A stretch of DNA of 64,000 nucleotides from Maledivibacter sp. (GTDB lineage Bacteria; Bacillota; Clostridia; Peptostreptococcales; Caminicellaceae). The translations under genes were made by a program, and so were the position numbers. The DNA is taken from positions 62,001-126,000 of the forward strand of contig JAOASB010000022.1 in the NCBI GenBank assembly GCA_025210375.1. Reading direction: 5' to 3'. The notes beneath the pieces are model-generated. The model worked only from the letters and a program-made list of their open reading frames with translations, did not search any database and was not told the DNA's origin. Shown here in pieces: positions 1 to 64,000 of the stretch. Position 1 is the stretch's first letter, and each line of letters starts with the position of its first letter.

Positions 1-1
1 T

Positions 2-151
2 TATGTTATACCGGGTAACGATGATGCGATAAGAGCAGTTAAATTAATAACTGGTAAAATTGCTGAAGCTGTTATTGAAGGTAGACAAGGCGAGGAATTT
101 GATACAGAGGAAGAGACTCAAGAAGCTCCAAAAGAAGTAGTAGCAGAATAA
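2..151 (+). CDS. rpsB: 30S ribosomal protein S2, C-terminal end (partial)
   Basis: Only the last 49 codons lie in the window; the gene begins upstream of position 1. The reading frame starts at base 2, gives a [20 protein letters not shown]-type segment typical of the S2 C-terminal helix region, and ends in an acidic tail before TAA at 149-151. S2 is a structural protein of the small ribosomal subunit. It sits immediately before tsf, the standard rpsB-tsf order, with an intervening hairpin that may set the S2 to EF-Ts ratio. Confidence 0.93.
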
Positions 152-179
152 AAAATAAAATATAAATTTTAACTTTAAT

Positions 180-230
180 GGTAAGGGCATTAAGGGAAAA
201 CTCTCCCTTACTACTCTTACCTTTTATTAT
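180..230 (+). terminator. Hairpin between rpsB and tsf
   Basis: GGTAAG (180-185) pairs with CTTACC (216-221), with an inner stem TAAGGGA/TCCCTTA, followed by a T-rich stretch. It looks like an intrinsic terminator or partial attenuator in the rpsB-tsf gap. The T-run is interrupted, so read-through into tsf is likely. Confidence 0.6.
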
Positions 231-258
231 AGTTATAGTGTAAAGAGGAGGAATTAAA

Positions 259-909
259 ATGGCAGTAACTGCTTCAATGGTAAAGGAACTAAGAGAAAAA
301 ACTAGTGCAGGTATGTTAGATTGTAAAAAGGCTCTTGTTGAGGCCGATGGTGATATGGAAAAGGCTGTTGAGTTACTAAGAGAAAAGGGTTTAGCTAAAG
401 TAGCTAAGAAGGCTGGTAGAATAGCAGCAGAAGGTATAGTTTCATCATACATACATGGCGGCAGAATCGGTGTTATAGTAGAAGTAAACAGTGAAACTGA
501 TTTCGTTGCTAAAAACGAAGAGTTCCAAACTTTTGGTAAAGATGTAGCGATGCAAGTAGCTGCTTCAAATCCATTATACGTAAGTCGTGAAGAAGTACCT
601 GCTGAGGTAATTGAAAAAGAAAAAGAAATTCTTAGACATCAAGCTTTAAATGAAGGAAAGCCAGAGAAAATAGTTGACAAAATGGTTGTAGGAAGAATTG
701 AAAAGTATTATAAAGAAGTTTGTCTTTTAGAGCAACCATTCATTAAAAACCCTGATATTACTATTCAAGAACTATTAAACGAAAAAATAGCAAAAATCGG
801 TGAAAACCTTAATATCAGAAGATTTGCAAGATTTGAAGTTGGAGAAGGTATTGAGAAGAAAGAAGAAAATTTTGCTGAAGAAGTTGCTAAGCAAATGCAA
901 AATAAATAG
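259..909 (+). CDS. tsf: Elongation factor Ts
   Basis: Guanine-nucleotide exchange factor that recycles EF-Tu-GDP to EF-Tu-GTP in the cytoplasm. The 216-residue product has the N-terminal UBA-like helical domain (about residues 1-50, with the [12 protein letters not shown] segment) and the exchange-core signature TDFVAKN (about 80-86). It is the short form, about 75 residues shorter than the Bacillus subtilis protein, as in several Clostridia. The start is well set by a GAGGAGG ribosome site about 6 bases upstream of ATG. It follows rpsB and is closed by a strong hairpin terminator. Confidence 0.97.
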
Positions 910-947
910 TTGTATTAATAACTTATAATTTAGGAAAACTAAAAATA

Positions 948-974
948 GAGAGCACTATTGTGTTCTCTTTTTTA
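948..974 (+). terminator. Intrinsic terminator after tsf
   Basis: Stem GAGAGCAC/GTGTTCTC (one G-T wobble) with a short loop, followed by a run of seven T. It separates tsf from pyrH. Confidence 0.85.
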
Positions 975-977
975 TAA

Positions 978-2329
<1,352 letters not shown>

Positions 2330-2334
2330 ATTAA

Positions 2335-2532
2335 ATGAAGATACCTGATTTAGTAGGTATTGGTTTAGAAGATGCTTCTAAAATATTAGAAGATTTCAAA
2401 AAAGATTATCAAGTATCTATAAGGGAAACTTTATCGCCATTTTTAAAGAGCGAACATAAAAATAATGAATGTAGAGTTGTAAGACAGCAGGTTTTTGACA
2501 ATACTATTATAATAACGGTTAGCTATTTTTAG
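2335..2532 (+). CDS. Small PASTA-like protein between frr and uppS
   Basis: A 65-residue protein with no signal peptide or membrane segment. The pattern [18 protein letters not shown] followed by a C-terminal [19 protein letters not shown] resembles a single PASTA repeat (the cell-wall-sensing fold found in PknB kinases and penicillin-binding proteins), but without the usual partner domains. GGAGGT inside the end of frr lies about 9 bases before the ATG, which supports translation. It is tightly placed between frr and the undecaprenyl-phosphate pathway gene uppS. The assignment is by sequence pattern only; its function is unknown. Confidence 0.75.
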
Positions 2533-2556
2533 CCCTCCTTACATGGAGGGTTAAAT
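2533..2556 (+). terminator. Hairpin before uppS
   Basis: CCCTCC (2533-2538) pairs with GGAGGG (2545-2550) across a six-base loop, right after the small gene. No proper T-run follows, so it is at most a weak terminator or RNA-processing site. Confidence 0.4.
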
Positions 2557-2585
2557 GTTTTAGCGTCTCGGAGGGTTTAAAGCAC

Positions 2586-3335
2586 ATGCTAAAGAAGATA
2601 ATAAAGGGTAGTATAAGTGATAAAACAGAGAAGATGGGTTTACCTAGACATATAGCGATTATTATGGATGGAAATGGTAGGTGGGCAAAGAAAAGAAACC
2701 TACCTAGAATTTCTGGTCATAAAGCTGGAGTAGAAGCCTTAAGGGATATTATAGAAACATCTTCAAATATGGACATTGAGTATTTGACGTTGTATGCTTT
2801 TTCTACGGAAAATTGGAAGAGGCCTCCCAAAGAAGTTAATGGACTTATGGAGCTTCTTGTTATATATCTACGAAAAGAAATAGGCGAACTACACAGTAAT
2901 AATGTAAGGATAAATATAATCGGAGATGTTTTAAAATTACCTAAAAAAGCAATAATAGAAATTGAGAAAGCTACAAAAATGACAGAAGAAAATACAGGGC
3001 TTACTGTAAATATAGCTTTAAATTATGGTGGTAAATCAGATATAATCAATGCCGTAAAGAATATCACAAAGGCTGTTTTAGATAATGATCTTAAAATGGA
3101 AGATATAGACGAAAGTATTTTTTCGGCGTATCTATATACTAGAAATATACCGGACCCGGACTTGCTTATAAGAACAAGTGGTGAGCAAAGAATAAGTAAT
3201 TTTCTTTTATGGCAAATAGCCTACAGCGAATTTTGGTTTACTGATGTGTATTGGCCTGACTTCACATCAGAACATTTAATACAAGCTATTGAAGATTTTA
3301 AGCAAAGAAAAAGAAGGTTTGGTGGCATTAAATAA
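2586..3335 (+). CDS. uppS: Isoprenyl transferase (undecaprenyl diphosphate synthase)
   Basis: Cis-prenyltransferase that extends farnesyl diphosphate with isopentenyl diphosphate to the C55 lipid carrier for cell-wall synthesis. The 249-residue product carries the catalytic MDGNGRWAK motif (Asp at about 28), the [12 protein letters not shown] helix, and the C-terminal [18 protein letters not shown] and Y-E-W-P signature. A GGAGGG site precedes the ATG by about 10 bases. It is followed by cdsA and dxr, matching the conserved uppS-cdsA-dxr-rseP order. Confidence 0.97.
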
Positions 3336-3383
3336 GGTATCAGTAAAGTTATATGCATATTTTATTTCAAAATTGATACTATT

Positions 3384-3509
3384 AATTGAGCAAATTGCAT
3401 AATTACAATTTTCAAAAACTTACTACTACATATAGTCTTAAATGCCCTAGAGTTATATCCCGGTTATTATGGAACTTAGCCAAATTAGAATTATGCAATT
3501 TCCTCAATT
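3384..3509. repeat. MITE-like inverted-repeat element, family A, copy 1
   Basis: The 220-bp gap between uppS and cdsA is mostly this element. GAGCAAATTGCATAATT at the left end is mirrored by AATTATGCAATTTCCTC at the right end (one mismatch). The right arm includes TTAGCCAAATTAGAATTATG, shared with the copy ending at 39474 (CTAGCCAAGTAAGAGTTATG). It has no coding capacity. Related copies lie at 39189-39249, 39316-39474 and 50175-50240. Confidence 0.7.
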
Positions 3510-3555
3510 ATGCAAGTTTTTGATTCAAAGCTGATATCTATGGGATGGTGAATTT

Positions 3556-4341
3556 ATGCTAAAGAGAATACTATCAGGTGCTATAGGGGTACCTCTTCTT
3601 ATTTTTATCGTAATGAGTGGTGGAATGGTTTTAAAATTATCAACTCTTGTAGTTGTATTAATAGCTCTTAAAGAATTTTATCATTCCTTTAACCAGATAG
3701 AAATATATCCCCTAAGCTACTTAGGATATATATTTACAATATTTATGTATTTCACAGTTTCAAGTTTTTATGTGAATTTCACTTTTTTATTGATAACCTT
3801 TGCGGTGTTATTGATCTTTCTGTTCAATAAAAAGGTTGCACTTACTGATATTTCCATAACGTTATTAGGATTTCTATACATATCATATTTCTTATTACAT
3901 ATTATTTTAACATCGACACTAGATTCAAATATGTTAATATGGTTCATTTTTATTATAGCTTGGTCGGCGGATACTTCAGCCTATTTTGCTGGAAACTTTT
4001 TTGGAACAAAGATTTTTGGACCTAAGAAACTATTTCCAGAGGTTAGTCCTAAAAAAACTATTGAAGGTTTTGTTGGTGGAATATTGGGGAGTACTTTAGC
4101 TTCATTTATCTTCTCCTATTTATTCCTACCGGACTTCTTAGTCCATTCTACAATTTTGGGGTTTTTAGGTAGCTTTATTTCTCAAACAGGAGATTTAGTT
4201 GCCTCAAAAATAAAACGAACTGTTGGAATAAAGGACTTTGGCAATGTGATGCCTGGACATGGTGGAATACTCGATAGATTCGATAGTATACTATTAATAG
4301 CACCGATTGTATATTACTATACACTATTTTTCTTTAAGTAA
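3556..4341 (+). CDS. cdsA: Phosphatidate cytidylyltransferase
   Basis: Integral membrane enzyme making CDP-diacylglycerol from phosphatidate and CTP, the entry to phosphatidylglycerol and related lipids (compare pgsA at 33369). The 261-residue product is almost entirely hydrophobic, with several membrane segments. It ends in the family signature: PKKTIEGFVGG, then SQTGDLVASKIKRTVGIKD and MPGHGGILDRFDS. The start has a GGATGGTG ribosome site. A hairpin (AGGCATAT/ATATGCCT, about 4350-4372) without a T-run follows the gene. Confidence 0.95.
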   Translation: MLKRILSGAIGVPLLIFIVMSGGMVLKLSTLVVVLIALKEFYHSFNQIEIYPLSYLGYIFTIFMYFTVSSFYVNFTFLLITFAVLLIFLFNKKVALTDISITLLGFLYISYFLLHIILTSTLDSNMLIWFIFIIAWSADTSAYFAGNFFGTKIFGPKKLFPEVSPKKTIEGFVGGILGSTLASFIFSYLFLPDFLVHSTILGFLGSFISQTGDLVASKIKRTVGIKDFGNVMPGHGGILDRFDSILLIAPIVYYYTLFFFK

Positions 4342-4401
4342 AATAACTAAGGCATATTTCTTTCATATGCCTAATATCGTAGGATGCTGGGGGATTAACG
4401 T

Positions 4402-5547
4402 ATGAAGAATATAACTATTTTAGGATCGACTGGTTCAATTGGTACACAAACTCTAGATGTGATTAGAAATTATCCCGATGCATTTAAGATAATAGCTATA
4501 AGTGGTAATAATAATATTGATTTATTACTGAAACAAATTCAGGAGTTTAAACCAGAATATGTGGCTGTATACGATGAGAATAATGCTAAAGAATTAAAAA
4601 GTAGAGTCGTTAATTCAAATGTTAAGATATTATGTGGAATTGATGGACTAAATGAGATATCCACTCTTAGCAAAGTTGATATAGTTGTTACATCCGTGGT
4701 TGGCAATATAGGACTTGTTCCAACCCTTATGGCTATTAAAGCTGGTAAAACCATTGCCCTTGCAAATAAAGAAACCTTGGTTACGGCCGGTGAGCTAGTA
4801 ATGAAGGAAGCTGAGTTAAGGGGTGTAGATATACTACCTGTGGATAGTGAACATAGTGCTATTTTCCAATGCTTGCAGGGTGCTAAGGATAAAGAAGTTA
4901 AAAGGATCATATTAACGGCTTCTGGAGGTCCATTTAGAGGCCTAAAAAAAGAACAGCTTTCCGACGCTGTGGCTAGGGATGCTCTGAAACATCCCAACTG
5001 GTCAATGGGAAGAAAAATATCTATAGATTCGGCAACCTTAATGAATAAGGGACTTGAAGTTATAGAGGCGAAGTGGTTATTTGACCTTGAGGTGGAACAA
5101 ATTGACGTAGTAATACATCCTCAAAGTGTCATTCATTCTATGGTAGAATTCATAGATAATTCAGTTTTAGCTCAGCTTGGTATTCCAGACATGAGAATCC
5201 CAATACAGTATGCACTTACATATCCAGAAAGAGTCAAGTCCTATTCTAAAGGTTTAAATTTTGAAAAGTATAACAAGCTGACCTTTGAAAAACCTGATAT
5301 GGATACTTTTCCATGTCTTCCTTTAGCTTATGAGGCTATACGTGCCGGGGGAACCATGCCCACGGTATTAAATGCTGCTAATGAAGAGCTTGTAATGCAG
5401 TACCTAAACAATAAAATTAGTTTCTATGATATACCCGATAGAATAGAAAAAGCAATGAAGAATCATTATTTAATAAATAAACCTGATTTAAATGATATAA
5501 TTGAGACAGATAAAAACACTAGAGAATATATAAATAAATCTTTCTAA
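4402..5547 (+). CDS. dxr: 1-deoxy-D-xylulose 5-phosphate reductoisomerase
   Basis: Second enzyme of the methylerythritol phosphate (MEP) isoprenoid pathway; it converts DXP to 2-C-methyl-D-erythritol 4-phosphate with NADPH and a divalent metal. The 381-residue product shows the NADPH fingerprint [12 protein letters not shown] (about 8-19), the metal-binding region with DSEHSAIFQ, and the catalytic segment [14 protein letters not shown]. It is followed by rseP after 11 bases and then ispG, so two MEP enzymes flank the membrane protease. Confidence 0.97.
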
Positions 5548-5558
5548 GGTGGGATTGT

Positions 5559-6575
5559 ATGTATACTATTATTTCAATTATTAGTTTTATCTTTGTGTTT
5601 GGGCTACTAGTATTTTTCCATGAATTTGGTCATTTTGCTGTGGCGAAATTGAATAACATTAAAGTCCATAAGTTTGCACTGGGCATGGGACCTAAGCTAT
5701 TAAGCTATCAAGGCAGGGAAACAGAATATTCTTTAAGGATTTTACCTATTGGGGGATATGTACACATGGAAGGAGAAGATGAAGTTTCAGATGATGAAAG
5801 GAGCTTTTCATCTAAAACTCCATTACAAAGAATGGCAGTCTTAGCAGCTGGACCCATCATGAATATAGTGCTGGCTGTAATACTACTTACCATAATTGCA
5901 TTTAATTTTGGTGCCCCAGTTAATACAATAGATAAAATAACAGAGGATTCTCCTGCGGAAATAGTTGGTTTAAAAGCAGGAGATGAGATTATAAAAATAA
6001 ACGAAGTCGACATAAACAGCTGGGATGATATAGTTGAAACCATAGGTGAAAATGAGGATAGGATTTTAAAAGTAAATGTATTAAGAAATGGGGAAAAGCT
6101 ATCCTTTGATATAACACCTAAGCTGGACAAAAAAACTAATAGATACCTTATAGGTATTACACCGGCTATGGAAAAGTCTGTAATAAAGTCGGTTAAATCA
6201 GCTGTAGGAAATGTTTTTCTAGTTATGAAGCAGATATTTGAATTTCTCTTTAACTTTTTAAGGGGGCAAGGATCTGCTGAGGATGTTGTTGGACCCATTG
6301 GGATGTTCCATTATGTAGGGGAAGCAGCCAGCATTAGCATATTTTCTTTATTATCCTTGGCTGCGGTGATCTCGATAAATTTAGCTATCATAAATATTCT
6401 TCCCTTTCCGGCCCTTGATGGAGGCAGAATAATATTTGCTATAATTGAGATGATTAAAGGAAGTCCTGTTGATCCTGAAAAAGAGGGCTTTGTTCATATG
6501 ATTGGCTTCGTTGTTTTGATTGCTTTGATGGTACTGGTCGTATATAAGGACATAATAAGATTTAATCTGCTTTAG
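5559..6575 (+). CDS. rseP: RIP metalloprotease, RseP/RasP family
   Basis: Site-2-type zinc protease that cuts within membrane segments of anti-sigma factors and other small membrane proteins. The 338-residue product has HEFGH at residues 21-25 in the first membrane helix, one PDZ domain in the middle (about 110-185), and the C-terminal LDGGR motif supplying the third metal ligand. The length fits single-PDZ Gram-positive RasP. It sits in the conserved dxr-rseP-ispG order. Confidence 0.95.
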   Translation: MYTIISIISFIFVFGLLVFFHEFGHFAVAKLNNIKVHKFALGMGPKLLSYQGRETEYSLRILPIGGYVHMEGEDEVSDDERSFSSKTPLQRMAVLAAGPIMNIVLAVILLTIIAFNFGAPVNTIDKITEDSPAEIVGLKAGDEIIKINEVDINSWDDIVETIGENEDRILKVNVLRNGEKLSFDITPKLDKKTNRYLIGITPAMEKSVIKSVKSAVGNVFLVMKQIFEFLFNFLRGQGSAEDVVGPIGMFHYVGEAASISIFSLLSLAAVISINLAIINILPFPALDGGRIIFAIIEMIKGSPVDPEKEGFVHMIGFVVLIALMVLVVYKDIIRFNLL

Positions 6576-6586
6576 GCGGTGATGAA

Positions 6587-7651
6587 GTGAACATAAATAG
6601 AAGAAGAACTAAAAAAGTTAGATGTGGAAACCTATATATAGGAGGTAATTCTCCGGTTTCTATACAGTCTATGACCAATACTGATACAAGGGATATTAAT
6701 AAAACTATCTATCAGATAAAGGGCTTGGAAGAAACAGGTTGTGAAATAGTTAGAATTGCCATTCCCGATATGGAAGCAGCTATGGCGGTGTCACAAATAA
6801 AGAAAAGCATATCCATACCCTTAGTAGCAGACATACACTTCGATTATCGATTGGCACTCAAATGTATGGAGAATGGTATAGATAAATTAAGAATAAATCC
6901 CGGTAATATTGGTGATATAGAAAGGGTTAAGAAAATAGTTTGGGAGGCTAAGTCTAGAGAAATACCTATTCGTATAGGCGTGAATGCAGGTTCTCTTGAA
7001 AAAAGTGTTATCCAAAAATATGGGGTCACTCCTAGGGCGTTAGTAGAGAGTGCTATGGAGCATGTAAATATTTTAGAAGCCTTGGACTTTGATAAAACTA
7101 TTATTTCCCTTAAGGCATCGGATGTAAAATTAACCCTTGATGCATATAAGCTTCTAGTTGAAAGGGTTGATTATCCCCTTCATATAGGAATAACTGAGGC
7201 GGGAACTGTTTGGCGAGGAACAATAAAATCTTCAATCGGTATTGGGGCATTATTATTAAATGGTGTAGGTGATACATTGAGAGTTTCCTTAACGGGAGAT
7301 CCCATAGAAGAAGTAAAAGTAGCTAAAGAAATATTACAATCATTAGATATTCGAAATTTTGGTATAAATTTCATATCTTGTCCTACCTGTGGAAGAACTC
7401 AAATCGATTTAGTACAGTTGACTAAAGAAATAGAAAAGAACCTAAGTCATGTAAAACTTCCTATAACAGTTGCGGTTATGGGTTGTGCAGTTAATGGACC
7501 CGGCGAAGCAAGGGAAGCTGATTTAGGTATAGCTGGAGGAAAGGGCTCCGCACTTCTCTTTAAAAAAGGAAAAATAATTAGAAAAGTTTCAGAGAATGAA
7601 ATAATAGATGCTGTTTTAGAAGAAGTAAAGAAAATAGCCAAAGGGGAGTAA
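6587..7651 (+). CDS. ispG: Flavodoxin/ferredoxin-dependent (E)-4-hydroxy-3-methylbut-2-enyl-diphosphate synthase
   Basis: Iron-sulfur enzyme of the MEP pathway converting methylerythritol cyclodiphosphate to HMBPP. The 354-residue product begins RRRTKKVRCGNLYIGG and has the iron-sulfur ligands in CPTCGRTQIDL and MGCAVNGPGEA near the C-terminus. The start is GTG at 6587, preceded by AGGCGGTGATG. It occupies the place that proS holds in Bacillus, an arrangement common in Clostridia. Confidence 0.96.
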   Translation: MNINRRRTKKVRCGNLYIGGNSPVSIQSMTNTDTRDINKTIYQIKGLEETGCEIVRIAIPDMEAAMAVSQIKKSISIPLVADIHFDYRLALKCMENGIDKLRINPGNIGDIERVKKIVWEAKSREIPIRIGVNAGSLEKSVIQKYGVTPRALVESAMEHVNILEALDFDKTIISLKASDVKLTLDAYKLLVERVDYPLHIGITEAGTVWRGTIKSSIGIGALLLNGVGDTLRVSLTGDPIEEVKVAKEILQSLDIRNFGINFISCPTCGRTQIDLVQLTKEIEKNLSHVKLPITVAVMGCAVNGPGEAREADLGIAGGKGSALLFKKGKIIRKVSENEIIDAVLEEVKKIAKGE

Positions 7652-7660
7652 AGTACCCTT

Positions 7661-7788
7661 AGAAGTTCTAAGTTCTAAGTTCAAAGTTCTAAGTATTTGT
7701 GGGTCATTCTATTTTGTCTGTGAAAGATAAAAAACCCAAAAGCTATGACCTAAACCTTAGAGCTTAGAACTTATCACTTAGAACTTTT
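7661..7788. repeat. AAGTTCTAAGT-unit repeat with inverted arms (ispG-polC gap)
   Basis: The gap contains repeated TTCTAAGT/TTCAAAGT units at 7661-7695, and their inverted counterpart (TTAGAGCTTAGAAC, CACTTAGAACTT) at 7755-7788. Together they make a long imperfect hairpin around a GGTCAT-containing centre. The same unit reappears once at 33931-33958. It looks like a mobile or slippage-derived intergenic repeat, not a gene. Confidence 0.65.
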
Positions 7789-7805
7789 ATATGGGGGGTA
7801 AATAA

Positions 7806-10800
7806 ATGAATCAAAATACAGCATATGATAACTTGAAAAGCTTTCTTAATAACCAATCAAATATTTACCTTGAATCAATAAAATACAATACTGACTTAAA
7901 AATTATCAGTTTAACATTAGTTCCTAGTCAAATTATCTATAAAGAAAGCCTTTCTAATCTTAAGAAAGATATAAATAAGAAATTACCATTTGTTAAAGAT
8001 GTTTCAATAAATACAATGTACAAATCTTTGCCCGATGATATGGAAAAACTTATACTAGATTATTGGGATAATATAATATATGAGATTAAAATGAAGAGCC
8101 CATCTATGTTAGGATGGCTTAAAAATTGTAAAAGAAGCTATGATGATTCAAGATCGACATTAGAAATATGTATAGGAAATGCTGTTGGTCTAGAAAATCT
8201 CAATCTTAAAAAATGTCATAGACTAATAGAGGATATATATAGAACTGATATCAATAAAAATGTGAAGGTTGTACTTAAGAGAGATGAATGTGAGGATTCA
8301 GGTAATGACAACACGTATCTAAAGGAAAAGGAGAAGGAACTTAATTCAATATTAACAAAAATAATGTCAAGTAATCCTGCTCCAAAGGAAAACAAGAAAA
8401 ACAGTAGGGTATCTAAATCAGAGAACCCAAACATACTTGGAAGAAAAATAAAAGGGGAAGTTGTCAGAATAAAGGGCTTATCTGAAGAGGATGGTATAGT
8501 TTGTATTGAAGGAAAGGTGTTTGACAAAGAAAGCAGAGAGCTTAGAAGTGGAAAGGTACTCTTAACCCTATCGGTTACAGACTATACATCATCAATAGGC
8601 GTAAAGATATTTGTTGAAAAAGATGATGCTAAGGAATTGGATGGAAATATTTCAAAGGGAAGCTATTATAGGATTAAAGGTGCTGTTAGATACGATACCT
8701 TTGAAAAAGAAGTAATAATTATGGCTAGGGATATCAATAAATCCTCTAGGGCAGATCAAGCAAGGATGGACAATAGTGAGGAAAAAAGGGTAGAACTCCA
8801 TGCCCATACAAAGATGAGTTCCATGGATGGGATTTGTAATGCCGCTGATTTGATTAAAAGAGCTGCAGATTGGGGACATAAAGCCATAGCAATAACAGAT
8901 CATGGTGTGGTTCAGGCCTATCCAGAGGCTATATCAGCTGGGAAAAAGCATGGTATTAAAATAATCTATGGAATAGAAGGCTACATAATGAACGATGGTT
9001 CTCCATTGGTTCAAAACAGCAATAACCAAAGCTTAGATGATACATATGTGGTTTTCGATATAGAAACAACAGGTCTTTCCTTTAAGCATGATAAAATAAC
9101 GGAAATAGGAGCTGTAAAAGTTAAAAATGGAGAAATTATTGATAACTTTTCTGCTTTAATTAATCCGGAGATAAAAATACCCCAAAAAATAATTGAATTA
9201 ACAGGCATTACCGATGATATGGTTAGGGATAAACCAACTATTGATAAGGTATTACCTCAATTTATAGAATTTATAGGAAATGACCCCGTAGTGGCCCATA
9301 ATGCATCCTTTGATACCTCATTTATAAAAGAGAATTGCAGAAAACTCGTTCTTGATTTTGATAATACTGTTTTGGATACACTATCATTGAGTAGACTTTT
9401 GGTACCATCCCTAAAACGATATAAATTGAATGTATTGGCTAAGCACTTTAAAATTAGTCTTGAAAACCATCATCGTGCAGTTGATGATGCTAAGGCTACT
9501 GGTGAAATATTTATTAATTTATTGAAAATTTTAAAGGAAAAGAATATAAGTACCCTTGATGAAGTAAATACCCTTTTAAGTGATAAGGTTGATTATACTA
9601 AGCTTGATACATATCATATAAATATCTTGGTTAAGGATTATACGGGGTTAAAAAATCTCTACAAACTTGTCACCCATTCTCACCTAGAAACATTTTATAA
9701 AAGACCAAGAATACCTAAAAGTATGCTTAGGTCCATGAGGGAAGGTTTAATAATAGGTACTGCATGTGAGGCGGGAGAGCTATATAGGGCAATAGTAAAT
9801 AATAAGAGTGATAAAGAAATTGAAGATATAGTCAAGTTCTATGACTTTCTTGAGGTACAACCCATAGAAAATAATAGTTTTATGATAGAAAAGGGGATAG
9901 TCAAAAGCTTCGATGACTTAAAGGAAATAAATAAGAGGATTATAGAGCTTGGTAAGAAATACAATAAAATAGTCGTTGCCACAGGCGACGTTCACTTCCT
10001 AGATGAACAGGATTCTATTTTTAGAAAGATACTTATGACTGGACAAGGATATTCCGATGCAGACAATCAGCCTCCTATATACTTTAAAACAACAAATGAG
10101 ATGTTAAATGATTTTAGTTATCTCGATGATGAAACTGCATATGATTTAGTCATAAAAAATCCAAATGCAATTGCTGATTCAGTTGAAAATATATTACCTA
10201 TACCCGAGGAGACATATCCTCCTAAAATTGAGGGTGCTGATGAAGACCTAAGGGAGATGTGTTATAAAAAGGCAATTGGTATATATGGGGAGCCTATGCC
10301 TGAAATAGTACAAAAAAGACTGGATAGGGAATTAAATTCCATAATCAGCAATGGGTATGCTGTTATGTATATCATTGCACAAAAACTAGTTACCAAGTCT
10401 CTAAGAGATGGATATCTTGTTGGTTCAAGGGGATCTGTAGGATCATCCTTTGTAGCAACCATGAGCGATATAACAGAGGTTAATCCATTAGTTCCCCACT
10501 ATGTATGCCCAAACTGTAAAAAATCTGAATTTATTACCGATGGGTCCTATGAAAGTGGAGCCGATTTACCGGATAAAATCTGTCCAAATTGTAATACCAA
10601 TTACATAAAGGATGGTCACGCTATTCCCTTTGAAACCTTTTTAGGCTTTGAAGGTGACAAAGAACCTGATATTGACCTTAACTTTGCAGGAGAGTATCAG
10701 TCCGTTGCCCATAAGTATACGGAAGAACTATTCGGTAGTGGATATGTATTTAGAGCCGGTACCATTGGTACCATAGCCGATAAAACGGCATTTGGTTTTG

Positions 10801-12086
10801 CTAGAAAATATTTTGAACAAAAAGAAATGACTGTAAACAGTAGGGAAGTATTAAGACTTTCTGCTGGCTGTACAGGAGTTAAACGGACTTCAGGGCAACA
10901 TCCAGGTGGTATTATGGTTGTACCAAACTATAAGGATGTACATGATTTTACACCGGTTCAGTATCCTGCAAATGATAAGTCTTCGGGAGTAATTACTACC
11001 CATTTCGACTATCATGCCATAAGCGGTAGATTGTTAAAGCTAGACATACTTGGCCACGACGTTCCGACCATTATAAAAATGCTTGAGGAAATTACACAAA
11101 TAGATCCTCAAAGTATCTCCCTTGATGATCAAGAAACCGTAAAAATATTTACCTCGACGGAACCATTAAAATTAGTAGACAAAGATTTTAAAATAGAAGT
11201 AGGTTCACTTGGTATACCAGAATTTGGAACTAAATTCGTAAGACAAATGCTAGTAGACACACAACCAACAACCTTTGCGGAGTTAGTTAGAATTAGTGGA
11301 CTTTCCCATGGTACCGATGTTTGGATAAATAATGCACAGGAATTAGTAAGGCAGGGAACGGCTGAACTTAAGAATGTTATATCTACAAGGGACGATATAA
11401 TGAACTACCTTATATTAAAGGGACTACCACCAAAGGCTGCCTTTACTATTATGGAGAAAGTTAGAAAGGGTAAGGGGCTGACTCCTGAACATGAAAAGCT
11501 CATGAATGAAAATAATGTTCCAAGATGGTATATACAATCTTGTAAAAAAATAAAGTACATGTTTCCTAAGGCACATGCCGTTGCATATGTTATGATGTCC
11601 TTTAGGATTGCTTATTTTAAAGTACATTATCCCCTTGCCTTCTATTCCACATATTTTTCTATTAAGGTGGATGATTTTGATGCGGATTTGATTTGTAATG
11701 GTAAAGAAGCCGTGGTTAATAAAATAAATGAATTAACGGAAATAGGAAATGGGGCTACGCAAAAAGAAAAGGATTTACTTACAGTATTAGAAGTTGCATA
11801 TGAAATGTATTGTAGGGGTTTTAGTTTTAAAAAAGTCAATTTATATGAATCCCATTCCGATAAATTCCTTATTAAGGATAATTGCATACTTCCTCCTTTA
11901 AGGGCATTACAGGGTGTAGGGGAAAATGCTGCTAAAAAGATTGCTGAAGAAAGGGATAGTGGTGAGTTTCTTTCCATAGAAGATGTTAGATTAAGAACCA
12001 GGGTCACAAAAACCGTAATAGAAACTCTAAAAAATCATGGATGCTTACATGATCTTCCACAATCAAATCAGCTTTCATTATTCTAA
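7806..12086 (+). CDS. polC: DNA polymerase III subunit alpha, PolC type
   Basis: Main replicative polymerase of low-GC Gram-positives with built-in proofreading. The 1426-residue product has an N-terminal OB-fold region, a split PHP domain (ELHAHTKMSSMDG at about 335), an inserted DEDDh 3'-5' exonuclease (VVFDIETTGL at about 417, VDDA near its end), a zinc-finger-like pair CPNCKK and CPNCN (about 900-920), and the polymerase palm (EPDIDLNFAGEYQ at about 955). The length is close to the 1437-residue B. subtilis enzyme. It is preceded by GGGGGG and the repeat element. Confidence 0.98.
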   Translation: MNQNTAYDNLKSFLNNQSNIYLESIKYNTDLKIISLTLVPSQIIYKESLSNLKKDINKKLPFVKDVSINTMYKSLPDDMEKLILDYWDNIIYEIKMKSPSMLGWLKNCKRSYDDSRSTLEICIGNAVGLENLNLKKCHRLIEDIYRTDINKNVKVVLKRDECEDSGNDNTYLKEKEKELNSILTKIMSSNPAPKENKKNSRVSKSENPNILGRKIKGEVVRIKGLSEEDGIVCIEGKVFDKESRELRSGKVLLTLSVTDYTSSIGVKIFVEKDDAKELDGNISKGSYYRIKGAVRYDTFEKEVIIMARDINKSSRADQARMDNSEEKRVELHAHTKMSSMDGICNAADLIKRAADWGHKAIAITDHGVVQAYPEAISAGKKHGIKIIYGIEGYIMNDGSPLVQNSNNQSLDDTYVVFDIETTGLSFKHDKITEIGAVKVKNGEIIDNFSALINPEIKIPQKIIELTGITDDMVRDKPTIDKVLPQFIEFIGNDPVVAHNASFDTSFIKENCRKLVLDFDNTVLDTLSLSRLLVPSLKRYKLNVLAKHFKISLENHHRAVDDAKATGEIFINLLKILKEKNISTLDEVNTLLSDKVDYTKLDTYHINILVKDYTGLKNLYKLVTHSHLETFYKRPRIPKSMLRSMREGLIIGTACEAGELYRAIVNNKSDKEIEDIVKFYDFLEVQPIENNSFMIEKGIVKSFDDLKEINKRIIELGKKYNKIVVATGDVHFLDEQDSIFRKILMTGQGYSDADNQPPIYFKTTNEMLNDFSYLDDETAYDLVIKNPNAIADSVENILPIPEETYPPKIEGADEDLREMCYKKAIGIYGEPMPEIVQKRLDRELNSIISNGYAVMYIIAQKLVTKSLRDGYLVGSRGSVGSSFVATMSDITEVNPLVPHYVCPNCKKSEFITDGSYESGADLPDKICPNCNTNYIKDGHAIPFETFLGFEGDKEPDIDLNFAGEYQSVAHKYTEELFGSGYVFRAGTIGTIADKTAFGFARKYFEQKEMTVNSREVLRLSAGCTGVKRTSGQHPGGIMVVPNYKDVHDFTPVQYPANDKSSGVITTHFDYHAISGRLLKLDILGHDVPTIIKMLEEITQIDPQSISLDDQETVKIFTSTEPLKLVDKDFKIEVGSLGIPEFGTKFVRQMLVDTQPTTFAELVRISGLSHGTDVWINNAQELVRQGTAELKNVISTRDDIMNYLILKGLPPKAAFTIMEKVRKGKGLTPEHEKLMNENNVPRWYIQSCKKIKYMFPKAHAVAYVMMSFRIAYFKVHYPLAFYSTYFSIKVDDFDADLICNGKEAVVNKINELTEIGNGATQKEKDLLTVLEVAYEMYCRGFSFKKVNLYESHSDKFLIKDNCILPPLRALQGVGENAAKKIAEERDSGEFLSIEDVRLRTRVTKTVIETLKNHGCLHDLPQSNQLSLF

Positions 12087-12149
12087 GAACTATTATTTAT
12101 TTATACCCATAGGTTGAAGGGAAGTATTTTACTAAGTTTCAATTTAAAG

Positions 12150-12178
12150 TTGCACACATTTACTCATTATGATATAAT
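12150..12178 (+). promoter_or_regulatory. Predicted sigma-A promoter for the rimP-nusA-infB operon
   Basis: TTGCAC (12150-12155) and TATAAT (12173-12178) are separated by 17 bases in the polC-rimP gap. The predicted transcript starts near 12185 and has a leader of about 165 bases that includes the hairpin at 12207-12228. Confidence 0.6.
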
Positions 12179-12206
12179 TTCCATATAATAATGTGTATTT
12201 CGTTTA

Positions 12207-12232
12207 AGAGTGGGACTTTCCCACTCTTTGTC
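12207..12232 (+). terminator. Hairpin in the rimP leader / after polC
   Basis: AGAGTGGGA pairs with TCCCACTCT across a short loop, followed by TTGTC, an imperfect T-run. It may end polC transcripts, and because it lies just inside the predicted rimP leader it may also act as an attenuator. Confidence 0.6.
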
Positions 12233-12349
12233 ATTGTAAGTCTATTTACATGTATTTATTACATACACAGGATTTTATCTCTATAGGTATATAGTGTAGT
12301 ATTTTACGGAAAAATACGTTTATAGAGAATTTTAAAAGGAGGTTTGAAG

Positions 12350-12817
12350 TTGAAAAAGAAGCGAGTCGTAGATATGGTTGAAGACATTCTCCTACCATTT
12401 TTAAAGGGAAAAGATCTAGAATTGGTTGAAGTAGAATTTGTTAAAGAGGGTCAACATAGATATCTTAGAGTTTACTTAGATAAAGAAGAGGGTTTAGGAT
12501 TAGATGATTGTCAGCAGGTAAGTGAGTATTTAAGCCAAAAACTTGATGAGGTAGATCCTGTTGAGGAAAATTATTTTCTTGAGGTATCATCACCGGGTAT
12601 AGAAAGACCCCTCAAAAAAGATGCTGACTTCCAAAAATATAAGGGCAGATTAGTAGAAGCTCGTTTATATCATACGTTAAATGGCGAGAAAATTATTAAA
12701 GGTAAACTACTTGGATTGCAGAATAATAAAATCATGATTGATAGAGAAGAAAAAGGAAATCTTGAAATACCGAGGGATAAAGTTGCTTTGATTAAGCTTT
12801 CAATCAACTTCGATTAG
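12350..12817 (+). CDS. rimP: Ribosome maturation factor RimP
   Basis: Helps late assembly of the 30S subunit. The 155-residue product has the N-terminal alpha/beta domain (DLELVEVEFVKEGQHRYLRVYLDKEEG), the SSPGIERPLK motif characteristic of RimP, and a C-terminal SH3-like domain. I chose TTG at 12350 because AGGAGGT (12337-12343) then has 6-base spacing; an in-frame TTG at 12344 abuts that site. It leads the rimP-nusA-rnpM-infB-rbfA operon. Confidence 0.94.
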   Translation: MKKKRVVDMVEDILLPFLKGKDLELVEVEFVKEGQHRYLRVYLDKEEGLGLDDCQQVSEYLSQKLDEVDPVEENYFLEVSSPGIERPLKKDADFQKYKGRLVEARLYHTLNGEKIIKGKLLGLQNNKIMIDREEKGNLEIPRDKVALIKLSINFD

Positions 12818-12829
12818 GGGGTATAAATT

Positions 12830-13873
12830 GTGAAAAATGAATTGTTTGATGCCTTAGACCAGCTTGAAAAAGAAAAGGGAATAACTAAGGAAACTTTACT
12901 TGATGCTATAGAGGCAGCATTAATAACAGCTTATAAGAAAAATTTTGGCTCGGCCCAAAATGTAAAAGTTACAATAGACAGAGAAAATGGGTCTGTGAAG
13001 GTTTATTCTAGGAAAGAGGTTGTTGAAGAGGTGGAAACCGATTTATTTGAAATAAGCCTTGAAGAAGCCAAAAAAATTGATCCAAATTATGAAATAGAGG
13101 ATATTGTAGAAAGAGAAGTAACGCCTAGAAACTTTGGTAGAATTGCTGCACAAACTGCTAAGCAGGTTGTTGTTCAGAGGATAAGAGAAGCAGAGAGATC
13201 TGTAATATTTCAAGAATATGTAAATAGAGAAAGTGAAATTGTAACTGGAATTGTACAAAGAATAAGTAAAGGTACGGTTTATATAAACCTTGGAAAAATA
13301 GAAGCGGTGCTTCTTGCTAATGAACAAATTCAAGGGGAAGTATATAAACATGGGAATAGGATAAAAACCTATATAGTCGAAGTGAAAAAGACTACTAAAG
13401 GGCCTCAGATAGCAGTATCAAGAACCCATCCTGGTCTTGTTAAAAGGTTATTTGAGTTAGAGGTGCCGGAAATCCATGATGGTATTGTTGAGATAAAAGG
13501 AATATCTAGGGAAGCGGGATCTAGAACAAAGATTGCTGTGTATTCTTCTGATCCCAATATAGATCCGGTAGGGGCTTGTGTAGGGCAAAGAGGTGTTAGA
13601 GTACAAAATATAGTAGATGAGCTTAGAGGAGAAAAAATAGATATAATCAAATGGGATGAGGATCCATCGAAATTCATATCAAATTCTTTAAGTCCTTCTA
13701 AAGTATTAAAGGTTGAAATTAATGATGAAGATAAATCGGCCTTAGTTGTTGTGCCTGATTATCAATTATCATTGGCTATAGGTAAAGAAGGACAAAATGC
13801 AAGATTAGCGGCAAAATTGACCGCATGGAAAATAGATATAAAAAGTGAATCACAATATGATGGTTCTTTATAA
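12830..13873 (+). CDS. nusA: Transcription termination/antitermination factor NusA
   Basis: RNA polymerase-binding factor that influences pausing, intrinsic termination and antitermination. The 347-residue product has the N-terminal polymerase-binding domain (about 1-125), an S1 domain (about 135-200), and two KH domains (PVGACVGQRGVRVQNIVDEL and LAIGKEGQNARLAAKLT). It lacks the C-terminal repeats of Proteobacteria, as is usual in Firmicutes. It starts with GTG at 12830 after GGGGGT, 12 bases after rimP. Confidence 0.97.
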   Translation: MKNELFDALDQLEKEKGITKETLLDAIEAALITAYKKNFGSAQNVKVTIDRENGSVKVYSRKEVVEEVETDLFEISLEEAKKIDPNYEIEDIVEREVTPRNFGRIAAQTAKQVVVQRIREAERSVIFQEYVNRESEIVTGIVQRISKGTVYINLGKIEAVLLANEQIQGEVYKHGNRIKTYIVEVKKTTKGPQIAVSRTHPGLVKRLFELEVPEIHDGIVEIKGISREAGSRTKIAVYSSDPNIDPVGACVGQRGVRVQNIVDELRGEKIDIIKWDEDPSKFISNSLSPSKVLKVEINDEDKSALVVVPDYQLSLAIGKEGQNARLAAKLTAWKIDIKSESQYDGSL

Positions 13874-13929
13874 AAGTCTTATTGTGATTTTTATAGATTT
13901 ATAATAATATTTTGCAAGGAGGTATGTTT

Positions 13930-14196
13930 ATGAATCAAAGGAAAATACCTCTGAGGAAGTGCGTGGGCTGTAATGAACAAAAAAATAAAAAACAGCTAAT
14001 TAGAATTGTAAAAGATAAAGAGGGTAAAATTAGTGTTGATTTTACAGGAAAAGCCCACGGAAGAGGTGCTTATATTTGTCCTAATGAAGAATGCTTAAAG
14101 GCTGCTCAGAAAAAGAAATCCTTAAATAGAGCTTTTGGACAGGAAATACCAGTAGATATATATGAAAAGTTAATTGAGGAGCTTAAAAATGGCTAA
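13930..14196 (+). CDS. rnpM: RNase P modulator RnpM (YlxR family)
   Basis: Small RNA-binding protein of the DUF448 family, reported to modulate RNase P. The 88-residue product shows the hallmark RKCVGCNEQKNKKQLIRIV and the GRGAYICPNEECLKAA segment. I chose ATG at 13930 because AAGGAGG (about 13916-13922) lies 7 bases upstream; an ATG at 13924 and a TTG at 13912 are too close to or inside that site. Its last bases overlap the next gene by 8. Confidence 0.9.
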   Translation: MNQRKIPLRKCVGCNEQKNKKQLIRIVKDKEGKISVDFTGKAHGRGAYICPNEECLKAAQKKKSLNRAFGQEIPVDIYEKLIEELKNG

Positions 14197-14500
14197 AGAT
14201 AGGATTTTAACACTACTTGGTTTTGCTCAAAAATCCGGAAATGTTTTTTCAGGAGAAAATACGGTTGAGCTTTATATAAAAAAAAATAAGATTAAGCTTA
14301 TTATTATTTCCGAAGATGCGTCCAAAAACAGTAAGGAAAAGTTTATTAGTATATCTAATTCAAGAAATATTCCGTATATAGTTTTTGCTAATAAGGATGA
14401 GCTATCAAATGCCATAGGTAAATATAATCGGACGATATTCGGTATAAAGGATTCTAAATTTGCAAAAAAAGTTTTAGGCCTTTATGAAAACAAAACTTAG
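14189..14500 (+). CDS. L7Ae-family ribosomal protein-like (YlxQ)
   Basis: K-turn RNA-binding fold of the L7Ae/L30e family, the usual YlxQ gene between ylxR and infB. The 103-residue product begins MAKDRILTLLGFAQKSGNVFSGE, which matches the family N-terminus (LGLAxRAGKlxxG). I chose the ATG at 14189 with GAGGAGC 7 bases upstream; an upstream TTG at 14174 only adds non-conserved residues. It overlaps rnpM by 8 bases, suggesting coupled translation. Confidence 0.88.
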   Translation: MAKDRILTLLGFAQKSGNVFSGENTVELYIKKNKIKLIIISEDASKNSKEKFISISNSRNIPYIVFANKDELSNAIGKYNRTIFGIKDSKFAKKVLGLYENKT

Positions 14501-14528
14501 TTCGTAAATACCATAGGGGGTGAAGCAT

Positions 14529-16604
14529 ATGTCAAAGACTAGGGTTTATCAGTTAGCTAAGGAACTTGGGGTTTCAAGCAAGGAACTCATAGCTAAGCTC
14601 AATGAATTTGGCCTTGATGTAGTTAATCATATGAGTACTCTAGAGGATGAGGAGACCAATCTTATTCTTGAATACTATCAATCAGATGACGATACCGATG
14701 ATAATAGCAGCGATGATACCGGTAACAAAACTGATTATGATAAAGAGGAACAAAATAGTAAATCTAATAACAAAGAGAAATTAAAAACGAAAAAAGATAA
14801 AGATAAAAAAAGCGAGGAAGATAATTTGTCTAATGAAAATAACAGTATTGAAAATAAAGAATTAGTGCTATCAGAAAGAATAGTTGTTAAAGAGCTTGCT
14901 GAAAAAATTAATGTTAATCCAAATGACTTGATTATGAAATTAATGGGCTTGGGAATTATGGCTGCATTAAATCAAGAGATAGAATTTGAGACAGCTGAGT
15001 TAATAGCAGATGAATATGGATTTACTGCTAAATTAGAAGTTGTAACAGATGAAGAGGAGAATATATTTGATCAGATAGTAGATGACCCAAAGGATCTAGA
15101 AAAACGGGCTCCTATTGTAACTGTTATGGGACACGTTGACCATGGGAAAACTTCTCTATTAGATGCCATAAGACAAACTGAGGTTACTGCTGGTGAAGCA
15201 GGAGGTATTACTCAGCATATTGGTGCTTCGGAAGTTAGAATAAATGGTGAAAAAATAGTATTTTTGGATACACCTGGTCATGAGGCTTTTACTACACTTC
15301 GTGCTAGAGGGGCTCAAATTACAGATATAGCTATATTGGTAGTAGCTGCTGATGATGGAGTTATGCCACAAACTATTGAGGCTATAAATCATGCTAAGGC
15401 TGCTAATGTTCCACTAATAGTAGCTGTAAATAAGATTGATAAGGATAATGCTAACCCAGATAGAGTAAAACAAGAACTGTCAGAGCATGGAGTCCTCATT
15501 GAAGAATGGGGTGGAGATGTTGTAAGTGTACCGGTTTCAGCTTTAAAGGGTGAAGGGATTGACCAGCTATTGGAAATGGTAATTTTAGTTTCTGAAATGC
15601 TTGAGCTTAAAGCTAATCCAAAGAGACCAGCCATCGGAACTATAATTGAATCAAATCTAGACAAAGGTAGAGGACCAGTTGCTACTGTTATAGTTCAAAC
15701 TGGAAGCCTTAAGGTTGGCGATTCAATAGTTGCAGGTCACACATATGGAAGAGTTAGGGCTATGCTCAATCATAAAGGGAAGAGACTAAAAAAAGCTGGG
15801 CCATCAACTGCAGTAGAAATATTAGGACTCTCCGATGTGCCTGAATCTGGTAATAATTTCCTAGTTGTAGAGGATGATAAAACCGCTAGAGTAAATGCTG
15901 AAAAACGTCAGCAGGAAATAAGAGAGAAGAACTTAAGATCAAATCAAAATGTTTCATTAGAAGACCTATTTGAACAAATACAAAAAGGTCAAGTGAAGGA
16001 TTTAAATGTCATCGTAAAGGCTGATGCTCAAGGATCTGTGGAAGCATTAAGACAGTCCTTAGAAAAAATAAGTAATGAAGAAGTTAGAGTAAATGTTATT
16101 CATGGAGCTGTTGGAACGATTGCAGAGTCAGATATTTTATTAGCATCTGCTTCTAATGCGATTATAATAGGATTTAATGTAAGACCTTCCTCCAGTGTTA
16201 CTAATTTAGCTGAAAGAGAAGGAATCGACCTAAAAACATATAGAATTATATATGAAGCTATTGAAGATGTAGAAGCTGCTATGAAGGGTATGTTAGAGCC
16301 TGAATATAAAGAAGTGTTGCTTGGTAAAATAGAAGTAAGAGCAACCTTTAAAGTACCAAATGTTGGTGTTATTGCCGGTGCCTATGTACTTGAAGGAAAA
16401 GTTACTCGTAATTCCAATGTTAGACTTGTTAGGGATGGAATTGTTATTTTAGATGGTAAAATTTCTTCATTAAAGAGATTTAAGGATGATGCCAAGGAAG
16501 TTCAAACTGGTTATGAATGTGGTATTGGACTTGAAAACTATAATGACATCAAAGAAGGGGATATAATCGAATCATATATAATTGAAGAGATTCCAAGAAC
16601 ATAA
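14529..16604 (+). CDS. infB: Translation initiation factor IF-2
   Basis: GTPase that brings initiator tRNA to the 30S subunit and promotes subunit joining. The 691-residue product has the N-terminal IF2_N helix ([20 protein letters not shown]), a very charged linker (about 50-115), a second IF2_N, then the G domain with [12 protein letters not shown] (about 200), DTPGHEAF and NKIDK, and C-terminal beta-barrels. The ATG at 14529 has AGGGGG 8 bases upstream; a GTG at 14520 lies inside that site. Confidence 0.97.
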
Positions 16605-16682
16605 GCTTTAATAAAAGGATTATGAATCTTTGATTTTCATTAAAAATAAGGCATCAACACCTCAATAAGGATGGTGAAAAAA

Positions 16683-17063
16683 TTGCGTTATGCTAGAACA
16701 AGTAGAATATCAGAAGAAATAAAAAAAATTATAAGTAGTATGATAATGAATGAACTAAAGGACCCGAGAATTTCAAAACTGACAAGTATTACTCATGTTG
16801 AAACTACAGGAGATTTGCGATTTGCTAATATTTATGTTAGTACATTTGACAATACCTCGGATATTATTGAGACAATAGAAGCTTTAAATAATGCAAAGGG
16901 TTTTATAAGAAAAGAACTAGGAAAACATTTAAAGCTTAGATATACACCTGAACCAATATTTAAATCTGATGATTCTATAAAAAAAGGAGTATATATGAGC
17001 AGGCTTATTGAGAAGGTGAACAAGGATACTCCTTCAAAACAGGAAGTGGAAGATAATGATTAA
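16683..17063 (+). CDS. rbfA: 30S ribosome-binding factor RbfA
   Basis: Cold-shock-type factor for 16S rRNA 5'-end maturation. The product, about 126 residues, has the family pattern (RTSRISEEIKKIISSMIMNELKDPRI, then TGDLRFANIYVS) and the KH-type fold. I place the start at TTG 16683, giving RYARTSRISEE as in other RbfA proteins, with AAGGATGGTG upstream. An in-frame ATG at 16671 would add four residues but has no spaced ribosome site. It overlaps the next gene by 8 bases. Confidence 0.9.
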   Translation: MRYARTSRISEEIKKIISSMIMNELKDPRISKLTSITHVETTGDLRFANIYVSTFDNTSDIIETIEALNNAKGFIRKELGKHLKLRYTPEPIFKSDDSIKKGVYMSRLIEKVNKDTPSKQEVEDND

Positions 17064-18021
17064 TGAAGATATTTTAAATATATTAAGGGGAAGAAAAAAT
17101 GTAATTATTCTTCCCCATATCCTTCCCGATGGAGATACATTAGGGTCTTCTTTAGCACTAGGACATGTTCTTAGGCATTTGGGACAGAATGTATCAATTG
17201 TTCTTGATGATGAAATACCATCAAATCTAAACTTTTTAGTAGGCGATAATAATATTATGTCTACTAATTTATTTTTAAGTTCTAATCCTTCTCTGGACTT
17301 AATAATTACTATAGATACCAGTGATGTTGAAAGATTAGGGGATAGATATAGGCTGTTAGATTTGAGTGAAGAAATTTTGAATATTGATCATCATAGGACA
17401 AATACCTATTATGGCAAATATAATATAGTGGATTCAAAAGCTTCTTCCTGTGGAGAAATAATATATGAGATCATAAAAGAATTAGTTCAAGAAATAAATA
17501 GGGAAGTTGCAACCTATCTTTATGTATCTTTATCCACGGATACGGGAAGCTTTAAATATAGTAATACTACACCAAAGACTTTAAGGATAGCGGCATCCTT
17601 ATTAGAAACAGGTATAGATACAACATATATTATTACTGAGCTATATCAAAATAAGCCATTTAATAGAATTAAGCTTATAGCCGATGCATTAAGCACATTA
17701 GAAATTTTTTATAATGGGAAACTGGCTGTTGTTTATGTTACGGAAAAGATGTTTGAAAGTAATAACATTACCTCTGCCAATGCCGATGGTATTGTCGAAT
17801 ATGCCCGTGATATTAAGGGGGTTGAGGTAGCTGTTTTTCTTAAACAATTGGCTCCAAGTGAAATAAAAGTAGGGTTTCGTTCCAAATATGATATAGATGT
17901 GAGTGCTATAGCAGCAGATTTCAATGGTGGAGGGCATAAAAAAGCATCAGGATGTACTATATTTGATACCATGGAAAATGCTAAAGAGATTATGGTTAAA
18001 AAATTTAAAAATATATTCTAA
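17056..18021 (+). CDS. nrnA: DHH-family phosphoesterase, NrnA-like
   Basis: Predicted oligoribonuclease / pAp phosphatase that degrades nano-RNA. The 321-residue product has the DHH metal-binding motifs in order: PDGDTLGSS (about 24-32), IDTSD, NIDHHRTN and STDTGSFKYSNT. A C-terminal DHHA1 motif, GGGHKKASG, follows. It lies between rbfA and truB, the common Firmicute position. Its start overlaps the rbfA end by 8 bases. Confidence 0.92.
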   Translation: MINEDILNILRGRKNVIILPHILPDGDTLGSSLALGHVLRHLGQNVSIVLDDEIPSNLNFLVGDNNIMSTNLFLSSNPSLDLIITIDTSDVERLGDRYRLLDLSEEILNIDHHRTNTYYGKYNIVDSKASSCGEIIYEIIKELVQEINREVATYLYVSLSTDTGSFKYSNTTPKTLRIAASLLETGIDTTYIITELYQNKPFNRIKLIADALSTLEIFYNGKLAVVYVTEKMFESNNITSANADGIVEYARDIKGVEVAVFLKQLAPSEIKVGFRSKYDIDVSAIAADFNGGGHKKASGCTIFDTMENAKEIMVKKFKNIF

Positions 18022-18044
18022 TTTTAATATATACGGGTGAAGCT

Positions 18045-18938
18045 ATGAAAGGAATACTAAACATTTTAAAACCACCAAATATGACATCCCATGATGTTGT
18101 ATCTGTAGTAAGAAAAAAGTTGAATTTTAAAAAGGTAGGACACACTGGAACCTTGGATCCAATGGCAGTAGGGGTATTACCTGTGTGCATAGGTAAAGCT
18201 ACTAAGGTTATTGAATATATGCAAAATGACACGAAGGTATATAGAGCAGAATTAACATTAGGTACGGCTATGGATACACAAGACAGATGGGGAAATATTA
18301 TATCAACTAGTGACAAAGTAGTTTCAGAGAAAGCTATAATTGATGCAATAAATTCTTTCAAGGGAGAGGTACTTCAAACTCCTCCAATGTATTCAGCATT
18401 GAAGTACAAAGGTAAGAAGCTTTATGAACTGGCTAGAGAAGGAAAAGAGATTGAGCGTGAAGCTAGAAAGATATATATTTATTATATAAATATATTAAAA
18501 GTTGTTGAAAACAAGGTGCTTTTTGATGTAAAATGTTCTAAAGGAACATATATTAGAACATTGTGTCATGATATAGGTGAGTCCCTGGGTACAGGTGGAC
18601 ATATGTCCTTTTTAGCTAGGCTTAAGAGTGGTGCTTTTAAGCTTGAAGACACAATTACTATAGAGGAATTTAAAGAGTCTGATATAGAAGCTATTAAAAA
18701 CAATTATTTCTATTCAGTTGATTATCCATTAAAGAATATTCCTAGGGTGGATGTGGTACCGTCAGCGGCTAAGTCTACTTTGAATGGAGTATCGATTAAA
18801 GTAGGTAGCTTTAGATCAGATACTAAACTAGCAGATAAAGATTTAGTAAAGATTTTTATAGAAGAAAAATTTGTGGGCCTTGGTATATATAATAAAAGGA
18901 CAGATAATTCTTATATAAAAATAAAAAAAATGTTCTAA
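18045..18938 (+). CDS. truB: tRNA pseudouridine(55) synthase TruB
   Basis: Makes the universal pseudouridine at position 55 in the tRNA T-loop. The 297-residue product carries the catalytic HTGTLDPMAVGVLPV motif (nucleophile Asp near residue 40), the PPMYSALKYKGKKLYELAREG segment, the GTYIRTL motif and a PUA-like C-terminus. GGTGAAGCT precedes the ATG. It stands in the conserved rbfA-nrnA-truB-ribF-rpsO order. Confidence 0.96.
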   Translation: MKGILNILKPPNMTSHDVVSVVRKKLNFKKVGHTGTLDPMAVGVLPVCIGKATKVIEYMQNDTKVYRAELTLGTAMDTQDRWGNIISTSDKVVSEKAIIDAINSFKGEVLQTPPMYSALKYKGKKLYELAREGKEIEREARKIYIYYINILKVVENKVLFDVKCSKGTYIRTLCHDIGESLGTGGHMSFLARLKSGAFKLEDTITIEEFKESDIEAIKNNYFYSVDYPLKNIPRVDVVPSAAKSTLNGVSIKVGSFRSDTKLADKDLVKIFIEEKFVGLGIYNKRTDNSYIKIKKMF

Positions 18939-18990
18939 AACGAAGGGACTATATGTTTTTATTTGTATAGAAATTAGTGAGGAGAGCTCA

Positions 18991-19923
18991 ATGGAAGTAA
19001 TATATTCATTAGAAGAAATAGATAAGATACCTTATATGACAGGGGTTTCTCTTGGCTCCTTTGATGGGCTTCATAAAGGACATCTAACATTGATTAATAC
19101 CTTAAAGGAAAGATGCTTAAAAGAGAACCTAAAAAGTGTAATTTACACATTTGCAAATCATCCGAGGCAGCTAATTAATTCAAAAAAACCACCAAGACTA
19201 ATTATCAAAAACCAACAAAAAATAGAATTGTTAAGAAAAATTGGCATTGATTATTTAGTTTTAGTGAAATTTGATAGTTTTCAGCAAAACATAAGTGCCA
19301 AGGATTTTTTAGAGAAAATTTTACTTGATAAATTAAATATGGGTTGTATGATTGTCGGTGAGGATTGTCGATTTGGTAAAAAAGCTGAAGGCGATATAAA
19401 TATGTTAAAGGATTTTTCAAAGAAATATGAATTTGACTTAACAGTGGTGCCTCCGGTTAAGATAGATGATGAGATTATAAGTAGTACAGCTATTAGAAAT
19501 CAAATATCTAATGGATTAATGGACAAGGCAAATTTATTTCTTGGAAGAAATTATTCTATTAAGGGAAAAGTTATAAAAGGCAAACAATTTGGTGCAAAGC
19601 GTGGTTTTCCAACAGCTAATATTTCAGTGGATATTAACCTGTGTTTTCCTAAAAATGGAGTTTATATTACTAAAACAATTATAGACAATAATGTATACAA
19701 CAGTATAACAAATGTGGGCTTTAACCCTACATTTAATCAAACTAACTATAATATTGAGACTAATATATTTGATTTTGACCAAAACATATATGGCAAAGAA
19801 GTCGAAGTTGAATTTCTTCATAGAATAAGAGCTGAAAAAAAATTCGATAATGTAGATCAGTTATATGGTCAAATTAATGATGATAAAGCTTATGCCAAGG
19901 ACTATTTTGATACAGTTAGATAA
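18991..19923 (+). CDS. ribF: Bifunctional riboflavin kinase/FAD synthetase
   Basis: Makes FMN from riboflavin and FAD from FMN. The 310-residue product has an N-terminal nucleotidyltransferase domain with GSFDGLHKGHLTLI (about 22-35, equivalent to the HxGH site) and SSTAIR (near 165). The C-terminal riboflavin-kinase domain has KRGFPTANISV. The start is set by GAGGAGAG before the ATG. Confidence 0.96.
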   Translation: MEVIYSLEEIDKIPYMTGVSLGSFDGLHKGHLTLINTLKERCLKENLKSVIYTFANHPRQLINSKKPPRLIIKNQQKIELLRKIGIDYLVLVKFDSFQQNISAKDFLEKILLDKLNMGCMIVGEDCRFGKKAEGDINMLKDFSKKYEFDLTVVPPVKIDDEIISSTAIRNQISNGLMDKANLFLGRNYSIKGKVIKGKQFGAKRGFPTANISVDINLCFPKNGVYITKTIIDNNVYNSITNVGFNPTFNQTNYNIETNIFDFDQNIYGKEVEVEFLHRIRAEKKFDNVDQLYGQINDDKAYAKDYFDTVR

Positions 19924-20004
19924 CTTTTGGGGATCATTTGCAGTTCTTAAGTGATAGGTTTTACGAATGAAAATAAGATAATAATATATATTTTAAATTA
20001 TATA

Positions 20005-20033
20005 TTTACAATATTCATTTTTTATGTTAAAAT
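20005..20033 (+). promoter_or_regulatory. Predicted promoter for rpsO
   Basis: TTTACA (20005-20010) and TAAAAT (20028-20033) with a 17-base spacer, upstream of the rpsO leader. The region is very AT-rich, so the call is moderate. Confidence 0.45.
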
Positions 20034-20039
20034 TTTTTA

Positions 20040-20118
20040 GTCTAGAACCTTTTGCTTAGATGATCGATTCACCAACGTTGATCTAGGCATAGGGGGATAA
20101 TAATGAGGAGGTGACAAT
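20040..20118 (+). promoter_or_regulatory. rpsO 5' leader with S15-type hairpin
   Basis: TGCTTAGAT (20053-20061) pairs with ATCTAGGCA (20081-20089; nine pairs, one G-T), enclosing a loop with a second copy of GATC that allows an alternative pairing. This resembles the autoregulatory leaders through which S15 represses its own translation. Assignment to a specific leader class would need a covariance search. Confidence 0.5.
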
Positions 20119-20388
20119 ATGGCTTTAACAAAAGAAATTAAGGATCAAATAATAAGTGAACATAAGGTTCATGAATCAGATACTGGTTCTCCTGAGGTGC
20201 AAATCTCATTACTTACTTTCAGAATTAATGAATTAAATGATCATTTAAAAACTCATAAAAAAGATCATCATTCAAGAAGAGGTCTTTTAAAGATGGTTGG
20301 TAAAAGAAGAAATCTTCTTAACTATCTTAAGAACAAGGACATCGAAAGATATAGAGCATTAATTGCTAAACTTGGATTGAGAAAATAG
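20119..20388 (+). CDS. rpsO: 30S ribosomal protein S15
   Basis: Primary 16S rRNA-binding protein of the small subunit platform. The 89-residue product has the full S15 signature ([24 protein letters not shown], then [21 protein letters not shown]). A GAGGAGGTGA site precedes the ATG. It has its own leader and terminator, so it can be expressed apart from pnp. Confidence 0.98.
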
Positions 20389-20392
20389 TATT

Positions 20393-20420
20393 GAGCGGGC
20401 TTACCCCGCTCTATTATTTT
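20393..20420 (+). terminator. Intrinsic terminator after rpsO
   Basis: GAGCGGG pairs with CCCGCTC across a short loop, followed by TATTATTTT. Confidence 0.85.
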
Positions 20421-20559
20421 ATCATTTGCAGGAAAATTAACCCATTTATAGTCATGCTATACTAAAACTTAAGATGAATTTTACTGAAATAATAAATGCT
20501 TCTATATTTTTTAGGAAAATTTATTAATCTTTAAAGTAGCATTATTTTATTTGGGCATA
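20421..20559. other. AT-rich gap between the rpsO terminator and the repeat element
   Basis: No gene found. The only structure noted is AATGCT/AGTAGCATT, which can pair weakly around 20495-20550. The rest is unassigned AT-rich DNA leading into the family B element. Confidence 0.5.
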
Positions 20560-20670
20560 GTATACAGAGATTCTAGTCAAAACTTTAACTTATAGATATC
20601 AAAGATCCCCAGAAACGTTGGATATTTCCATATCTATAAATTAAGATTTACTTAGAACTCTCTATATTAG
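20560..20670. repeat. MITE-like inverted-repeat element, family B, copy 1
   Basis: Left arm ATTCTAGTCAAAACTTTAAC..ATAGATATCAAAGATCC is the imperfect inverse of right arm GGATATTTCCATATCTATAA..AAGATTTACTTAGAACTC, with arms of about 50 bases around a short centre. Related copies lie at 23746-23850, 35346-35440, 43013-43086 (inverted) and 43751-43860. It is non-coding. Confidence 0.7.
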
Positions 20671-20781
20671 GTTTTTTTTATTACATAGTAGGAAATAATA
20701 TTTAAATGTAGAAATAAACTAATATACTTTATGTATATTAATAGTATTTAGACGCTAAGACGCTAGTGAAGGAGGTATAAA

Positions 20782-22884
20782 ATGGTTAAAGTTTTTGAAA
20801 TGGAACTTGCTGGTAGAACGCTTAAGGCGGAAATAGGTAAAGTAGCTGAACAAGCTAATGGGGCTGTAATGGTTAGCTATGGAGAAACGGTTGTTCTTGT
20901 CACTGCAACAGCATCTGACAAACCTAGAGAAGGTATTGACTTTTTTCCATTAAGTGTTGATTTTGAGGAAAGACAGTATTCAGTAGGGAAAATTCCAGGT
21001 GGATTTATTAAAAGAGAAGGAAGACCTACAGAGAAGGCTGTTTTAACTTCTAGACTAATAGATAGACCTATTAGACCTTTATTCCCAAAGGGATATAGAA
21101 ACGATGTACAGGTTATAGCAACTGTACTATCTGTGGATCAGGATTGTACTCCAGATATGGTAGCAATGATAGGTTCATCTATTGCTTTATCTATATCAGA
21201 TATACCCTTTGATGGACCAACGGGATCAGTTACAATAGGTTTAATTGATGGAGAATTTGTTGTTAATCCTAATGCGGAGCAAAGAGTGCTTACAGATATG
21301 CATTTAGTTGTTTCTGGTACAAAGGATGCTATCATGATGGTTGAAGCAGGTGCAAACATAGTTTCGGAAGATGTAATGCTTGATGCTATAATGTTTGCCC
21401 ATGAGCAGATAAAAAACATTATTGGCTTTGTTGAGAAAGTAGCTCAGGAAGTTGGTAAAGAGAAGCAAGAGGTTGTATTATTCAAAGTTGATGGGGATAT
21501 AGATAGCAAAGTAAGAGAATATGCAATTGAAAAAATGAAGGATGCAATAAGAACAGAAGAAAAGCAACAGCGTAATGAAAATATGGAAAATGTTAGAGTA
21601 GAAGTAGTTAATAAATTTGTTGAAGAATATCCTGAAAATGAAAAGGACATAAAGGTTTCTTTAGATGGTATTGTAAAAGAACTTGTAAGGCAAATGATTA
21701 CAAAGGATGGAATAAGACCGGATAATAGAAAACTAGATGAGATTAGAAAAATAACCTGTGAAGTAGGGATATTACCGAGAACCCATGGTTCAGGGTTGTT
21801 TACGAGGGGACAAACTCAAGCCCTTACTATATCTACTTTAGGAGCCCTTGGTGATGCACAGGTATTAGATGGATTAGGACTTCAAGAATCTAAAAGATAT
21901 ATGCACCACTATAATTTCCCACCATATAGTGTTGGAGAAACTAGATTTTTAAGGGGACCAGGCAGAAGGGAAATAGGACATGGTGCCTTGGCTGAAAGGG
22001 CATTGGAGCCTGTAATACCTTCAGAAGAAGATTTCCCCTATGCAATAAGATTAGTTTCAGAAGTACTTAGCTCAAATGGAAGTTCATCCCAAGCCAGTGT
22101 ATGTGGTAGTACATTATCACTTCTTGACGCTGGAGTACCTATAAAAGCTCCTGTAGCTGGTATAGCAATGGGATTAATTAAAGATGATGATAGAGTAGCT
22201 ATACTTAGTGATATTCAAGGTATGGAAGACTTTTTAGGAGATATGGACTTCAAGGTAGCTGGAACTGAAGAAGGAATTACAGCTATCCAAATGGATATTA
22301 AGATCCATGGAATAGATAAAGCAATTTTACAAAGAGCATTGGAACAAGCAAGACTTGGAAGATTATTTATACTAAATAAGATGAGCGAAGCAATTTCGGT
22401 TCCTAGGGATGAGATGTCTAAGTATGCTCCAAGAGTAATGAAGACAAAAATAGACCCTGAAAAAATTCGTGATATAATCGGACCAGGTGGTAAAACGATT
22501 AATAAAATTATTGCTGAAACCGATGTAAAAATAGATATTGAAGATAATGGCGATATATTTATTACTGCTAATAATATGGAGCAGGGCGATAAAGCACTAA
22601 AAATAATAGAAGAAATTGTTAAGGAAGTCGAAGTAGGAGAAATTTATGTAGGAAAAATTGTAAGGATAACTTCCTTTGGGGCATTTGTTGAAGTATTACC
22701 TGGAAAAGAAGGTCTAGTGCATATTTCTCAAATAGCAAAGGAACGTATTGGTAAGGTTGAAGATTTATTTAAAGTTGGCGATGAAATTGTCGTTAAGGTT
22801 ATAGAGATTGATAAGCAGGGTAGAATTAATCTTTCCAGAAAAGCTGCATTAGCTGCGGATGAAGAAAAGAATAAAAAAGCATAA
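20782..22884 (+). CDS. pnp: Polyribonucleotide nucleotidyltransferase (PNPase)
   Basis: Phosphorolytic 3'-5' exoribonuclease and part of the RNA-decay machinery, here with RNase Y at 37054. The 700-residue product has two RNase PH domains (the second with [16 protein letters not shown]), a helical linker, a KH domain ([17 protein letters not shown], about 570) and an S1 domain ([20 protein letters not shown], about 625). The start is set by AAGGAGGTATAAAATG. Confidence 0.98.
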
Positions 22885-22910
22885 ACCAAAAGGGTTTATG
22901 TTTTTTTTAT
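22880..22910 (+). terminator. pnp terminator, copy 1 of a duplicated pair
   Basis: CATAAACC pairs with GGTTTATG over a five-base loop, followed by eight T. The stem includes the pnp stop codon. A near-identical second copy follows at 22940-22970. Confidence 0.9.
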
Positions 22911-22915
22911 TCATC

Positions 22916-22934
22916 TTGTTGACAAAGTCAACAA
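22916..22934. repeat. 19-bp palindrome between duplicated terminators
   Basis: TTGTTGACAAAGTCAACAA is an 8-bp inverted repeat around a 3-base centre. The same 19-mer (one base different in the centre) is found at 30612-30630, also between two copies of a terminator. Confidence 0.85.
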
Positions 22935-22939
22935 CCTAG

Positions 22940-22970
22940 CATAAATCAAAGGGATTTATGTTTTTTTTAT
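22940..22970 (+). terminator. pnp terminator, copy 2 of a duplicated pair
   Basis: CATAAATC pairs with GATTTATG, followed by eight T. It matches copy 1 in stem, loop and T-tract apart from one compensated C-to-T/G-to-A stem pair and a small loop change. Confidence 0.88.
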
Positions 22971-23036
22971 GTAGTCTATTTTATAGCAGTATATATCCCA
23001 TCCTCTTTTCATAAAATAAAATTAGGGGGGATATTT

Positions 23037-23744
23037 ATGAAAAGAATAACTAAAACCTTTGTTATACCTGTTATTTTATTAGCAATTTTAACTTTTTCTT
23101 TTTTTATGTATAATGAAACCGTAATGTCTGTTTTTGAAAATGATGAATTAGTTCCATTACGAAAAGGAATTAATAAAGAATATATTGCATTTACATGTAA
23201 TGTGGACTGGGGTACGGAGTTTATTCAACCCATGCTTGATATTTTTGAAGAACATGACGTAAGAATAACTTTTTTTGTGTCGGGAAGATGGGCTAAAAAT
23301 AATCCCGATGTTTTAAAAAAGATTAAAGAAAAGGGTCATGAGATTGGTAATCATGGGTATGGACATAGAATGCACAGTAAAATTAGTGTAGAGGATAATA
23401 GGAGGGAAATAGAGAGTACCCATAATATTGTTAAGGATATACTTGGAGATAATATGATATATTTTGCACCACCCGCCGGCGACTTTAGTGATACAACATT
23501 AAAAGTAGCCAGGGAATTAGGCTACAGGACTATTTTATGGAATATAGATACAATAGATTGGCGAAAGGATTCTACTTGTGATAAAATAACAAGTAGAGTA
23601 TTAAAAAAGCCTTTAAAGGGCTCTATAGTTTTAATGCATCCTAAAAAGGAAACAGTTAAGGCTCTTGATTATTTGATTGAAGCAATAAAGGAAAAAAATA
23701 TAAAGGTCGGGACTGTGTCAGATGTATTAAAAGATAATGAATAA
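23037..23744 (+). CDS. Polysaccharide deacetylase family protein (YlxY/PdaB-like)
   Basis: Predicted exported or membrane-anchored de-N-acetylase of the NodB fold (carbohydrate esterase 4), probably acting on peptidoglycan. The 235-residue product has an N-terminal hydrophobic segment (about 8-25), the metal-site region FTCNVDWG in place of TFDDG, FVSGRWAKNNPD, and the metal ligands in NHGYGHRMHSK. It lies between pnp and the M16 protease, where B. subtilis carries ylxY, a deacetylase homologue. The NVDW variant means activity cannot be taken for granted. Confidence 0.85.
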   Translation: MKRITKTFVIPVILLAILTFSFFMYNETVMSVFENDELVPLRKGINKEYIAFTCNVDWGTEFIQPMLDIFEEHDVRITFFVSGRWAKNNPDVLKKIKEKGHEIGNHGYGHRMHSKISVEDNRREIESTHNIVKDILGDNMIYFAPPAGDFSDTTLKVARELGYRTILWNIDTIDWRKDSTCDKITSRVLKKPLKGSIVLMHPKKETVKALDYLIEAIKEKNIKVGTVSDVLKDNE

Positions 23745-23745
23745 A

Positions 23746-23850
23746 TATAGATATTCCAGTTAAACAGTTAATTTATACACATCAAAAATCCCTAGAATCA
23801 TCGGATGTTTTGAGCTGTATAAATTAAGTTTAACTTTTGGAAATCTATAT
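23746..23850. repeat. MITE-like inverted-repeat element, family B, copy 2
   Basis: ATTCCAGTTAAACAGTTAAT..ACACATCAAAAATCC on the left faces GGATGTTTTGAGCTGTATAA..AAGTTTAACTTTTGGAAATC on the right. Its inverse is a close match to 43013-43086. It fills the first part of the 348-bp gap before the M16 protease gene. Confidence 0.65.
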
Positions 23851-23925
23851 TGAGTTAGATTTAGAAAATTAATAGTTTTACTTGAATCTATATATAAACT
23901 AAATTATAATGATGTTAGCTTAGGC

Positions 23926-24020
23926 ATATTTAAAAAATAAACTAGTCATCTTACTTGTTTATTTTTTAAATATCCCTTATACAAATAGAAATAAAAGGGC
24001 AGATGCCCTTATATTTTTTA
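23926..24020 (+). terminator. Terminator hairpins before the M16 protease gene
   Basis: Two hairpins: AAAAAATAAAC/GTTTATTTTTT (about 23932-23968), and AAGGGCA (23995-24001) with TGCCCTT (24004-24010) followed by ATATTTTTT. The second is a plausible terminator for the deacetylase transcript. Confidence 0.6.
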
Positions 24021-24092
24021 GGTCAAAAGTGAGACACGCTGTAGCTTGTTTTGAAAAAATAAGAGTATAGATAATTAGCAAGGGAGATTGTA

Positions 24093-25367
24093 ATGTATAA
24101 AAAATTTATTTTAAATAATGGTATTAAGGTTATAGCTAAGGAAATTCCCCATGTTAGATCTGTATCCATTGGGGTATGGGTTAATACGGGGTCAACATCG
24201 GAAACTTTAAATAATAATGGTATATCCCACTTCATAGAACATATGTTGTTTAAAGGTACATTCAAGAGAATAGCTAAGGAGATAGCTTCTGACATGGATA
24301 GTATTGGTGGACAGCTAAATGCTTTTACTAGCAAGGAGTGTACATGCTATTATTCTAAGGTCTTAGATTCCCATATAGATATAGCTATTGATATTCTTAG
24401 CGATATGTTATTGAATTCTAAATTCGATGAAAATGATATTTCAAAGGAAAAAAGTGTCATCTGTGAAGAAATAAGCATGTACGAGGATTCACCGGAAGAT
24501 TTAGTTTATGACTCTCTTTCAAAGACAATATTTAATAAACATTCTTTGGGATTTCCTATATTAGGTACCCAAGATACAATTGAGACTTTAAATAGAAATA
24601 ATTTGCTAGGTTATATGAAAAATAACTATAATAGTGAAAATATAGTTATTGCTATTGCTGGAAGTTTTGAAGAAAGTCGATTGGTTGAGCAGCTCAATAG
24701 CAAATTTGGTCAGTTTAATTTTGATTCAGTGCCTAAAAGACCTATAGAAAAACCAGTTTTTCATAGTAACTATACTTTTAAGAATAAGGATATTGAACAA
24801 GTACATCTTTGCCTAGGCTTTGAGGGTATCCCAAATGATGGAGATAGTTTATATTCACTATTTATTTTAAATAATATATTGGGCGGAAGTATGAGTTCAA
24901 GATTATTTCAAAAAATAAGAGAGGAACATGGTTTAGCTTATTCCATCTATACCCATCCAAGTATGTATAAAGATTTTGGATTATTTACTACTTATGTAAG
25001 CTTAAATCCTTCTCAGCTCAAAAATGTGGTTGAATTGATTACCGATGAAACAAATAATGTAATAAAAAATTATGTTACATTGGAGGAACTCAAGCGTTCT
25101 AAGGAGCAGTTAAAGGGTAATTATATTTTAGGCTTGGAAAGTACAAGCAGTATAATGACTATGCTTGGAAAATCAGAAATCTATGACAAGAAAATAAGAA
25201 CCATGGAAGAGGTTTTAAAGAAAATTGACTGCGTTGATATGACAGATGTTCAAGATATCATAAAGAAAATTTTTAATAGGGATAAGGTAAGCTTGTCAAT
25301 GGTTGGAAAACTAGATAAAATGGAAGCTAAGCACAGCTTTGAATATATAAAAAGCAATTTGGTTTAA
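24093..25367 (+). CDS. M16-family zinc peptidase (MlpA/YmxG-like)
   Basis: Pitrilysin-type metallopeptidase, cytoplasmic by sequence. The 424-residue product has the inverted zinc motif HFIEH (46-50), the distal glutamate in EEISMYEDSPEDLVYDSL (about 130), and a C-terminal M16 half with RLFQKIREEHGLAYSIY. The length is that of single-chain bacterial processing-protease homologues. It precedes the YmxH-like gene, as in B. subtilis mlpA-ymxH. Confidence 0.93.
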   Translation: MYKKFILNNGIKVIAKEIPHVRSVSIGVWVNTGSTSETLNNNGISHFIEHMLFKGTFKRIAKEIASDMDSIGGQLNAFTSKECTCYYSKVLDSHIDIAIDILSDMLLNSKFDENDISKEKSVICEEISMYEDSPEDLVYDSLSKTIFNKHSLGFPILGTQDTIETLNRNNLLGYMKNNYNSENIVIAIAGSFEESRLVEQLNSKFGQFNFDSVPKRPIEKPVFHSNYTFKNKDIEQVHLCLGFEGIPNDGDSLYSLFILNNILGGSMSSRLFQKIREEHGLAYSIYTHPSMYKDFGLFTTYVSLNPSQLKNVVELITDETNNVIKNYVTLEELKRSKEQLKGNYILGLESTSSIMTMLGKSEIYDKKIRTMEEVLKKIDCVDMTDVQDIIKKIFNRDKVSLSMVGKLDKMEAKHSFEYIKSNLV

Positions 25368-25389
25368 AATATTTAAACATCTAAACATT

Positions 25390-25416
25390 ATGACAATCTT
25401 TTATTGTCATATTTCT
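25390..25416 (+). terminator. Terminator after the M16 protease gene
   Basis: ATGACAAT pairs with ATTGTCAT over a CTTTT loop, followed by a short T-rich stretch (ATTTCTTCCTT). Confidence 0.6.
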
Positions 25417-25471
25417 TCCTTCTAAACTATAAAATAGTACAAACAGGTAAGAAAAAAGGAGGAAGAGATTT

Positions 25472-25741
25472 ATGAAATTTAGTGAACTTGGTGGAAAGGA
25501 AATAGTAAATTTGAGTGATGGCTGCAGACTTGGAATGGTTGCAGAATCTGATTTGCTTATAGATGAGAAAACAGGAAAAATTAAAGCTTTATTAGTTCCA
25601 GATGTAAAAAGTGGTTTTTCTATTTTCTCCGATAAAGATTTTATTGAAATTCCTTGGGAAGCCGTGAAGAAGGTTGGAAACGATATGATTATTATTGAAC
25701 TTGATAATAATAAATATGGAAATAATAGTTTATACTTATAA
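25472..25741 (+). CDS. YlmC/YmxH family PRC-barrel protein
   Basis: The 89-residue product is a single PRC-barrel domain (KFSELGGKEIVNLSDGCRLGMVAESDLLID), the family known from sporulation-associated gene neighbourhoods in Bacilli and Clostridia. AAAGGAGGAAG precedes the ATG. It lies between the M16 protease and aspartate kinase, matching the ymxH position. Function unknown. Confidence 0.88.
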   Translation: MKFSELGGKEIVNLSDGCRLGMVAESDLLIDEKTGKIKALLVPDVKSGFSIFSDKDFIEIPWEAVKKVGNDMIIIELDNNKYGNNSLYL

Positions 25742-25832
25742 GTTGTAAAGTAACATCCCTATATCGGCAATCATACTATAGAATAGAACTAAGTAAGTAG
25801 TTGACATTAGATATGGTACAAGGGGGATAAAT

Positions 25833-27056
25833 ATGGATATTGTTGTACAAAAATTTGGAGGAACTTCTGTGGCCACAAAGGATTTACGAGATAGAGTGGC
25901 TGAGAAAGTTATCCAAGCTAAGTCTTCTGGTAAATTTCCTGTTGTTGTTGTATCGGCAATTGGTAGAAATGGTGATCCATATGCAACGGATACATTGCTT
26001 AAGCTATCCAACACTGTTTACTCAGAGCTTAGTAGTCGAGAATTAGACCTATTAATGAGTTGTGGTGAAACCATATCCGCAGTTCTTATGGCTAATACAA
26101 TAAAATCAAAGGGTTATGATGCTGTTGCTTTAACAGGCTTTCAGGCTGGAATAGTTACAGATTCTAATTTTGGTGATGCTCAGGTTATAAATGTTGATCC
26201 ATCAAATATAATTAACTTTTTAAAAGAAGATAAGATAATAGTAATTACAGGCTTTCAAGGGGTTACTAAAAGTGGAGATATAACAACCCTAGGTAGAGGG
26301 GGAAGTGATACTTCAGCAGCAATTATAGGAGAAGCGTTAAATGCTGAGTCAGTAGAAATATATACGGATGTTGATGGAGTGATGACAGCTGATCCTAGGA
26401 TTGTTTCAGAAGCAAATGTAATTGATTCCCTATGCTATCAAGAAGTCTATCAAATGGCTAAATGTGGAGCAAAGGTTATACATCCTAAAGCCGTTGAAAT
26501 TGCAGAAAGAGCTAATCTGACTTTAAAGGTTAAAAATACATTTAATGATACCGATGGGACCATTATAAATCATAGGCGATCCTTTTCCCGAGTTAAAATA
26601 AATAGGAATCATATTAAAAACCTAGTTACTGCAGTAGCTCATATGAATGATATAGTACAGGTTATTATAAATATCAGTGCTGAAGATAAAAGTAATGACT
26701 TTCTCTTGACAGAATTAACGGAGAAAAGAATAAGTATTGATATGATAAACTTTTTTGATGACAGAAAGGTATTTACTATTTCAAAAAATGATATAGGTAC
26801 TATTAAAGATATATTAGACAGCTATGGTCTTGAATATAAATTAAAGACAAATTGTAGTAAGGTAACTATTATAGGTTATAAAATACATGGAGTTCCTGGA
26901 GTAATGGCTAGATTAGCTAGGGCTTTATCTAGGGAGAATATAAGGATTTTACAATCTACGGACTCAAATACCACCATATCTTGTTTGATTAATAGCGAAA
27001 ACCTATTGGATGCAGTAAAAATATTGCATCAAGAGTTTGATTTAAATAAAGAATAA
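25833..27056 (+). CDS. Aspartate kinase
   Basis: First enzyme of the lysine, threonine, methionine and diaminopimelate pathway: phosphorylates aspartate to 4-phosphoaspartate. The 407-residue product has the N-terminal VQKFGGTSVA motif (about 5-14), the GRGGSDTSAA nucleotide segment, the YTDVDGVMTADPR catalytic stretch and two C-terminal ACT domains (IINISAEDKSNDFLL and IHGVPGVMARLARAL) for feedback control. By position it corresponds to dapG. The rest of the dap operon is not next to it. Confidence 0.95.
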   Translation: MDIVVQKFGGTSVATKDLRDRVAEKVIQAKSSGKFPVVVVSAIGRNGDPYATDTLLKLSNTVYSELSSRELDLLMSCGETISAVLMANTIKSKGYDAVALTGFQAGIVTDSNFGDAQVINVDPSNIINFLKEDKIIVITGFQGVTKSGDITTLGRGGSDTSAAIIGEALNAESVEIYTDVDGVMTADPRIVSEANVIDSLCYQEVYQMAKCGAKVIHPKAVEIAERANLTLKVKNTFNDTDGTIINHRRSFSRVKINRNHIKNLVTAVAHMNDIVQVIINISAEDKSNDFLLTELTEKRISIDMINFFDDRKVFTISKNDIGTIKDILDSYGLEYKLKTNCSKVTIIGYKIHGVPGVMARLARALSRENIRILQSTDSNTTISCLINSENLLDAVKILHQEFDLNKE

Positions 27057-27088
27057 ATTATTAAAATTTCCTAAAACTTCAAAAAACG

Positions 27089-27130
27089 CAAGAACTACTA
27101 TACTATTTTCAGTATAGTAGTTCTTTTTAT
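27089..27130 (+). terminator. Strong intrinsic terminator after aspartate kinase
   Basis: AGAACTACTATAC (27091-27103) pairs perfectly with GTATAGTAGTTCT (27112-27124), followed by TTTT. Confidence 0.92.
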
Positions 27131-27154
27131 GGCTAAAATAATAATACCTAGATG

Positions 27155-27204
27155 ATTCATAGAATGTTTGAGAGCATACAAGATGCTTTAAACTTCCTAT
27201 GAAT
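27155..27204. repeat. Imperfect inverted repeat upstream of the TepA-like gene
   Basis: ATTCATAGAATGTTTGAGAGCAT (shown here as 27155-27177) is mirrored by ATGCTTTAAACTTCCTATGAAT (27183-27204) with a few mismatches. It may be a degenerate member of family B, since the right flank TATCTATATAGGG resembles that family's ends. Confidence 0.5.
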
Positions 27205-27288
27205 TATCTATATAGGGTTTACATAATAGAGCCTAATTTATACGTAAATCCCTGTATGATAGTATTATAAAATATAGGAGTGTTGTTA

Positions 27289-28173
27289 GTGGATATTAAA
27301 AATAATACAAATTTATTTTCGGAAAATCCAGAAACTGAAGAGCCAGAAAAAGCTAAAGTAAAAGTAAATGAGAATTCTAGTTTAAAGAATATTAAAGAAA
27401 TGGGTACTCAAAACCTCCCGAGTGCAAGTAGTAATATTCAGTTCATGACCATAATTGGCCATGTAGAAGGACATAGTGTATCTCCACCCCAAAATAAATC
27501 AACAAAGTATGAGCATATCATTCCCCAGCTAGTGGCCATTGAACAAAATGATGAAGTGGAGGGATTTTTAGTACTTCTAAATACAGTTGGTGGTGATGTA
27601 GAGGCAGGATTAGCTATAGCAGAAATGATAGCTAGCTTATCAAAGCCAACGGTTTCTTTAGTATTGGGTGGGAGTCACAGTATAGGTGTACCCTTAGCTA
27701 CCTCATGTGATCATTCATTTATCGTTCCAACCGCCACAATGACTATTCATCCCATAAGGATGAACGGATTAGTAATCGGAGTTCCTCAGACCTTTAAATA
27801 TTTTCAAAAAATGCAAGAAAGAATTGTTGACTTCGTAATAAGAACCTCAGACATTCAAAGAAATAAGTTTGTGGAACTAATGAATGAAACCGATGAAATT
27901 GCAAATGACATTGGGACTGTACTTATTGGTAAAAAAGCAGTTGAACTAGGACTTATTAACGAGGTAGGCGGATTAAACAAAGCTCTTAATAAGCTTAACG
28001 AAATGATATTATCACGAAATAAAGAGGTAGAAGAAAGAGAATATAATGTGAAAAAAAGAAATAATCAAATCCTATTAAATAAAGAAGAAAATGGTGATTT
28101 AATACAAGACCAAAATAGCATTACGGATAAAGTGATATTAAATCAAAATATCAAGAATAATGAAAGTCTTTAA
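27289..28173 (+). CDS. ClpP-fold serine protease (TepA/YmfB-like)
   Basis: Crotonase/ClpP-fold protease of the translocation-enhancing protein family. The 294-residue product has a low-complexity N-terminus (about 1-45), the core [32 protein letters not shown], the nucleophile region [11 protein letters not shown] and the histidine region [10 protein letters not shown] use GTG at 27289 because ATAGGAG (27274-27280) then has an 8-base spacing; a GTG at 27280 overlaps that site. It precedes ftsK/spoIIIE, as ymfB (tepA) does in B. subtilis. Confidence 0.88.
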
Positions 28174-28206
28174 ACTAACATGTTTTCTATGTTATAATAT
28201 TGATAT

Positions 28207-28239
28207 AAAGTGTTAATTATTTTGACACTTTATTTTTTT
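28207..28239 (+). terminator. Terminator between the TepA-like gene and ftsK
   Basis: AAAGTGT (28207-28213) pairs with ACACTTT (28225-28231), followed by ATTTTTTT. It overlaps the far-upstream in-frame GTG of the ftsK frame (28210), which argues for a downstream ftsK start. Confidence 0.75.
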
Positions 28240-28278
28240 GAGGTGATTTTGTTTCCATTGAATAAAGAGGTGATTGCT

Positions 28279-30588
28279 TTGACAAAAAAAAGGACAAGAA
28301 GTAAGAAAAAACAAGATGAAAGAATCGACAAAAATAAGGAAATAAAGGCTTTGCTTCAAGTTTCTTTTGGTATAATATGTATTTTTAGTTTGCATACTAA
28401 TTCTGTAGGGAAATTAGGAGTTTTTATTAAAACGCTATTTATGGGATTTTTATCTACACCCGCTTATATTTTGCCTTATTTAATTATTGTTACTAGTTTT
28501 TTTGCACTAAGTAAAAAGTTTGATGAAAAGAAATCCAAGTTTATGTTTAGCTTTATCAGTCTATATCTATTCTTTATAATTACATATTCTTTGACTCAAA
28601 GGGAATATATACCTAGTGATATTCCAAGCTACTTTGCCATAAAGACGTCCTTTAACCTAGGGGTTGAAGGTGGTATAGCTGGAGGTGTTATAGGTAATAT
28701 CATAACATCTATTCTATTATTCCTATTTGGTGTCAAAGGAAGCTATATAATAGCATATACAATAGCTCTATTAGCTATATTACTAACCACTGATCTATCT
28801 TTACTACATATAGGGGCATTTATTATTAAATCAATAAAAGGGTTATTTGCTTTCATAGGTTCTTCTATAAGTAGTTTGTTTTCACCTAAGGCTAAGGTGG
28901 TTGATAGTAAAGTAAATAAAACTAAGGCTTCCAAAAAATCTAAAGGAAAGGTTGATAATGGGCCTAACCCTGAGATTAATAACGAAGTAGTTGACGAAAA
29001 AATAAAGATACTAGACTATACTAATAGTGGAATTAAAAAGGTAGTAGATATACCTAAGGATAGTACAAGCACTTCAAATGGGAAAAAGCTTAAATATAAG
29101 GATTTAGGTGAAGGTGAAGAGGTATCTGATATAAGTATTAGTGAGCAAAACAGTCTTGAGAACTATGAACTACCTAATACCGACTTACTAAATCCTAATG
29201 AGAATACTAGTACTGTTAAAGATAAGAAAGAGATTTTAAGTAAAGCAAAGGTTTTAGAAAGTACTTTACTAAACTTTGGTGTTGAAGCAAAGGTTATACA
29301 GATAAGCAAGGGCCCAACAATAACCCGCTATGAATTACAGCCTAAACCCGGTGTTAAAGTGAGTAAAATAGTAAATCTATCCGATGATATAGCTTTAAAT
29401 CTTGCAGCTCAAAATATCAGAATAGAAGCTCCTATACCTGGAAAATCAGCTGTTGGTATTGAAGTGCCTAATGAAAGCTCAACCCTTGTTACATTAAGGG
29501 AAGTAATTGAAAGTAATAAATTTATTGATAAGGAGTCTAAGTTATCCTTTGTTTTAGGTAAGGATATCTCTGGGCATCCCATTGTAGATGATCTAGGTAA
29601 AATGCCTCATATGCTGATTGCAGGGGCTACGGGTTCAGGAAAAAGTGTTTGTGTAAATAGCTTGATAACAAGTATACTATATAAAGCATCTCCCGACGAA
29701 GTAAAGTTTTTACTCATTGATCCTAAAGTAGTTGAGCTGAGCTGTTATAATGGAATACCTCATTTGTTACTTCCCGTTGTAACGGACCCTAAAAAGGCTG
29801 CATCTGCCTTAAACTGGGTTGTTCAAGAGATGACAAATAGGTACAAGCTCTTTGCACAAAATAGTGTAAGGGACTTAGATGGCTATAATCAAAAGTTTAA
29901 GGATTCAAAGGAAGAAAAATTACCGAAGCTTGTGGTCATAATCGATGAGCTGGCTGACCTAATGATGGTAGCTCCAGGTCAGGTTGAGGATGCTATATGT
30001 AGGCTTGCCCAAATGGCAAGGGCGGCGGGGATACATTTGATAGTGGCCACGCAAAGACCTTCTGTAGACGTCATTACTGGAGTTATAAAGGCAAATATTC
30101 CTTCTCGTATTGCCTTTGCAGTTTCTTCCAGTGCAGATTCTAGGACTATCCTAGATATGGGTGGTGCAGAAAAGCTGTTGGGAAAAGGCGACATGCTATT
30201 TTATCCTGTAGGTTCATCAAAGCCAAGGAGAATGCAGGGGGCATTTGTTTCGGACTCTGAGGTAAATAAAGTAGTTGAATTTATTAAAAATCAGGTGGAT
30301 AATATAAATTACGAAGAAGATATAATAGAAAAAATTAGTAATACTCAAAATTCTACGGAGGAAGAGGTTGACGAGCTGCTTTCAAATGCTATAGAATTAG
30401 TAGTTGGGGCAGAGCAAGCATCTATTTCCATGCTTCAAAGAAAGTTTAGGATAGGTTATAATAGGGCTGCAAGGATAATAGATGAAATGGAAAGTAGGGG
30501 AATAGTTAGTGAGAGCCTTGGGAGTAAGCCAAGACGTGTACTTATTTCAAAAGAAGAATTTGAAGAAATAAAAAGCCAGACGAGTTAA
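28279..30588 (+). CDS. ftsK: DNA translocase FtsK/SpoIIIE
   Basis: Membrane-anchored ATPase that pumps DNA through the division or sporulation septum. The product, about 769 residues, has four to five N-terminal membrane helices (about 20-190), a charged linker, the alpha/beta motor with Walker [10 protein letters not shown] (about 450), Walker B region [13 protein letters not shown], and a C-terminal winged-helix gamma domain ([23 protein letters not shown]) that reads KOPS-like DNA. TTG at 28279 has GAGGTGA (28267-28273) upstream. A second GAGGTGA at about 28240 with a nearby in-frame TTG offers an alternative start. Sporulators usually use this protein as SpoIIIE. Confidence 0.95.
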
Positions 30589-30590
30589 TA

Positions 30591-30607
30591 AAGCGCCTAG
30601 GGCGTTT
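30591..30607 (+). terminator. ftsK terminator, copy 1 of a duplicated pair (eroded)
   Basis: AAGCGCCTAGGGCGTTT: stem GCGCC/GGCGT over TAG, two bases after the ftsK stop. A more complete copy of the same sequence is at 30759-30777. Confidence 0.7.
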
Positions 30608-30611
30608 CAGA

Positions 30612-30630
30612 TTGTTGACAAGGTCAACAA
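30612..30630. repeat. 19-bp palindrome, second occurrence
   Basis: TTGTTGACAAGGTCAACAA, identical to the site at 22916-22934 except for the centre base. It directly follows terminator copy 1. Confidence 0.85.
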
Positions 30631-30635
30631 GATGG

Positions 30636-30758
30636 CAGGCTGCCTAAAAACCTGGAGTTCGAGGCGTGCTGAGAGCGAGAGGCCCCAGCGTATATAGACA
30701 TACGTAAGGGTTGTTGTTTGAAGCAACAACGAAGAAATTCGGGTTTTTAGGTAGCCTG
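30636..30758. ncRNA. Structured GC-richer element, possible RNA (class not recognised)
   Basis: A closing stem of about 17 pairs links 30636-30652 (CAGGCTGCCTAAAAACC) with 30742-30758 (GGTTTTTAGGTAGCCTG), one G-T pair. Inside are at least two further hairpins: CGTAT/ATACG (about 30689-30704) and GTTGTTG/CAACAAC (about 30710-30730), plus a purine-rich GAGAGCGAGAGGCC stretch. It is clearly richer in G and C than the surrounding DNA and has no open reading frame of note. It lies between two copies of the ftsK terminator. It may be a mobile or selfish structured repeat or a small RNA; I cannot name the family. Confidence 0.6.
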
Positions 30759-30779
30759 AAGCGCCTAGGGCGCTTTTAC
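30759..30779 (+). terminator. ftsK terminator, copy 2 of a duplicated pair
   Basis: AAGCGCC-TAG-GGCGCTTTT: a compact six-pair stem with a three-base loop and T-run. It carries the full form of the sequence seen in copy 1. Confidence 0.85.
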
Positions 30780-30820
30780 TGTTGATTGGCATAATGATTT
30801 TGTGGCAATAATTTAGCTAA

Positions 30821-30872
30821 AGATAAACAACCTCAAGGTTTAATATATTTTAAGTCTTAATGTTGTTTATCT
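30821..30872. repeat. Inverted-repeat element, family C, copy 1
   Basis: AGATAAACAAC at the left end and GTTGTTTATCT at the right end form perfect 11-base terminal inverted repeats around an AT-rich core. The right flank (CTATAAT followed by GAAAAT and TCTA) resembles that of copy 2 at 36886-36981. Confidence 0.55.
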
Positions 30873-30957
30873 ATAATAAATTTTTGAAAATATCTAGTTT
30901 CTTGATTGTAATAGAGGAGCTAGATATAGTGGTACTACTATAAAAGAATATAGAATT

Positions 30958-32034
30958 GTGGTGAAAGAGGATATGATAGAGAATGCAATTAGTATTGAAG
31001 AAGCACTTAATTTAACTAATACCATTTTTGTAGATGTACGTTCTGAAGATGAATTTGAAGAAGCCCATATTCCAGGATCAATTAATATACCTATTTTGAA
31101 CAATGAGGAACGTAGTGAAGTTGGGAAAATATATAGAAATGAAAGTCATGAAAAAGCAAAAATTTTAGGTTTGCGTTATGCTTCCCACAAGCTTGAAGGA
31201 ATATATAGCCAGATCTCAAAGCTTAAAAAGCAATATCATAATGTCATAATATATTGTTGGCGTGGAGGTATGAGAAGCAAATCGGTTTGCACCATTTTAA
31301 AAACATTACAAGCAGGTAATATATATAGGCTTGCCGGCGGATATAAATCCTATAGAAAATTTGTCTTAGATTACTTTGAAAAGCATGTACATGAATTTAA
31401 GTTTATTGTGCTACATGGCTTAACTGGTGTTGGCAAAACTATTATTATAGATGAATTAGAAAAAAACAATATTTCTATTATGAATCTAGAAAAGCTCGCC
31501 AAAAACTCTGGGTCTGTATTTGGAGATATCCTATTTGAAGGAAAGTCTCCATCACAAAAGCAATTTGACTCTTTTATATTTAACGATCTATACTATAACG
31601 ATAAAAAATATGTTATTGTTGAAAGTGAGAGTAAAAGAATAGGGAGTATAAATGTTCCGGATCAGGTTATTAAGTCCATGGTAGAAGGATATCATATATT
31701 AATAAAAACGAGTATGGAAAACCGAATACAAAATATTTATAATGATTATGTAAAACAAGACAGGGATATAAATCATAAGCTAATAAAATGTATCAAACAC
31801 CTAAATAAAAGGTTGGGAAATGAGAATGTTGAAATACTTATTGATAAGATCAACCTAGGTGATTATGAATATGTTATAGAGTTCCTTATAAAGGATTATT
31901 ATGATCCCTTATATAGATATTCTATTGAACGAATCAATAACACTGACTTAATTATAAATTATGAAAAGATTCATGACGCTACCAATGCTATTGAAGCTTT
32001 TATAAATGCAAAAATTACTGAAGGGAGAAATTAA
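30958..32034 (+). CDS. mnmH: tRNA 2-selenouridine synthase
   Basis: Replaces sulfur by selenium at U34 of certain tRNAs, using selenophosphate and a geranylated intermediate. The 358-residue product has an N-terminal rhodanese domain with the family-specific YCWRGGMRS (Cys at residue 100) and a C-terminal P-loop domain (LHGLTGVGKT, about 151-160). The start is uncertain among GTG 30958, GTG 30961 and ATG 30973, as no ribosome site is well spaced. It is the only gene here tied to selenium, so selD must be elsewhere. Confidence 0.93.
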   Translation: MVKEDMIENAISIEEALNLTNTIFVDVRSEDEFEEAHIPGSINIPILNNEERSEVGKIYRNESHEKAKILGLRYASHKLEGIYSQISKLKKQYHNVIIYCWRGGMRSKSVCTILKTLQAGNIYRLAGGYKSYRKFVLDYFEKHVHEFKFIVLHGLTGVGKTIIIDELEKNNISIMNLEKLAKNSGSVFGDILFEGKSPSQKQFDSFIFNDLYYNDKKYVIVESESKRIGSINVPDQVIKSMVEGYHILIKTSMENRIQNIYNDYVKQDRDINHKLIKCIKHLNKRLGNENVEILIDKINLGDYEYVIEFLIKDYYDPLYRYSIERINNTDLIINYEKIHDATNAIEAFINAKITEGRN

Positions 32035-32038
32035 ACTA

Positions 32039-33382
32039 GTGAATGAAAAAGTATATTTAGAAACTCTAGGATGTTCCAAGAATCAAGTTGATTCAGAAAT
32101 CATGTTAGGCATATTAAGCAAACATGGATTTGATTTAACCCCTGATAATACAAATGCAGAGATAATTATCATCAATACATGTGGGTTTATAGAGAGTGCC
32201 AAGAAAGAATCCATTGATACAATAATTGAGTTTGGACAGCTTAAGGCCACTGGAGCTTGCAAGGTTCTAATAGTTACTGGATGTTTAACACAAAGATATT
32301 CTAAGGAATTATCTGAAGAGATTCCAGAAGTGGATGCTTTTTTGGGAACTACAAACTTTGATGAGATTGCAGAAATTATAAATAGGATATTAGGTACTGG
32401 GAAAAGAGTAGTATCAACTGCAAGTATCGATAAGGATGTACCCTATGATTTACCTAGAATCTTAACATCTCCTTCCTATACTGCATATTTAAAAATTGCA
32501 GAGGGCTGTGATAACTATTGTACCTACTGTATAATACCTAAGTTGAGAGGAAAGTATAGAAGTCGTCCTTTAGAAAAAATAATCGATGAAGCAAAAAAGC
32601 TAGCTAGGGATGGGGTTAAGGAATTGATAGTCATTGCCCAAGATATAACGAGATATGGTTTTGACCTATATGGAAGCTATCAATTAGTAAAGCTACTTGA
32701 AGAATTAAATAAGATCAATGGATTTGAGTGGATAAGACTTCAATACGCTTATCCTGACATAATCAGCGATGAACTCATTGATGTGATTGCTAAAAGTGAG
32801 AAAATATGCAAATATCTCGATATTCCAATTCAGCACTGTAATAATGAAATATTAAAAAAGATGAATCGAACAACAACTAAAGAGAATATTATCAATGTGA
32901 TAGATAAACTAAGAAAGAAAATACCTGATATAGCTATAAGGACATCACTAATAGCCGGTTTTCCAGGTGAAACCGATGAACAATTCTTAGAATTATATGA
33001 TTTTGTTGAAAAAGTTAAATTTGATAGACTTGGTGTTTTTACCTATTCAAGGGAAGAGGATACTGCGGCTGCTAGATTACCTAATCAAATACTTGAGGAT
33101 GTCAAAGAGGATAGAAGAGACAAGATTATGCTACTTCAAAGAGATATTTCTTTAAAGAAAAACATGGATAAAACAGGTAAAATATATGATATACTAATAG
33201 AAGAAAAGGTAGAAAATGAAAATGTTTATGTTGGAAGAACTGAGTTTGATGCTCCAGAGATAGATGGGGTAGTTTATATAAGCTCAGATTCAGAGCTTGA
33301 TATTGGTGAGTTTGTAAGAGCAAAAATTATTGATGCTCTTGAATATGATTTAATAGGGGAGGTTGTTGATGAACTTAGCTAA
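32039..33382 (+). CDS. rimO: Ribosomal protein S12 methylthiotransferase RimO
   Basis: Radical-SAM enzyme that adds a methylthio group to an aspartate of ribosomal protein S12. The 447-residue product has the UPF0004 domain with three cysteines (LGCSKNQVDSE, NTCGF, TGCLTQRY), the radical-SAM cluster C157-x3-C161-x2-C164 (CDNYCTYC), and a C-terminal TRAM domain. I use GTG at 32039, giving NEKVYLETLGCSKNQ, with AAGGGA upstream. It begins 5 bases after mnmH and overlaps pgsA by 14. Confidence 0.95.
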   Translation: MNEKVYLETLGCSKNQVDSEIMLGILSKHGFDLTPDNTNAEIIIINTCGFIESAKKESIDTIIEFGQLKATGACKVLIVTGCLTQRYSKELSEEIPEVDAFLGTTNFDEIAEIINRILGTGKRVVSTASIDKDVPYDLPRILTSPSYTAYLKIAEGCDNYCTYCIIPKLRGKYRSRPLEKIIDEAKKLARDGVKELIVIAQDITRYGFDLYGSYQLVKLLEELNKINGFEWIRLQYAYPDIISDELIDVIAKSEKICKYLDIPIQHCNNEILKKMNRTTTKENIINVIDKLRKKIPDIAIRTSLIAGFPGETDEQFLELYDFVEKVKFDRLGVFTYSREEDTAAARLPNQILEDVKEDRRDKIMLLQRDISLKKNMDKTGKIYDILIEEKVENENVYVGRTEFDAPEIDGVVYISSDSELDIGEFVRAKIIDALEYDLIGEVVDELS

Positions 33383-33902
33383 TAAGATTACAATTGCTAG
33401 AATATTATTAGTTCCTGTTTTTATGTTTTTTCTTCTTACCAAAATTCCATACGGTGTAGCTATAGCAACAATAATATTCATAATAGCTGCACTAACTGAT
33501 AGCCTAGACGGATATATAGCAAGGAGTAGAAATCAAGTAACAAAGCTTGGCAAATTTATGGATCCCTTAGCAGATAAGCTTTTAGTAACTGCCGCTTTGG
33601 TTTCTCTAGTTCAGATGGACAGGCTTCCAGCTTGGGTTGTGGTTATTATTATATCTAGAGAGATAATTGTTAGTGTCTTTAGGGCTGTAGCCGCTTCAGA
33701 GGGAATAGTAATCGCTGCCAGTCCCTGGGGAAAAGCTAAAACCGTGTCTCAAATAGTTGCTATTTTAGTATTACTTTTTGATAATTACCCCTTTAGTCTA
33801 TTCAATGTTCCCTTTGACACTATAGCTATATGGGTTGCTGTAATACTTACGCTAATTTCTGGCTATGATTATATCAATAAAAATAAAAAGGTACTTATGT
33901 AG
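33369..33902 (+). CDS. pgsA: CDP-diacylglycerol-glycerol-3-phosphate 3-phosphatidyltransferase
   Basis: Makes phosphatidylglycerol phosphate from CDP-diacylglycerol (product of cdsA at 3556) and glycerol 3-phosphate. The 177-residue membrane protein has the CDP-alcohol phosphotransferase motif DGYIARSRNQ..GKFMDPLADKLL and four or so further hydrophobic helices. ATG at 33369 has GGGGAGGT about 5 bases upstream. It lies in the conserved rimO-pgsA-cinA-recA order. Confidence 0.95.
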   Translation: MNLANKITIARILLVPVFMFFLLTKIPYGVAIATIIFIIAALTDSLDGYIARSRNQVTKLGKFMDPLADKLLVTAALVSLVQMDRLPAWVVVIIISREIIVSVFRAVAASEGIVIAASPWGKAKTVSQIVAILVLLFDNYPFSLFNVPFDTIAIWVAVILTLISGYDYINKNKKVLM

Positions 33903-33904
33903 AT

Positions 33905-33932
33905 AAAAAAGCGTCACTAGACGCTTTTTTGT
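33905..33932 (+). terminator. Intrinsic terminator after pgsA
   Basis: AAAAAAGCGTC/GACGCTTTTTT around an ACTA loop. Confidence 0.9.
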
Positions 33933-33958
33933 TCTAAGTGGTAAGTTCAAAGTTCTAA
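33931..33958. repeat. AAGTTCTAAGT-unit repeat, second site
   Basis: GTTCTAAGTGGTAAGTTCAA followed by AGTTCTAA; the same unit as at 7661-7788, next to the pgsA terminator. Confidence 0.55.
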
Positions 33959-34003
33959 ATTAATTTAAATTCGATATTATTTACAAAAAGGGGAGAAAAT
34001 CAG

Positions 34004-35260
34004 TTGAATTGTACAATACTAACTGTTGGTACAGAGCTTTTAATGGGGCAAATAGTAAATACTAATGCGGCATTTTTATCAAAGGAGATGAATGAGCTAG
34101 GTATAAATGTGCTATATCATCTTACCGTTGGTGATAATCCTAATAGACTTGAAAAGATATTTAAGGACGCCCTTGAGTTTTCAGATATCATTATAACCAC
34201 TGGAGGCCTTGGCCCTACTCAAGATGATCTGACAAAAGAAATTATTTCAAAATCATTAGGAAGAGAACTGGTGTTTCATGAACCAACCTATAATAAAATA
34301 AAAGATTTTTTTGATAAACTTAATAGACAAATGACTAGTAATAATAAAAAGCAAGCATATGTACCAAAGCACAGTATAATATTAGAGAATAATAAGGGTA
34401 CAGCCCCTGGTTTTATTGTGGAAGCAGATAAAAAGATTGTGATTTCACTGCCAGGACCACCTAGAGAAATGAAGGGATTATTTTTTAATTCCGTCAAGCC
34501 CTATTTACTTGATAGGTCTAAATTCAAGATAAAATCTAAAATGATTAAATTTTTTGGAATAGGTGAATCTAGTCTTGAAACTGCATTAGAAGATTTAATA
34601 ACTAATCAGACTAACCCAACACTTGCTACATATGCTAAGGATGGAGAATTATCCCTACGTATAACCTCTAGGGGAGTAACAGAGGAAGAAAATGATTTAT
34701 TTTTGAAACCTGTTATCGATGAAGTTGAAAATAGATTAGGACGAAAAATATATAGCTATGATGATGAGAGCTTAGAAGAAGTTGTTGCTAATATGCTTAT
34801 AAGTAATGATATAACTATTTCCTTCGCTGAATCATGTACAGGTGGATTATTAGCTGCAAAGCTTACCTCTATATCGGGTATTTCAAGGGTACTGGATAGA
34901 GGAATAGTAACCTATAGCAATAATGCAAAAATCCAGGAATTAAATGTGGATGAGGATATTCTAGAAAAGCATGGGGCGGTAAGTGAAGAGACTGCAGCTG
35001 CTATGGCTAATGGACTAAAGAATATAACAAAAAGTGATATTTGCGTATCAATAACTGGGATTGCAGGGCCAACGGGGGGAACTACTGAAAAACCAGTTGG
35101 TTTAGTATATATTGGTGTAGCTACTGATGGTAATACCTTTGTAAAAAAGCTTAATTTAAATGGGGATAGAAATAGAATTAGGAATTATACTGCATTGGCA
35201 GCACTAGACTTAATTAGAAAAACCATAAATAAAGATAAAATTCAAAATAAAAATTCATAA
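34004..35260 (+). CDS. cinA: CinA family protein (competence/damage-inducible)
   Basis: The 418-residue product combines an N-terminal MoCF-like domain (TILTVGTELLMGQIVNTNA, ITTGGLGPTQDDLTKE), predicted to act on ADP-ribose or related nucleotides, with a C-terminal nicotinamide-nucleotide deamidase domain (SFAESCTGGLLAAKLTSISG, SITGIAGPTGG). The start is TTG at 34004 with GGGGAG upstream. It lies directly before recA, as in many Firmicutes. Confidence 0.93.
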   Translation: MNCTILTVGTELLMGQIVNTNAAFLSKEMNELGINVLYHLTVGDNPNRLEKIFKDALEFSDIIITTGGLGPTQDDLTKEIISKSLGRELVFHEPTYNKIKDFFDKLNRQMTSNNKKQAYVPKHSIILENNKGTAPGFIVEADKKIVISLPGPPREMKGLFFNSVKPYLLDRSKFKIKSKMIKFFGIGESSLETALEDLITNQTNPTLATYAKDGELSLRITSRGVTEEENDLFLKPVIDEVENRLGRKIYSYDDESLEEVVANMLISNDITISFAESCTGGLLAAKLTSISGISRVLDRGIVTYSNNAKIQELNVDEDILEKHGAVSEETAAAMANGLKNITKSDICVSITGIAGPTGGTTEKPVGLVYIGVATDGNTFVKKLNLNGDRNRIRNYTALAALDLIRKTINKDKIQNKNS

Positions 35261-35266
35261 CTATAG

Positions 35267-35295
35267 TTGACCTACTAAATAAAGTTATGTATAAT
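35267..35295 (+). promoter_or_regulatory. Predicted sigma-A promoter of recA
   Basis: TTGACC (35267-35272), 17-base spacer, TATAAT (35290-35295). Transcription would begin close to the LexA box just downstream. Confidence 0.75.
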
Positions 35296-35303
35296 TAGTA
35301 TAT

Positions 35304-35317
35304 AGAACGTTTGTTCG
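35304..35317. promoter_or_regulatory. LexA (SOS) operator upstream of recA
   Basis: AGAACGTTTGTTCG, close to the Gram-positive SOS box CGAACRNRYGTTYG. It lies 9 bases past the -10 box, overlapping the expected transcription start, so bound LexA would block recA. The sequence match is direct; the regulation is inferred from the known family. Confidence 0.8.
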
Positions 35318-35345
35318 CGAAGAAGAAAGGTAGGTGAAGACCAGA

Positions 35346-35440
35346 TATATGGAGTTCAATTAAAAAGGCTTTATTTATACATCATGATTATTAATGGGAT
35401 AGGAATATGTATAGATTAAAGGTTTTATTTGAATCTCCAT
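35346..35440. repeat. MITE-like inverted-repeat element, family B, copy 3 (recA leader)
   Basis: GGAGTTCAATTAAAAAGGCT..TTATTTATACATCATG faces an inverted GTATAGATTAAAGGTTTTAT..TTGAATCTCC. It lies between the LexA box and the recA start, so it should be part of the recA leader RNA. Confidence 0.55.
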
Positions 35441-35500
35441 CAATAACTACTTTTGTTCTTATTATAAAAAGGGGTTATTGGTGTTGTGTCTGGGGATGAT

Positions 35501-36541
35501 ATGAGCGAAAAAAATAAGGCTTTAGATGCTGTTTTAGGTCAGATTGAAAGACAATTTGGTAAGGGATCTATAATGAAACTTGGTGACGATTCAACTAGAC
35601 TAAATATAGAAAGTATATCAACAGGGGCTATAGAATTAGATATTGCTTTGGGGATAGGCGGAGTGCCTAGGGGAAGAATCATAGAAGTTTACGGACCAGA
35701 ATCTTCAGGTAAAACTACTGTTGCCCTTCACATTATAGCTGAAGCTCAACGTAAGGGAGGGACAGCAGCCTTTGTGGATGCTGAGCATGCCCTTGACCCA
35801 GTATATTGTAAGAGCTTAGGGGTTGATATTGATAATCTCATAGTATCCCAGCCCGATACTGGAGAACAAGCCTTAGAGATTGTAGAGGCTTTAGTAAGAA
35901 GTGGTGCTGTTGACGTAATCGTTATTGACTCAGTTGCTGCCCTCGTACCTAAGGCTGAAATTGCTGGAGAAATGGGAGATAGCCATGTTGGTTTACAAGC
36001 AAGACTCATGTCACAGGCTCTCAGAAAATTAACTGGTGTTATTAATAAATCTAAAACTTCTACAATATTTATCAATCAGTTAAGGGAAAAAGTAGGTATT
36101 ATGTTCGGAAATCCAGAAACTACTACAGGGGGTAGGGCATTAAAGTTCTATTCATCGGTTAGATTAGATGTTAGAAAAGTAGATATTATAAAACAGAACA
36201 ATGAAATTATGGGAAATAGAACTAAGGTTAAAGTAGTTAAAAATAAGCTTGCTCCACCATTTAGACAAGCTGAATTCGATATAATGTATGGTAAAGGAAT
36301 ATCTAAGGAAGGTGGAGTGCTGGATAGTGCTGTAAATGCTGAAATTGTTAAAAAGGCTGGTTCTTGGTATAGTTATAATGATAATAAATTAGGACAAGGC
36401 CGTGAGAATGTAAAACAATATTTAATAGAGAATCCAGATTTGCTTTCAGAAATAAACTATAAGGTTAGAAAGCACTATGATTTACCCGTTGAAAATATTG
36501 AAAAACCAGAACCACAAGCTGCTAGTAAAGCTAAAGAATAG
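35501..36541 (+). CDS. recA: Recombinase RecA
   Basis: ATP-dependent strand-exchange protein and co-protease for LexA. The 346-residue product begins [27 protein letters not shown], with Walker [10 protein letters not shown] (about 67-75), the L2 loop [20 protein letters not shown], and a C-terminal domain. I use ATG at 35501 (GGGGATGAT just upstream). A GTG at 35486 is also possible and would add five residues. Confidence 0.98.
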
Positions 36542-36549
36542 TAAAAATA

Positions 36550-36582
36550 TAAGAGTCCGATAAATTTATCGGGCTCTTATTG
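36550..36582 (+). terminator. Intrinsic terminator after recA
   Basis: TAAGAGTCCGATAAA pairs with TTTATCGGGCTCTTA (one G-T pair), followed by TTGTAT. Confidence 0.85.
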
Positions 36583-36885
36583 TATATTATAACCCTTAGT
36601 ATAGAATCTCGAAAGAATTTACTTATACTTTAGAAAAATCAATTAATCTTGACAGTAATTTGAAAAAGATATAAAATTAAAAAAGAAACACGGTAAAGTA
36701 TCATTTCCATGATTCATTCCCTTTTATTAGATTGTAAGGTCATAGGATCGACAGTTTTTGTTTATATTTTGATTTTAAATCATTTAATAAGGTGAAATAA
36801 GGTCAAACTAAGGGGCAAGATTGCCCTAACTAATTTTATTAAAATTATTGCTTTTATATTTTAAATTATATGTTTAAGAAAATAT
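36583..36885. other. recA-rny gap, first part
   Basis: About 300 bases of AT-rich DNA without a gene. The only structure noted is AGGGGCAA/TTGCCCTA near 36809-36829, a short hairpin followed by a T-containing stretch (AACTAATTTTATT), possibly a terminator. I see no riboswitch. Confidence 0.45.
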
Positions 36886-36981
36886 AGATAAACAACTTTA
36901 AAACTTAATAAGTTTTCAAATAATTTATTAGCCTTCATTATTTCATTAAAATTCAACTTATATTTTTAGTGTTGATTATCT
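36886..36981. repeat. Inverted-repeat element, family C, copy 2
   Basis: AGATAAACAAC (36886-36896) and GTTGATTATCT (36971-36981) are terminal inverted repeats with one mismatch. The ends match copy 1 at 30821-30872, but the AT-rich core differs and is longer. Confidence 0.55.
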
Positions 36982-37053
36982 ATAATCGAAAATGTCTATT
37001 TCTAGCTTAAACAATATAAAATTAAAAAAGTTAATAACAACAAAATATGGGAG

Positions 37054-38607
37054 GTGAGGTCTATTAACGAATATTTACCTGTAGTTTTATCAATTGCCAT
37101 TTCAGCCCCAGCGGGTTTTGGAATTGGATATATATTGAGAAAAATGACTGCTGAAAAAATAATAGGTAGTGCTGAACAAAAAGCTGAGTTAATAGTTTTT
37201 GAGGCAAATAAAGATGCTGATACTAGGAAGAAAGAAATACTCCTTGAAGCCAAAGAAGAGGTTCATAAGTTAAGGTATGAGCAAGAAAGGGAAAATAGGG
37301 ATAGAAGAAACGAACTTCAAAGGTTGGAAAGAAGATTACTTCAAAAAGAAGAAACTCTTGATAGAAAGTCTGACAATCTTGAGAAGAAAGAAGATTATTT
37401 AAATAGATCAAACAAAGAGATTACTAAAAAAGAGGAAATGATTGAAAATCTTTATCAAAAGCAGCTTCAAGAGCTTGAGAGAATATCTGGTCTTACAACT
37501 GAACAAGCAAAACAAATATTACTTAGCGATATTGAAAAAGAAGTTAAGCATGATGCAGTAGTGATGATTAAGGATGTAGTAAATAAAGCTAAAGAAGACG
37601 CTAATAAAACAGCTACAGAAATTATAGCTTATGCTGTTCAAAAATGTGCAGCTGATTATGTTGCTGAGTCGACAGTTTCTGTTGTAAGTTTACCTAATGA
37701 TGAAATGAAGGGGAGAATTATTGGTCGAGAAGGTAGAAATATTAGGGCTTTAGAGACATTAACTGGAGTTGATTTAATCATTGACGATACTCCTGAAGCC
37801 GTTATTTTATCATCCTTTGACCCAATAAGAAGAGAAGTAGCAAGGGTAGCCCTTGAAAAACTTATTATAGATGGAAGGATACACCCAGCTAGAATCGAGG
37901 AAATGGTTGAAAAGGCAAGAAAAGAAATAAATAATCACATTAAAGAGGAAGGCGAAAAAGCAACATTTGATTTAGGAATTCATAATCTTCATCCTGAATT
38001 AGTGAAGTTACTTGGACGCTTAAAATATAGAACTAGTTATGGACAAAATGTTCTACAACATTCTATAGAAGTTTCATACTTAGCAGGTTTAATGGCTGCT
38101 GAATTAGGTGTAGATGTTAAAATTGCTAAACGTGCTGGTTTACTCCATGATATCGGTAAGGCCGTTGACCATGAAGTAGAAGGTACTCATGTTGAGATAG
38201 GTATAAACTTACTTCGAAGATATAGAGAAACAAAGGAAGTTATTCATGCCATGTCTACCCATCATGGTGATTATGACCCAGAAACAATTGAAGCAGTATT
38301 GGTAACTGCTGCAGACGCAATTTCCGCAGCTAGACCAGGTGCTAGAAGAGAAACCTTAGAGACCTATATAAAACGTCTTGAAAAGTTAGAGAATATTGCT
38401 AATTCCTATGAAGGAATAGAAAAAGCATTTGCTATTCAGGCTGGTAGAGAAATCAGAATTATGGTCAAGCCTGAAGATATATCTGATGACAATATGGTAT
38501 TATTGGCTAGAGAAATAAGTAAGAGAGTTGAAAATGAGCTTGAATATCCTGGCCAAATCAAAGTAAACGTTATTAGAGAAACTAGAGCTATAGATTATGC
38601 AAAATAA
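37054..38607 (+). CDS. rny: Ribonuclease Y
   Basis: Membrane-anchored endoribonuclease that starts mRNA decay in Firmicutes. The 517-residue product has one N-terminal membrane helix (about 8-28), a long coiled coil (to about 190), a KH domain ([20 protein letters not shown]) and an HD domain ([12 protein letters not shown], about 365). GTG at 37054 overlaps the GGGAGGTGAGG ribosome site; the best-spaced in-frame codon is ATT at 37063, an unusual start. The protein from residue 4 on is unaffected. Confidence 0.95.
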
Positions 38608-38608
38608 A

Positions 38609-38646
38609 AATAAAGAAGCTATCCTAGGATAGCTTCTTTATTTTTA
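38609..38646 (+). terminator. Intrinsic terminator after rny
   Basis: AATAAAGAAGCTATCC pairs with GGATAGCTTCTTTATT over a two-base centre, followed by TTT. Confidence 0.92.
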
Positions 38647-38719
38647 TTTTGCATATAAATTTTAAAAATTCAAATCAAATTGAAATTTAAAGAAAGTTTT
38701 TAATTTATATAAATATCTA

Positions 38720-38748
38720 GGAGGATTTTTTTTATTTTTGTAGAATAC
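38720..38748 (+). promoter_or_regulatory. Predicted sigma-H promoter of spoVS
   Basis: GGAGGATTT (38720-38728) fits the -35 consensus RNAGGAWWT and GTAGAATAC (38740-38748) fits RNNGAATWW in all but the last base, with an 11-base spacer. B. subtilis spoVS is known to be sigma-H dependent. The predicted leader is about 105 bases. Confidence 0.65.
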
Positions 38749-38862
38749 TAGTAATAAGTGGAAAACTATAAAATATTTAACTCATTAGTTATTTATATGT
38801 CTGTGGGTTAATAATCAATCAAAACACTATTTAATCAAAATTCCTAAAGGGGGCTTTAATCG

Positions 38863-39123
38863 ATGGAGGTATTAAAGGTATCAGCAAAATCAAATCCAAA
38901 TTCAGTTGCAGGAGCGTTAGCAGGTGTTCTTAGAGAACGAGGAGCTGCCGAAATTCAAGCTATTGGCGCAGGGGCTCTAAATCAAGCAGTAAAAGCAGTT
39001 GCAATTGCTAGAGGATTCGTTGCTCCTAGTGGTATGGATCTAATTTGTATCCCGGCTTTTACAGACATTGAAATTGATGGTGAAGAAAGAACTGCTATCA
39101 AGCTTATTGTACAACCCAGATAG
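38863..39123 (+). CDS. spoVS: Stage V sporulation protein S
   Basis: Small Alba-like protein acting in sporulation progression. The 86-residue product is the near-invariant SpoVS sequence (LKVSAKSNPNSVAGALAGVL, then GAGALNQAVKAVAIARG). It supports an endospore-forming host. It follows rny, as in Bacilli, and is closed by a strong terminator. Confidence 0.97.
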   Translation: MEVLKVSAKSNPNSVAGALAGVLRERGAAEIQAIGAGALNQAVKAVAIARGFVAPSGMDLICIPAFTDIEIDGEERTAIKLIVQPR

Positions 39124-39139
39124 AGGAAACGATTCCACT

Positions 39140-39170
39140 AAAACCTGCTGATATTGAGCAGGTTTTTTTA
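39140..39170 (+). terminator. Intrinsic terminator after spoVS
   Basis: AACCTGCT pairs with AGCAGGTT over GATATTG, followed by TTTTT. Confidence 0.92.
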
Positions 39171-39188
39171 TATGTACATTTCTTTATT

Positions 39189-39249
39189 GAGTAAATTGCA
39201 TAAATATTTTCTATAAAAACCATCTACCTAAGAGTTATGCAATTTACTC
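39189..39249. repeat. MITE-like element, family A, short copy 2
   Basis: GAGTAAATTGCATAAAT on the left and AGAGTTATGCAATTTACTC on the right. It is a 61-bp version of the family A element, with the internal CTATAAAAACCATCTAC similar to the centre-left of copy 3 (CTGTAAAAACCATGTAC). Confidence 0.65.
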
Positions 39250-39315
39250 TTGCAATTTCCCCTACTTATAAGGAATAAAAAAATATACTTAGCACAAATA
39301 ATAATCTTAGGTATA

Positions 39316-39474
39316 GAGGAAATTGAATAATTACTTTCTGTAAAAACCATGTACTACATGTAGTTTTAAAATCCTTAAAGCTATACCATCAAATATGCTT
39401 ATATCTTAAGCAATTAAATATAGGATGATATTCCCATATGCAACCTAGCCAAGTAAGAGTTATGCAATTTCCTC
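39316..39474. repeat. MITE-like element, family A, long copy 3
   Basis: GAGGAAATTGAATAATT at the left end, GTAAGAGTTATGCAATTTCCTC at the right (last 17 bases shared with copy 1). Both ends are flanked by TATA, consistent with a short target duplication. At 159 bp it is the longest copy seen. Confidence 0.7.
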
Positions 39475-39560
39475 TATAGATAATCAGCATTGGCACTTAA
39501 AATAAATCTCATGGAAAATGATTAAGACCTTTACATTTTTTTATTTTCAATTTATTATAT

Positions 39561-39612
39561 TTGTTATTTTATGCTATATAATGTATAATACTATATGGAA
39601 AGTACGAACATT
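39561..39612 (+). promoter_or_regulatory. Predicted purB promoter with a PurR-like half site
   Basis: TTGTTA (39561-39566), 17-base spacer, TATAAT (39584-39589), then ACGAACATT (39604-39612), which resembles the core of the Gram-positive PurBox (CCGAACWWT). Only one box is evident, so PurR control is tentative. About 200 bases of leader follow without a recognised riboswitch. Confidence 0.4.
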
Positions 39613-39813
39613 ATTTTATGATTTAACCCAAATTATTCATATGAAATGTAAAACTCTGCTACTTCCTTTTGTCTCTAAGATATTCATCAAATCCTTGAGT
39701 TATCGACTTGGTATACCTTCGGATTTCCTAATGGACTTAGAAACAAAACTAATTGCATGTTTTCAGACTTCCTATAAATAATCGGGGTTACAATAAATGT
39801 AAGGAGTGATCTA

Positions 39814-41244
39814 GTGACATCTTTATATGAAAATCCCCTAATATCTAGATATTCAAGTGAAGAAATGTTAAAAATCTTTTCTCCCGACACTAAATTTAGG
39901 ACATGGAGAAGGCTGTGGATAGCCCTAGCCGAGGCAGAAAAGGAATTAGGACTTCCAATAAGTGAAGAACAAATCGAAGAAATGAAGGAATATAAGGATC
40001 AAATTAATTATGATGTTGCAAAAGAAATGGAAAAGAAAACAAGACATGATGTTATGTCCCATGTTCATGCATATGGTGAACAATGCCCTAAGGCAAGGGG
40101 GATTATCCACCTAGGTGCGACCAGTGCATTTGTTGGAGACAATACTGATCTAATTGTGATGCATGATGCCCTAAAAATTGTTCGAAGAAAATTAATTAAC
40201 TGCATAGATAGATTAGCTAATTTCGCTTATGAATATAGAAGTATGCCTACACTAGGTTTTACCCATTTTCAACCTGCTCAATTAACCACTGTAGGAAAAA
40301 GAGCTACACTTTGGCTTATGGATTTACTTCTAGATTTAGAAGAGGTAGAGACTCTTATTTCTAAAATGATGATTAGAGGTGTAAAGGGTACTACAGGTAC
40401 TCAAGCAAGCTACCTAAAGCTTTTTGATGGTGACCACGGAAAAGTTAAGGAGTTAGATAAACTAGTAGCTAAAAAGCTAGGTTTTGAAAAAACTTTCCCT
40501 GTATCGGGTCAAACCTATGCTAGAAAATATGATTATAAGATACTATCTGTATTAAGTGGAATTGCACAAAGTTTACATAAGATGACTAATGATACTCGTT
40601 TGCTTCAGCATCTGAAGGAAGTAGAAGAGCCCTTTGGTAAAAATCAAATAGGTTCATCGGCTATGGCATATAAAAGAAATCCTATGAGAAGTGAAAGAAT
40701 TGCTTCCTTAGCAAGGTATGTTATTGCAAATGCACAAAATCCAGCAAATACTGCTGCAACTCAATGGTTTGAAAGAACCTTAGATGATTCAGCTAATAGA
40801 AGACTTTCTATACCAGAATGCTTTTTATGCATAGACTCAATATTAGAAATAGCAATAAATATAAGCTCAAATTTAGTAGTATATCCGAAGGTTATAGAAA
40901 AACGTCTAAGGGAAGAATTACCCTTTATGGCTACAGAAAATATATTGATGGAGGCCGTAAAAAAAGGTGGAGATAGACAAGAACTTCATGAAAAGATAAG
41001 AGTACACTCAATGGCTGCTGGAAGGGTAGTGAAAGAGGAAGGTAAGGAAAATGATCTTTTATCTAGAATAGCTAAGGATGATGCTTTTAACCTTACGTTG
41101 GATGAGATAAATGGATTACTAGATCCAACGCTATTTATAGGTAGATCACCTGAGCAAGTAGAAGAATTCATAAAAGAACATATTAAGCCTATTTTAGACG
41201 TAAATAAGGATATACTAGGTGTGAATGTTGAGCTTAAGGTTTAA
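39814..41244 (+). CDS. purB: Adenylosuccinate lyase
   Basis: Cleaves SAICAR and adenylosuccinate in purine synthesis, releasing fumarate. The 476-residue product has the fumarase-superfamily signature [16 protein letters not shown] (about 288-303), [22 protein letters not shown] and [14 protein letters not shown] at 39814 has AAGGAGTGAT upstream. No other purine genes are adjacent. Confidence 0.95.
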
Positions 41245-41269
41245 AATAATTATGGCATATTTTTAGTAA

Positions 41270-41316
41270 TATAACCCTTTAATCTATAATTTCCTATAGG
41301 TCAAAGGGTTATTATT
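41270..41316 (+). terminator. Intrinsic terminator after purB
   Basis: ATAACCCTTT pairs with AAAGGGTTAT, with an inner CTATA/TATAG pairing, followed by TATTT. Confidence 0.75.
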
Positions 41317-41380
41317 TGCATAGGTTGTATATACCCATGTCCAGGAAAAAATACTATTAGAAAAGGATAGGTGATGGGAA

Positions 41381-41875
41381 TTGATTATAGAAACAAAAAA
41401 TCTAAAAATTAGTATAGTAGAAGATAACGATATATTAAATATTCTTCAGGTATACAATTCAAATACAGAGTTTCTAGAGGCCCATATGGGAAAACAAAAT
41501 GTAGATGTTATGTGGCTTGAAGAGGAAATAAAATCTATGAAGGAATCAGACTTTTATAGTTGTAAGATAGTACATAAAAAAACAAAAAAAATTATCGGTA
41601 TACTTGATTTTACTTTAAAAGAAGAATGCTATTTGTCCTTGCTTATGCTACACAGTGAATCTAAAAATAAGGGTTATGGTAAGGAGATATATTCAAGATT
41701 TGAAGGTTATGCTAAAGACAATGCCTGTAAAACCATAAGAATTGATGTAGTTACTAATTATAATGATAATGTATTAAATTTCTGGAAAATGAATAATTTT
41801 AAAATAATAGATAATATAGAGTTGAATTGGACGGGAAAAATATTGCCAGCGGCTGTCATGAAAAAGTATTTATAA
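41381..41875 (+). CDS. GNAT family N-acetyltransferase
   Basis: Acetyl-CoA-dependent transferase of unknown substrate. The 164-residue product shows the GNAT core: LSLLMLHSESKNKGYGKEIYSRFEGYA (motif A, pyrophosphate-binding) and IRIDVVTNYNDNVLNFWKMNNFK. TTG at 41381 is preceded by a GATAGGTGATGGG site. It stands alone between purB and lepB. Confidence 0.85.
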   Translation: MIIETKNLKISIVEDNDILNILQVYNSNTEFLEAHMGKQNVDVMWLEEEIKSMKESDFYSCKIVHKKTKKIIGILDFTLKEECYLSLLMLHSESKNKGYGKEIYSRFEGYAKDNACKTIRIDVVTNYNDNVLNFWKMNNFKIIDNIELNWTGKILPAAVMKKYL

Positions 41876-42089
41876 AATATTTCTGTAAGTATCCACATTA
41901 AACAATTTATTTTTTACTACACAAGAGTTTAACCCCAAAATTTATTATATAGGGTAAAGACATTTGACCTTGTTGAGTATTAATAGAGGAAATGGGAAGT
42001 TTTTATGGAATTTATATTGGTATGTCCTTTTATATTGAGACAAGGACTATAAATTGGATTCTTAATTGGAGTCAAAGGAGTAGGATTAA

Positions 42090-42665
42090 ATGGGTGAAAA
42101 CAATGAAAATAATAGGAAAGAAAAAAGCATAAAAACAGAAATCATAGCATGGATTAAAGAAATAGTAATATCAGTGATAGTTGCTTTATTAATTACAAAT
42201 TTTATGTTTACACATATAATCGTACCAACGCCCTCAATGGCACCTACAATTGAGTGTAATGATCACTTTATGATAAATAAGCTACCTATGTATTATAGGA
42301 ATCCACAAAGAGGAGAAATCGTGGTATTCCATGGGGAAGAAAAAGAACTTGTAAAAAGAGTGGTGGGACTTCCAGAGGAAGTAATAGATATAAAGGATGG
42401 TCATGTTTATATTAATGGAAATAAAATTGAGGAAGATTATTTAGTTGAAGGTATTATAACAAAGCCAGCTAAGCCCAAATATATTGATCCCGGTGTTGAT
42501 ATAAAATATCCCTATACAATACCCAAGGGAAGCTATTTTGTAATGGGTGATAATAGGGAAAATAGTAAGGATAGTAGATATATTGGTACCATAAAAAGAG
42601 AGAAAATATATGCCATAGCTAAGTTTAGAATATGGCCGTTAAATTCCATTGGAAATATCTATTAG
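42090..42665 (+). CDS. lepB: Signal peptidase I
   Basis: Removes signal peptides from exported proteins. The 191-residue product has one N-terminal membrane helix (about 22-42), the serine nucleophile in PTPSM (Ser49), the general-base lysine in LVKRVVGLP (Lys89) and the C-terminal GDNRENSKDSR box. Length and layout are of the Gram-positive SipS type. CAAAGGAGTAGG precedes the ATG. Confidence 0.96.
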   Translation: MGENNENNRKEKSIKTEIIAWIKEIVISVIVALLITNFMFTHIIVPTPSMAPTIECNDHFMINKLPMYYRNPQRGEIVVFHGEEKELVKRVVGLPEEVIDIKDGHVYINGNKIEEDYLVEGIITKPAKPKYIDPGVDIKYPYTIPKGSYFVMGDNRENSKDSRYIGTIKREKIYAIAKFRIWPLNSIGNIY

Positions 42666-43012
42666 GCTAGGGTAAGTACCGGGTTGTAATTAACCTTGAA
42701 CTTAATTTGCCGAGAGAGCTAATGAAGAAATCAATTTCTAAAGTGATAAAATTATTGAATTAAAGGGGCAAATACAAGATATTCAATTATAGGTTAATAA
42801 ATAGGAAGGTTACATAATATAATTAGAGTTAACTTATATGTTCTATATAGGATACAACTATATTCCGAGTTGTAATTAACTCTGAATATAAAAATATTAT
42901 ATCCAAACTATTTACTTTATTATTTAAATATATAAATTAATATAAAATTACTTATTTAACACTTAAAAGGAATTCTCTTTCTCAAAATAGAGTATTCAAC
43001 TGGGGAATATAT
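42666..43012. other. Gene-free region after lepB with paired dyads
   Basis: Two similar 24-base sequences centred on GTTGTAATTAAC lie at about 42677-42700 and 42871-42894 (flanks CCG on the left, TGAA on the right). The second can also fold with AGAGTTAA near 42826 into a larger hairpin. No gene, and no terminator right after lepB, was recognised. Confidence 0.5.
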
Positions 43013-43086
43013 CTCAAAATATCCGATGTGTCTAGGGAATTTTAATGTGTATAAATTAACTGTTTAATTAGAATATCTATATAGGG
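43013..43086. repeat. MITE-like element, family B, copy 4 (reverse orientation)
   Basis: CTCAAAATATCCGATGTGTC..AATGTGTATAAATTAACTGT..GAATATCTATA is a close inverse match to 23746-23820, so the family occurs in both orientations. Confidence 0.65.
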
Positions 43087-43111
43087 AATATTAAATTAAT
43101 ATTTAGGGTAA

Positions 43112-43161
43112 AACAATAGGCTACATAGTTGATAAAAATAATCAAAATGTAGCCTATTGTT
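43112..43161. terminator. Bidirectional terminator at the 3' end of the MerR gene
   Basis: AACAATAGGCTACAT (43112-43126) and ATGTAGCCTATTGTT (43147-43161) are perfectly complementary. It lies 20 bases downstream of the minus-strand MerR gene. Confidence 0.85.
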
Positions 43162-43180
43162 AATTTCCTTAAATTAGTTA

Positions 43181-43600
43181 CTATTTAGATTTTTCATAGG
43201 TGGAATAGCAATTTTTTGAATCATGGATTTTTTCGGTTCCGGCTTCTAAGGCCTCATCGTAATACCGAATTTTGTAGTTGATTGTATCTAAATATTTTTG
43301 ATATTCTCTCATTTGCTCTTCAACAATTTCTTTTTGCTTAACAAAAGCTTCCCTACGTTTTTCAATAGTATTATCTCCCATTTGACACCATGTGATGTAT
43401 TGCTTAATGTCTTTAATAGACATCCCAGTACTTTTCAAACAATTAATTATAGATAACCACGCTATATCACCATCTCTAAAATTTCTTAGTCCAGATTCAG
43501 TACGCTCAAGAAATGGTAATAATCCAGCCTTATCATAGTAACGAAGTGTATGAGGAGTTAATCCTGATATCTTTGCAGCTTCCCCAATGGTATATCCCAT
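43181..43600 (-). CDS. MerR family transcriptional regulator
   Basis: The 139-residue product has the MerR winged helix (YTIGEAAKISGLTPHTLRYYDKAGLLPF, residues 3-30, then GLRNFRDGDIAWL) and a dimerising coiled coil. It lacks the paired metal-binding cysteines of metal sensors and is closer to the aldehyde/electrophile-sensing AdhR/NmlR group. It is transcribed away from the aldo/keto reductase. The spacer-dyad promoter at 43638-43668 lies just upstream of its start, so it may also control itself. Confidence 0.9.
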   Translation of the reverse strand: MGYTIGEAAKISGLTPHTLRYYDKAGLLPFLERTESGLRNFRDGDIAWLSIINCLKSTGMSIKDIKQYITWCQMGDNTIEKRREAFVKQKEIVEEQMREYQKYLDTINYKIRYYDEALEAGTEKIHDSKNCYSTYEKSK

Positions 43601-43637
43601 TTATTTTACCCCCTAAAATATAAAATTAAAAAAAGTA

Positions 43638-43668
43638 TTGACTTAGAGTTCACTCTAAATGTTATCAT
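43638..43668 (+). promoter_or_regulatory. MerR-type promoter/operator facing the aldo/keto reductase
   Basis: TTGACT (43638-43643) and TATCAT (43663-43668) are separated by 19 bases, the over-long spacer typical of MerR-activated promoters. The spacer holds the dyad TTAGAGT-TC-ACTCTAA. A matching unit on the minus strand lies upstream of the MATE gene (47057-47087). Confidence 0.8.
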
Positions 43669-43750
43669 GATTTTATAGTTAAAGAAATAGGTTTTTGTAA
43701 AAAGCTATTATAATAGAGTCAAATCTACATAATATCATTAGGAAAAATAA

Positions 43751-43860
43751 TTTATAGGGATTCCAGTCAAAACTTTAATTCACACATATCAAAACTCTCC
43801 CCAAAATGGAGTATTTCGATATGTATAAATTAAGATTTACATTGAACTCTTTATATTAGG
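43751..43860. repeat. MITE-like element, family B, copy 5 (aldo/keto reductase leader)
   Basis: ATTCCAGTCAAAACTTTAAT..CACATATCAAAACTC faces GAGTATTTCGATATGTATAA..AAGATTTACATTGAACTC. It lies between the MerR-type promoter and the gene and so is expected in the leader RNA. Confidence 0.7.
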
Positions 43861-43873
43861 GAGGAAAGCAAAA

Positions 43874-44854
43874 ATGAAAAATAGGAAATTAGGTAAAGCA
43901 GGGGTAACAGTAAGTGAAATTGGACTTGGTACATGGCAATTAGGCTCAAAATGGGGAGAACCATTCAATCATGATGAAGCAATGAATATTTTGAGTGCAG
44001 CAAAAAAAAATGGTATAAACTTTATAGATACAGCCGATGTTTATAATAATGGAAATAGTGAAAAAGTTATTGGGGAATTCATGAAAAAAGATATACAAAA
44101 GCCTTTCGTAGTTACGAAATGTGGCCGTCAGTTAAATCCCCATACTGCAGAAATGTATACTCCAGAGGCTGTTGAAAAATACGTTGAAGAAAGTATTCAG
44201 AGGATGGATGTTGAAAATCTAGATATGATTCTATTGCATTGTCCCCCTACTACTGTATACAAAAAAAGCGATGTATTTGCTAAACTTGATGAGTTAAAAA
44301 AAGTAGGGAAGATTAAACACTATGGTGTAAGTGTTGAAAAAGTAGAAGAAGCAATTGAAGCAATGAATTATGATATTTCAGCCATCGAAATAATATTTAA
44401 TATGTTTAGATTAAAACCCGCTGAAAAATTATTTGATTTAGCAAAAGAAAAAAATATTGGAATTATTGTTAGGGTTCCCTTAGCCAGTGGTTTGTTAACA
44501 GGGAAATTTAATAAAACAACATCTTTTGGTGAAAGCGATCATCGTTCATTTAATAGAAATGGTGAACATTTCGATAAAGGGGAAACTTTCTCAGGTGTTG
44601 ATTATGATTTAGGACTAGAGGCGGTACAAGAGTTAAAAAAAGTATTTGGAACGGAGAATTTGGTACCCTATGCTTTAAAATGGATTTTGATGCATGATGC
44701 AGTTTCCGTTGTTATACCGGGTGCAAGTAAAACTTCACAGGTAGAATCAAATATAAAAGCTTCGGAATTACCAGCTTTAAGCAAAAAACAGATGAATGAA
44801 GTTAAAGCTATATATGATAAATATATAAAGGAAAGTGTACATAATAATTGGTAA
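43874..44854 (+). CDS. Aldo/keto reductase
   Basis: NAD(P)H-dependent carbonyl reductase with TIM-barrel fold. The 326-residue product has the catalytic tetrad Asp52 (FIDTADVY), Tyr57, Lys82 (VVTKCGR) and His122 (MILLHC), and the C-terminal cofactor loop VIPGASKTSQVESN. GGGAGGAAAG precedes the ATG. With the MerR dyad upstream, a role in reducing toxic aldehydes is a reasonable inference. Confidence 0.93.
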   Translation: MKNRKLGKAGVTVSEIGLGTWQLGSKWGEPFNHDEAMNILSAAKKNGINFIDTADVYNNGNSEKVIGEFMKKDIQKPFVVTKCGRQLNPHTAEMYTPEAVEKYVEESIQRMDVENLDMILLHCPPTTVYKKSDVFAKLDELKKVGKIKHYGVSVEKVEEAIEAMNYDISAIEIIFNMFRLKPAEKLFDLAKEKNIGIIVRVPLASGLLTGKFNKTTSFGESDHRSFNRNGEHFDKGETFSGVDYDLGLEAVQELKKVFGTENLVPYALKWILMHDAVSVVIPGASKTSQVESNIKASELPALSKKQMNEVKAIYDKYIKESVHNNW

Positions 44855-44972
44855 GAACACCTACTAAGTTAGTGTGAATCACAACACATACGAGGATGGG
44901 GTTTCTTTGTAGAAAGCTTGCTGTTTCTTACTCTTAAGAGTAATTCAAATAAATAAAAAAGGAGGCATTGTA

Positions 44973-45257
44973 ATGATCAAGATAGTTGCAAAAAATAAAA
45001 TAAAAGAAGGAAAAAGAGAAGAATTTATTAATGCTGCAAAAGAGCTTATTAAGAAGAGCCAAGCAGAAGAGGGATGTATTTCTTATGAATTATATGAAGA
45101 TATTGGGGATTCTCATACTTTAACATTTATAGAATCTTGGAAGGACAAGGAATCAATAGATAAGCATAATAGTTCAGCCCATTTTACGGCTATTGTTCCT
45201 ATCCTTGGGCAATTTATAGAAGAGAAGGATGTAAGATTATATAGTTTAGCAAAATAA
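44973..45257 (+). CDS. Antibiotic biosynthesis monooxygenase (ABM) family / YgiN-like
   Basis: The 94-residue ferredoxin-like dimeric fold protein has the family pattern (KIVAKNKIKEGKREEFINAA, EGCISYELYED, FIESWKDKESIDKHNSSAHF). Homologues act on quinols or other small redox compounds. AAAAGGAGGC precedes the ATG. It follows the aldo/keto reductase on the same strand, 118 bases later, and probably shares its promoter. Confidence 0.87.
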   Translation: MIKIVAKNKIKEGKREEFINAAKELIKKSQAEEGCISYELYEDIGDSHTLTFIESWKDKESIDKHNSSAHFTAIVPILGQFIEEKDVRLYSLAK

Positions 45258-45304
45258 TGCAAAATGGGATCATAAAAAAATTGAAATTCAATAAAAATTT
45301 TTTT

Positions 45305-45352
45305 CATCTATTTCCAGTAAAAATTTCGTTTTTGCTGGAAATAGATTTTTTC
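45305..45352 (+). terminator. Strong terminator between the ABM gene and the convergent MATE gene
   Basis: ATCTATTTCCAG (45306-45317) pairs with CTGGAAATAGAT across a loop with A-run/T-run pairing, followed by TTTTTCC. Confidence 0.9.
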
Positions 45353-45453
45353 CTATAATTTAAACAATTGAAAATTTGTTAGCTTTCAATATGAAATTAA
45401 AACTACAAAATCCTCTTATCTATGGAATATATACCGTGGATATGTTATGGCCT

Positions 45454-46854
45454 TCAATTTATCTTAAAATGCTTCTTTATCTTATGGATTCCAACTTCTG
45501 GTGTTTTAATCAAAAGTATAACAAACAACGTCACTAATACAAGCCCCTTAAATATACTACTCATACTTATACTCCACCAAACTCCTTCAATTCCTAAAAC
45601 AGTAAAGGTAGATAGAAAATATGCAGCGGGAACTCTTGCACCGGTAAGTAGTATACTTACCCATGAAGGGATTTTAGTTTTTCCTAATCCATTGAATGCA
45701 CCTGCTGTTGTTATCTCTATACACATAAATAACTGTGATAAACCTAATATTTTTAGGTAAATAGTTCCCATTTTTAAAGGTTCTTCTCCTGATATAAACA
45801 GTTTAAATATTGGTTCAGCTCCAAATACTAAGAGAAAGGTAACCCCAATACCAAATACGGATACAATTGAAAGAGCTGAAAAATATCCCTTATATATTCT
45901 ATCCCATTTTTGTGCGCCATAGTTCTGACCTACAAAGCTGCTGAGAGCTGTTTGAAACCCTCCGGCGGTCATCCAGGATAATGATTCTATCATAGAACCT
46001 ACCTTTTGAACACCAATCCCCACCGGGTCTATATGTGAAATTATTCTTGCTATTAACATGCTATAGAAAGTAAAAAGTCCATTTTGAATAGCAACAGGTG
46101 TACCAATCTTTAGTATTTCATTCATATATGGAACTTCAATTTTTGAAAATATATTGAATCCATTGAATAAAGTTTTTCCATTTGTACTAATCCTAATTGT
46201 TATTATAAATGCAATAGTAACTACAGCCTGCGAAAAAACTGTTGCTAGAGCCGCTCCTTGTACTCCCATTTCACTAAAAGGACCTATGCCTTTTATCATT
46301 AATGGATCCAAAATCAAATTTAAAAATAATCCTATAAAATTCATTATTAAAGGAGTCAGACTATCTCCTGAACCGTTAAATATTGCTGTAAATACTGGAT
46401 TAATAAAATAGAAAATAAATCCAAACCCTATTATTCTAAGATATTCTATGGACATAGTATTTATAGCTTGATTTTCGATATTAAAAAAGGCTATTAAGTT
46501 TTCCTTAAATATTAATATTACTACTGTATAAAATATACTAAGTACTAAAATTATTTTAATTGAAGTGTTTATATATTTTTTAGTATCCTCTAGCTTGTTA
46601 CTTCCTATAGATTGAGCAACCTTAACTTCCGCCCCGATTTTAGCAAACATAATAAATGCTATTGCAAGCCATGAAAAAAATCCTGCAGTTCCAGCAGCAG
46701 ATACCGCTTGACCAGAGGGATCATAATTACCTAACCAAAACATATCCATCATATTATAAGCCATTTGTAAAAAAGATGTTAACATAATTGGCATTGCAAG
46801 TTTGAATAAGACCCCAACAATATTTCCTTGAGTGAGGTCAATTCTATTTTTCAT
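45454..46854 (-). CDS. MATE family efflux transporter
   Basis: Cation-coupled multidrug exporter of the NorM/DinF type. The 466-residue product is hydrophobic throughout with 12 predicted membrane helices in two halves (start IDLTQGNIVGVLFKLAMPIMLTSFLQM; second half with GIGVQKVGSMIESLSW and FVGQNYGAQ). A MerR-type promoter on the same strand lies about 200 bases upstream. It converges with the ABM gene across a strong terminator. Confidence 0.94.
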   Translation of the reverse strand: MKNRIDLTQGNIVGVLFKLAMPIMLTSFLQMAYNMMDMFWLGNYDPSGQAVSAAGTAGFFSWLAIAFIMFAKIGAEVKVAQSIGSNKLEDTKKYINTSIKIILVLSIFYTVVILIFKENLIAFFNIENQAINTMSIEYLRIIGFGFIFYFINPVFTAIFNGSGDSLTPLIMNFIGLFLNLILDPLMIKGIGPFSEMGVQGAALATVFSQAVVTIAFIITIRISTNGKTLFNGFNIFSKIEVPYMNEILKIGTPVAIQNGLFTFYSMLIARIISHIDPVGIGVQKVGSMIESLSWMTAGGFQTALSSFVGQNYGAQKWDRIYKGYFSALSIVSVFGIGVTFLLVFGAEPIFKLFISGEEPLKMGTIYLKILGLSQLFMCIEITTAGAFNGLGKTKIPSWVSILLTGARVPAAYFLSTFTVLGIEGVWWSISMSSIFKGLVLVTLFVILLIKTPEVGIHKIKKHFKIN

Positions 46855-46916
46855 AAATCATCGTCCTTTCATTTAATCCTTAAATGTCTATTTCCTTAAA
46901 CACATACATAAAGAGT

Positions 46917-46956
46917 CCCTATAGTGTAGACCATTTAAGGAGTCTAAGCCATAGGG
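46917..46956 (-). promoter_or_regulatory. Hairpin in the MATE leader
   Basis: CCCTAT (46917-46922) pairs with ATAGGG (46951-46956) and TAGAC (46927-46931) with GTCTA (46942-46946). It lies in the leader between the predicted promoter and the MATE start; there is no T-run. Function unknown. Confidence 0.4.
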
Positions 46957-47056
46957 GGGGTATTTTTAAGAATCTACTATTCTTCAAAAATTATTTTAGT
47001 TGAGTTATAGAATTAAAAATCAAACATATTTTGTCCTCCTTGTTTTTGATAATCAA

Positions 47057-47087
47057 AGTATATATTTTAGAGTGTACTCTAAGTCAA
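47057..47087 (-). promoter_or_regulatory. MerR-type promoter/operator of the MATE gene
   Basis: On the minus strand, TTGACT (47087-47082) and TATACT (47062-47057) with a 19-base spacer containing TTAGAGT-AC-ACTCTAA. The dyad differs from the one at 43638-43668 only in one of the two centre bases. The same MerR regulator probably acts on both. Confidence 0.8.
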
Positions 47088-47129
47088 GTGTTATTTAAAG
47101 TTTTTTCATCATTATTTGGGAATAGATTT

Positions 47130-47224
47130 AAAATGGAATTCACATATACCTGTGTTCATGGTAGAAGGAGCATTGATAAGGAAGAGATTCCCATAAAATT
47201 GATGAAACTTCTTGACAAAAAATA
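47130..47224 (+). other. Possible C-terminal gene remnant
   Basis: About 30 codons encoding MEFTYTCVHGRRSIDKEEIP and a short basic tail end in TAA at 47222-47224. It reads more like protein than its surroundings, but it has no ribosome site and the frame upstream runs through the MATE promoter. It may be the tail of a lost gene; family not recognised. Confidence 0.25.
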
Positions 47225-47257
47225 ATTCCTATAATATTTTATAGATACCGGTTTCAG
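47212..47257 (+). promoter_or_regulatory. Promoter with LacI/GalR-type operator
   Basis: TTGACA (47212-47217), 17-base spacer, TATTTT (47235-47240), then GATACCGGTTTCAG (47244-47257), close to the CcpA/LacI-family consensus TGNAACCGGTTNCA. It precedes a LacI-family gene that has lost its DNA-binding domain. Confidence 0.5.
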
Positions 47258-47295
47258 TAACTTTCATTGACTATTTATGGGGGATTAGGCTACAT

Positions 47296-48039
47296 ATGTA
47301 TTCAATTCTTACTACTACTTCTGAATTTGCTAAACAAAGTATTAAACGTGAAGTAGAAGCCTTGGAGTTTATGGAAGAGCGCCAAGTTGAGGGTGTTATT
47401 TATGTACCTCAAATCATATCTCCAGAAATAATAGAATACTTAAAAAATTACAAAACTGCTATTGTAAGTTTAACAGAAAAATTGCAGGGGACATCTATAC
47501 CAGCCTTAACATTTGATGATTATAATGCTGCAAAATCTATTGTTCAGTATTTGATAGACTTAGGGCACAAAGATATTGCTTTTATTGGCATTTCTGATGA
47601 ATATTATTCTACTGGATTTTTGAGAAAAAAAGGTTATCTTGATGCATTAAAGGAAAATAATATACCAGTTAACTATGAGGGCATCATAAGTTCTGGATTT
47701 TCGTTACTTGAAGGATATTCATCGGCGAGAGATCTTATTAATAACCCTAATATTAAGCCTACTGCAGTTTTTGCTGCACTGGATCGAATTGCTTATGGTA
47801 CGATGAGTTACTTGAATAAGGCGGGCTATCGTGTTCCACAGGACATTTCTGTTGTAGGCATTGACGATGACGATTTATCTAGCTATTATACGCCACCTTT
47901 AACAACCATTTATTATGATTTTATCAAAGCAGGAGGGAGTATAGCCAATATGTTACTTGAAGTTATAAATGATAAACAAACATTAGTTGAAGATAGAAAA
48001 ATGGGATTTTATATTAGAGAAAGAAACAGTGCAATATGA
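47296..48039 (+). pseudogene. LacI-family regulator lacking the HTH domain (truncated)
   Basis: The 247-residue frame is a clean periplasmic-binding-like effector domain (ALTFDDYNAAKSIVQYLIDLGHKDIAFIG, GTMSYLNKAGYRVPQDISVVGIDD, the C-terminal LTTIYYDF region). It begins inside that domain: about 60-70 residues holding the HTH and hinge are missing. No good ribosome site precedes the ATG, and an out-of-frame GLGYICIQ-like reading just upstream suggests a deletion/frameshift junction. Probably non-functional, or at most a free sugar-binding domain. Confidence 0.75.
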
Positions 48040-48127
48040 AAGAATAATTCTTCTAGAGGGATTATGGAAAATATGTAAGATAGCTCATGAAATTAGGATT
48101 ATACAAAAATGGAAAGTAGGATAAATT

Positions 48128-48274
48128 ATTGCGAGTCCTTTTACAGGGAGTGGTAAAGGCAGTTTCATAAGAACTGCAAATAGTCATGATTATACTTTAA
48201 AACCATTAAAAAACTGTATTAAAGGTAAAGTGGCAAATGTAAAAAAATATACGTTTAGGGTTACAGCTGTATAG
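48128..48274 (+). other. Possible gene fragment after the LacI remnant
   Basis: A 48-codon stretch with no start codon or ribosome site, encoding SPFTGSGKGSFIRTANSHDY followed by a lysine-rich end and TAG. Composition looks protein-like, but I do not recognise it. It may be the end of a sugar-metabolism gene lost along with the regulator. The rest of 48040-48424 holds nothing I can assign. Confidence 0.25.
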
Positions 48275-48424
48275 TGGTATAATTAAGTATAAATGTTTGA
48301 AATTACATGTACTTAACATATGAGAAAATCAGAACTTGATATAATACCTATCTTTACCCCAATATAATAATTTATAGGTACATGATATCTGATTACATAT
48401 CTACATAGAGAGGAGAGAGACCCC

Positions 48425-49345
48425 ATGAATAACAGTATAATTTCATCTGATAGCGAAAAGCTTATAAAGTACTTTACCCTAGAAAGATTAAAATTAGAGA
48501 AGACCCGTAGAGACTATACTAGAGAAATACTAAGGTTCACAGAATATATAAAAAAGGACTTCTTGTTGGCAAATAATGAAGATTGCACTTCCTACATAAA
48601 TAATCTCAAGGAAAATGCAAGAAAAGGGAAAATGAGTGTTTTCACTGTAGAAAAAAAATATATATATTTATTTAGCTTTTTCAACTATATAGAAGGGGTA
48701 AAGCTAATATATGGGTTCATACCAGCATCCTTCTATAACCATTTCAAAACAGTTGAAAAGCCTTCTGCTCCTAGGAATATATCCAGTGATAAAATAATCT
48801 CCTTGTCTGAACTAGATGAATTAATTTCTATATTGAAGGCTGGTAATCTTAGGGACTATACCGCTTTAATGCTTATCTTTACATCGGGTTTAACTCTAAA
48901 AGAAGCTACCACCTTAAAATGGAATCAGTTTGTTGAAGATATTAACAGCAATGTAGCCCTTGAATTCATAATAAAAAATAGTGAAAAGAGGTATGTTAAA
49001 GTATCCCATGATATGACAGAGCTTTTAGCTGAATATAAAAAGTCTATAGAACCTGTAAACAAAGATTCTTTCGTATTCAAGAACAAATTTGGTAATCCCC
49101 TTAGTGGTAGGTGGCTAAGAAAAGTTTTGACTGATGCTTGTAAAAAAGCTGAATTTGAACACATATATACTCCAAGGGATTTGAGACATAGTGCAGCCGC
49201 AATGTGTCTTAAGAATGGGGCTCCTGCTGAAAAGGTTAAGGAACAATTGGGCTGGTCTGATGCTAGAATTGCTGATAGATATAATTATTCAATACCTTTT
49301 TTAGAGGATAATGCAATCGACTATTTAAATTTTAAGTTAAAGTAA
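48425..49345 (+). CDS. Divergent tyrosine recombinase/integrase family protein
   Basis: The 306-residue product has the SAM-like N-terminal core-binding domain (about 8-105) and the catalytic domain fold. Key residues deviate: the first arginine (normally in TGLR) is Thr157 (SGLTLKEA), the HxxR histidine is Arg251 (PRDLRH, Arg254 kept), the third-position residue is Trp277 (LGWSD), and the tyrosine is Tyr286 (DRYNY). Loss of ArgI and the box II histidine suggests weak or no strand-exchange activity. GAGAGGAGAGA precedes the ATG. Confidence 0.8.
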   Translation: MNNSIISSDSEKLIKYFTLERLKLEKTRRDYTREILRFTEYIKKDFLLANNEDCTSYINNLKENARKGKMSVFTVEKKYIYLFSFFNYIEGVKLIYGFIPASFYNHFKTVEKPSAPRNISSDKIISLSELDELISILKAGNLRDYTALMLIFTSGLTLKEATTLKWNQFVEDINSNVALEFIIKNSEKRYVKVSHDMTELLAEYKKSIEPVNKDSFVFKNKFGNPLSGRWLRKVLTDACKKAEFEHIYTPRDLRHSAAAMCLKNGAPAEKVKEQLGWSDARIADRYNYSIPFLEDNAIDYLNFKLK

Positions 49346-49528
49346 TTACTGTAAATAATCTGGGGTAAGGCACATAAAAAAATAAGAGGAACGGATAAAA
49401 TGACTAGTTTATTTTTTAGATATTCCTAAATATGATATAATCAAAATTATTATATAGGAATTATACTTCGTTGGATTAACATGGATAGAAGTGTATATTA
49501 CTATGATTAACCTTTTAAGGAGGACGTT

Positions 49529-50170
49529 ATGGCTTTTACATTAGAACAACTTATTGTTATAGTACCAATCTTTTTAGTTTCCTTAACCTTTCATGAGTTC
49601 GCCCACTCATTTGCGGCATTATTGTTAGGTGACAGAACCTCTCAAGCTATGGGAAGATTTAGCTTAAATCCACTTAAGCATATTGACCCCCTAGGCTTTA
49701 TTTTGTTTATATTATTTGGATTTGGATGGGCTAAACCCGTAATGGTCAATAGGGAGAATCTAAGGCACCCACTACGGGACGATGTGATTATATCTTTATC
49801 TGGCCCATTAGCTAATTTTATTTTAGCCATTACAAGTGCTATTTTACTTAGGATTTTATTAAAGGGTGGATTATTAGCTGGGGGTACTCTAGAAATTATA
49901 CCTAATATTTTTATTTATACTATTATAGTAAATATATCATTAGCTATATTTAATCTTCTTCCGATACCTCCCCTCGATGGTTCACATATAATCACAGATA
50001 TCATAGAAATTTGGAGCCCTAGCCTAGCGTATAAGTTTTATAAATTTGGTTCTAGGTTAATACTTATTCTTATAATTCTCGAAAGGGTTACGGATATAGA
50101 CTTTTTACCTATCGGGGGAATGATTAATAGTGTAACAAATATAATTTTTAGGACATTTTTAAATATATAA
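49529..50170 (+). CDS. Site-2 protease family (M50) membrane metalloprotease
   Basis: The 213-residue integral membrane protein has the zinc motif HEFAH (about 22-26, SLTFHEFAHSFAALLLGD) and the C-terminal LPIPPLDGSHI metal-ligand motif, with no PDZ domain: the compact M50B-type layout. AAGGAGGACGTT precedes the ATG. Substrate unknown. Distinct from rseP at 5559. Confidence 0.92.
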   Translation: MAFTLEQLIVIVPIFLVSLTFHEFAHSFAALLLGDRTSQAMGRFSLNPLKHIDPLGFILFILFGFGWAKPVMVNRENLRHPLRDDVIISLSGPLANFILAITSAILLRILLKGGLLAGGTLEIIPNIFIYTIIVNISLAIFNLLPIPPLDGSHIITDIIEIWSPSLAYKFYKFGSRLILILIILERVTDIDFLPIGGMINSVTNIIFRTFLNI

Positions 50171-50174
50171 AATC

Positions 50175-50240
50175 GAGGAAATTGCATAACTCTTACTTGG
50201 CAGAATTGCATAATATATAAGGTAATTATGCAATTTGCTC
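50175..50240. repeat. MITE-like element, family A, short copy 4
   Basis: GAGGAAATTGCATAACTCTT at the left end, AATTATGCAATTTGCTC at the right. The left arm is the inverse of the right arm of copy 3. It fills the gap between the M50 protease and the aldolase gene. Confidence 0.7.
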
Positions 50241-50274
50241 AATCAGCAGAATCTTAGGATAAAGGAGGATTACT

Positions 50275-51300
50275 ATGTACAGCTTTAAAAACGACTATAG
50301 CGAAGGTGCCCATCCCAAAATATTAGATGCACTTATTAGATGGAATATGTATCAAGAAGAAGGTTATGGATGTGACACGCACACTCGAAATGCAGTATCT
50401 AAAATTAAAAAGCTAATAGGTAATAAAGATATTGATGTTCACCTTATATCAGGAGGAACTCAAACAAATCTGATTGCAATAGGAGCATTTTTAAGACCCC
50501 ATGAAGCTTGCATATGTGCCAATACAGGTCATATTGCAGTCCATGAAACGGGAGCAATTGAATATACTGGGCATAAAGTCATTACAGTAGATTCAAATGA
50601 CGGAAAAATTATATCCGAGAAAATTCAAGAAGTATTAGATTTTCATGAAGACGAGCATCTTGTAAAACCTAAGCTTGTATATATTTCTAATCCAACTGAG
50701 TTAGGAACAATATATACTATAGAAGAAATAAAATCCCTAAGTGAATTTTGTAAAGACAATAATCTTATTTTGTATGCCGATGGTGCGAGATTAGGCTCCG
50801 CTCTTTGTGTTGAGGATGCTAATTTGAATTTATCAGATATGTGTAATTTTACTGATGCATTTTTTATTGGTGCTACTAAAAATGGAGCGCTCCTTGGAGA
50901 AGCTTTAGTAATAAAAGAAGAAGGCTTAAAAGCAGATTTCAGGTATCATATAAAACAAAAAGGAGGACTTCTTGCCAAGGGTAGACTTCTAGGAATCCAG
51001 TTTGAAGAATTATTTGAGGATAATCTCTATTTTGAGCTTGCAAATCATGCTAATGAAATGGCAAAGCTTTTGACTATAGGTTTAAAAGAAGCTAACTGCG
51101 AGTTCCTAATAGACTCACCAACGAATCAAATATTCCCTATAATAGAAAATAGACTAATTGAAAGGCTAGGGGAAAAGTTTATATTTTATATATGGTCTAA
51201 GATAGATGAAAATAGATCTGCTATTAGACTAGTAACTTCCTGGGCCACAAGTAAAGAAGCTGTGGATGAATTTATCAAGGAAGTGAATCAAGGCAAATAA
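50275..51300 (+). CDS. Threonine aldolase family PLP enzyme (beta-eliminating lyase)
   Basis: Pyridoxal-phosphate fold-type I enzyme; family members split L-threonine or allo-threonine to glycine and acetaldehyde. The 341-residue product has the N-terminal FKNDYSEGAHPKILDAL, the glycine-rich ISGGTQTN, the Asp of YADGARLGSAL, and the PLP lysine in IGATKNGALLGEA (about residue 205). AAAGGAGGATT precedes the ATG. Specificity cannot be read from sequence alone. Confidence 0.9.
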   Translation: MYSFKNDYSEGAHPKILDALIRWNMYQEEGYGCDTHTRNAVSKIKKLIGNKDIDVHLISGGTQTNLIAIGAFLRPHEACICANTGHIAVHETGAIEYTGHKVITVDSNDGKIISEKIQEVLDFHEDEHLVKPKLVYISNPTELGTIYTIEEIKSLSEFCKDNNLILYADGARLGSALCVEDANLNLSDMCNFTDAFFIGATKNGALLGEALVIKEEGLKADFRYHIKQKGGLLAKGRLLGIQFEELFEDNLYFELANHANEMAKLLTIGLKEANCEFLIDSPTNQIFPIIENRLIERLGEKFIFYIWSKIDENRSAIRLVTSWATSKEAVDEFIKEVNQGK

Positions 51301-51543
51301 GTGATTGTCATAAAGACGTCAATGTATAGATACCCAAGAAATCCAAGGTAAAATTATAATATTATATGGGTTTTATTATATAATAAACAATGAAAGGATG
51401 TGACACTTATTATAAAGATGTAGAAGCATTAGTTTAATTTACAAAAACCATACAATGGGAATTTCCAAATTTATTGTGGCCTAAAAAGCTAATAAAATAC
51501 AATCAAAAATTATATAAAAAAATAAAAAACTAGGAGGATTTAT
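51301..51543. other. AT-rich gap, nothing recognised
   Basis: No gene, clear terminator or repeat recognised. A short palindromic TTATTATATAATAA is present near 51372. Confidence 0.5.
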
Positions 51544-52563
51544 ATGAGTAATGTGTATTATAAAAAATATAATGGCAATGATCCAGAAATCTTAAAGCAA
51601 TTGGCAAGGGAAGTATTTGAGCATATTATTGAAGCGGATAATATCACTCTTGAAAAGAAAATTCCTATAAAGGTGCATTTTGGGGAAAAGGGTAATGAAA
51701 CCTATGTACCCTCTGGAAGCTACAATGGTTTAATTGCAGCTTTAAATGAAAGAAATATTGAGACAAGCTACATTGAAACCAATGTATTGTATAGGGGGTC
51801 AAGAACCACAAAGGAAAACCATATTGCTTTGGCCAAAGACCATGGATTTACTCAGATTCCCATAATCATTGCCGATGGTGAAATGGGCGAGGCAGTACAT
51901 GAAGTGGAAATCAATAAAAAATATTTTGATAAAGTTAAATTAGGTAAAGCATTTGAAGATTATGACCAAATTCTAGTAACTTCACATTTTAAGGGTCATG
52001 TCATGGCAGGTTTTGGTGGGGCTTTAAAACAGTTAGCCATGGGTTTCGCATCACGAAGTGGTAAAATGGCACAGCATTCTAAACAAACTCCAACAGTTAA
52101 TGGCAGTAAATGTACTTCTTGTGGAATTTGTTTGACGAAATGTGATGTGGATGCAATTCATATTGAGGATCACGCAGTTATATCAGAAGATAAATGTGTA
52201 GGTTGTGCAGGTTGTATTGCCGTATGTCCACAGGGTGCCATTACAAATGACTGGGGGGCCGCAAACTTTAAAGAAAAAATAGCGGAATATGCATATGGTG
52301 CCAGTTTAAATAAAAAGCATATTTATATCAATTTCCTTATAAATGTCACAAAGCAATGTGATTGTGTAGGACAACATTTTGACCCTATCGCCGATCATGT
52401 AGGTATATTTGCATCCATGGATCCTGTAGCAATTGATACGGCATGTCTAGATATATTACAAAAAAACGAGAATTCAGATATATTTGATGGTGGTAGAGTT
52501 ACATTAGACCATGCTAAGAAGATAGGATTTGGTAGTTCGGATTATAAACTGATAGAAATTTAA
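51544..52563 (+). CDS. DUF362 domain protein with 2[4Fe-4S] ferredoxin motif
   Basis: The 339-residue product has a DUF362 N-terminal domain (IPIKVHFGEKGNETYVPS, VTSHFKGHVMAGFGGALKQLAMG) into which a bacterial ferredoxin module is inserted (CTSCGICLTKCDVDAI and CVGCAGCIAVCPQGAI, residues about 188-230), then the C-terminal DUF362 part (ASMDPVAIDTACLDIL). Probably a cytoplasmic iron-sulfur redox protein; the partner is unknown. TAGGAGGATTT precedes the ATG. Confidence 0.9.
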   Translation: MSNVYYKKYNGNDPEILKQLAREVFEHIIEADNITLEKKIPIKVHFGEKGNETYVPSGSYNGLIAALNERNIETSYIETNVLYRGSRTTKENHIALAKDHGFTQIPIIIADGEMGEAVHEVEINKKYFDKVKLGKAFEDYDQILVTSHFKGHVMAGFGGALKQLAMGFASRSGKMAQHSKQTPTVNGSKCTSCGICLTKCDVDAIHIEDHAVISEDKCVGCAGCIAVCPQGAITNDWGAANFKEKIAEYAYGASLNKKHIYINFLINVTKQCDCVGQHFDPIADHVGIFASMDPVAIDTACLDILQKNENSDIFDGGRVTLDHAKKIGFGSSDYKLIEI

Positions 52564-52691
52564 TGGATTCTCATAGAATCTTCATAATTAATATAGTGAT
52601 AGATTGAATTGAGATAAGGGTGCAATGGGGATTCTGATATGAAAGATATAAAACAACTTGATAAATAGTAATTTGTAAAGAAGGTGAATCC

Positions 52692-52748
52692 ATGAAGAAA
52701 TTTTTACATATGCATCCCAAAAATCGCTTATCCTCTGTACAACTATAA
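52692..52748 (+). other. Possible 18-codon leader ORF
   Basis: ATG at 52692 with AAAGAAGGTGAA upstream encodes MKKFLHMHPKNRLSSVQL then TAA, ending 31 bases before the MBL gene start. It could be a translated leader, but length alone gives little support. Confidence 0.25.
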
Positions 52749-52779
52749 AGTCAATATTGTGCAGAGGAGTGTATATCAA

Positions 52780-53601
52780 ATGAATAGATTAAATAAACCA
52801 ATCATTACGAAAGAAACAATCAAAGCAATGGAGGATATGTCATTTTTTACTCATGCTAAGATTTTTGACGATTTGCTAATTATCGCACAAAAACAAACAA
52901 ATTGTTTTGTATTAAATACAAGTGATGGGTTGGTAGTAATAGATGCTATTTGGCCGGCAAAAAAGGCTTTTGAGGCAATAATAGATGCCATTAAAGATGT
53001 AGGATGGAATCCTGATACAATAAAAAAACTGGTTTTAACACATGGCCATGTTGATCATACAGGATGCGGGAGATGGTTTGTTGAAAAATATCATGTTAAT
53101 ACATATCTTTCTAAAGTAGATGATATTTTTTGGAAAGAACATCCAGCAAAACCTGATAGACCGGAAACATGGAAAGATTACAACATTGATACTTATATTC
53201 AAGATGGCGATACCATAACATTAGGTGATAAAACAATATATGTTTATGGTACGCCTGGCCATACTCCAGGAGGATTAAGTTACATATTTCCTGTAAAAGA
53301 AAATGGAGAAATACATATGGCAGCATTGTGGGGAGGTACTACACCACCATGGGAAAACAATGGTGTTAAACAATATCTCAAGTCATTGGATTACTTTATC
53401 AGTGAAGCAATGCGTAAAAAAGTAGATGTGGCTTTAAGCAATCATACTGCTATAGATAATGGATTGGAACGTATCATGTATTCAAAAACAAGAATGGACT
53501 ATATGCCCAATATCTATATTATCGGGCAGGATGGATTTCAAAATTTTTGCCAGGTATTTCGTACATTGAGTAATGAAATGCTAGAAAAATTATCAGTATA
53601 A
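52780..53601 (+). CDS. MBL-fold metallo-hydrolase
   Basis: The 273-residue product has the metallo-beta-lactamase signature THGHVDH (His88, His90, Asp92, His93), the next ligand in TPGHTPGG, and a later His in LSNHTAIDNG, a pattern like the B3/glyoxalase-II branch. No signal peptide, so it is probably cytoplasmic. I use ATG at 52780 with GAGGAG 9 bases upstream. Substrate not predictable. Confidence 0.88.
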   Translation: MNRLNKPIITKETIKAMEDMSFFTHAKIFDDLLIIAQKQTNCFVLNTSDGLVVIDAIWPAKKAFEAIIDAIKDVGWNPDTIKKLVLTHGHVDHTGCGRWFVEKYHVNTYLSKVDDIFWKEHPAKPDRPETWKDYNIDTYIQDGDTITLGDKTIYVYGTPGHTPGGLSYIFPVKENGEIHMAALWGGTTPPWENNGVKQYLKSLDYFISEAMRKKVDVALSNHTAIDNGLERIMYSKTRMDYMPNIYIIGQDGFQNFCQVFRTLSNEMLEKLSV

Positions 53602-53618
53602 CACGAAGTCAACAAACA

Positions 53619-53664
53619 CAAAACAGTATTTCCATTTTTGAATTATGGGAAATACTGTTTTATT
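53619..53664 (+). terminator. Terminator after the MBL gene
   Basis: AACAGTATTTCC pairs with GGAAATACTGTT, followed by TTATTTATATTT. Confidence 0.85.
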
Positions 53665-53680
53665 TATATTTCAACATTTT

Positions 53681-53959
53681 TGTAAATACAATTTAATTTC
53701 AAATCCTCAGAAATTTGCAGATATAGTAGAATTCATGGGAGAAAATATAACTGGATTATCAGCAGCTGATAAAGCAATAGAATCTTTATTTAACCTTTTC
53801 AAAGATATAGGTATACCGGCAAAACTATCAGAAAAAGGAATCAAAGAAGAATACTTTGAATATATGACAGAAATGGCATTAAAGGATGGAAATGCATTTA
53901 GCAATCCAAGAACAGGAAATAATCAAGACATTATAAATATATTTAGAGCAGCCTTTTAA
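53681..53959 (+). pseudogene. Iron-containing alcohol dehydrogenase, C-terminal remnant
   Basis: The stretch reads CKYNLISNPQKFADIVEFMG, then GLSAADKAIESLF, DIGIPAKLSEKGIKEEYFEY, SNPRTGNNQDIINIFRAA, the last ~90 residues of group III Fe-alcohol dehydrogenases (full length about 385). The NAD-binding and metal-binding parts are absent; its 5' end abuts the MBL terminator. A translatable ATG exists at 53645 inside the hairpin but lacks a ribosome site. A deletion relic. Confidence 0.8.
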
Positions 53960-54025
53960 ACTGTGTTAAAAGCTATGCTATAGATACTATTTTAAGTTAC
54001 AAGAAAAACTTTGAACTAGATATAA

Positions 54026-54066
54026 AAAAAACCTTAAATTTCACAATAAATTTAGGGCTTTTTTAG
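54026..54066 (+). terminator. Terminator after the alcohol dehydrogenase remnant
   Basis: CCTTAAATTT and AAATTTAGGG pair across CACAAT; followed by CTTTTTTAGG. Probably the original terminator of the lost dehydrogenase gene. Confidence 0.7.
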
Positions 54067-54221
54067 GTGGAATTTTTGGAGTAATAGGGTTCTACATGAC
54101 GATTTTACAAAAGTAATTTAAATATCGACAAAAATAGTCAAAGGATTTTTACAAAATCTACATAAGTAATATAGTTGATAGATTGATATGTAGATTATTT
54201 ATAGAATGAGAGGTTAGTCAC

Positions 54222-54689
54222 ATGACTGAATTTAACTTTACTTCTATGGTGCCAATCAAAAAAGGTTGGTCAGAAGATAAAAAGTACTGTGTTACAAAAG
54301 AAGACGGCACAAGATATCTACTTCGCATTACTCCCATAGAACGTTTTGAAACAAGAAAAACCTTATTTTCTATGCTTGAGAAGGTATCGGAGCTTGATAT
54401 CAACATGTGCAAGCCTGTGGAATTTGGCATTTGTAAAGACGGCGTGTATGCTTTACATACTTGGATTGATGGAAAAGATGCCGAAGATATTATTCCTCTT
54501 TTGCCAGAAAGAGAGCAATATATTTCAGGTCTAAAATCAGGTAAAAATTCAAGAAAAATTAATTCTATTCATGGACCTAAAAAGCTGGAGATTTGGTACA
54601 CACGATTTAACCAAAAAACCAATATAAAAATTCAAAAACACAAAGAATGTCCTTTGCGTTTTGAAGGCGATAATAAGTTGATTAAATAA
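54222..54689 (+). pseudogene. Aminoglycoside phosphotransferase-like protein, truncated
   Basis: The 155-residue frame covers the N-lobe and hinge of the APH/choline-kinase family (SMVPIKKGWSEDKKYCVTKE, LLRITPIERFETRK, ALHTWIDGKDAEDIIPLLPE, RFNQKTNIKIQ). It stops at KLIK before the catalytic HGDxHxxN loop and the DFD metal motif; family members are about 300 residues. The frame is broken by a stop next to the downstream helicase gene, so an insertion or deletion at about 54690 is likely. The start has a GAGAGG site. Confidence 0.78.
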
Positions 54690-54804
54690 CTAAGTGCACA
54701 AAATATTTAGGAATATACTTTGGAGCTGAATGAGTCAACATCATCTAACAAAAGCCTTAGAATTATTTTCGGAAAAAAATACTGCAATTATACTGGAGGT
54801 AAAA

Positions 54805-56766
54805 ATGTTAAACAGGTCATATTATTCTAATTCGTTAGAAGCATTCCTTAATCAAAGAAATGATGCAATATTAGGAAATATCACTAGAAATAATGAATTT
54901 TCTCTTGAAGATACTCAAAAAAATGCTTGGGTTGAGCAAATAAAGATACTTAAAATATCTTTATCTCGGTTTGATAATGGACATATTCTCTTTGAATATA
55001 CTATTCCAAGAATGGGAAAAAGGGTAGACAATATTTATATATATAAAGGGATAATATTCATTCTAGAATTCAAAGTTGGAGAAACTCAATATTTTAAACA
55101 TAATATAGCCCAAGTATTTGATTATGGATTAGATTTGAAAAATTTCCATGAAGGTAGTCACGATAGATATATAGCTCCAATTTTAGTTGCAACAAATGGA
55201 GAAATCCATGAGAATAATATTGACTGCTATCAAGACAAACTCATATGTCCATCATGTTGTAATACGAGAGAATTAAGTAATTTGATTTATGAAATATCGC
55301 AAAAATTCTGTGATAGTAATATAGATCCTAACGAGTGGGAGAAATCAAGGTATAAGCCAACTCCTACTATAGTTGAAGCAGCTCAAGCGCTATATAGAGG
55401 ACATAGTGTCAAAGATATTTCTCGTTCCGATTCAGGAGCAATTAATCTTAGCATTACTACACAAAACATAAATGAAATAATTGATTATAGTAAAGCACAT
55501 AACAGAAAGGCTATTTGTTTTATTACCGGAGTCCCTGGTGCGGGTAAAACATTAGCTGGATTAAATATTGCATGTTCTAGACAAAAGTATAACGAGGAAG
55601 AGCATGCAGTGTTTCTATCAGGCAATGGTCCTTTAGTTGATGTTCTTCAAGAAGCCCTAGCAAGAGATGAAGTAACTAATTCTGATGTTAAGATATATAA
55701 AACAGAGGCTATTAGAAAATCAAAATTATTTATTCAAAATATTCATCATTTTCGAGATGACGCTATAAGAAATGAAAAAGCCCTTCTTGAAAAAGTAGCT
55801 ATATTTGATGAGGCTCAGAGAGCGTGGAATAAACATAAGACTTCCAATTTTATGCAAAGAAAAAAAGGCGTATTAGAATTTGATATGTCTGAACCTGAAT
55901 TTTTAATAAGTGTAATGGATAGACATGAAGATTGGACTACAATTGTATGTCTAATTGGTGGCGGACAAGAGATTAATGTTGGAGAAGCTGGTCTTGTGGA
56001 ATGGTTTAATGCTCTTAAGAAATTTAATGATTGGGATGTATACTTATCTAGTAAAATTAAAGATAATGAATATGTTGGTAATAAAGATATTGTAGATTAT
56101 GTAAGTATGCTTAATTATCGTTTTTGTGATAATTTACATTTAGCAACATCCGTAAGGTCTTTCAGAAGTGAAAATGTTTCAGATTTAGTTAAATACTTAC
56201 TGGATTGTGATATTAAAAAAACAAAAGAAATAAAAGGATTAATCGGAGATAATTATCCAATATGTATAACTAGACATATTTGTAAAGCTAAAGATTGGCT
56301 TAGAAATAAAGCTAGAGGTAGTGAAAGATATGGCATTATTGCAAGTTCAGGAGCACAAAGATTAAAAAAGTTCGGTATAAATGTCCAATATAAAATTGAT
56401 GCTAAAATGTGGTTTCTAAATGATGAAACAGATGTAAGGTCTTCATTTTTTCTTGAAGATGTTGCCACCGAATTTGATGTTCAAGGACTTGAACTTGATT
56501 GGACTTGTGTTGCTTGGGATGCAAATTTGAGATATACTCAAAACACCTGGGAATATAAGAGATTTAGAGGAACTAGTTGGCAGAATATTAATAATATAAT
56601 TCAGAAAACATATTTGAAAAATACGTATAGAGTTCTTCTTACAAGGGCTAGACAAGGAATGATTATATTTGTTCCAGAAGGTGATGAAAAAGACTACACT
56701 AGGCAAAAAGATTTTTATGATGGGACATATGAATATTTAAAAAAGATAGGTTTTATAGAAATATAA
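54805..56766 (+). CDS. PD-(D/E)XK nuclease-SF1 helicase fusion (DUF2075 family)
   Basis: The 653-residue product has an N-terminal domain with a PD-(D/E)XK-like core (Asp75, then Glu88-Phe-Lys90 in ILEFKVG), then a superfamily 1 helicase/ATPase of the DUF2075 type: Walker A GVPGAGKT (about 242-249), Walker B with DEAQ (335-338), motif V VQGLELDWTCVAWD, and motif VI YRVLLTRARQGM. I use ATG at 54805 with GGAGGT just upstream; an in-frame ATG at 54730 would add 25 residues. It sits beside a truncated gene and near an integrase. Phage defence is an inference. Confidence 0.82.
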   Translation: MLNRSYYSNSLEAFLNQRNDAILGNITRNNEFSLEDTQKNAWVEQIKILKISLSRFDNGHILFEYTIPRMGKRVDNIYIYKGIIFILEFKVGETQYFKHNIAQVFDYGLDLKNFHEGSHDRYIAPILVATNGEIHENNIDCYQDKLICPSCCNTRELSNLIYEISQKFCDSNIDPNEWEKSRYKPTPTIVEAAQALYRGHSVKDISRSDSGAINLSITTQNINEIIDYSKAHNRKAICFITGVPGAGKTLAGLNIACSRQKYNEEEHAVFLSGNGPLVDVLQEALARDEVTNSDVKIYKTEAIRKSKLFIQNIHHFRDDAIRNEKALLEKVAIFDEAQRAWNKHKTSNFMQRKKGVLEFDMSEPEFLISVMDRHEDWTTIVCLIGGGQEINVGEAGLVEWFNALKKFNDWDVYLSSKIKDNEYVGNKDIVDYVSMLNYRFCDNLHLATSVRSFRSENVSDLVKYLLDCDIKKTKEIKGLIGDNYPICITRHICKAKDWLRNKARGSERYGIIASSGAQRLKKFGINVQYKIDAKMWFLNDETDVRSSFFLEDVATEFDVQGLELDWTCVAWDANLRYTQNTWEYKRFRGTSWQNINNIIQKTYLKNTYRVLLTRARQGMIIFVPEGDEKDYTRQKDFYDGTYEYLKKIGFIEI

Positions 56767-56789
56767 TAAAATTACTTCTTAATCATAAG

Positions 56790-56812
56790 TAAAAAATGAG
56801 AACCTTCTCATG
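56790..56812 (-). terminator. Minus-strand terminator in the helicase-to-hypothetical gap
   Basis: On the minus strand ATGAGAA-GG-TTCTCAT is followed by TTTTT. It lies 245 bases beyond the minus-strand gene ending at 57058 and 25 bases after the helicase stop. The rest of 56767-57057 shows no gene. Confidence 0.5.
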
Positions 56813-57057
56813 GATTCCTCTTAGGGCGTGGGGCAAACTTCACATAATAAAATACTCCCGTTCGCTACGCACATCTCTTAACTTGTAATAAAATTCAACT
56901 TCCTATTATCCAATAATAGTGTTGATTAATTCAAGTAGGAGAGGTCTTATCTTTTAATAAAATAGGCGTGTTAATAAGCTACTTGCAGACTTTCAATTTA
57001 GTCTTTGTGTTTCTATTACCTAAAAGACCATAATATCTAAGGCGAATATACTCTCTT

Positions 57058-57777
57058 CTATTTAAATAGTGAGTAATCTATTTCATATCCATCAGGTGTA
57101 ACCATCTGGAAAATAATTGCTTCATCTATATTAGAAGGTTGTATTATATTTTTAGGTATGATTAAAGCTTGAAGTCCTGTTCTTCTAGGTTCAACAATTA
57201 CTATTACTTGATTTCCTAACGTTATTATTTGTTTTACATTAGAATTCATAGCTACCAAAACAATTTGATTTATGTTTGTATAATCAAAATCAAAATTTTT
57301 ACTTTCTTCAGCAACGCCTAAGTTGTGTACAAAATCATAATATATAGATGCTGTTGGAACTGTAGTAAATATACGATGAAGTGCATAGTTAACCCTCGTA
57401 GGCACATAACTCCATCGTCCACCAAATTTAGTAGAATGCCAATAAGTTTTATATGCAGGTCTTTTCCAATTCACATCATTGTAAGCAAATTGTATAGGAA
57501 TCTCTTTTCCTTTTTCTATAACTTCAGATACAGGTTGAATATTTGAAGGTAATGATAGATTATATATGGGCCAAGAATCTATATTTATTGGTTCATTTGG
57601 TTCTAAAGAATCTAAACGATTTTTACACTCCTTATATTCTTTATTTATATTTTCATCTTCAAGTTTATTCGTTCCATATGAAAAGAGTTTATCAATATTT
57701 GAATAATTATATATAAGAACTAGTGTAATTATACAGCAAGTTGCAATTAAATAGAACCATTTTTTATAGGACTTCAT
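57058..57777 (-). CDS. Hypothetical membrane-anchored protein
   Basis: The 239-residue product has an N-terminal membrane anchor (about 7-25) after KSYKKW, then an outward or lumenal domain rich in Tyr, Asn and Ile with no family I recognise. The start is good: GAGGTGG lies 5 bases before the ATG on the minus strand. It faces the helicase gene convergently and lies next to an integrase, so it may be part of an acquired segment. Confidence 0.7.
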   Translation of the reverse strand: MKSYKKWFYLIATCCIITLVLIYNYSNIDKLFSYGTNKLEDENINKEYKECKNRLDSLEPNEPINIDSWPIYNLSLPSNIQPVSEVIEKGKEIPIQFAYNDVNWKRPAYKTYWHSTKFGGRWSYVPTRVNYALHRIFTTVPTASIYYDFVHNLGVAEESKNFDFDYTNINQIVLVAMNSNVKQIITLGNQVIVIVEPRRTGLQALIIPKNIIQPSNIDEAIIFQMVTPDGYEIDYSLFK

Positions 57778-57930
57778 TTTACCACCTCAATATTTTTCTA
57801 ATAAATTTAAGAAGCAAACTATATAAATTAAGTGTTTAAATAAACCTGTTTAAAGTATTTTTTGCTAATTATCAATAAAAAATTCTTCAAATTAATGAAG
57901 ACAAAAGTATCAAATTTATAGATTTATAAA

Positions 57931-57974
57931 AAAATAAAATACCTAGTCCGTAAATGTAGATTGTAGGACTAGGT
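57931..57974 (-). terminator. Orphan minus-strand terminator
   Basis: ACCTAGTCC (57941-57949) pairs with GGACTAGGT (57966-57974). On the minus strand it is followed by ATTTTATTTTTTT. No minus-strand gene is seen between it and the integrase, so it may end a small RNA, an antisense transcript or a lost gene. Confidence 0.65.
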
Positions 57975-58151
57975 TTGTGATATTATAGTATATAGGGGAA
58001 GGTTATTAGTATTCAGCTTTAGGTCTTGTAATTTCAACGTTTTATACGTGTTGTTATACAATAAATCATAATACATAATCCTGCGGCAGAGGAAAATAGA
58101 TTATATATATGTAGAAACCGTTAATAATTTAACACATTTTTTCATCTACAA

Positions 58152-58340
58152 TACATGTAATCGACATATACAAGCGATGAATTTTGACAATTCTCTACTC
58201 GGAGATGTTTTTGTAGAAAAATACAATTTATCTTATCGACAAAATCTTTAGAATCGCTAATTTTGTCAATATGGGTCACAATATCAATTTTAAAGAAGTT
58301 GAAGTCTAAAGGATAACAATAGTATTATGTTGTCGAAAAA
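58152..58340. promoter_or_regulatory. Cluster of Spo0A-like boxes and an inverted repeat upstream of the integrase
   Basis: TGTCGAA (0A-box core) at 58331-58337, one-mismatch inverse forms ATCGACA at 58160-58166 and 58235-58241, and a perfect inverted repeat GACAAAAT (58238-58245) / ATTTTGTC (58260-58267) with a 14-base spacer. These could be regulatory sites or recombinase-binding arms. The rest of the 614-bp gap holds no gene. Confidence 0.4.
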
Positions 58341-58391
58341 AATCGCTTAAAACTAAAAATATAAAGCCGTTTTTTGAAGGGGGAAATTTTT

Positions 58392-59525
58392 ATGTCGAAA
58401 ATAATAGTATCTGATAAAATACGAAGTGATATTCCTACTAACATCTTAATAGAAAGGGAAATCTTAAGGGAGAAACTTGAAGAAATAAAATCTTCTGCTC
58501 CGCCAATTTTAGTTAGGTATATGAACTTCCTTTATATTAATGAAACAGCAAGAAGTGTAAATATAAATACAGCATTAAAATACACAAGGGAAATAATTAA
58601 GATTCTGGAGTGGCTAATTAAAGAAAGAATTATTAATAAGCCCGACATACAAAGTATTAATAAGCATGATCTCAATAACATTGAATGCGATGATATTCAA
58701 CAATATCTTGACTCATGGGGAAGCCATACAGAAATAAATAGCAAGGGGGAAAAGGTATTATACAGTAATAGTATTAGAACCATATTTTTTAAAGGTTCCT
58801 GTATTAGAGGTTTTTTTACATGGCTATTTAAAAATAATTACATCGAAAGAAATGAAACGGAAAAACTAAGAAAGGTTATTACCCCCGAGCTTCCTCCCGT
58901 CATAGCTTTAACCGATGATGAAGTTAGAGCAATGCTTGAGCTTGCTGAATGTGGTAAAACAAATATTTATGATAATACAATAGAGCTTACTAAAAAAGAA
59001 ATGGAAACCCATAGTAAAACTAAACATAGAGATATAGCGATACTAAGTATGTTTGTATATCATGGCTTAAGAATACATGAACTTTACCATTTAAACCTCT
59101 CTGCATTATATTTCGAAAAGGATTACTTTGAGATATACAGAAAGAGGAACAAAAAAAGAAACATGTACTTTTCTAAGTATACGAAAAATGCTTTACAAAG
59201 TTATATAGAATTAGAAAGACCAAAGGAAAACATAGCCACAGGAGATACAGATGCATTATTTATTAGTACAAGAGAACATAAAAGATTATGTATCAGACAA
59301 ATAAGGAGGATCGTGAAAAAATATGCCGTTAAGGTATCCGGAAATCCCAAGCTATCTCCCCATAAATTAAGATCCACCTTCGCAACAAAAGCCATAGATA
59401 TTACCGGCAATATTTACAAGGTACAAAAAAATCTAGACCATAGTTCGCCTAATACCACCCAAAGGTATTTAAAAGAAGATGAAAAATTCAAGAGAGAAAT
59501 AGCCGCAGCAATAAATTATGATTAA
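58392..59525 (+). CDS. Tyrosine-type recombinase/integrase
   Basis: The 377-residue product has a core-binding domain (about 35-165) and a complete catalytic set: Arg227 (YHGLRIHEL), His324 and Arg327 (SPHKLRSTFAT), His350 (LDHSSPNTTQ) and Tyr359 (QRYL). It differs from the degenerate recombinase at 48425. ATG at 58392 has AAGGGGG about 6 bases upstream; an in-frame TTG at 58374 would start ahead of that site. No phage or conjugation genes are nearby. Confidence 0.92.
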   Translation: MSKIIVSDKIRSDIPTNILIEREILREKLEEIKSSAPPILVRYMNFLYINETARSVNINTALKYTREIIKILEWLIKERIINKPDIQSINKHDLNNIECDDIQQYLDSWGSHTEINSKGEKVLYSNSIRTIFFKGSCIRGFFTWLFKNNYIERNETEKLRKVITPELPPVIALTDDEVRAMLELAECGKTNIYDNTIELTKKEMETHSKTKHRDIAILSMFVYHGLRIHELYHLNLSALYFEKDYFEIYRKRNKKRNMYFSKYTKNALQSYIELERPKENIATGDTDALFISTREHKRLCIRQIRRIVKKYAVKVSGNPKLSPHKLRSTFATKAIDITGNIYKVQKNLDHSSPNTTQRYLKEDEKFKREIAAAINYD

Positions 59526-59573
59526 ACAAAAAAGGTTTAAGGAATACATCAAATAGAAATTAAAAAGTATCAA

Positions 59574-59628
59574 TAATGATAGTACTGATAATGTTATTAA
59601 TTAATGACATCGGTAATAATTATCATGA
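59574..59628. repeat. Inverted repeat between integrase and a small membrane gene
   Basis: ATGATA..CTGATA on the left mirrors TCGGTA..TTATCAT on the right around a central ATTAATTAAT. It lies 50 bases after the integrase stop and could be a terminator, operator or recombination site. Confidence 0.45.
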
Positions 59629-59672
59629 AATAAATAAGGCTGTTCTTAAAATATTTTGAAAGGGGTATTTAA

Positions 59673-59966
59673 GTGAATAAAAGAAATTGTATAATATTAG
59701 CTACTGCAATTTTATTGGGATTTATAATTTTAGGAATTACTATAAGATTAGCAATAGAGGATTTAAGTCAGAATATATCTAGCCCAGATAATGAAGATCA
59801 TATAAATAATTTAGCCGAATTATATAGGTATCAGATGGTCCCAGTTAATGATAGTAATATCATAATATTCGACAGAAAAACAGGTAAATATTGGAGAAAA
59901 TTTGCACCTCCAAATGAAGGACCAACGGAATGGACAAGAGAAAGGGCTCCCAATTATAATAAATGA
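59673..59966 (+). CDS. Hypothetical small membrane protein
   Basis: The 97-residue product has a single N-terminal membrane helix (about 5-27) followed by a conserved-looking tail with RYQMVPVNDSNIIIFDRKTG and KYWRKFAPPNEGPTEW. That tail recurs in small hypothetical proteins of Firmicutes, but I know no function. GTG at 59673 has GAAAGGGG upstream. A strong terminator follows, so it is a unit of its own. Confidence 0.75.
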   Translation: MNKRNCIILATAILLGFIILGITIRLAIEDLSQNISSPDNEDHINNLAELYRYQMVPVNDSNIIIFDRKTGKYWRKFAPPNEGPTEWTRERAPNYNK

Positions 59967-59984
59967 TAATATTATTAAAATTTA

Positions 59985-60028
59985 TAAAAATTACTGATTT
60001 GATTTTTTTGAATCAGTAATTTTTATCT
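59985..60028 (+). terminator. Intrinsic terminator after the small membrane gene
   Basis: AAAAATTACTGATT pairs with AATCAGTAATTTTT across a TGATTTTTTTG loop. Confidence 0.9.
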
Positions 60029-60153
60029 CTAAGGATAAACTTTATTGTTAATGGTAAATTTGTAATTATATATTAATATTTCTATATTATAATAGAAGAT
60101 ATTGAGTGTTTTCAGGTATGAGTGTATATAGAAGGGAGGTAAATAGATAGATC

Positions 60154-60699
60154 ATGAAGAAATGTTTTTGTTTAATATTATCATTTCTCATTTCCTTACT
60201 TATTTTTTTAGGTTGCGAAAAAGTTTCAGATGAACAACTTGCACAGGAAGTAGTAAATAGCTATGCCATGGATCTTTATAATGTAAATAGCGATGATAAT
60301 TTTTTTGAAATAGGAAAAAAATCAAGCACTATAGACATTGAAAAATATGATGAAGACCTAGAAGGATATCTATCATCCTACAAACAATATTTCACTGAAA
60401 AAGCATTTTTGACATTTATGTTGAATAGAGCTATAGTTCCATATAGACATGAAAATATGACAGTAAAATTTAAAAACATTGATTATAGGGATATTAAGTT
60501 TGACAAAGAAAAAAATAGTATCACTATAGATTGCAAAATATCATTTGATTCAAAAATATTAAATATGGATAAAACTACAGAATTAAAAGATCGTCGAATA
60601 ATAGTACTAATTAAAGAATCCGGTGATTGGAAAATAATATCCGAAAGAGTTTTTTATGATCAAAAGCTATTAGACATTAAATTTAGTGATCAGCATTAA
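60154..60699 (+). CDS. Hypothetical lipoprotein
   Basis: The 181-residue product has a type II signal peptide with lipobox LIFLGC (Cys at about 21), so it is predicted to be lipid-anchored outside the membrane. The mature part resembles a small NTF2-like or DUF-type fold: helical start, then strands ending KDRRIIVLIKESGDWKIISE. No known family is assigned with confidence. GAAGGGAGG lies about 13 bases before the ATG, a slightly long spacing. Confidence 0.75.
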   Translation: MKKCFCLILSFLISLLIFLGCEKVSDEQLAQEVVNSYAMDLYNVNSDDNFFEIGKKSSTIDIEKYDEDLEGYLSSYKQYFTEKAFLTFMLNRAIVPYRHENMTVKFKNIDYRDIKFDKEKNSITIDCKISFDSKILNMDKTTELKDRRIIVLIKESGDWKIISERVFYDQKLLDIKFSDQH

Positions 60700-60834
60700 A
60701 GGTAAAGGATATTCATTTTAATAGTATTATATAAAAACTAATAGTATAAATTTGTACTAAAGAGAAAATTAAAAATTCATGACCCGGTGAAATAATACTT
60801 TGAAATAATCATATAAAATAGGAGGGTAATATAT

Positions 60835-61212
60835 ATGGGATTATTAAGTGGATTAATGGGTAATGCATCGAAAAAAAATATTAAAGATGTTGAACAAGAA
60901 TTTGAGCATATACTTGCTGATGGTGAACAATTAGAAAGAGCCTTTGTGATAATAAGAGATTTGATTGTATTTACTGATAAACGCCTTATCCTAGTAGATA
61001 AGCAAGGTGTTACAGGTAAAAAAGTAGAATATCTTTCAGTACCTTATAGTAAAATTAATCGTTTTAGCGTAGAAACTGCAGGCCATTTCGATTTAGATGC
61101 TGAACTGAAAATATGGCTTTCAGGCACTCAAACCCCAATTCAGAAAGAGTTTAGAAAAGATAAGAGTATATATGATGTTCAGAAGGCTTTAGCTACATAT
61201 GTTTTAAAGTAA
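60835..61212 (+). CDS. PH domain-containing protein (bacterial PH, YvbH/YozO-like)
   Basis: The 125-residue cytoplasmic protein is one bacterial pleckstrin-homology-like domain: IIRDLIVFTDKRLILVDKQG, then KKVEYLSVPYSKINRFSVET and a C-terminal helix (SIYDVQKALATYVL). Family members are small proteins of unknown role. GGAGGGTAATATAT precedes the ATG. Confidence 0.87.
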   Translation: MGLLSGLMGNASKKNIKDVEQEFEHILADGEQLERAFVIIRDLIVFTDKRLILVDKQGVTGKKVEYLSVPYSKINRFSVETAGHFDLDAELKIWLSGTQTPIQKEFRKDKSIYDVQKALATYVLK

Positions 61213-61363
61213 ATAATTTATTTTAAGTATTATTTCGCTTTTATAGGGTTCAGGATTATGTTAATGCATGGTCTTGAACCTGTATATTTCTTGCCAACTA
61301 ATTAATAACTTAAAAACATAAACTAGCATAGCACCATGGATTGAATCATATGGAGGTAATATA

Positions 61364-62083
61364 ATGAAAGAAAATACTGTATTAATCGTTGTACTTTCTC
61401 TATTATTCTTAGCTATTATAATAGGAAATATTTTGAGATACTCCAAGAGGGAATTTTTTAAAACTCATAAAAAAAAGTTTGAGATTACATTTATATATAT
61501 CCCCATTGCTTTATCCTTCTTATTACTAACATATCATTCATCGGATTCATTTTGGGATTTCGTATACGTAAATATGATATTTACTATAATTATTGGCCTA
61601 ATATTTATTATTGATAAAAGAATGCCTAAAGATAATAAAATAAAGCTAATTCTTCATTTTTCCATGTATATACTAATTTTCTTAGTTGTGAGAGAGGCAA
61701 ATAGACATTTAATACTACCTATGGCACATAATTGCATAATAGTTATCTTTATCTTGAACTTAAGACAAGGATTCAATAAGAATGATAATTCTCAAATATC
61801 AATATTATTTGCAAACTTATTGGGTGTGATTGCAATAATAATAATGTTTTATTGCTTTAATGAACCATTTGATGGGATATCTAAACAGGAATGCATTGTT
61901 AAAAATTATTTACTAGAGAAAAAAGGCTATAATGAAAATGATATAATGGAATTAAGAAGATTGACTTCTTCTACAGGAAAAGAAAAAAGAGTTTTTGTTA
62001 GTATAGGTCAGCAAGATAGAAAGGCATATATTTACCATTATAAAAATGGAAGTATTATTGGGATTGAAGAATTAAAAAACTGA
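61364..62083 (+). CDS. Hypothetical multi-pass membrane protein
   Basis: The 239-residue product has about five membrane helices in its first 165 residues and a soluble C-terminal part (RRLTSSTGKEKRVFVSIGQQ, KAYIYHYKNGSIIGIEE) that may be a small sensor or PepSY-like fold. I do not recognise the family. TATGGAGGTAATATA precedes the ATG. Confidence 0.72.
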   Translation: MKENTVLIVVLSLLFLAIIIGNILRYSKREFFKTHKKKFEITFIYIPIALSFLLLTYHSSDSFWDFVYVNMIFTIIIGLIFIIDKRMPKDNKIKLILHFSMYILIFLVVREANRHLILPMAHNCIIVIFILNLRQGFNKNDNSQISILFANLLGVIAIIIMFYCFNEPFDGISKQECIVKNYLLEKKGYNENDIMELRRLTSSTGKEKRVFVSIGQQDRKAYIYHYKNGSIIGIEELKN

Positions 62084-62157
62084 TTTGCAGGTGATTACAG
62101 GGGAGCGTTTTTTATTAAGTTTTTTAGTAAATATCAATTTACAAAAGGGGAATAATA

Positions 62158-62580
62158 ATGAATCGTAATGGATATAGGATCTTTGCTAAATTCTTTTTTG
62201 CCATGTATATTTTATACTTACTTTACCTAACATTATTTAGTTCTTACTATGGTCGTAATTATTTCCATAGGAACATAAACCTTTTCCCCTTTAAGACAAT
62301 GGTAGAATACCTTCATTCAAACCATAGCATAAAAAGCATTATAATAAACCTACTTGGAAATATAGCTGCATTTTTACCCATGGGGTTATTACTGCCATTA
62401 ATATTCAAAAAAATCAATAGCTTCAAGAGAGTCACTATATTTATTTTTCTTTCATCTTTTACTATCGAAATCACCCAATATATTCTAGGGGTTGGTACTA
62501 CAGATATAGATGACATAATATTAAATATACTAGGTGGTATTTTGGGCTTCTGTTTATACAATTGTTTTAAGGAAAAATAA
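62158..62580 (+). CDS. VanZ family protein
   Basis: The 140-residue membrane protein has the VanZ-like layout of four helices with NLLGNIAAFLPMGLLLP and the conserved SSFTIEITQYILGVGTTDID (acidic Asp pair) followed by DDIILNILGGILGF. VanZ relatives are linked to glycopeptide tolerance or wall precursor biology, but most are uncharacterised. AAAAGGGGAATAATA precedes the ATG. Confidence 0.9.
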   Translation: MNRNGYRIFAKFFFAMYILYLLYLTLFSSYYGRNYFHRNINLFPFKTMVEYLHSNHSIKSIIINLLGNIAAFLPMGLLLPLIFKKINSFKRVTIFIFLSSFTIEITQYILGVGTTDIDDIILNILGGILGFCLYNCFKEK

Positions 62581-62641
62581 TATCTCTAAGGGATAACAAG
62601 GAATTAGAATTTAAGCTATCTACAAAGAGGGGGTAAATCAT

Positions 62642-63247
62642 ATGGAAATAGTTAATGGCAAAGAATACACTAACTGTAATTTTGATAATATGTATCTAGA
62701 TATGAGGGAAATAAATAATTGTAGATTTATTGGGTGTACCTTTCACAGCACCCACTTTGAAGAATCCATAACTAACAGATGCGAGTTTACTGAATGTGAT
62801 TTTAGGGGAGTACGATTTAATGTCTCAATACATAACACATCGGCCTTTACCAATTGTAGATTTTCCTATGCCGATCTATTCAGTGCCCGATTCGTAGAAT
62901 GTAAAATGACAGGTTCAACCTTTGAAGAAGCAAATATGATTGGAGTAGAGGTATCCTATGGTAATTGGTCCTATACTAATTTGCGACTAAATAATCTGAA
63001 AGGTATCGATTTCAGCTATGTTAAATTAACAAGAGCAGATTTGTATGGTTGTGATTTAGAGAATGTTAAATTTTATGGTGCGGATTTAAGCTATGCAAAT
63101 TTAGTGCAGGCCAAAATAAAAGGCGCCGATTTGCGTAATTCTAAAATAGATGGAATTGATTTAGTAAACATAGACCTCAAGGGTGTACGCATTGATATAC
63201 CTCAGAGTATCATGGTAGCACAAGCATATGGCGCAATAGTTGGATAA
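62642..63247 (+). CDS. Pentapeptide repeat protein
   Basis: The 201-residue product is nearly all A(D/N)LXX-type repeats (for example FEEANMIG, YADLFSARF, LYGCDLENVKFYGADLSYAN), forming a right-handed quadrilateral beta-helix. Relatives include Qnr-type gyrase-protecting proteins, but most have unknown function. GAGGGGGTAAATCAT precedes the ATG. Confidence 0.9.
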   Translation: MEIVNGKEYTNCNFDNMYLDMREINNCRFIGCTFHSTHFEESITNRCEFTECDFRGVRFNVSIHNTSAFTNCRFSYADLFSARFVECKMTGSTFEEANMIGVEVSYGNWSYTNLRLNNLKGIDFSYVKLTRADLYGCDLENVKFYGADLSYANLVQAKIKGADLRNSKIDGIDLVNIDLKGVRIDIPQSIMVAQAYGAIVG

Positions 63248-63270
63248 GTATTTAAAGAAAGGAAGATTAG

Positions 63271-64000
63271 ATGAGATTTCATATAAAGAAGGGTAGAAAT
63301 ACTTCTTTAAAGTATTTTAATAAAGCATTAATTATTATAGGTATCCTTAACATCCTATATTGCTTTTTGGGGTTATCCCTTGGGTGGGGCTTTTATTTCG
63401 GTTTAAAGGTATTAATGTTTTCAGGAATATTCCTATTGATTCATGGATTTCTTAGAATCTATAATAGTTCCTATAAAAAAAGTTTATTTGGAAGGTTAAT
63501 AAGTGGTGGTATAGTTTTTTGCTTTTTATGCTGCATTATAATGGAGAGCCTTATTTTAACTGGTGCTTACATAAACGATACAGAGGATGTTGACTATGTA
63601 GTAGTACTTGGAGCTGGAATTATTAATGATAGGCCGTCCCTTGAGCTAAGATATAGACTTGATAAAGCCATCAGCTTCATAAAAAAGGATACAGAGGTAA
63701 AAAAAGTGATATTATGTGGTGGGATAGGAAGGGGTAAAAAGTTTTCTGAAGCTTATGTAATGGAAAAATATTTAATTGACCATGGAATCAATAAAAACAA
63801 GCTTATTAAAGAGGAACAATCTACAAGTACATATGAAAATATAAAATATGCTAAAGAGGCTATTGAGATAATAGATTCCCGTGACAATATCAAAGTGGCC
63901 ATATCAAGTAACGATTTTCACTTGTTTAGAGCAAAGTATATTGCAAAGAAATTTGGGTTTATAGCTGCGGGCTTACCTTCAAAGACACCCTTGTATATAA
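63271..64000 (+). CDS. YdcF/SanA family (DUF218) membrane protein, partial
   Basis: The frame from ATG 63271 (AAAGGAAG upstream) runs off the window end; at least 243 residues. It has three N-terminal membrane helices (about 18-90), then the DUF218 domain: DYVVVLGAGIINDRPSLELRYRLDKAI, GGIGRGKKFSEAYVMEKYLI, STSTYENIKYAKE and VAISSNDFHLFRAKYIAKKF. Relatives (SanA, ElyC, YdcF) act in envelope integrity, enzymatic role unknown. The C-terminus lies beyond position 64000. Confidence 0.88.
   Translation, partial: MRFHIKKGRNTSLKYFNKALIIIGILNILYCFLGLSLGWGFYFGLKVLMFSGIFLLIHGFLRIYNSSYKKSLFGRLISGGIVFCFLCCIIMESLILTGAYINDTEDVDYVVVLGAGIINDRPSLELRYRLDKAISFIKKDTEVKKVILCGGIGRGKKFSEAYVMEKYLIDHGINKNKLIKEEQSTSTYENIKYAKEAIEIIDSRDNIKVAISSNDFHLFRAKYIAKKFGFIAAGLPSKTPLYI

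What the first reader, a model, noticed from the sequence alone, without database searches (positions are those of the whole stretch)
30591..30779. Full element: terminator / palindrome / multi-stem GC-rich RNA-like core / terminator after ftsK
The two terminator copies (AAGCGCCTAGGGCG) enclose the 19-bp palindrome and a core of about 120 bp with a 17-pair closing stem and at least two internal hairpins. It is clearly more GC-rich than this genome and carries no ORF. It looks like a complete version of an element whose reduced form is after pnp. Its compensated stem (G-T pair in the closing helix) suggests selection for RNA structure: a selfish structured RNA, a non-autonomous mobile element, or a 3'-end regulatory RNA.
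Basis: partly seen in the sequence, partly recalled or inferred. Interest (0 to 1): 0.78.

Follow-up and report, generated by a model that had tools for sequence, protein, structure and literature searches.

The report
Jumping element that targets terminator hairpins
A 153-letter stretch of DNA that makes no protein, with about 85 copies in this clostridial genome and relatives across the phylum, jumps into the hairpins that end gene transcripts and leaves a full copy of the hairpin on each side, so it can probably spread without breaking the transcript ends it invades.

Summary
The structure is real, but the two terminators are not part of the element. The element is 30607-30759 (TCAG...CTGA, 153 bp: a small hairpin plus a long hairpin). 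The genome holds 85 matches of at least 65 bits. Most copies sit between two copies of a terminator hairpin that differs from locus to locus: 129 of 149 copies against 4 of 2,966 re-paired controls. Related genomes show the uninterrupted site with one hairpin. So this is a mobile element whose insertion duplicates the whole target hairpin (16-35 bp, 38 bp in one relative), centred on the hairpin's dyad. The family occurs in 40 of 394 genomes of the order and 15 others across the phylum, has no Rfam match and shows strong covariation, with G-U far above A-C on one strand. Orientation to genes is random, which argues against a 3'-UTR regulator. The copy after pnp is a remnant. No mobilising gene was found; reverse transcriptase and Cas1 are each missing from several carriers. 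Closest known: YPAL of Yersinia and EFAR/Efa-1 of enterococci.

The parts
30591..30607 (.). left copy of the duplicated target: terminator hairpin after ftsK (boundary ambiguous by 1 nt with the element)
   Evidence: direct repeat with 30759-30775; at other loci the flanking hairpin is a different sequence
30607..30759 (+). the mobile element, 153 bp, TCAG...CTGA
   Evidence: boundaries from alignment of own-genome copies and their flanks
30608..30634 (+). hairpin 1 (contains the 19-bp palindrome 30612-30630)
   Evidence: columns 6-11/19-24 of A2, with T-A to A-T compensations
30636..30758 (+). hairpin 2: long stem with conserved internal-loop motif (AGTTCRAGGCGYGCTG / CAGCAACGAAGAAATT) and inner hairpin CGTAT...ATACG
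   Evidence: covariation
30759..30775 (.). right copy of the duplicated terminator hairpin; keeps the T-tract
22911..22938 (+). remnant after pnp: hairpin 1 only, between two terminator copies (22878-22910 and 22938-22970)
   Evidence: (family D17)

Best explanation
It is a small mobile element without protein genes that inserts into DNA hairpins, nearly always intrinsic transcription terminators. SHOWN by sequence: one 153-bp unit in about 85 copies; most copies flanked by two copies of a locus-specific hairpin; uninterrupted single-hairpin sites in relatives; amplification within genomes; selection to keep base pairing, strongest on one strand. INFERRED: an enzyme supplied in trans recognises the extruded or single-stranded hairpin (not its sequence), nicks both strands at points symmetric about the dyad near the hairpin base, inserts the element, and gap repair copies the whole hairpin onto both sides. 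One copy keeps the A-tract and the other the T-tract, so a terminator stays available for transcription from either side; this would explain why the insertion is tolerated. The G-U bias suggests that the + strand is folded as RNA or single-stranded DNA during mobility. The mobilising enzyme is not identified; a HUH (Y1/TnpA-REP-like) single-strand transposase is one candidate not excluded here, and DDE transposases and site-specific recombinases were not tested.
For: Copy number. Locus-specific hairpin repeats abutting TCAG/CTGA; control by re-pairing flanks 129/149 against 4/2,966. Variable repeat length 16-35 bp, centred within 1 nt of the palindrome's dyad in 67 of 75. Same arrangement in more than 12 further genomes, up to 38 bp. 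Single-hairpin sites: L251 vs L277 with matching flanks on both sides, and L273; also L249/L272, L236/L279, L235/L275. Tandem H-E-H-E-H arrays: L037, L053, L210, triple in L333. Never between divergent genes: '-+' 0, '+-' 31, '++' 23, '--' 30. Covariation: 165 double-change cells against 51 shuffled, 0/500. G-U 163 vs A-C 16 in A1, 171 vs 16 in A2. Genome-specific clades and mixing of host families on the tree. Y1 present in all 13 element-bearing genomes used for the elimination test, RT and Cas1 in 8 of 13 each.
Against: No mobilising gene found inside or beside any copy examined. Y1 genes are common in the order (219 of 394) and occur in genomes without the element; no Y1 clade is shared by all carriers. 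The overlap of repeat and palindrome is not perfect: the palindrome often extends 1-5 pairs beyond the repeat, and the correlation of the two lengths is moderate, 0.47. 20 of 149 copies show no clear repeat, which decay or recombination may explain. Transcription and movement were not observed directly.
Confidence: 0.86

Rival explanations
1. REPIN-like element moved by a resident TnpA-REP/RAYT (HUH Y1) enzyme acting on folded single-stranded DNA. This is a rival on the enzyme, not on mobility.
For: Y1 in all 13 carriers tested, including those without RT or Cas1; two-hairpin structure and strand bias.
Against: No full element copy flanks the Y1 genes examined, apart from a partial match at one contig end, L197; no Y1 clade common to carriers; known IS200/IS605-type insertion gives no long duplication (own knowledge).
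Confidence: 0.3
2. Miniature derivative of a DDE insertion sequence that makes long target duplications, such as the long-duplication group of the IS1202 family (16-28 bp).
For: Similar long duplications whose target is unknown in that family (PMC10132070).
Against: IS1202-family ends are TGT...ACA with 24-26 bp inverted repeats; here the ends are TCAG...CTGA with 4 bp; duplication here runs 16-35 bp and is centred on a hairpin. DDE families were not searched in the genome.
Confidence: 0.15
3. Retroelement inserted by reverse transcription after terminators, in the manner of group IIC introns.
For: Group IIC introns insert at intrinsic terminators (PMC4424553); RNA-like covariation and G-U bias.
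Against: Carriers G011, G073, G120, G133 and G160 have no RVT_1 match; no intron domain match in Rfam; group IIC insertion is not known to duplicate the hairpin (own knowledge).
Confidence: 0.07
4. A 3'-end regulatory RNA or terminator module kept for host benefit.
For: Position downstream of genes; conserved structure.
Against: Random orientation to the neighbouring genes (23 '++' vs 30 '--'); unrelated neighbouring genes; absent from relatives at the same site.
Confidence: 0.04
5. The element merely lies between two pre-existing tandem terminators.
For: None beyond the arrangement itself.
Against: Relatives have a single hairpin at the same site; 36 of 81 equal-length repeat pairs are identical.
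Confidence: 0.01

Closest known systems
YPAL / RU-2 repeats of Yersinia (De Gregorio 2006, as summarised in PMC2229807)
   Same: About 168 bp, internal inverted repeats, target duplications of variable length (3-26 bp), targets spanning or next to dyad symmetry, filled and empty sites known.
   Different: Here the duplication is the whole terminator hairpin, centred on its dyad, in most of 149 copies; ends TCAG/CTGA; host phylum differs; YPAL shows an open reading frame in some copies; sequence relation not tested.
EFAR / Efa-1 repeats of Enterococcus (PMC2267715: 163 bp, 65 copies, pair of adjacent stem-loops; PMC3733652 lists EFAR among MITEs; I take Efa-1 and EFAR to be the same family)
   Same: Size, two adjacent hairpins, intergenic, many copies. 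From memory of the original abstracts (not held, not verified): 24-37 bp unrelated stem-loops serve as insertion targets, and units assemble in modules.
   Different: Reported from enterococci only, as far as I know; sequence homology with the present family could not be tested.
bcr1 of the Bacillus cereus group
   Same: About 155 bp (own knowledge), MITE-like, multi-copy, often transcribed within UTRs (PMC3446304).
   Different: From memory, a short fixed duplication (TTTAT) and not hairpin-targeted.
Group IIC introns
   Same: Target intrinsic terminators (PMC4424553).
   Different: Large ribozyme with RT; no hairpin duplication known; RT absent from some carriers here.
REPIN/RAYT systems
   Same: Short palindromic intergenic elements in many copies; Y1 genes in the same genomes.
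   Different: Different size and ends, no flanking Y1 gene seen, long target duplication.

Membership tests
Stem-loop-targeting palindromic repeats (YPAL/EFAR kind) | 150-170 bp, intergenic, palindromic, two adjacent hairpins (EFAR) | tested here: met
   153 bp in 119 of 149 copies; no conserved frame; two hairpins
Stem-loop-targeting palindromic repeats (YPAL/EFAR kind) | inserts at dyad-symmetric targets with variable duplication; empty sites exist | tested here: met
EFAR | sequence homology with enterococcal copies | not testable with these tools
   no EFAR sequence at hand; blastn against plasmids with the window element and L209, and against phages with L209, gave nothing
MITE (classical) | 15-30 bp terminal inverted repeats shared with an autonomous transposon | tested here: inconclusive
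   only TCAG/CTGA (4 bp) is terminal; no longer element with the same left end seen in G000; right-end-only copies were not searched for systematically
REPIN/RAYT | copies flank the RAYT gene | tested here: not met
   no full copy at the Y1 loci examined
Group IIC intron or derivative | intron RNA domains and RT partner | tested here: not met
   no Rfam match; five carriers without RVT_1
Casposon/Cas1-dependent element | Cas1 integrase in the genome | tested here: not met
   absent in G022, G095, G121, G133, G160
IS1202-family miniature element | TGT...ACA ends, 24-26 bp TIR | tested here: not met
   ends TCAG...CTGA against PMC10132070
Known Rfam family | score at or above gathering threshold | tested here: not met
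   window and 20 loci across the family

The most novel reading that the evidence does not exclude
A phylum-wide family of mobile RNA-like elements integrates by an undescribed, structure-directed reaction: an unknown enzyme recognises the shape of a DNA hairpin or cruciform of any sequence and cuts both strands near its base, so that the duplicated segment is the hairpin itself.
Probability: 0.5. Interest if true: 0.85.

Novelty: new variant of a known kind. Interest (0 to 1): 0.68.

Why it matters
It gives a sharp, testable rule for how a small element without genes can multiply to tens of copies with little harm to its host: it inserts where transcripts end and leaves a complete hairpin on each side. 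Duplication of hairpins of very different length points to an enzyme that reads DNA shape rather than sequence. The family spans many genera, is absent from Rfam, and offers hundreds of natural insertion events for finding that enzyme. It could also tie together the isolated reports of YPAL and EFAR repeats.

Tried and rejected
Rfam at gathering and permissive thresholds: nothing. Larger autonomous copy sharing the left end: only partial copies, read as deletion derivatives. Recurrent neighbouring gene as mobiliser: only ordinary genes. Y1 genes next to copies: none with a full copy; short motif matches there were chance. Single Y1 clade in all carriers: none. RT and Cas1 as universal mobilisers: not universal. 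Resemblance to integron attC (GCCTAAC/GTTAGGC) and to group II domain V, noticed by eye: dropped because these letters are not conserved while pairing is. Original YPAL/EFAR papers: not held.

Full report
Observation. The stretch 30591-30779 is as described. The conserved unit starts at TCAG (30607) and ends at CTGA (30759). Outside it no sequence is shared between loci in the alignment of flanks.

The terminators. At nearly every locus the unit is flanked by two copies of a hairpin that differs from locus to locus. Among 102 copies from three genomes, 85 have a clear repeat of 16-35 bp directly abutting the ends. Over 149 distinct copies, 129 pass a score that only 4 of 2,966 re-paired flanks reach. 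The right copy is followed by a T-rich stretch (T 0.53 against 0.33 background) and the left copy is preceded by an A-rich one (A 0.58 against 0.34), as expected of bidirectional terminators. The centre of the repeat lies within 1 nt of the palindrome's centre in 67 of 75 sites, while the length varies; the palindrome often runs on for 1-5 pairs beyond the repeat. Where the two copies differ, changes concentrate in the central 5 nt (31 of 445 positions) rather than in the stem (26 of 1,356).

Mobility. A DNA query of genes next to 11 copies in G085, G178 and G160 found orthologous loci in sister species. For L251 both flanks align (85% and 83%) with G175 and the relative has one hairpin, AAAGGACGTGGAAATTTTCCACGTCCTTT, and no element; the alignment with G053 also indicates one hairpin. 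L249 against G175, and L236 and L235 against G073, also show a single terminator. This is direct comparative evidence for insertion with duplication of the whole hairpin. Tandem H-E-H-E-H arrays (L037, L053; L210; a triple array in L333) are expected if a duplicated hairpin can serve again as target.

Setting. Elements lie between convergent genes or between genes in the same direction, never between divergent genes, and their orientation relative to genes is random. That fits terminator targeting and not a sense-strand 3'-UTR function. In the own genome about ten loci keep only the left hairpin or part of the unit; the copy after pnp in the window is one of these. They are read here as deletion derivatives, though a minimal mobile unit of hairpin 1 alone is not excluded.

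Structure. RNAalifold on 45 sequences from three genomes gives 39 pairs, 17 with changes on both sides. The count test gives 165 double-change cells against 51 in shuffles and at most 45 in slid controls. Pairs departing from Watson-Crick are G-U far more often than A-C (163 to 16 in A1, 171 to 16 in A2; in pairs that are mostly Watson-Crick 28 to 12 and 38 to 13), and the + strand folds more stably than the - strand. The folded strand is therefore most likely the + strand, as RNA or as single-stranded DNA; the data do not decide between these.

Distribution. The model from three genomes matches 40 of 394 genomes of the order (29 of 158 genera) and, besides the own genome, 15 of 398 genomes sampled across the phylum; weak matches in that list include more distant relatives without a clear hairpin 1. 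Flanking hairpin repeats were seen by eye in many of the stronger ones. Two named carriers are the MAGs JANQEZ01 (Clostridia bacterium PL23a_bin.55) and JAENZQ01 (Anaerovorax odorimutans BM5_bin.11). A tree of copies shows genome-specific expansions, and copies of host family f11 nested within those of f1 and of f3, which suggests horizontal transfer. Rfam has no match.

Enzyme. No copy examined contains or adjoins a plausible transposase. Of 13 carriers tested, five have no reverse transcriptase domain match and five have no Cas1, whereas all 13 have at least one Y1 gene. DDE transposases and site-specific recombinases were not tested.

Comparison. YPAL/RU-2 of Yersinia (168 bp, duplications of 3-26 bp, targets at dyad symmetry, empty sites; PMC2229807) and EFAR/Efa-1 of enterococci (163 bp, pair of adjacent stem-loops, 65 copies; PMC2267715; PMC3733652) are the same kind of thing. 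I recall that EFAR was reported to use unrelated 24-37 bp stem-loops as targets, but the papers are not held, so this is a lead and not a test. If confirmed, the present family is a clostridial member of that kind, and the label 'new member' would fit as well as 'new variant'; what is new here is the hairpin-duplication rule shown over 129 copies, the phylum-wide family, the strand-specific covariation, and the exclusion of two enzyme classes as universal mobilisers.

Noticed in passing
L104:1480-1800 (G000:C52:241062-241338): Two long hairpins of different subtypes lie head to head around one shared hairpin 1, with one terminator hairpin pair outside: a modular compound element.
   Followed up: partly
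L333:1440-2100 (G582): Triple tandem array H-E-H-E-H-E-H with nearly identical units.
   Followed up: partly
L102:1440-1720 (own genome): An element sits in an AT-rich palindrome (GCATAATAGCAATTATGC) without a T-tract that resembles another intergenic repeat of this genome (window 3382-3426, 39183-39227), so the target may be any hairpin.
   Followed up: no
window 3382-3508 and 39183-39477: A second repeat family (AAATTGCATAA...GAGTTATGCAATTTCCTC) with several copies.
   Followed up: no
window 20557-20671, 23740-23854, 43747-43860: Third repeat family, about 115 bp, AT-rich, three copies in the window at 65-90% identity.
   Followed up: no
L211 (G121): An element lies between two unrelated terminator hairpins, possibly a recombinant of two copies.
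   Followed up: no
L219-L231 (several genomes): More distant relatives share the internal-loop motif of hairpin 2 but lack a clear hairpin 1 and flanking hairpin repeats, sometimes in tandem (L222, L226).
   Followed up: partly
window 30818-30875: A further AT-rich inverted repeat (29-nt arms, 79%) between the element and the next gene.
   Followed up: no
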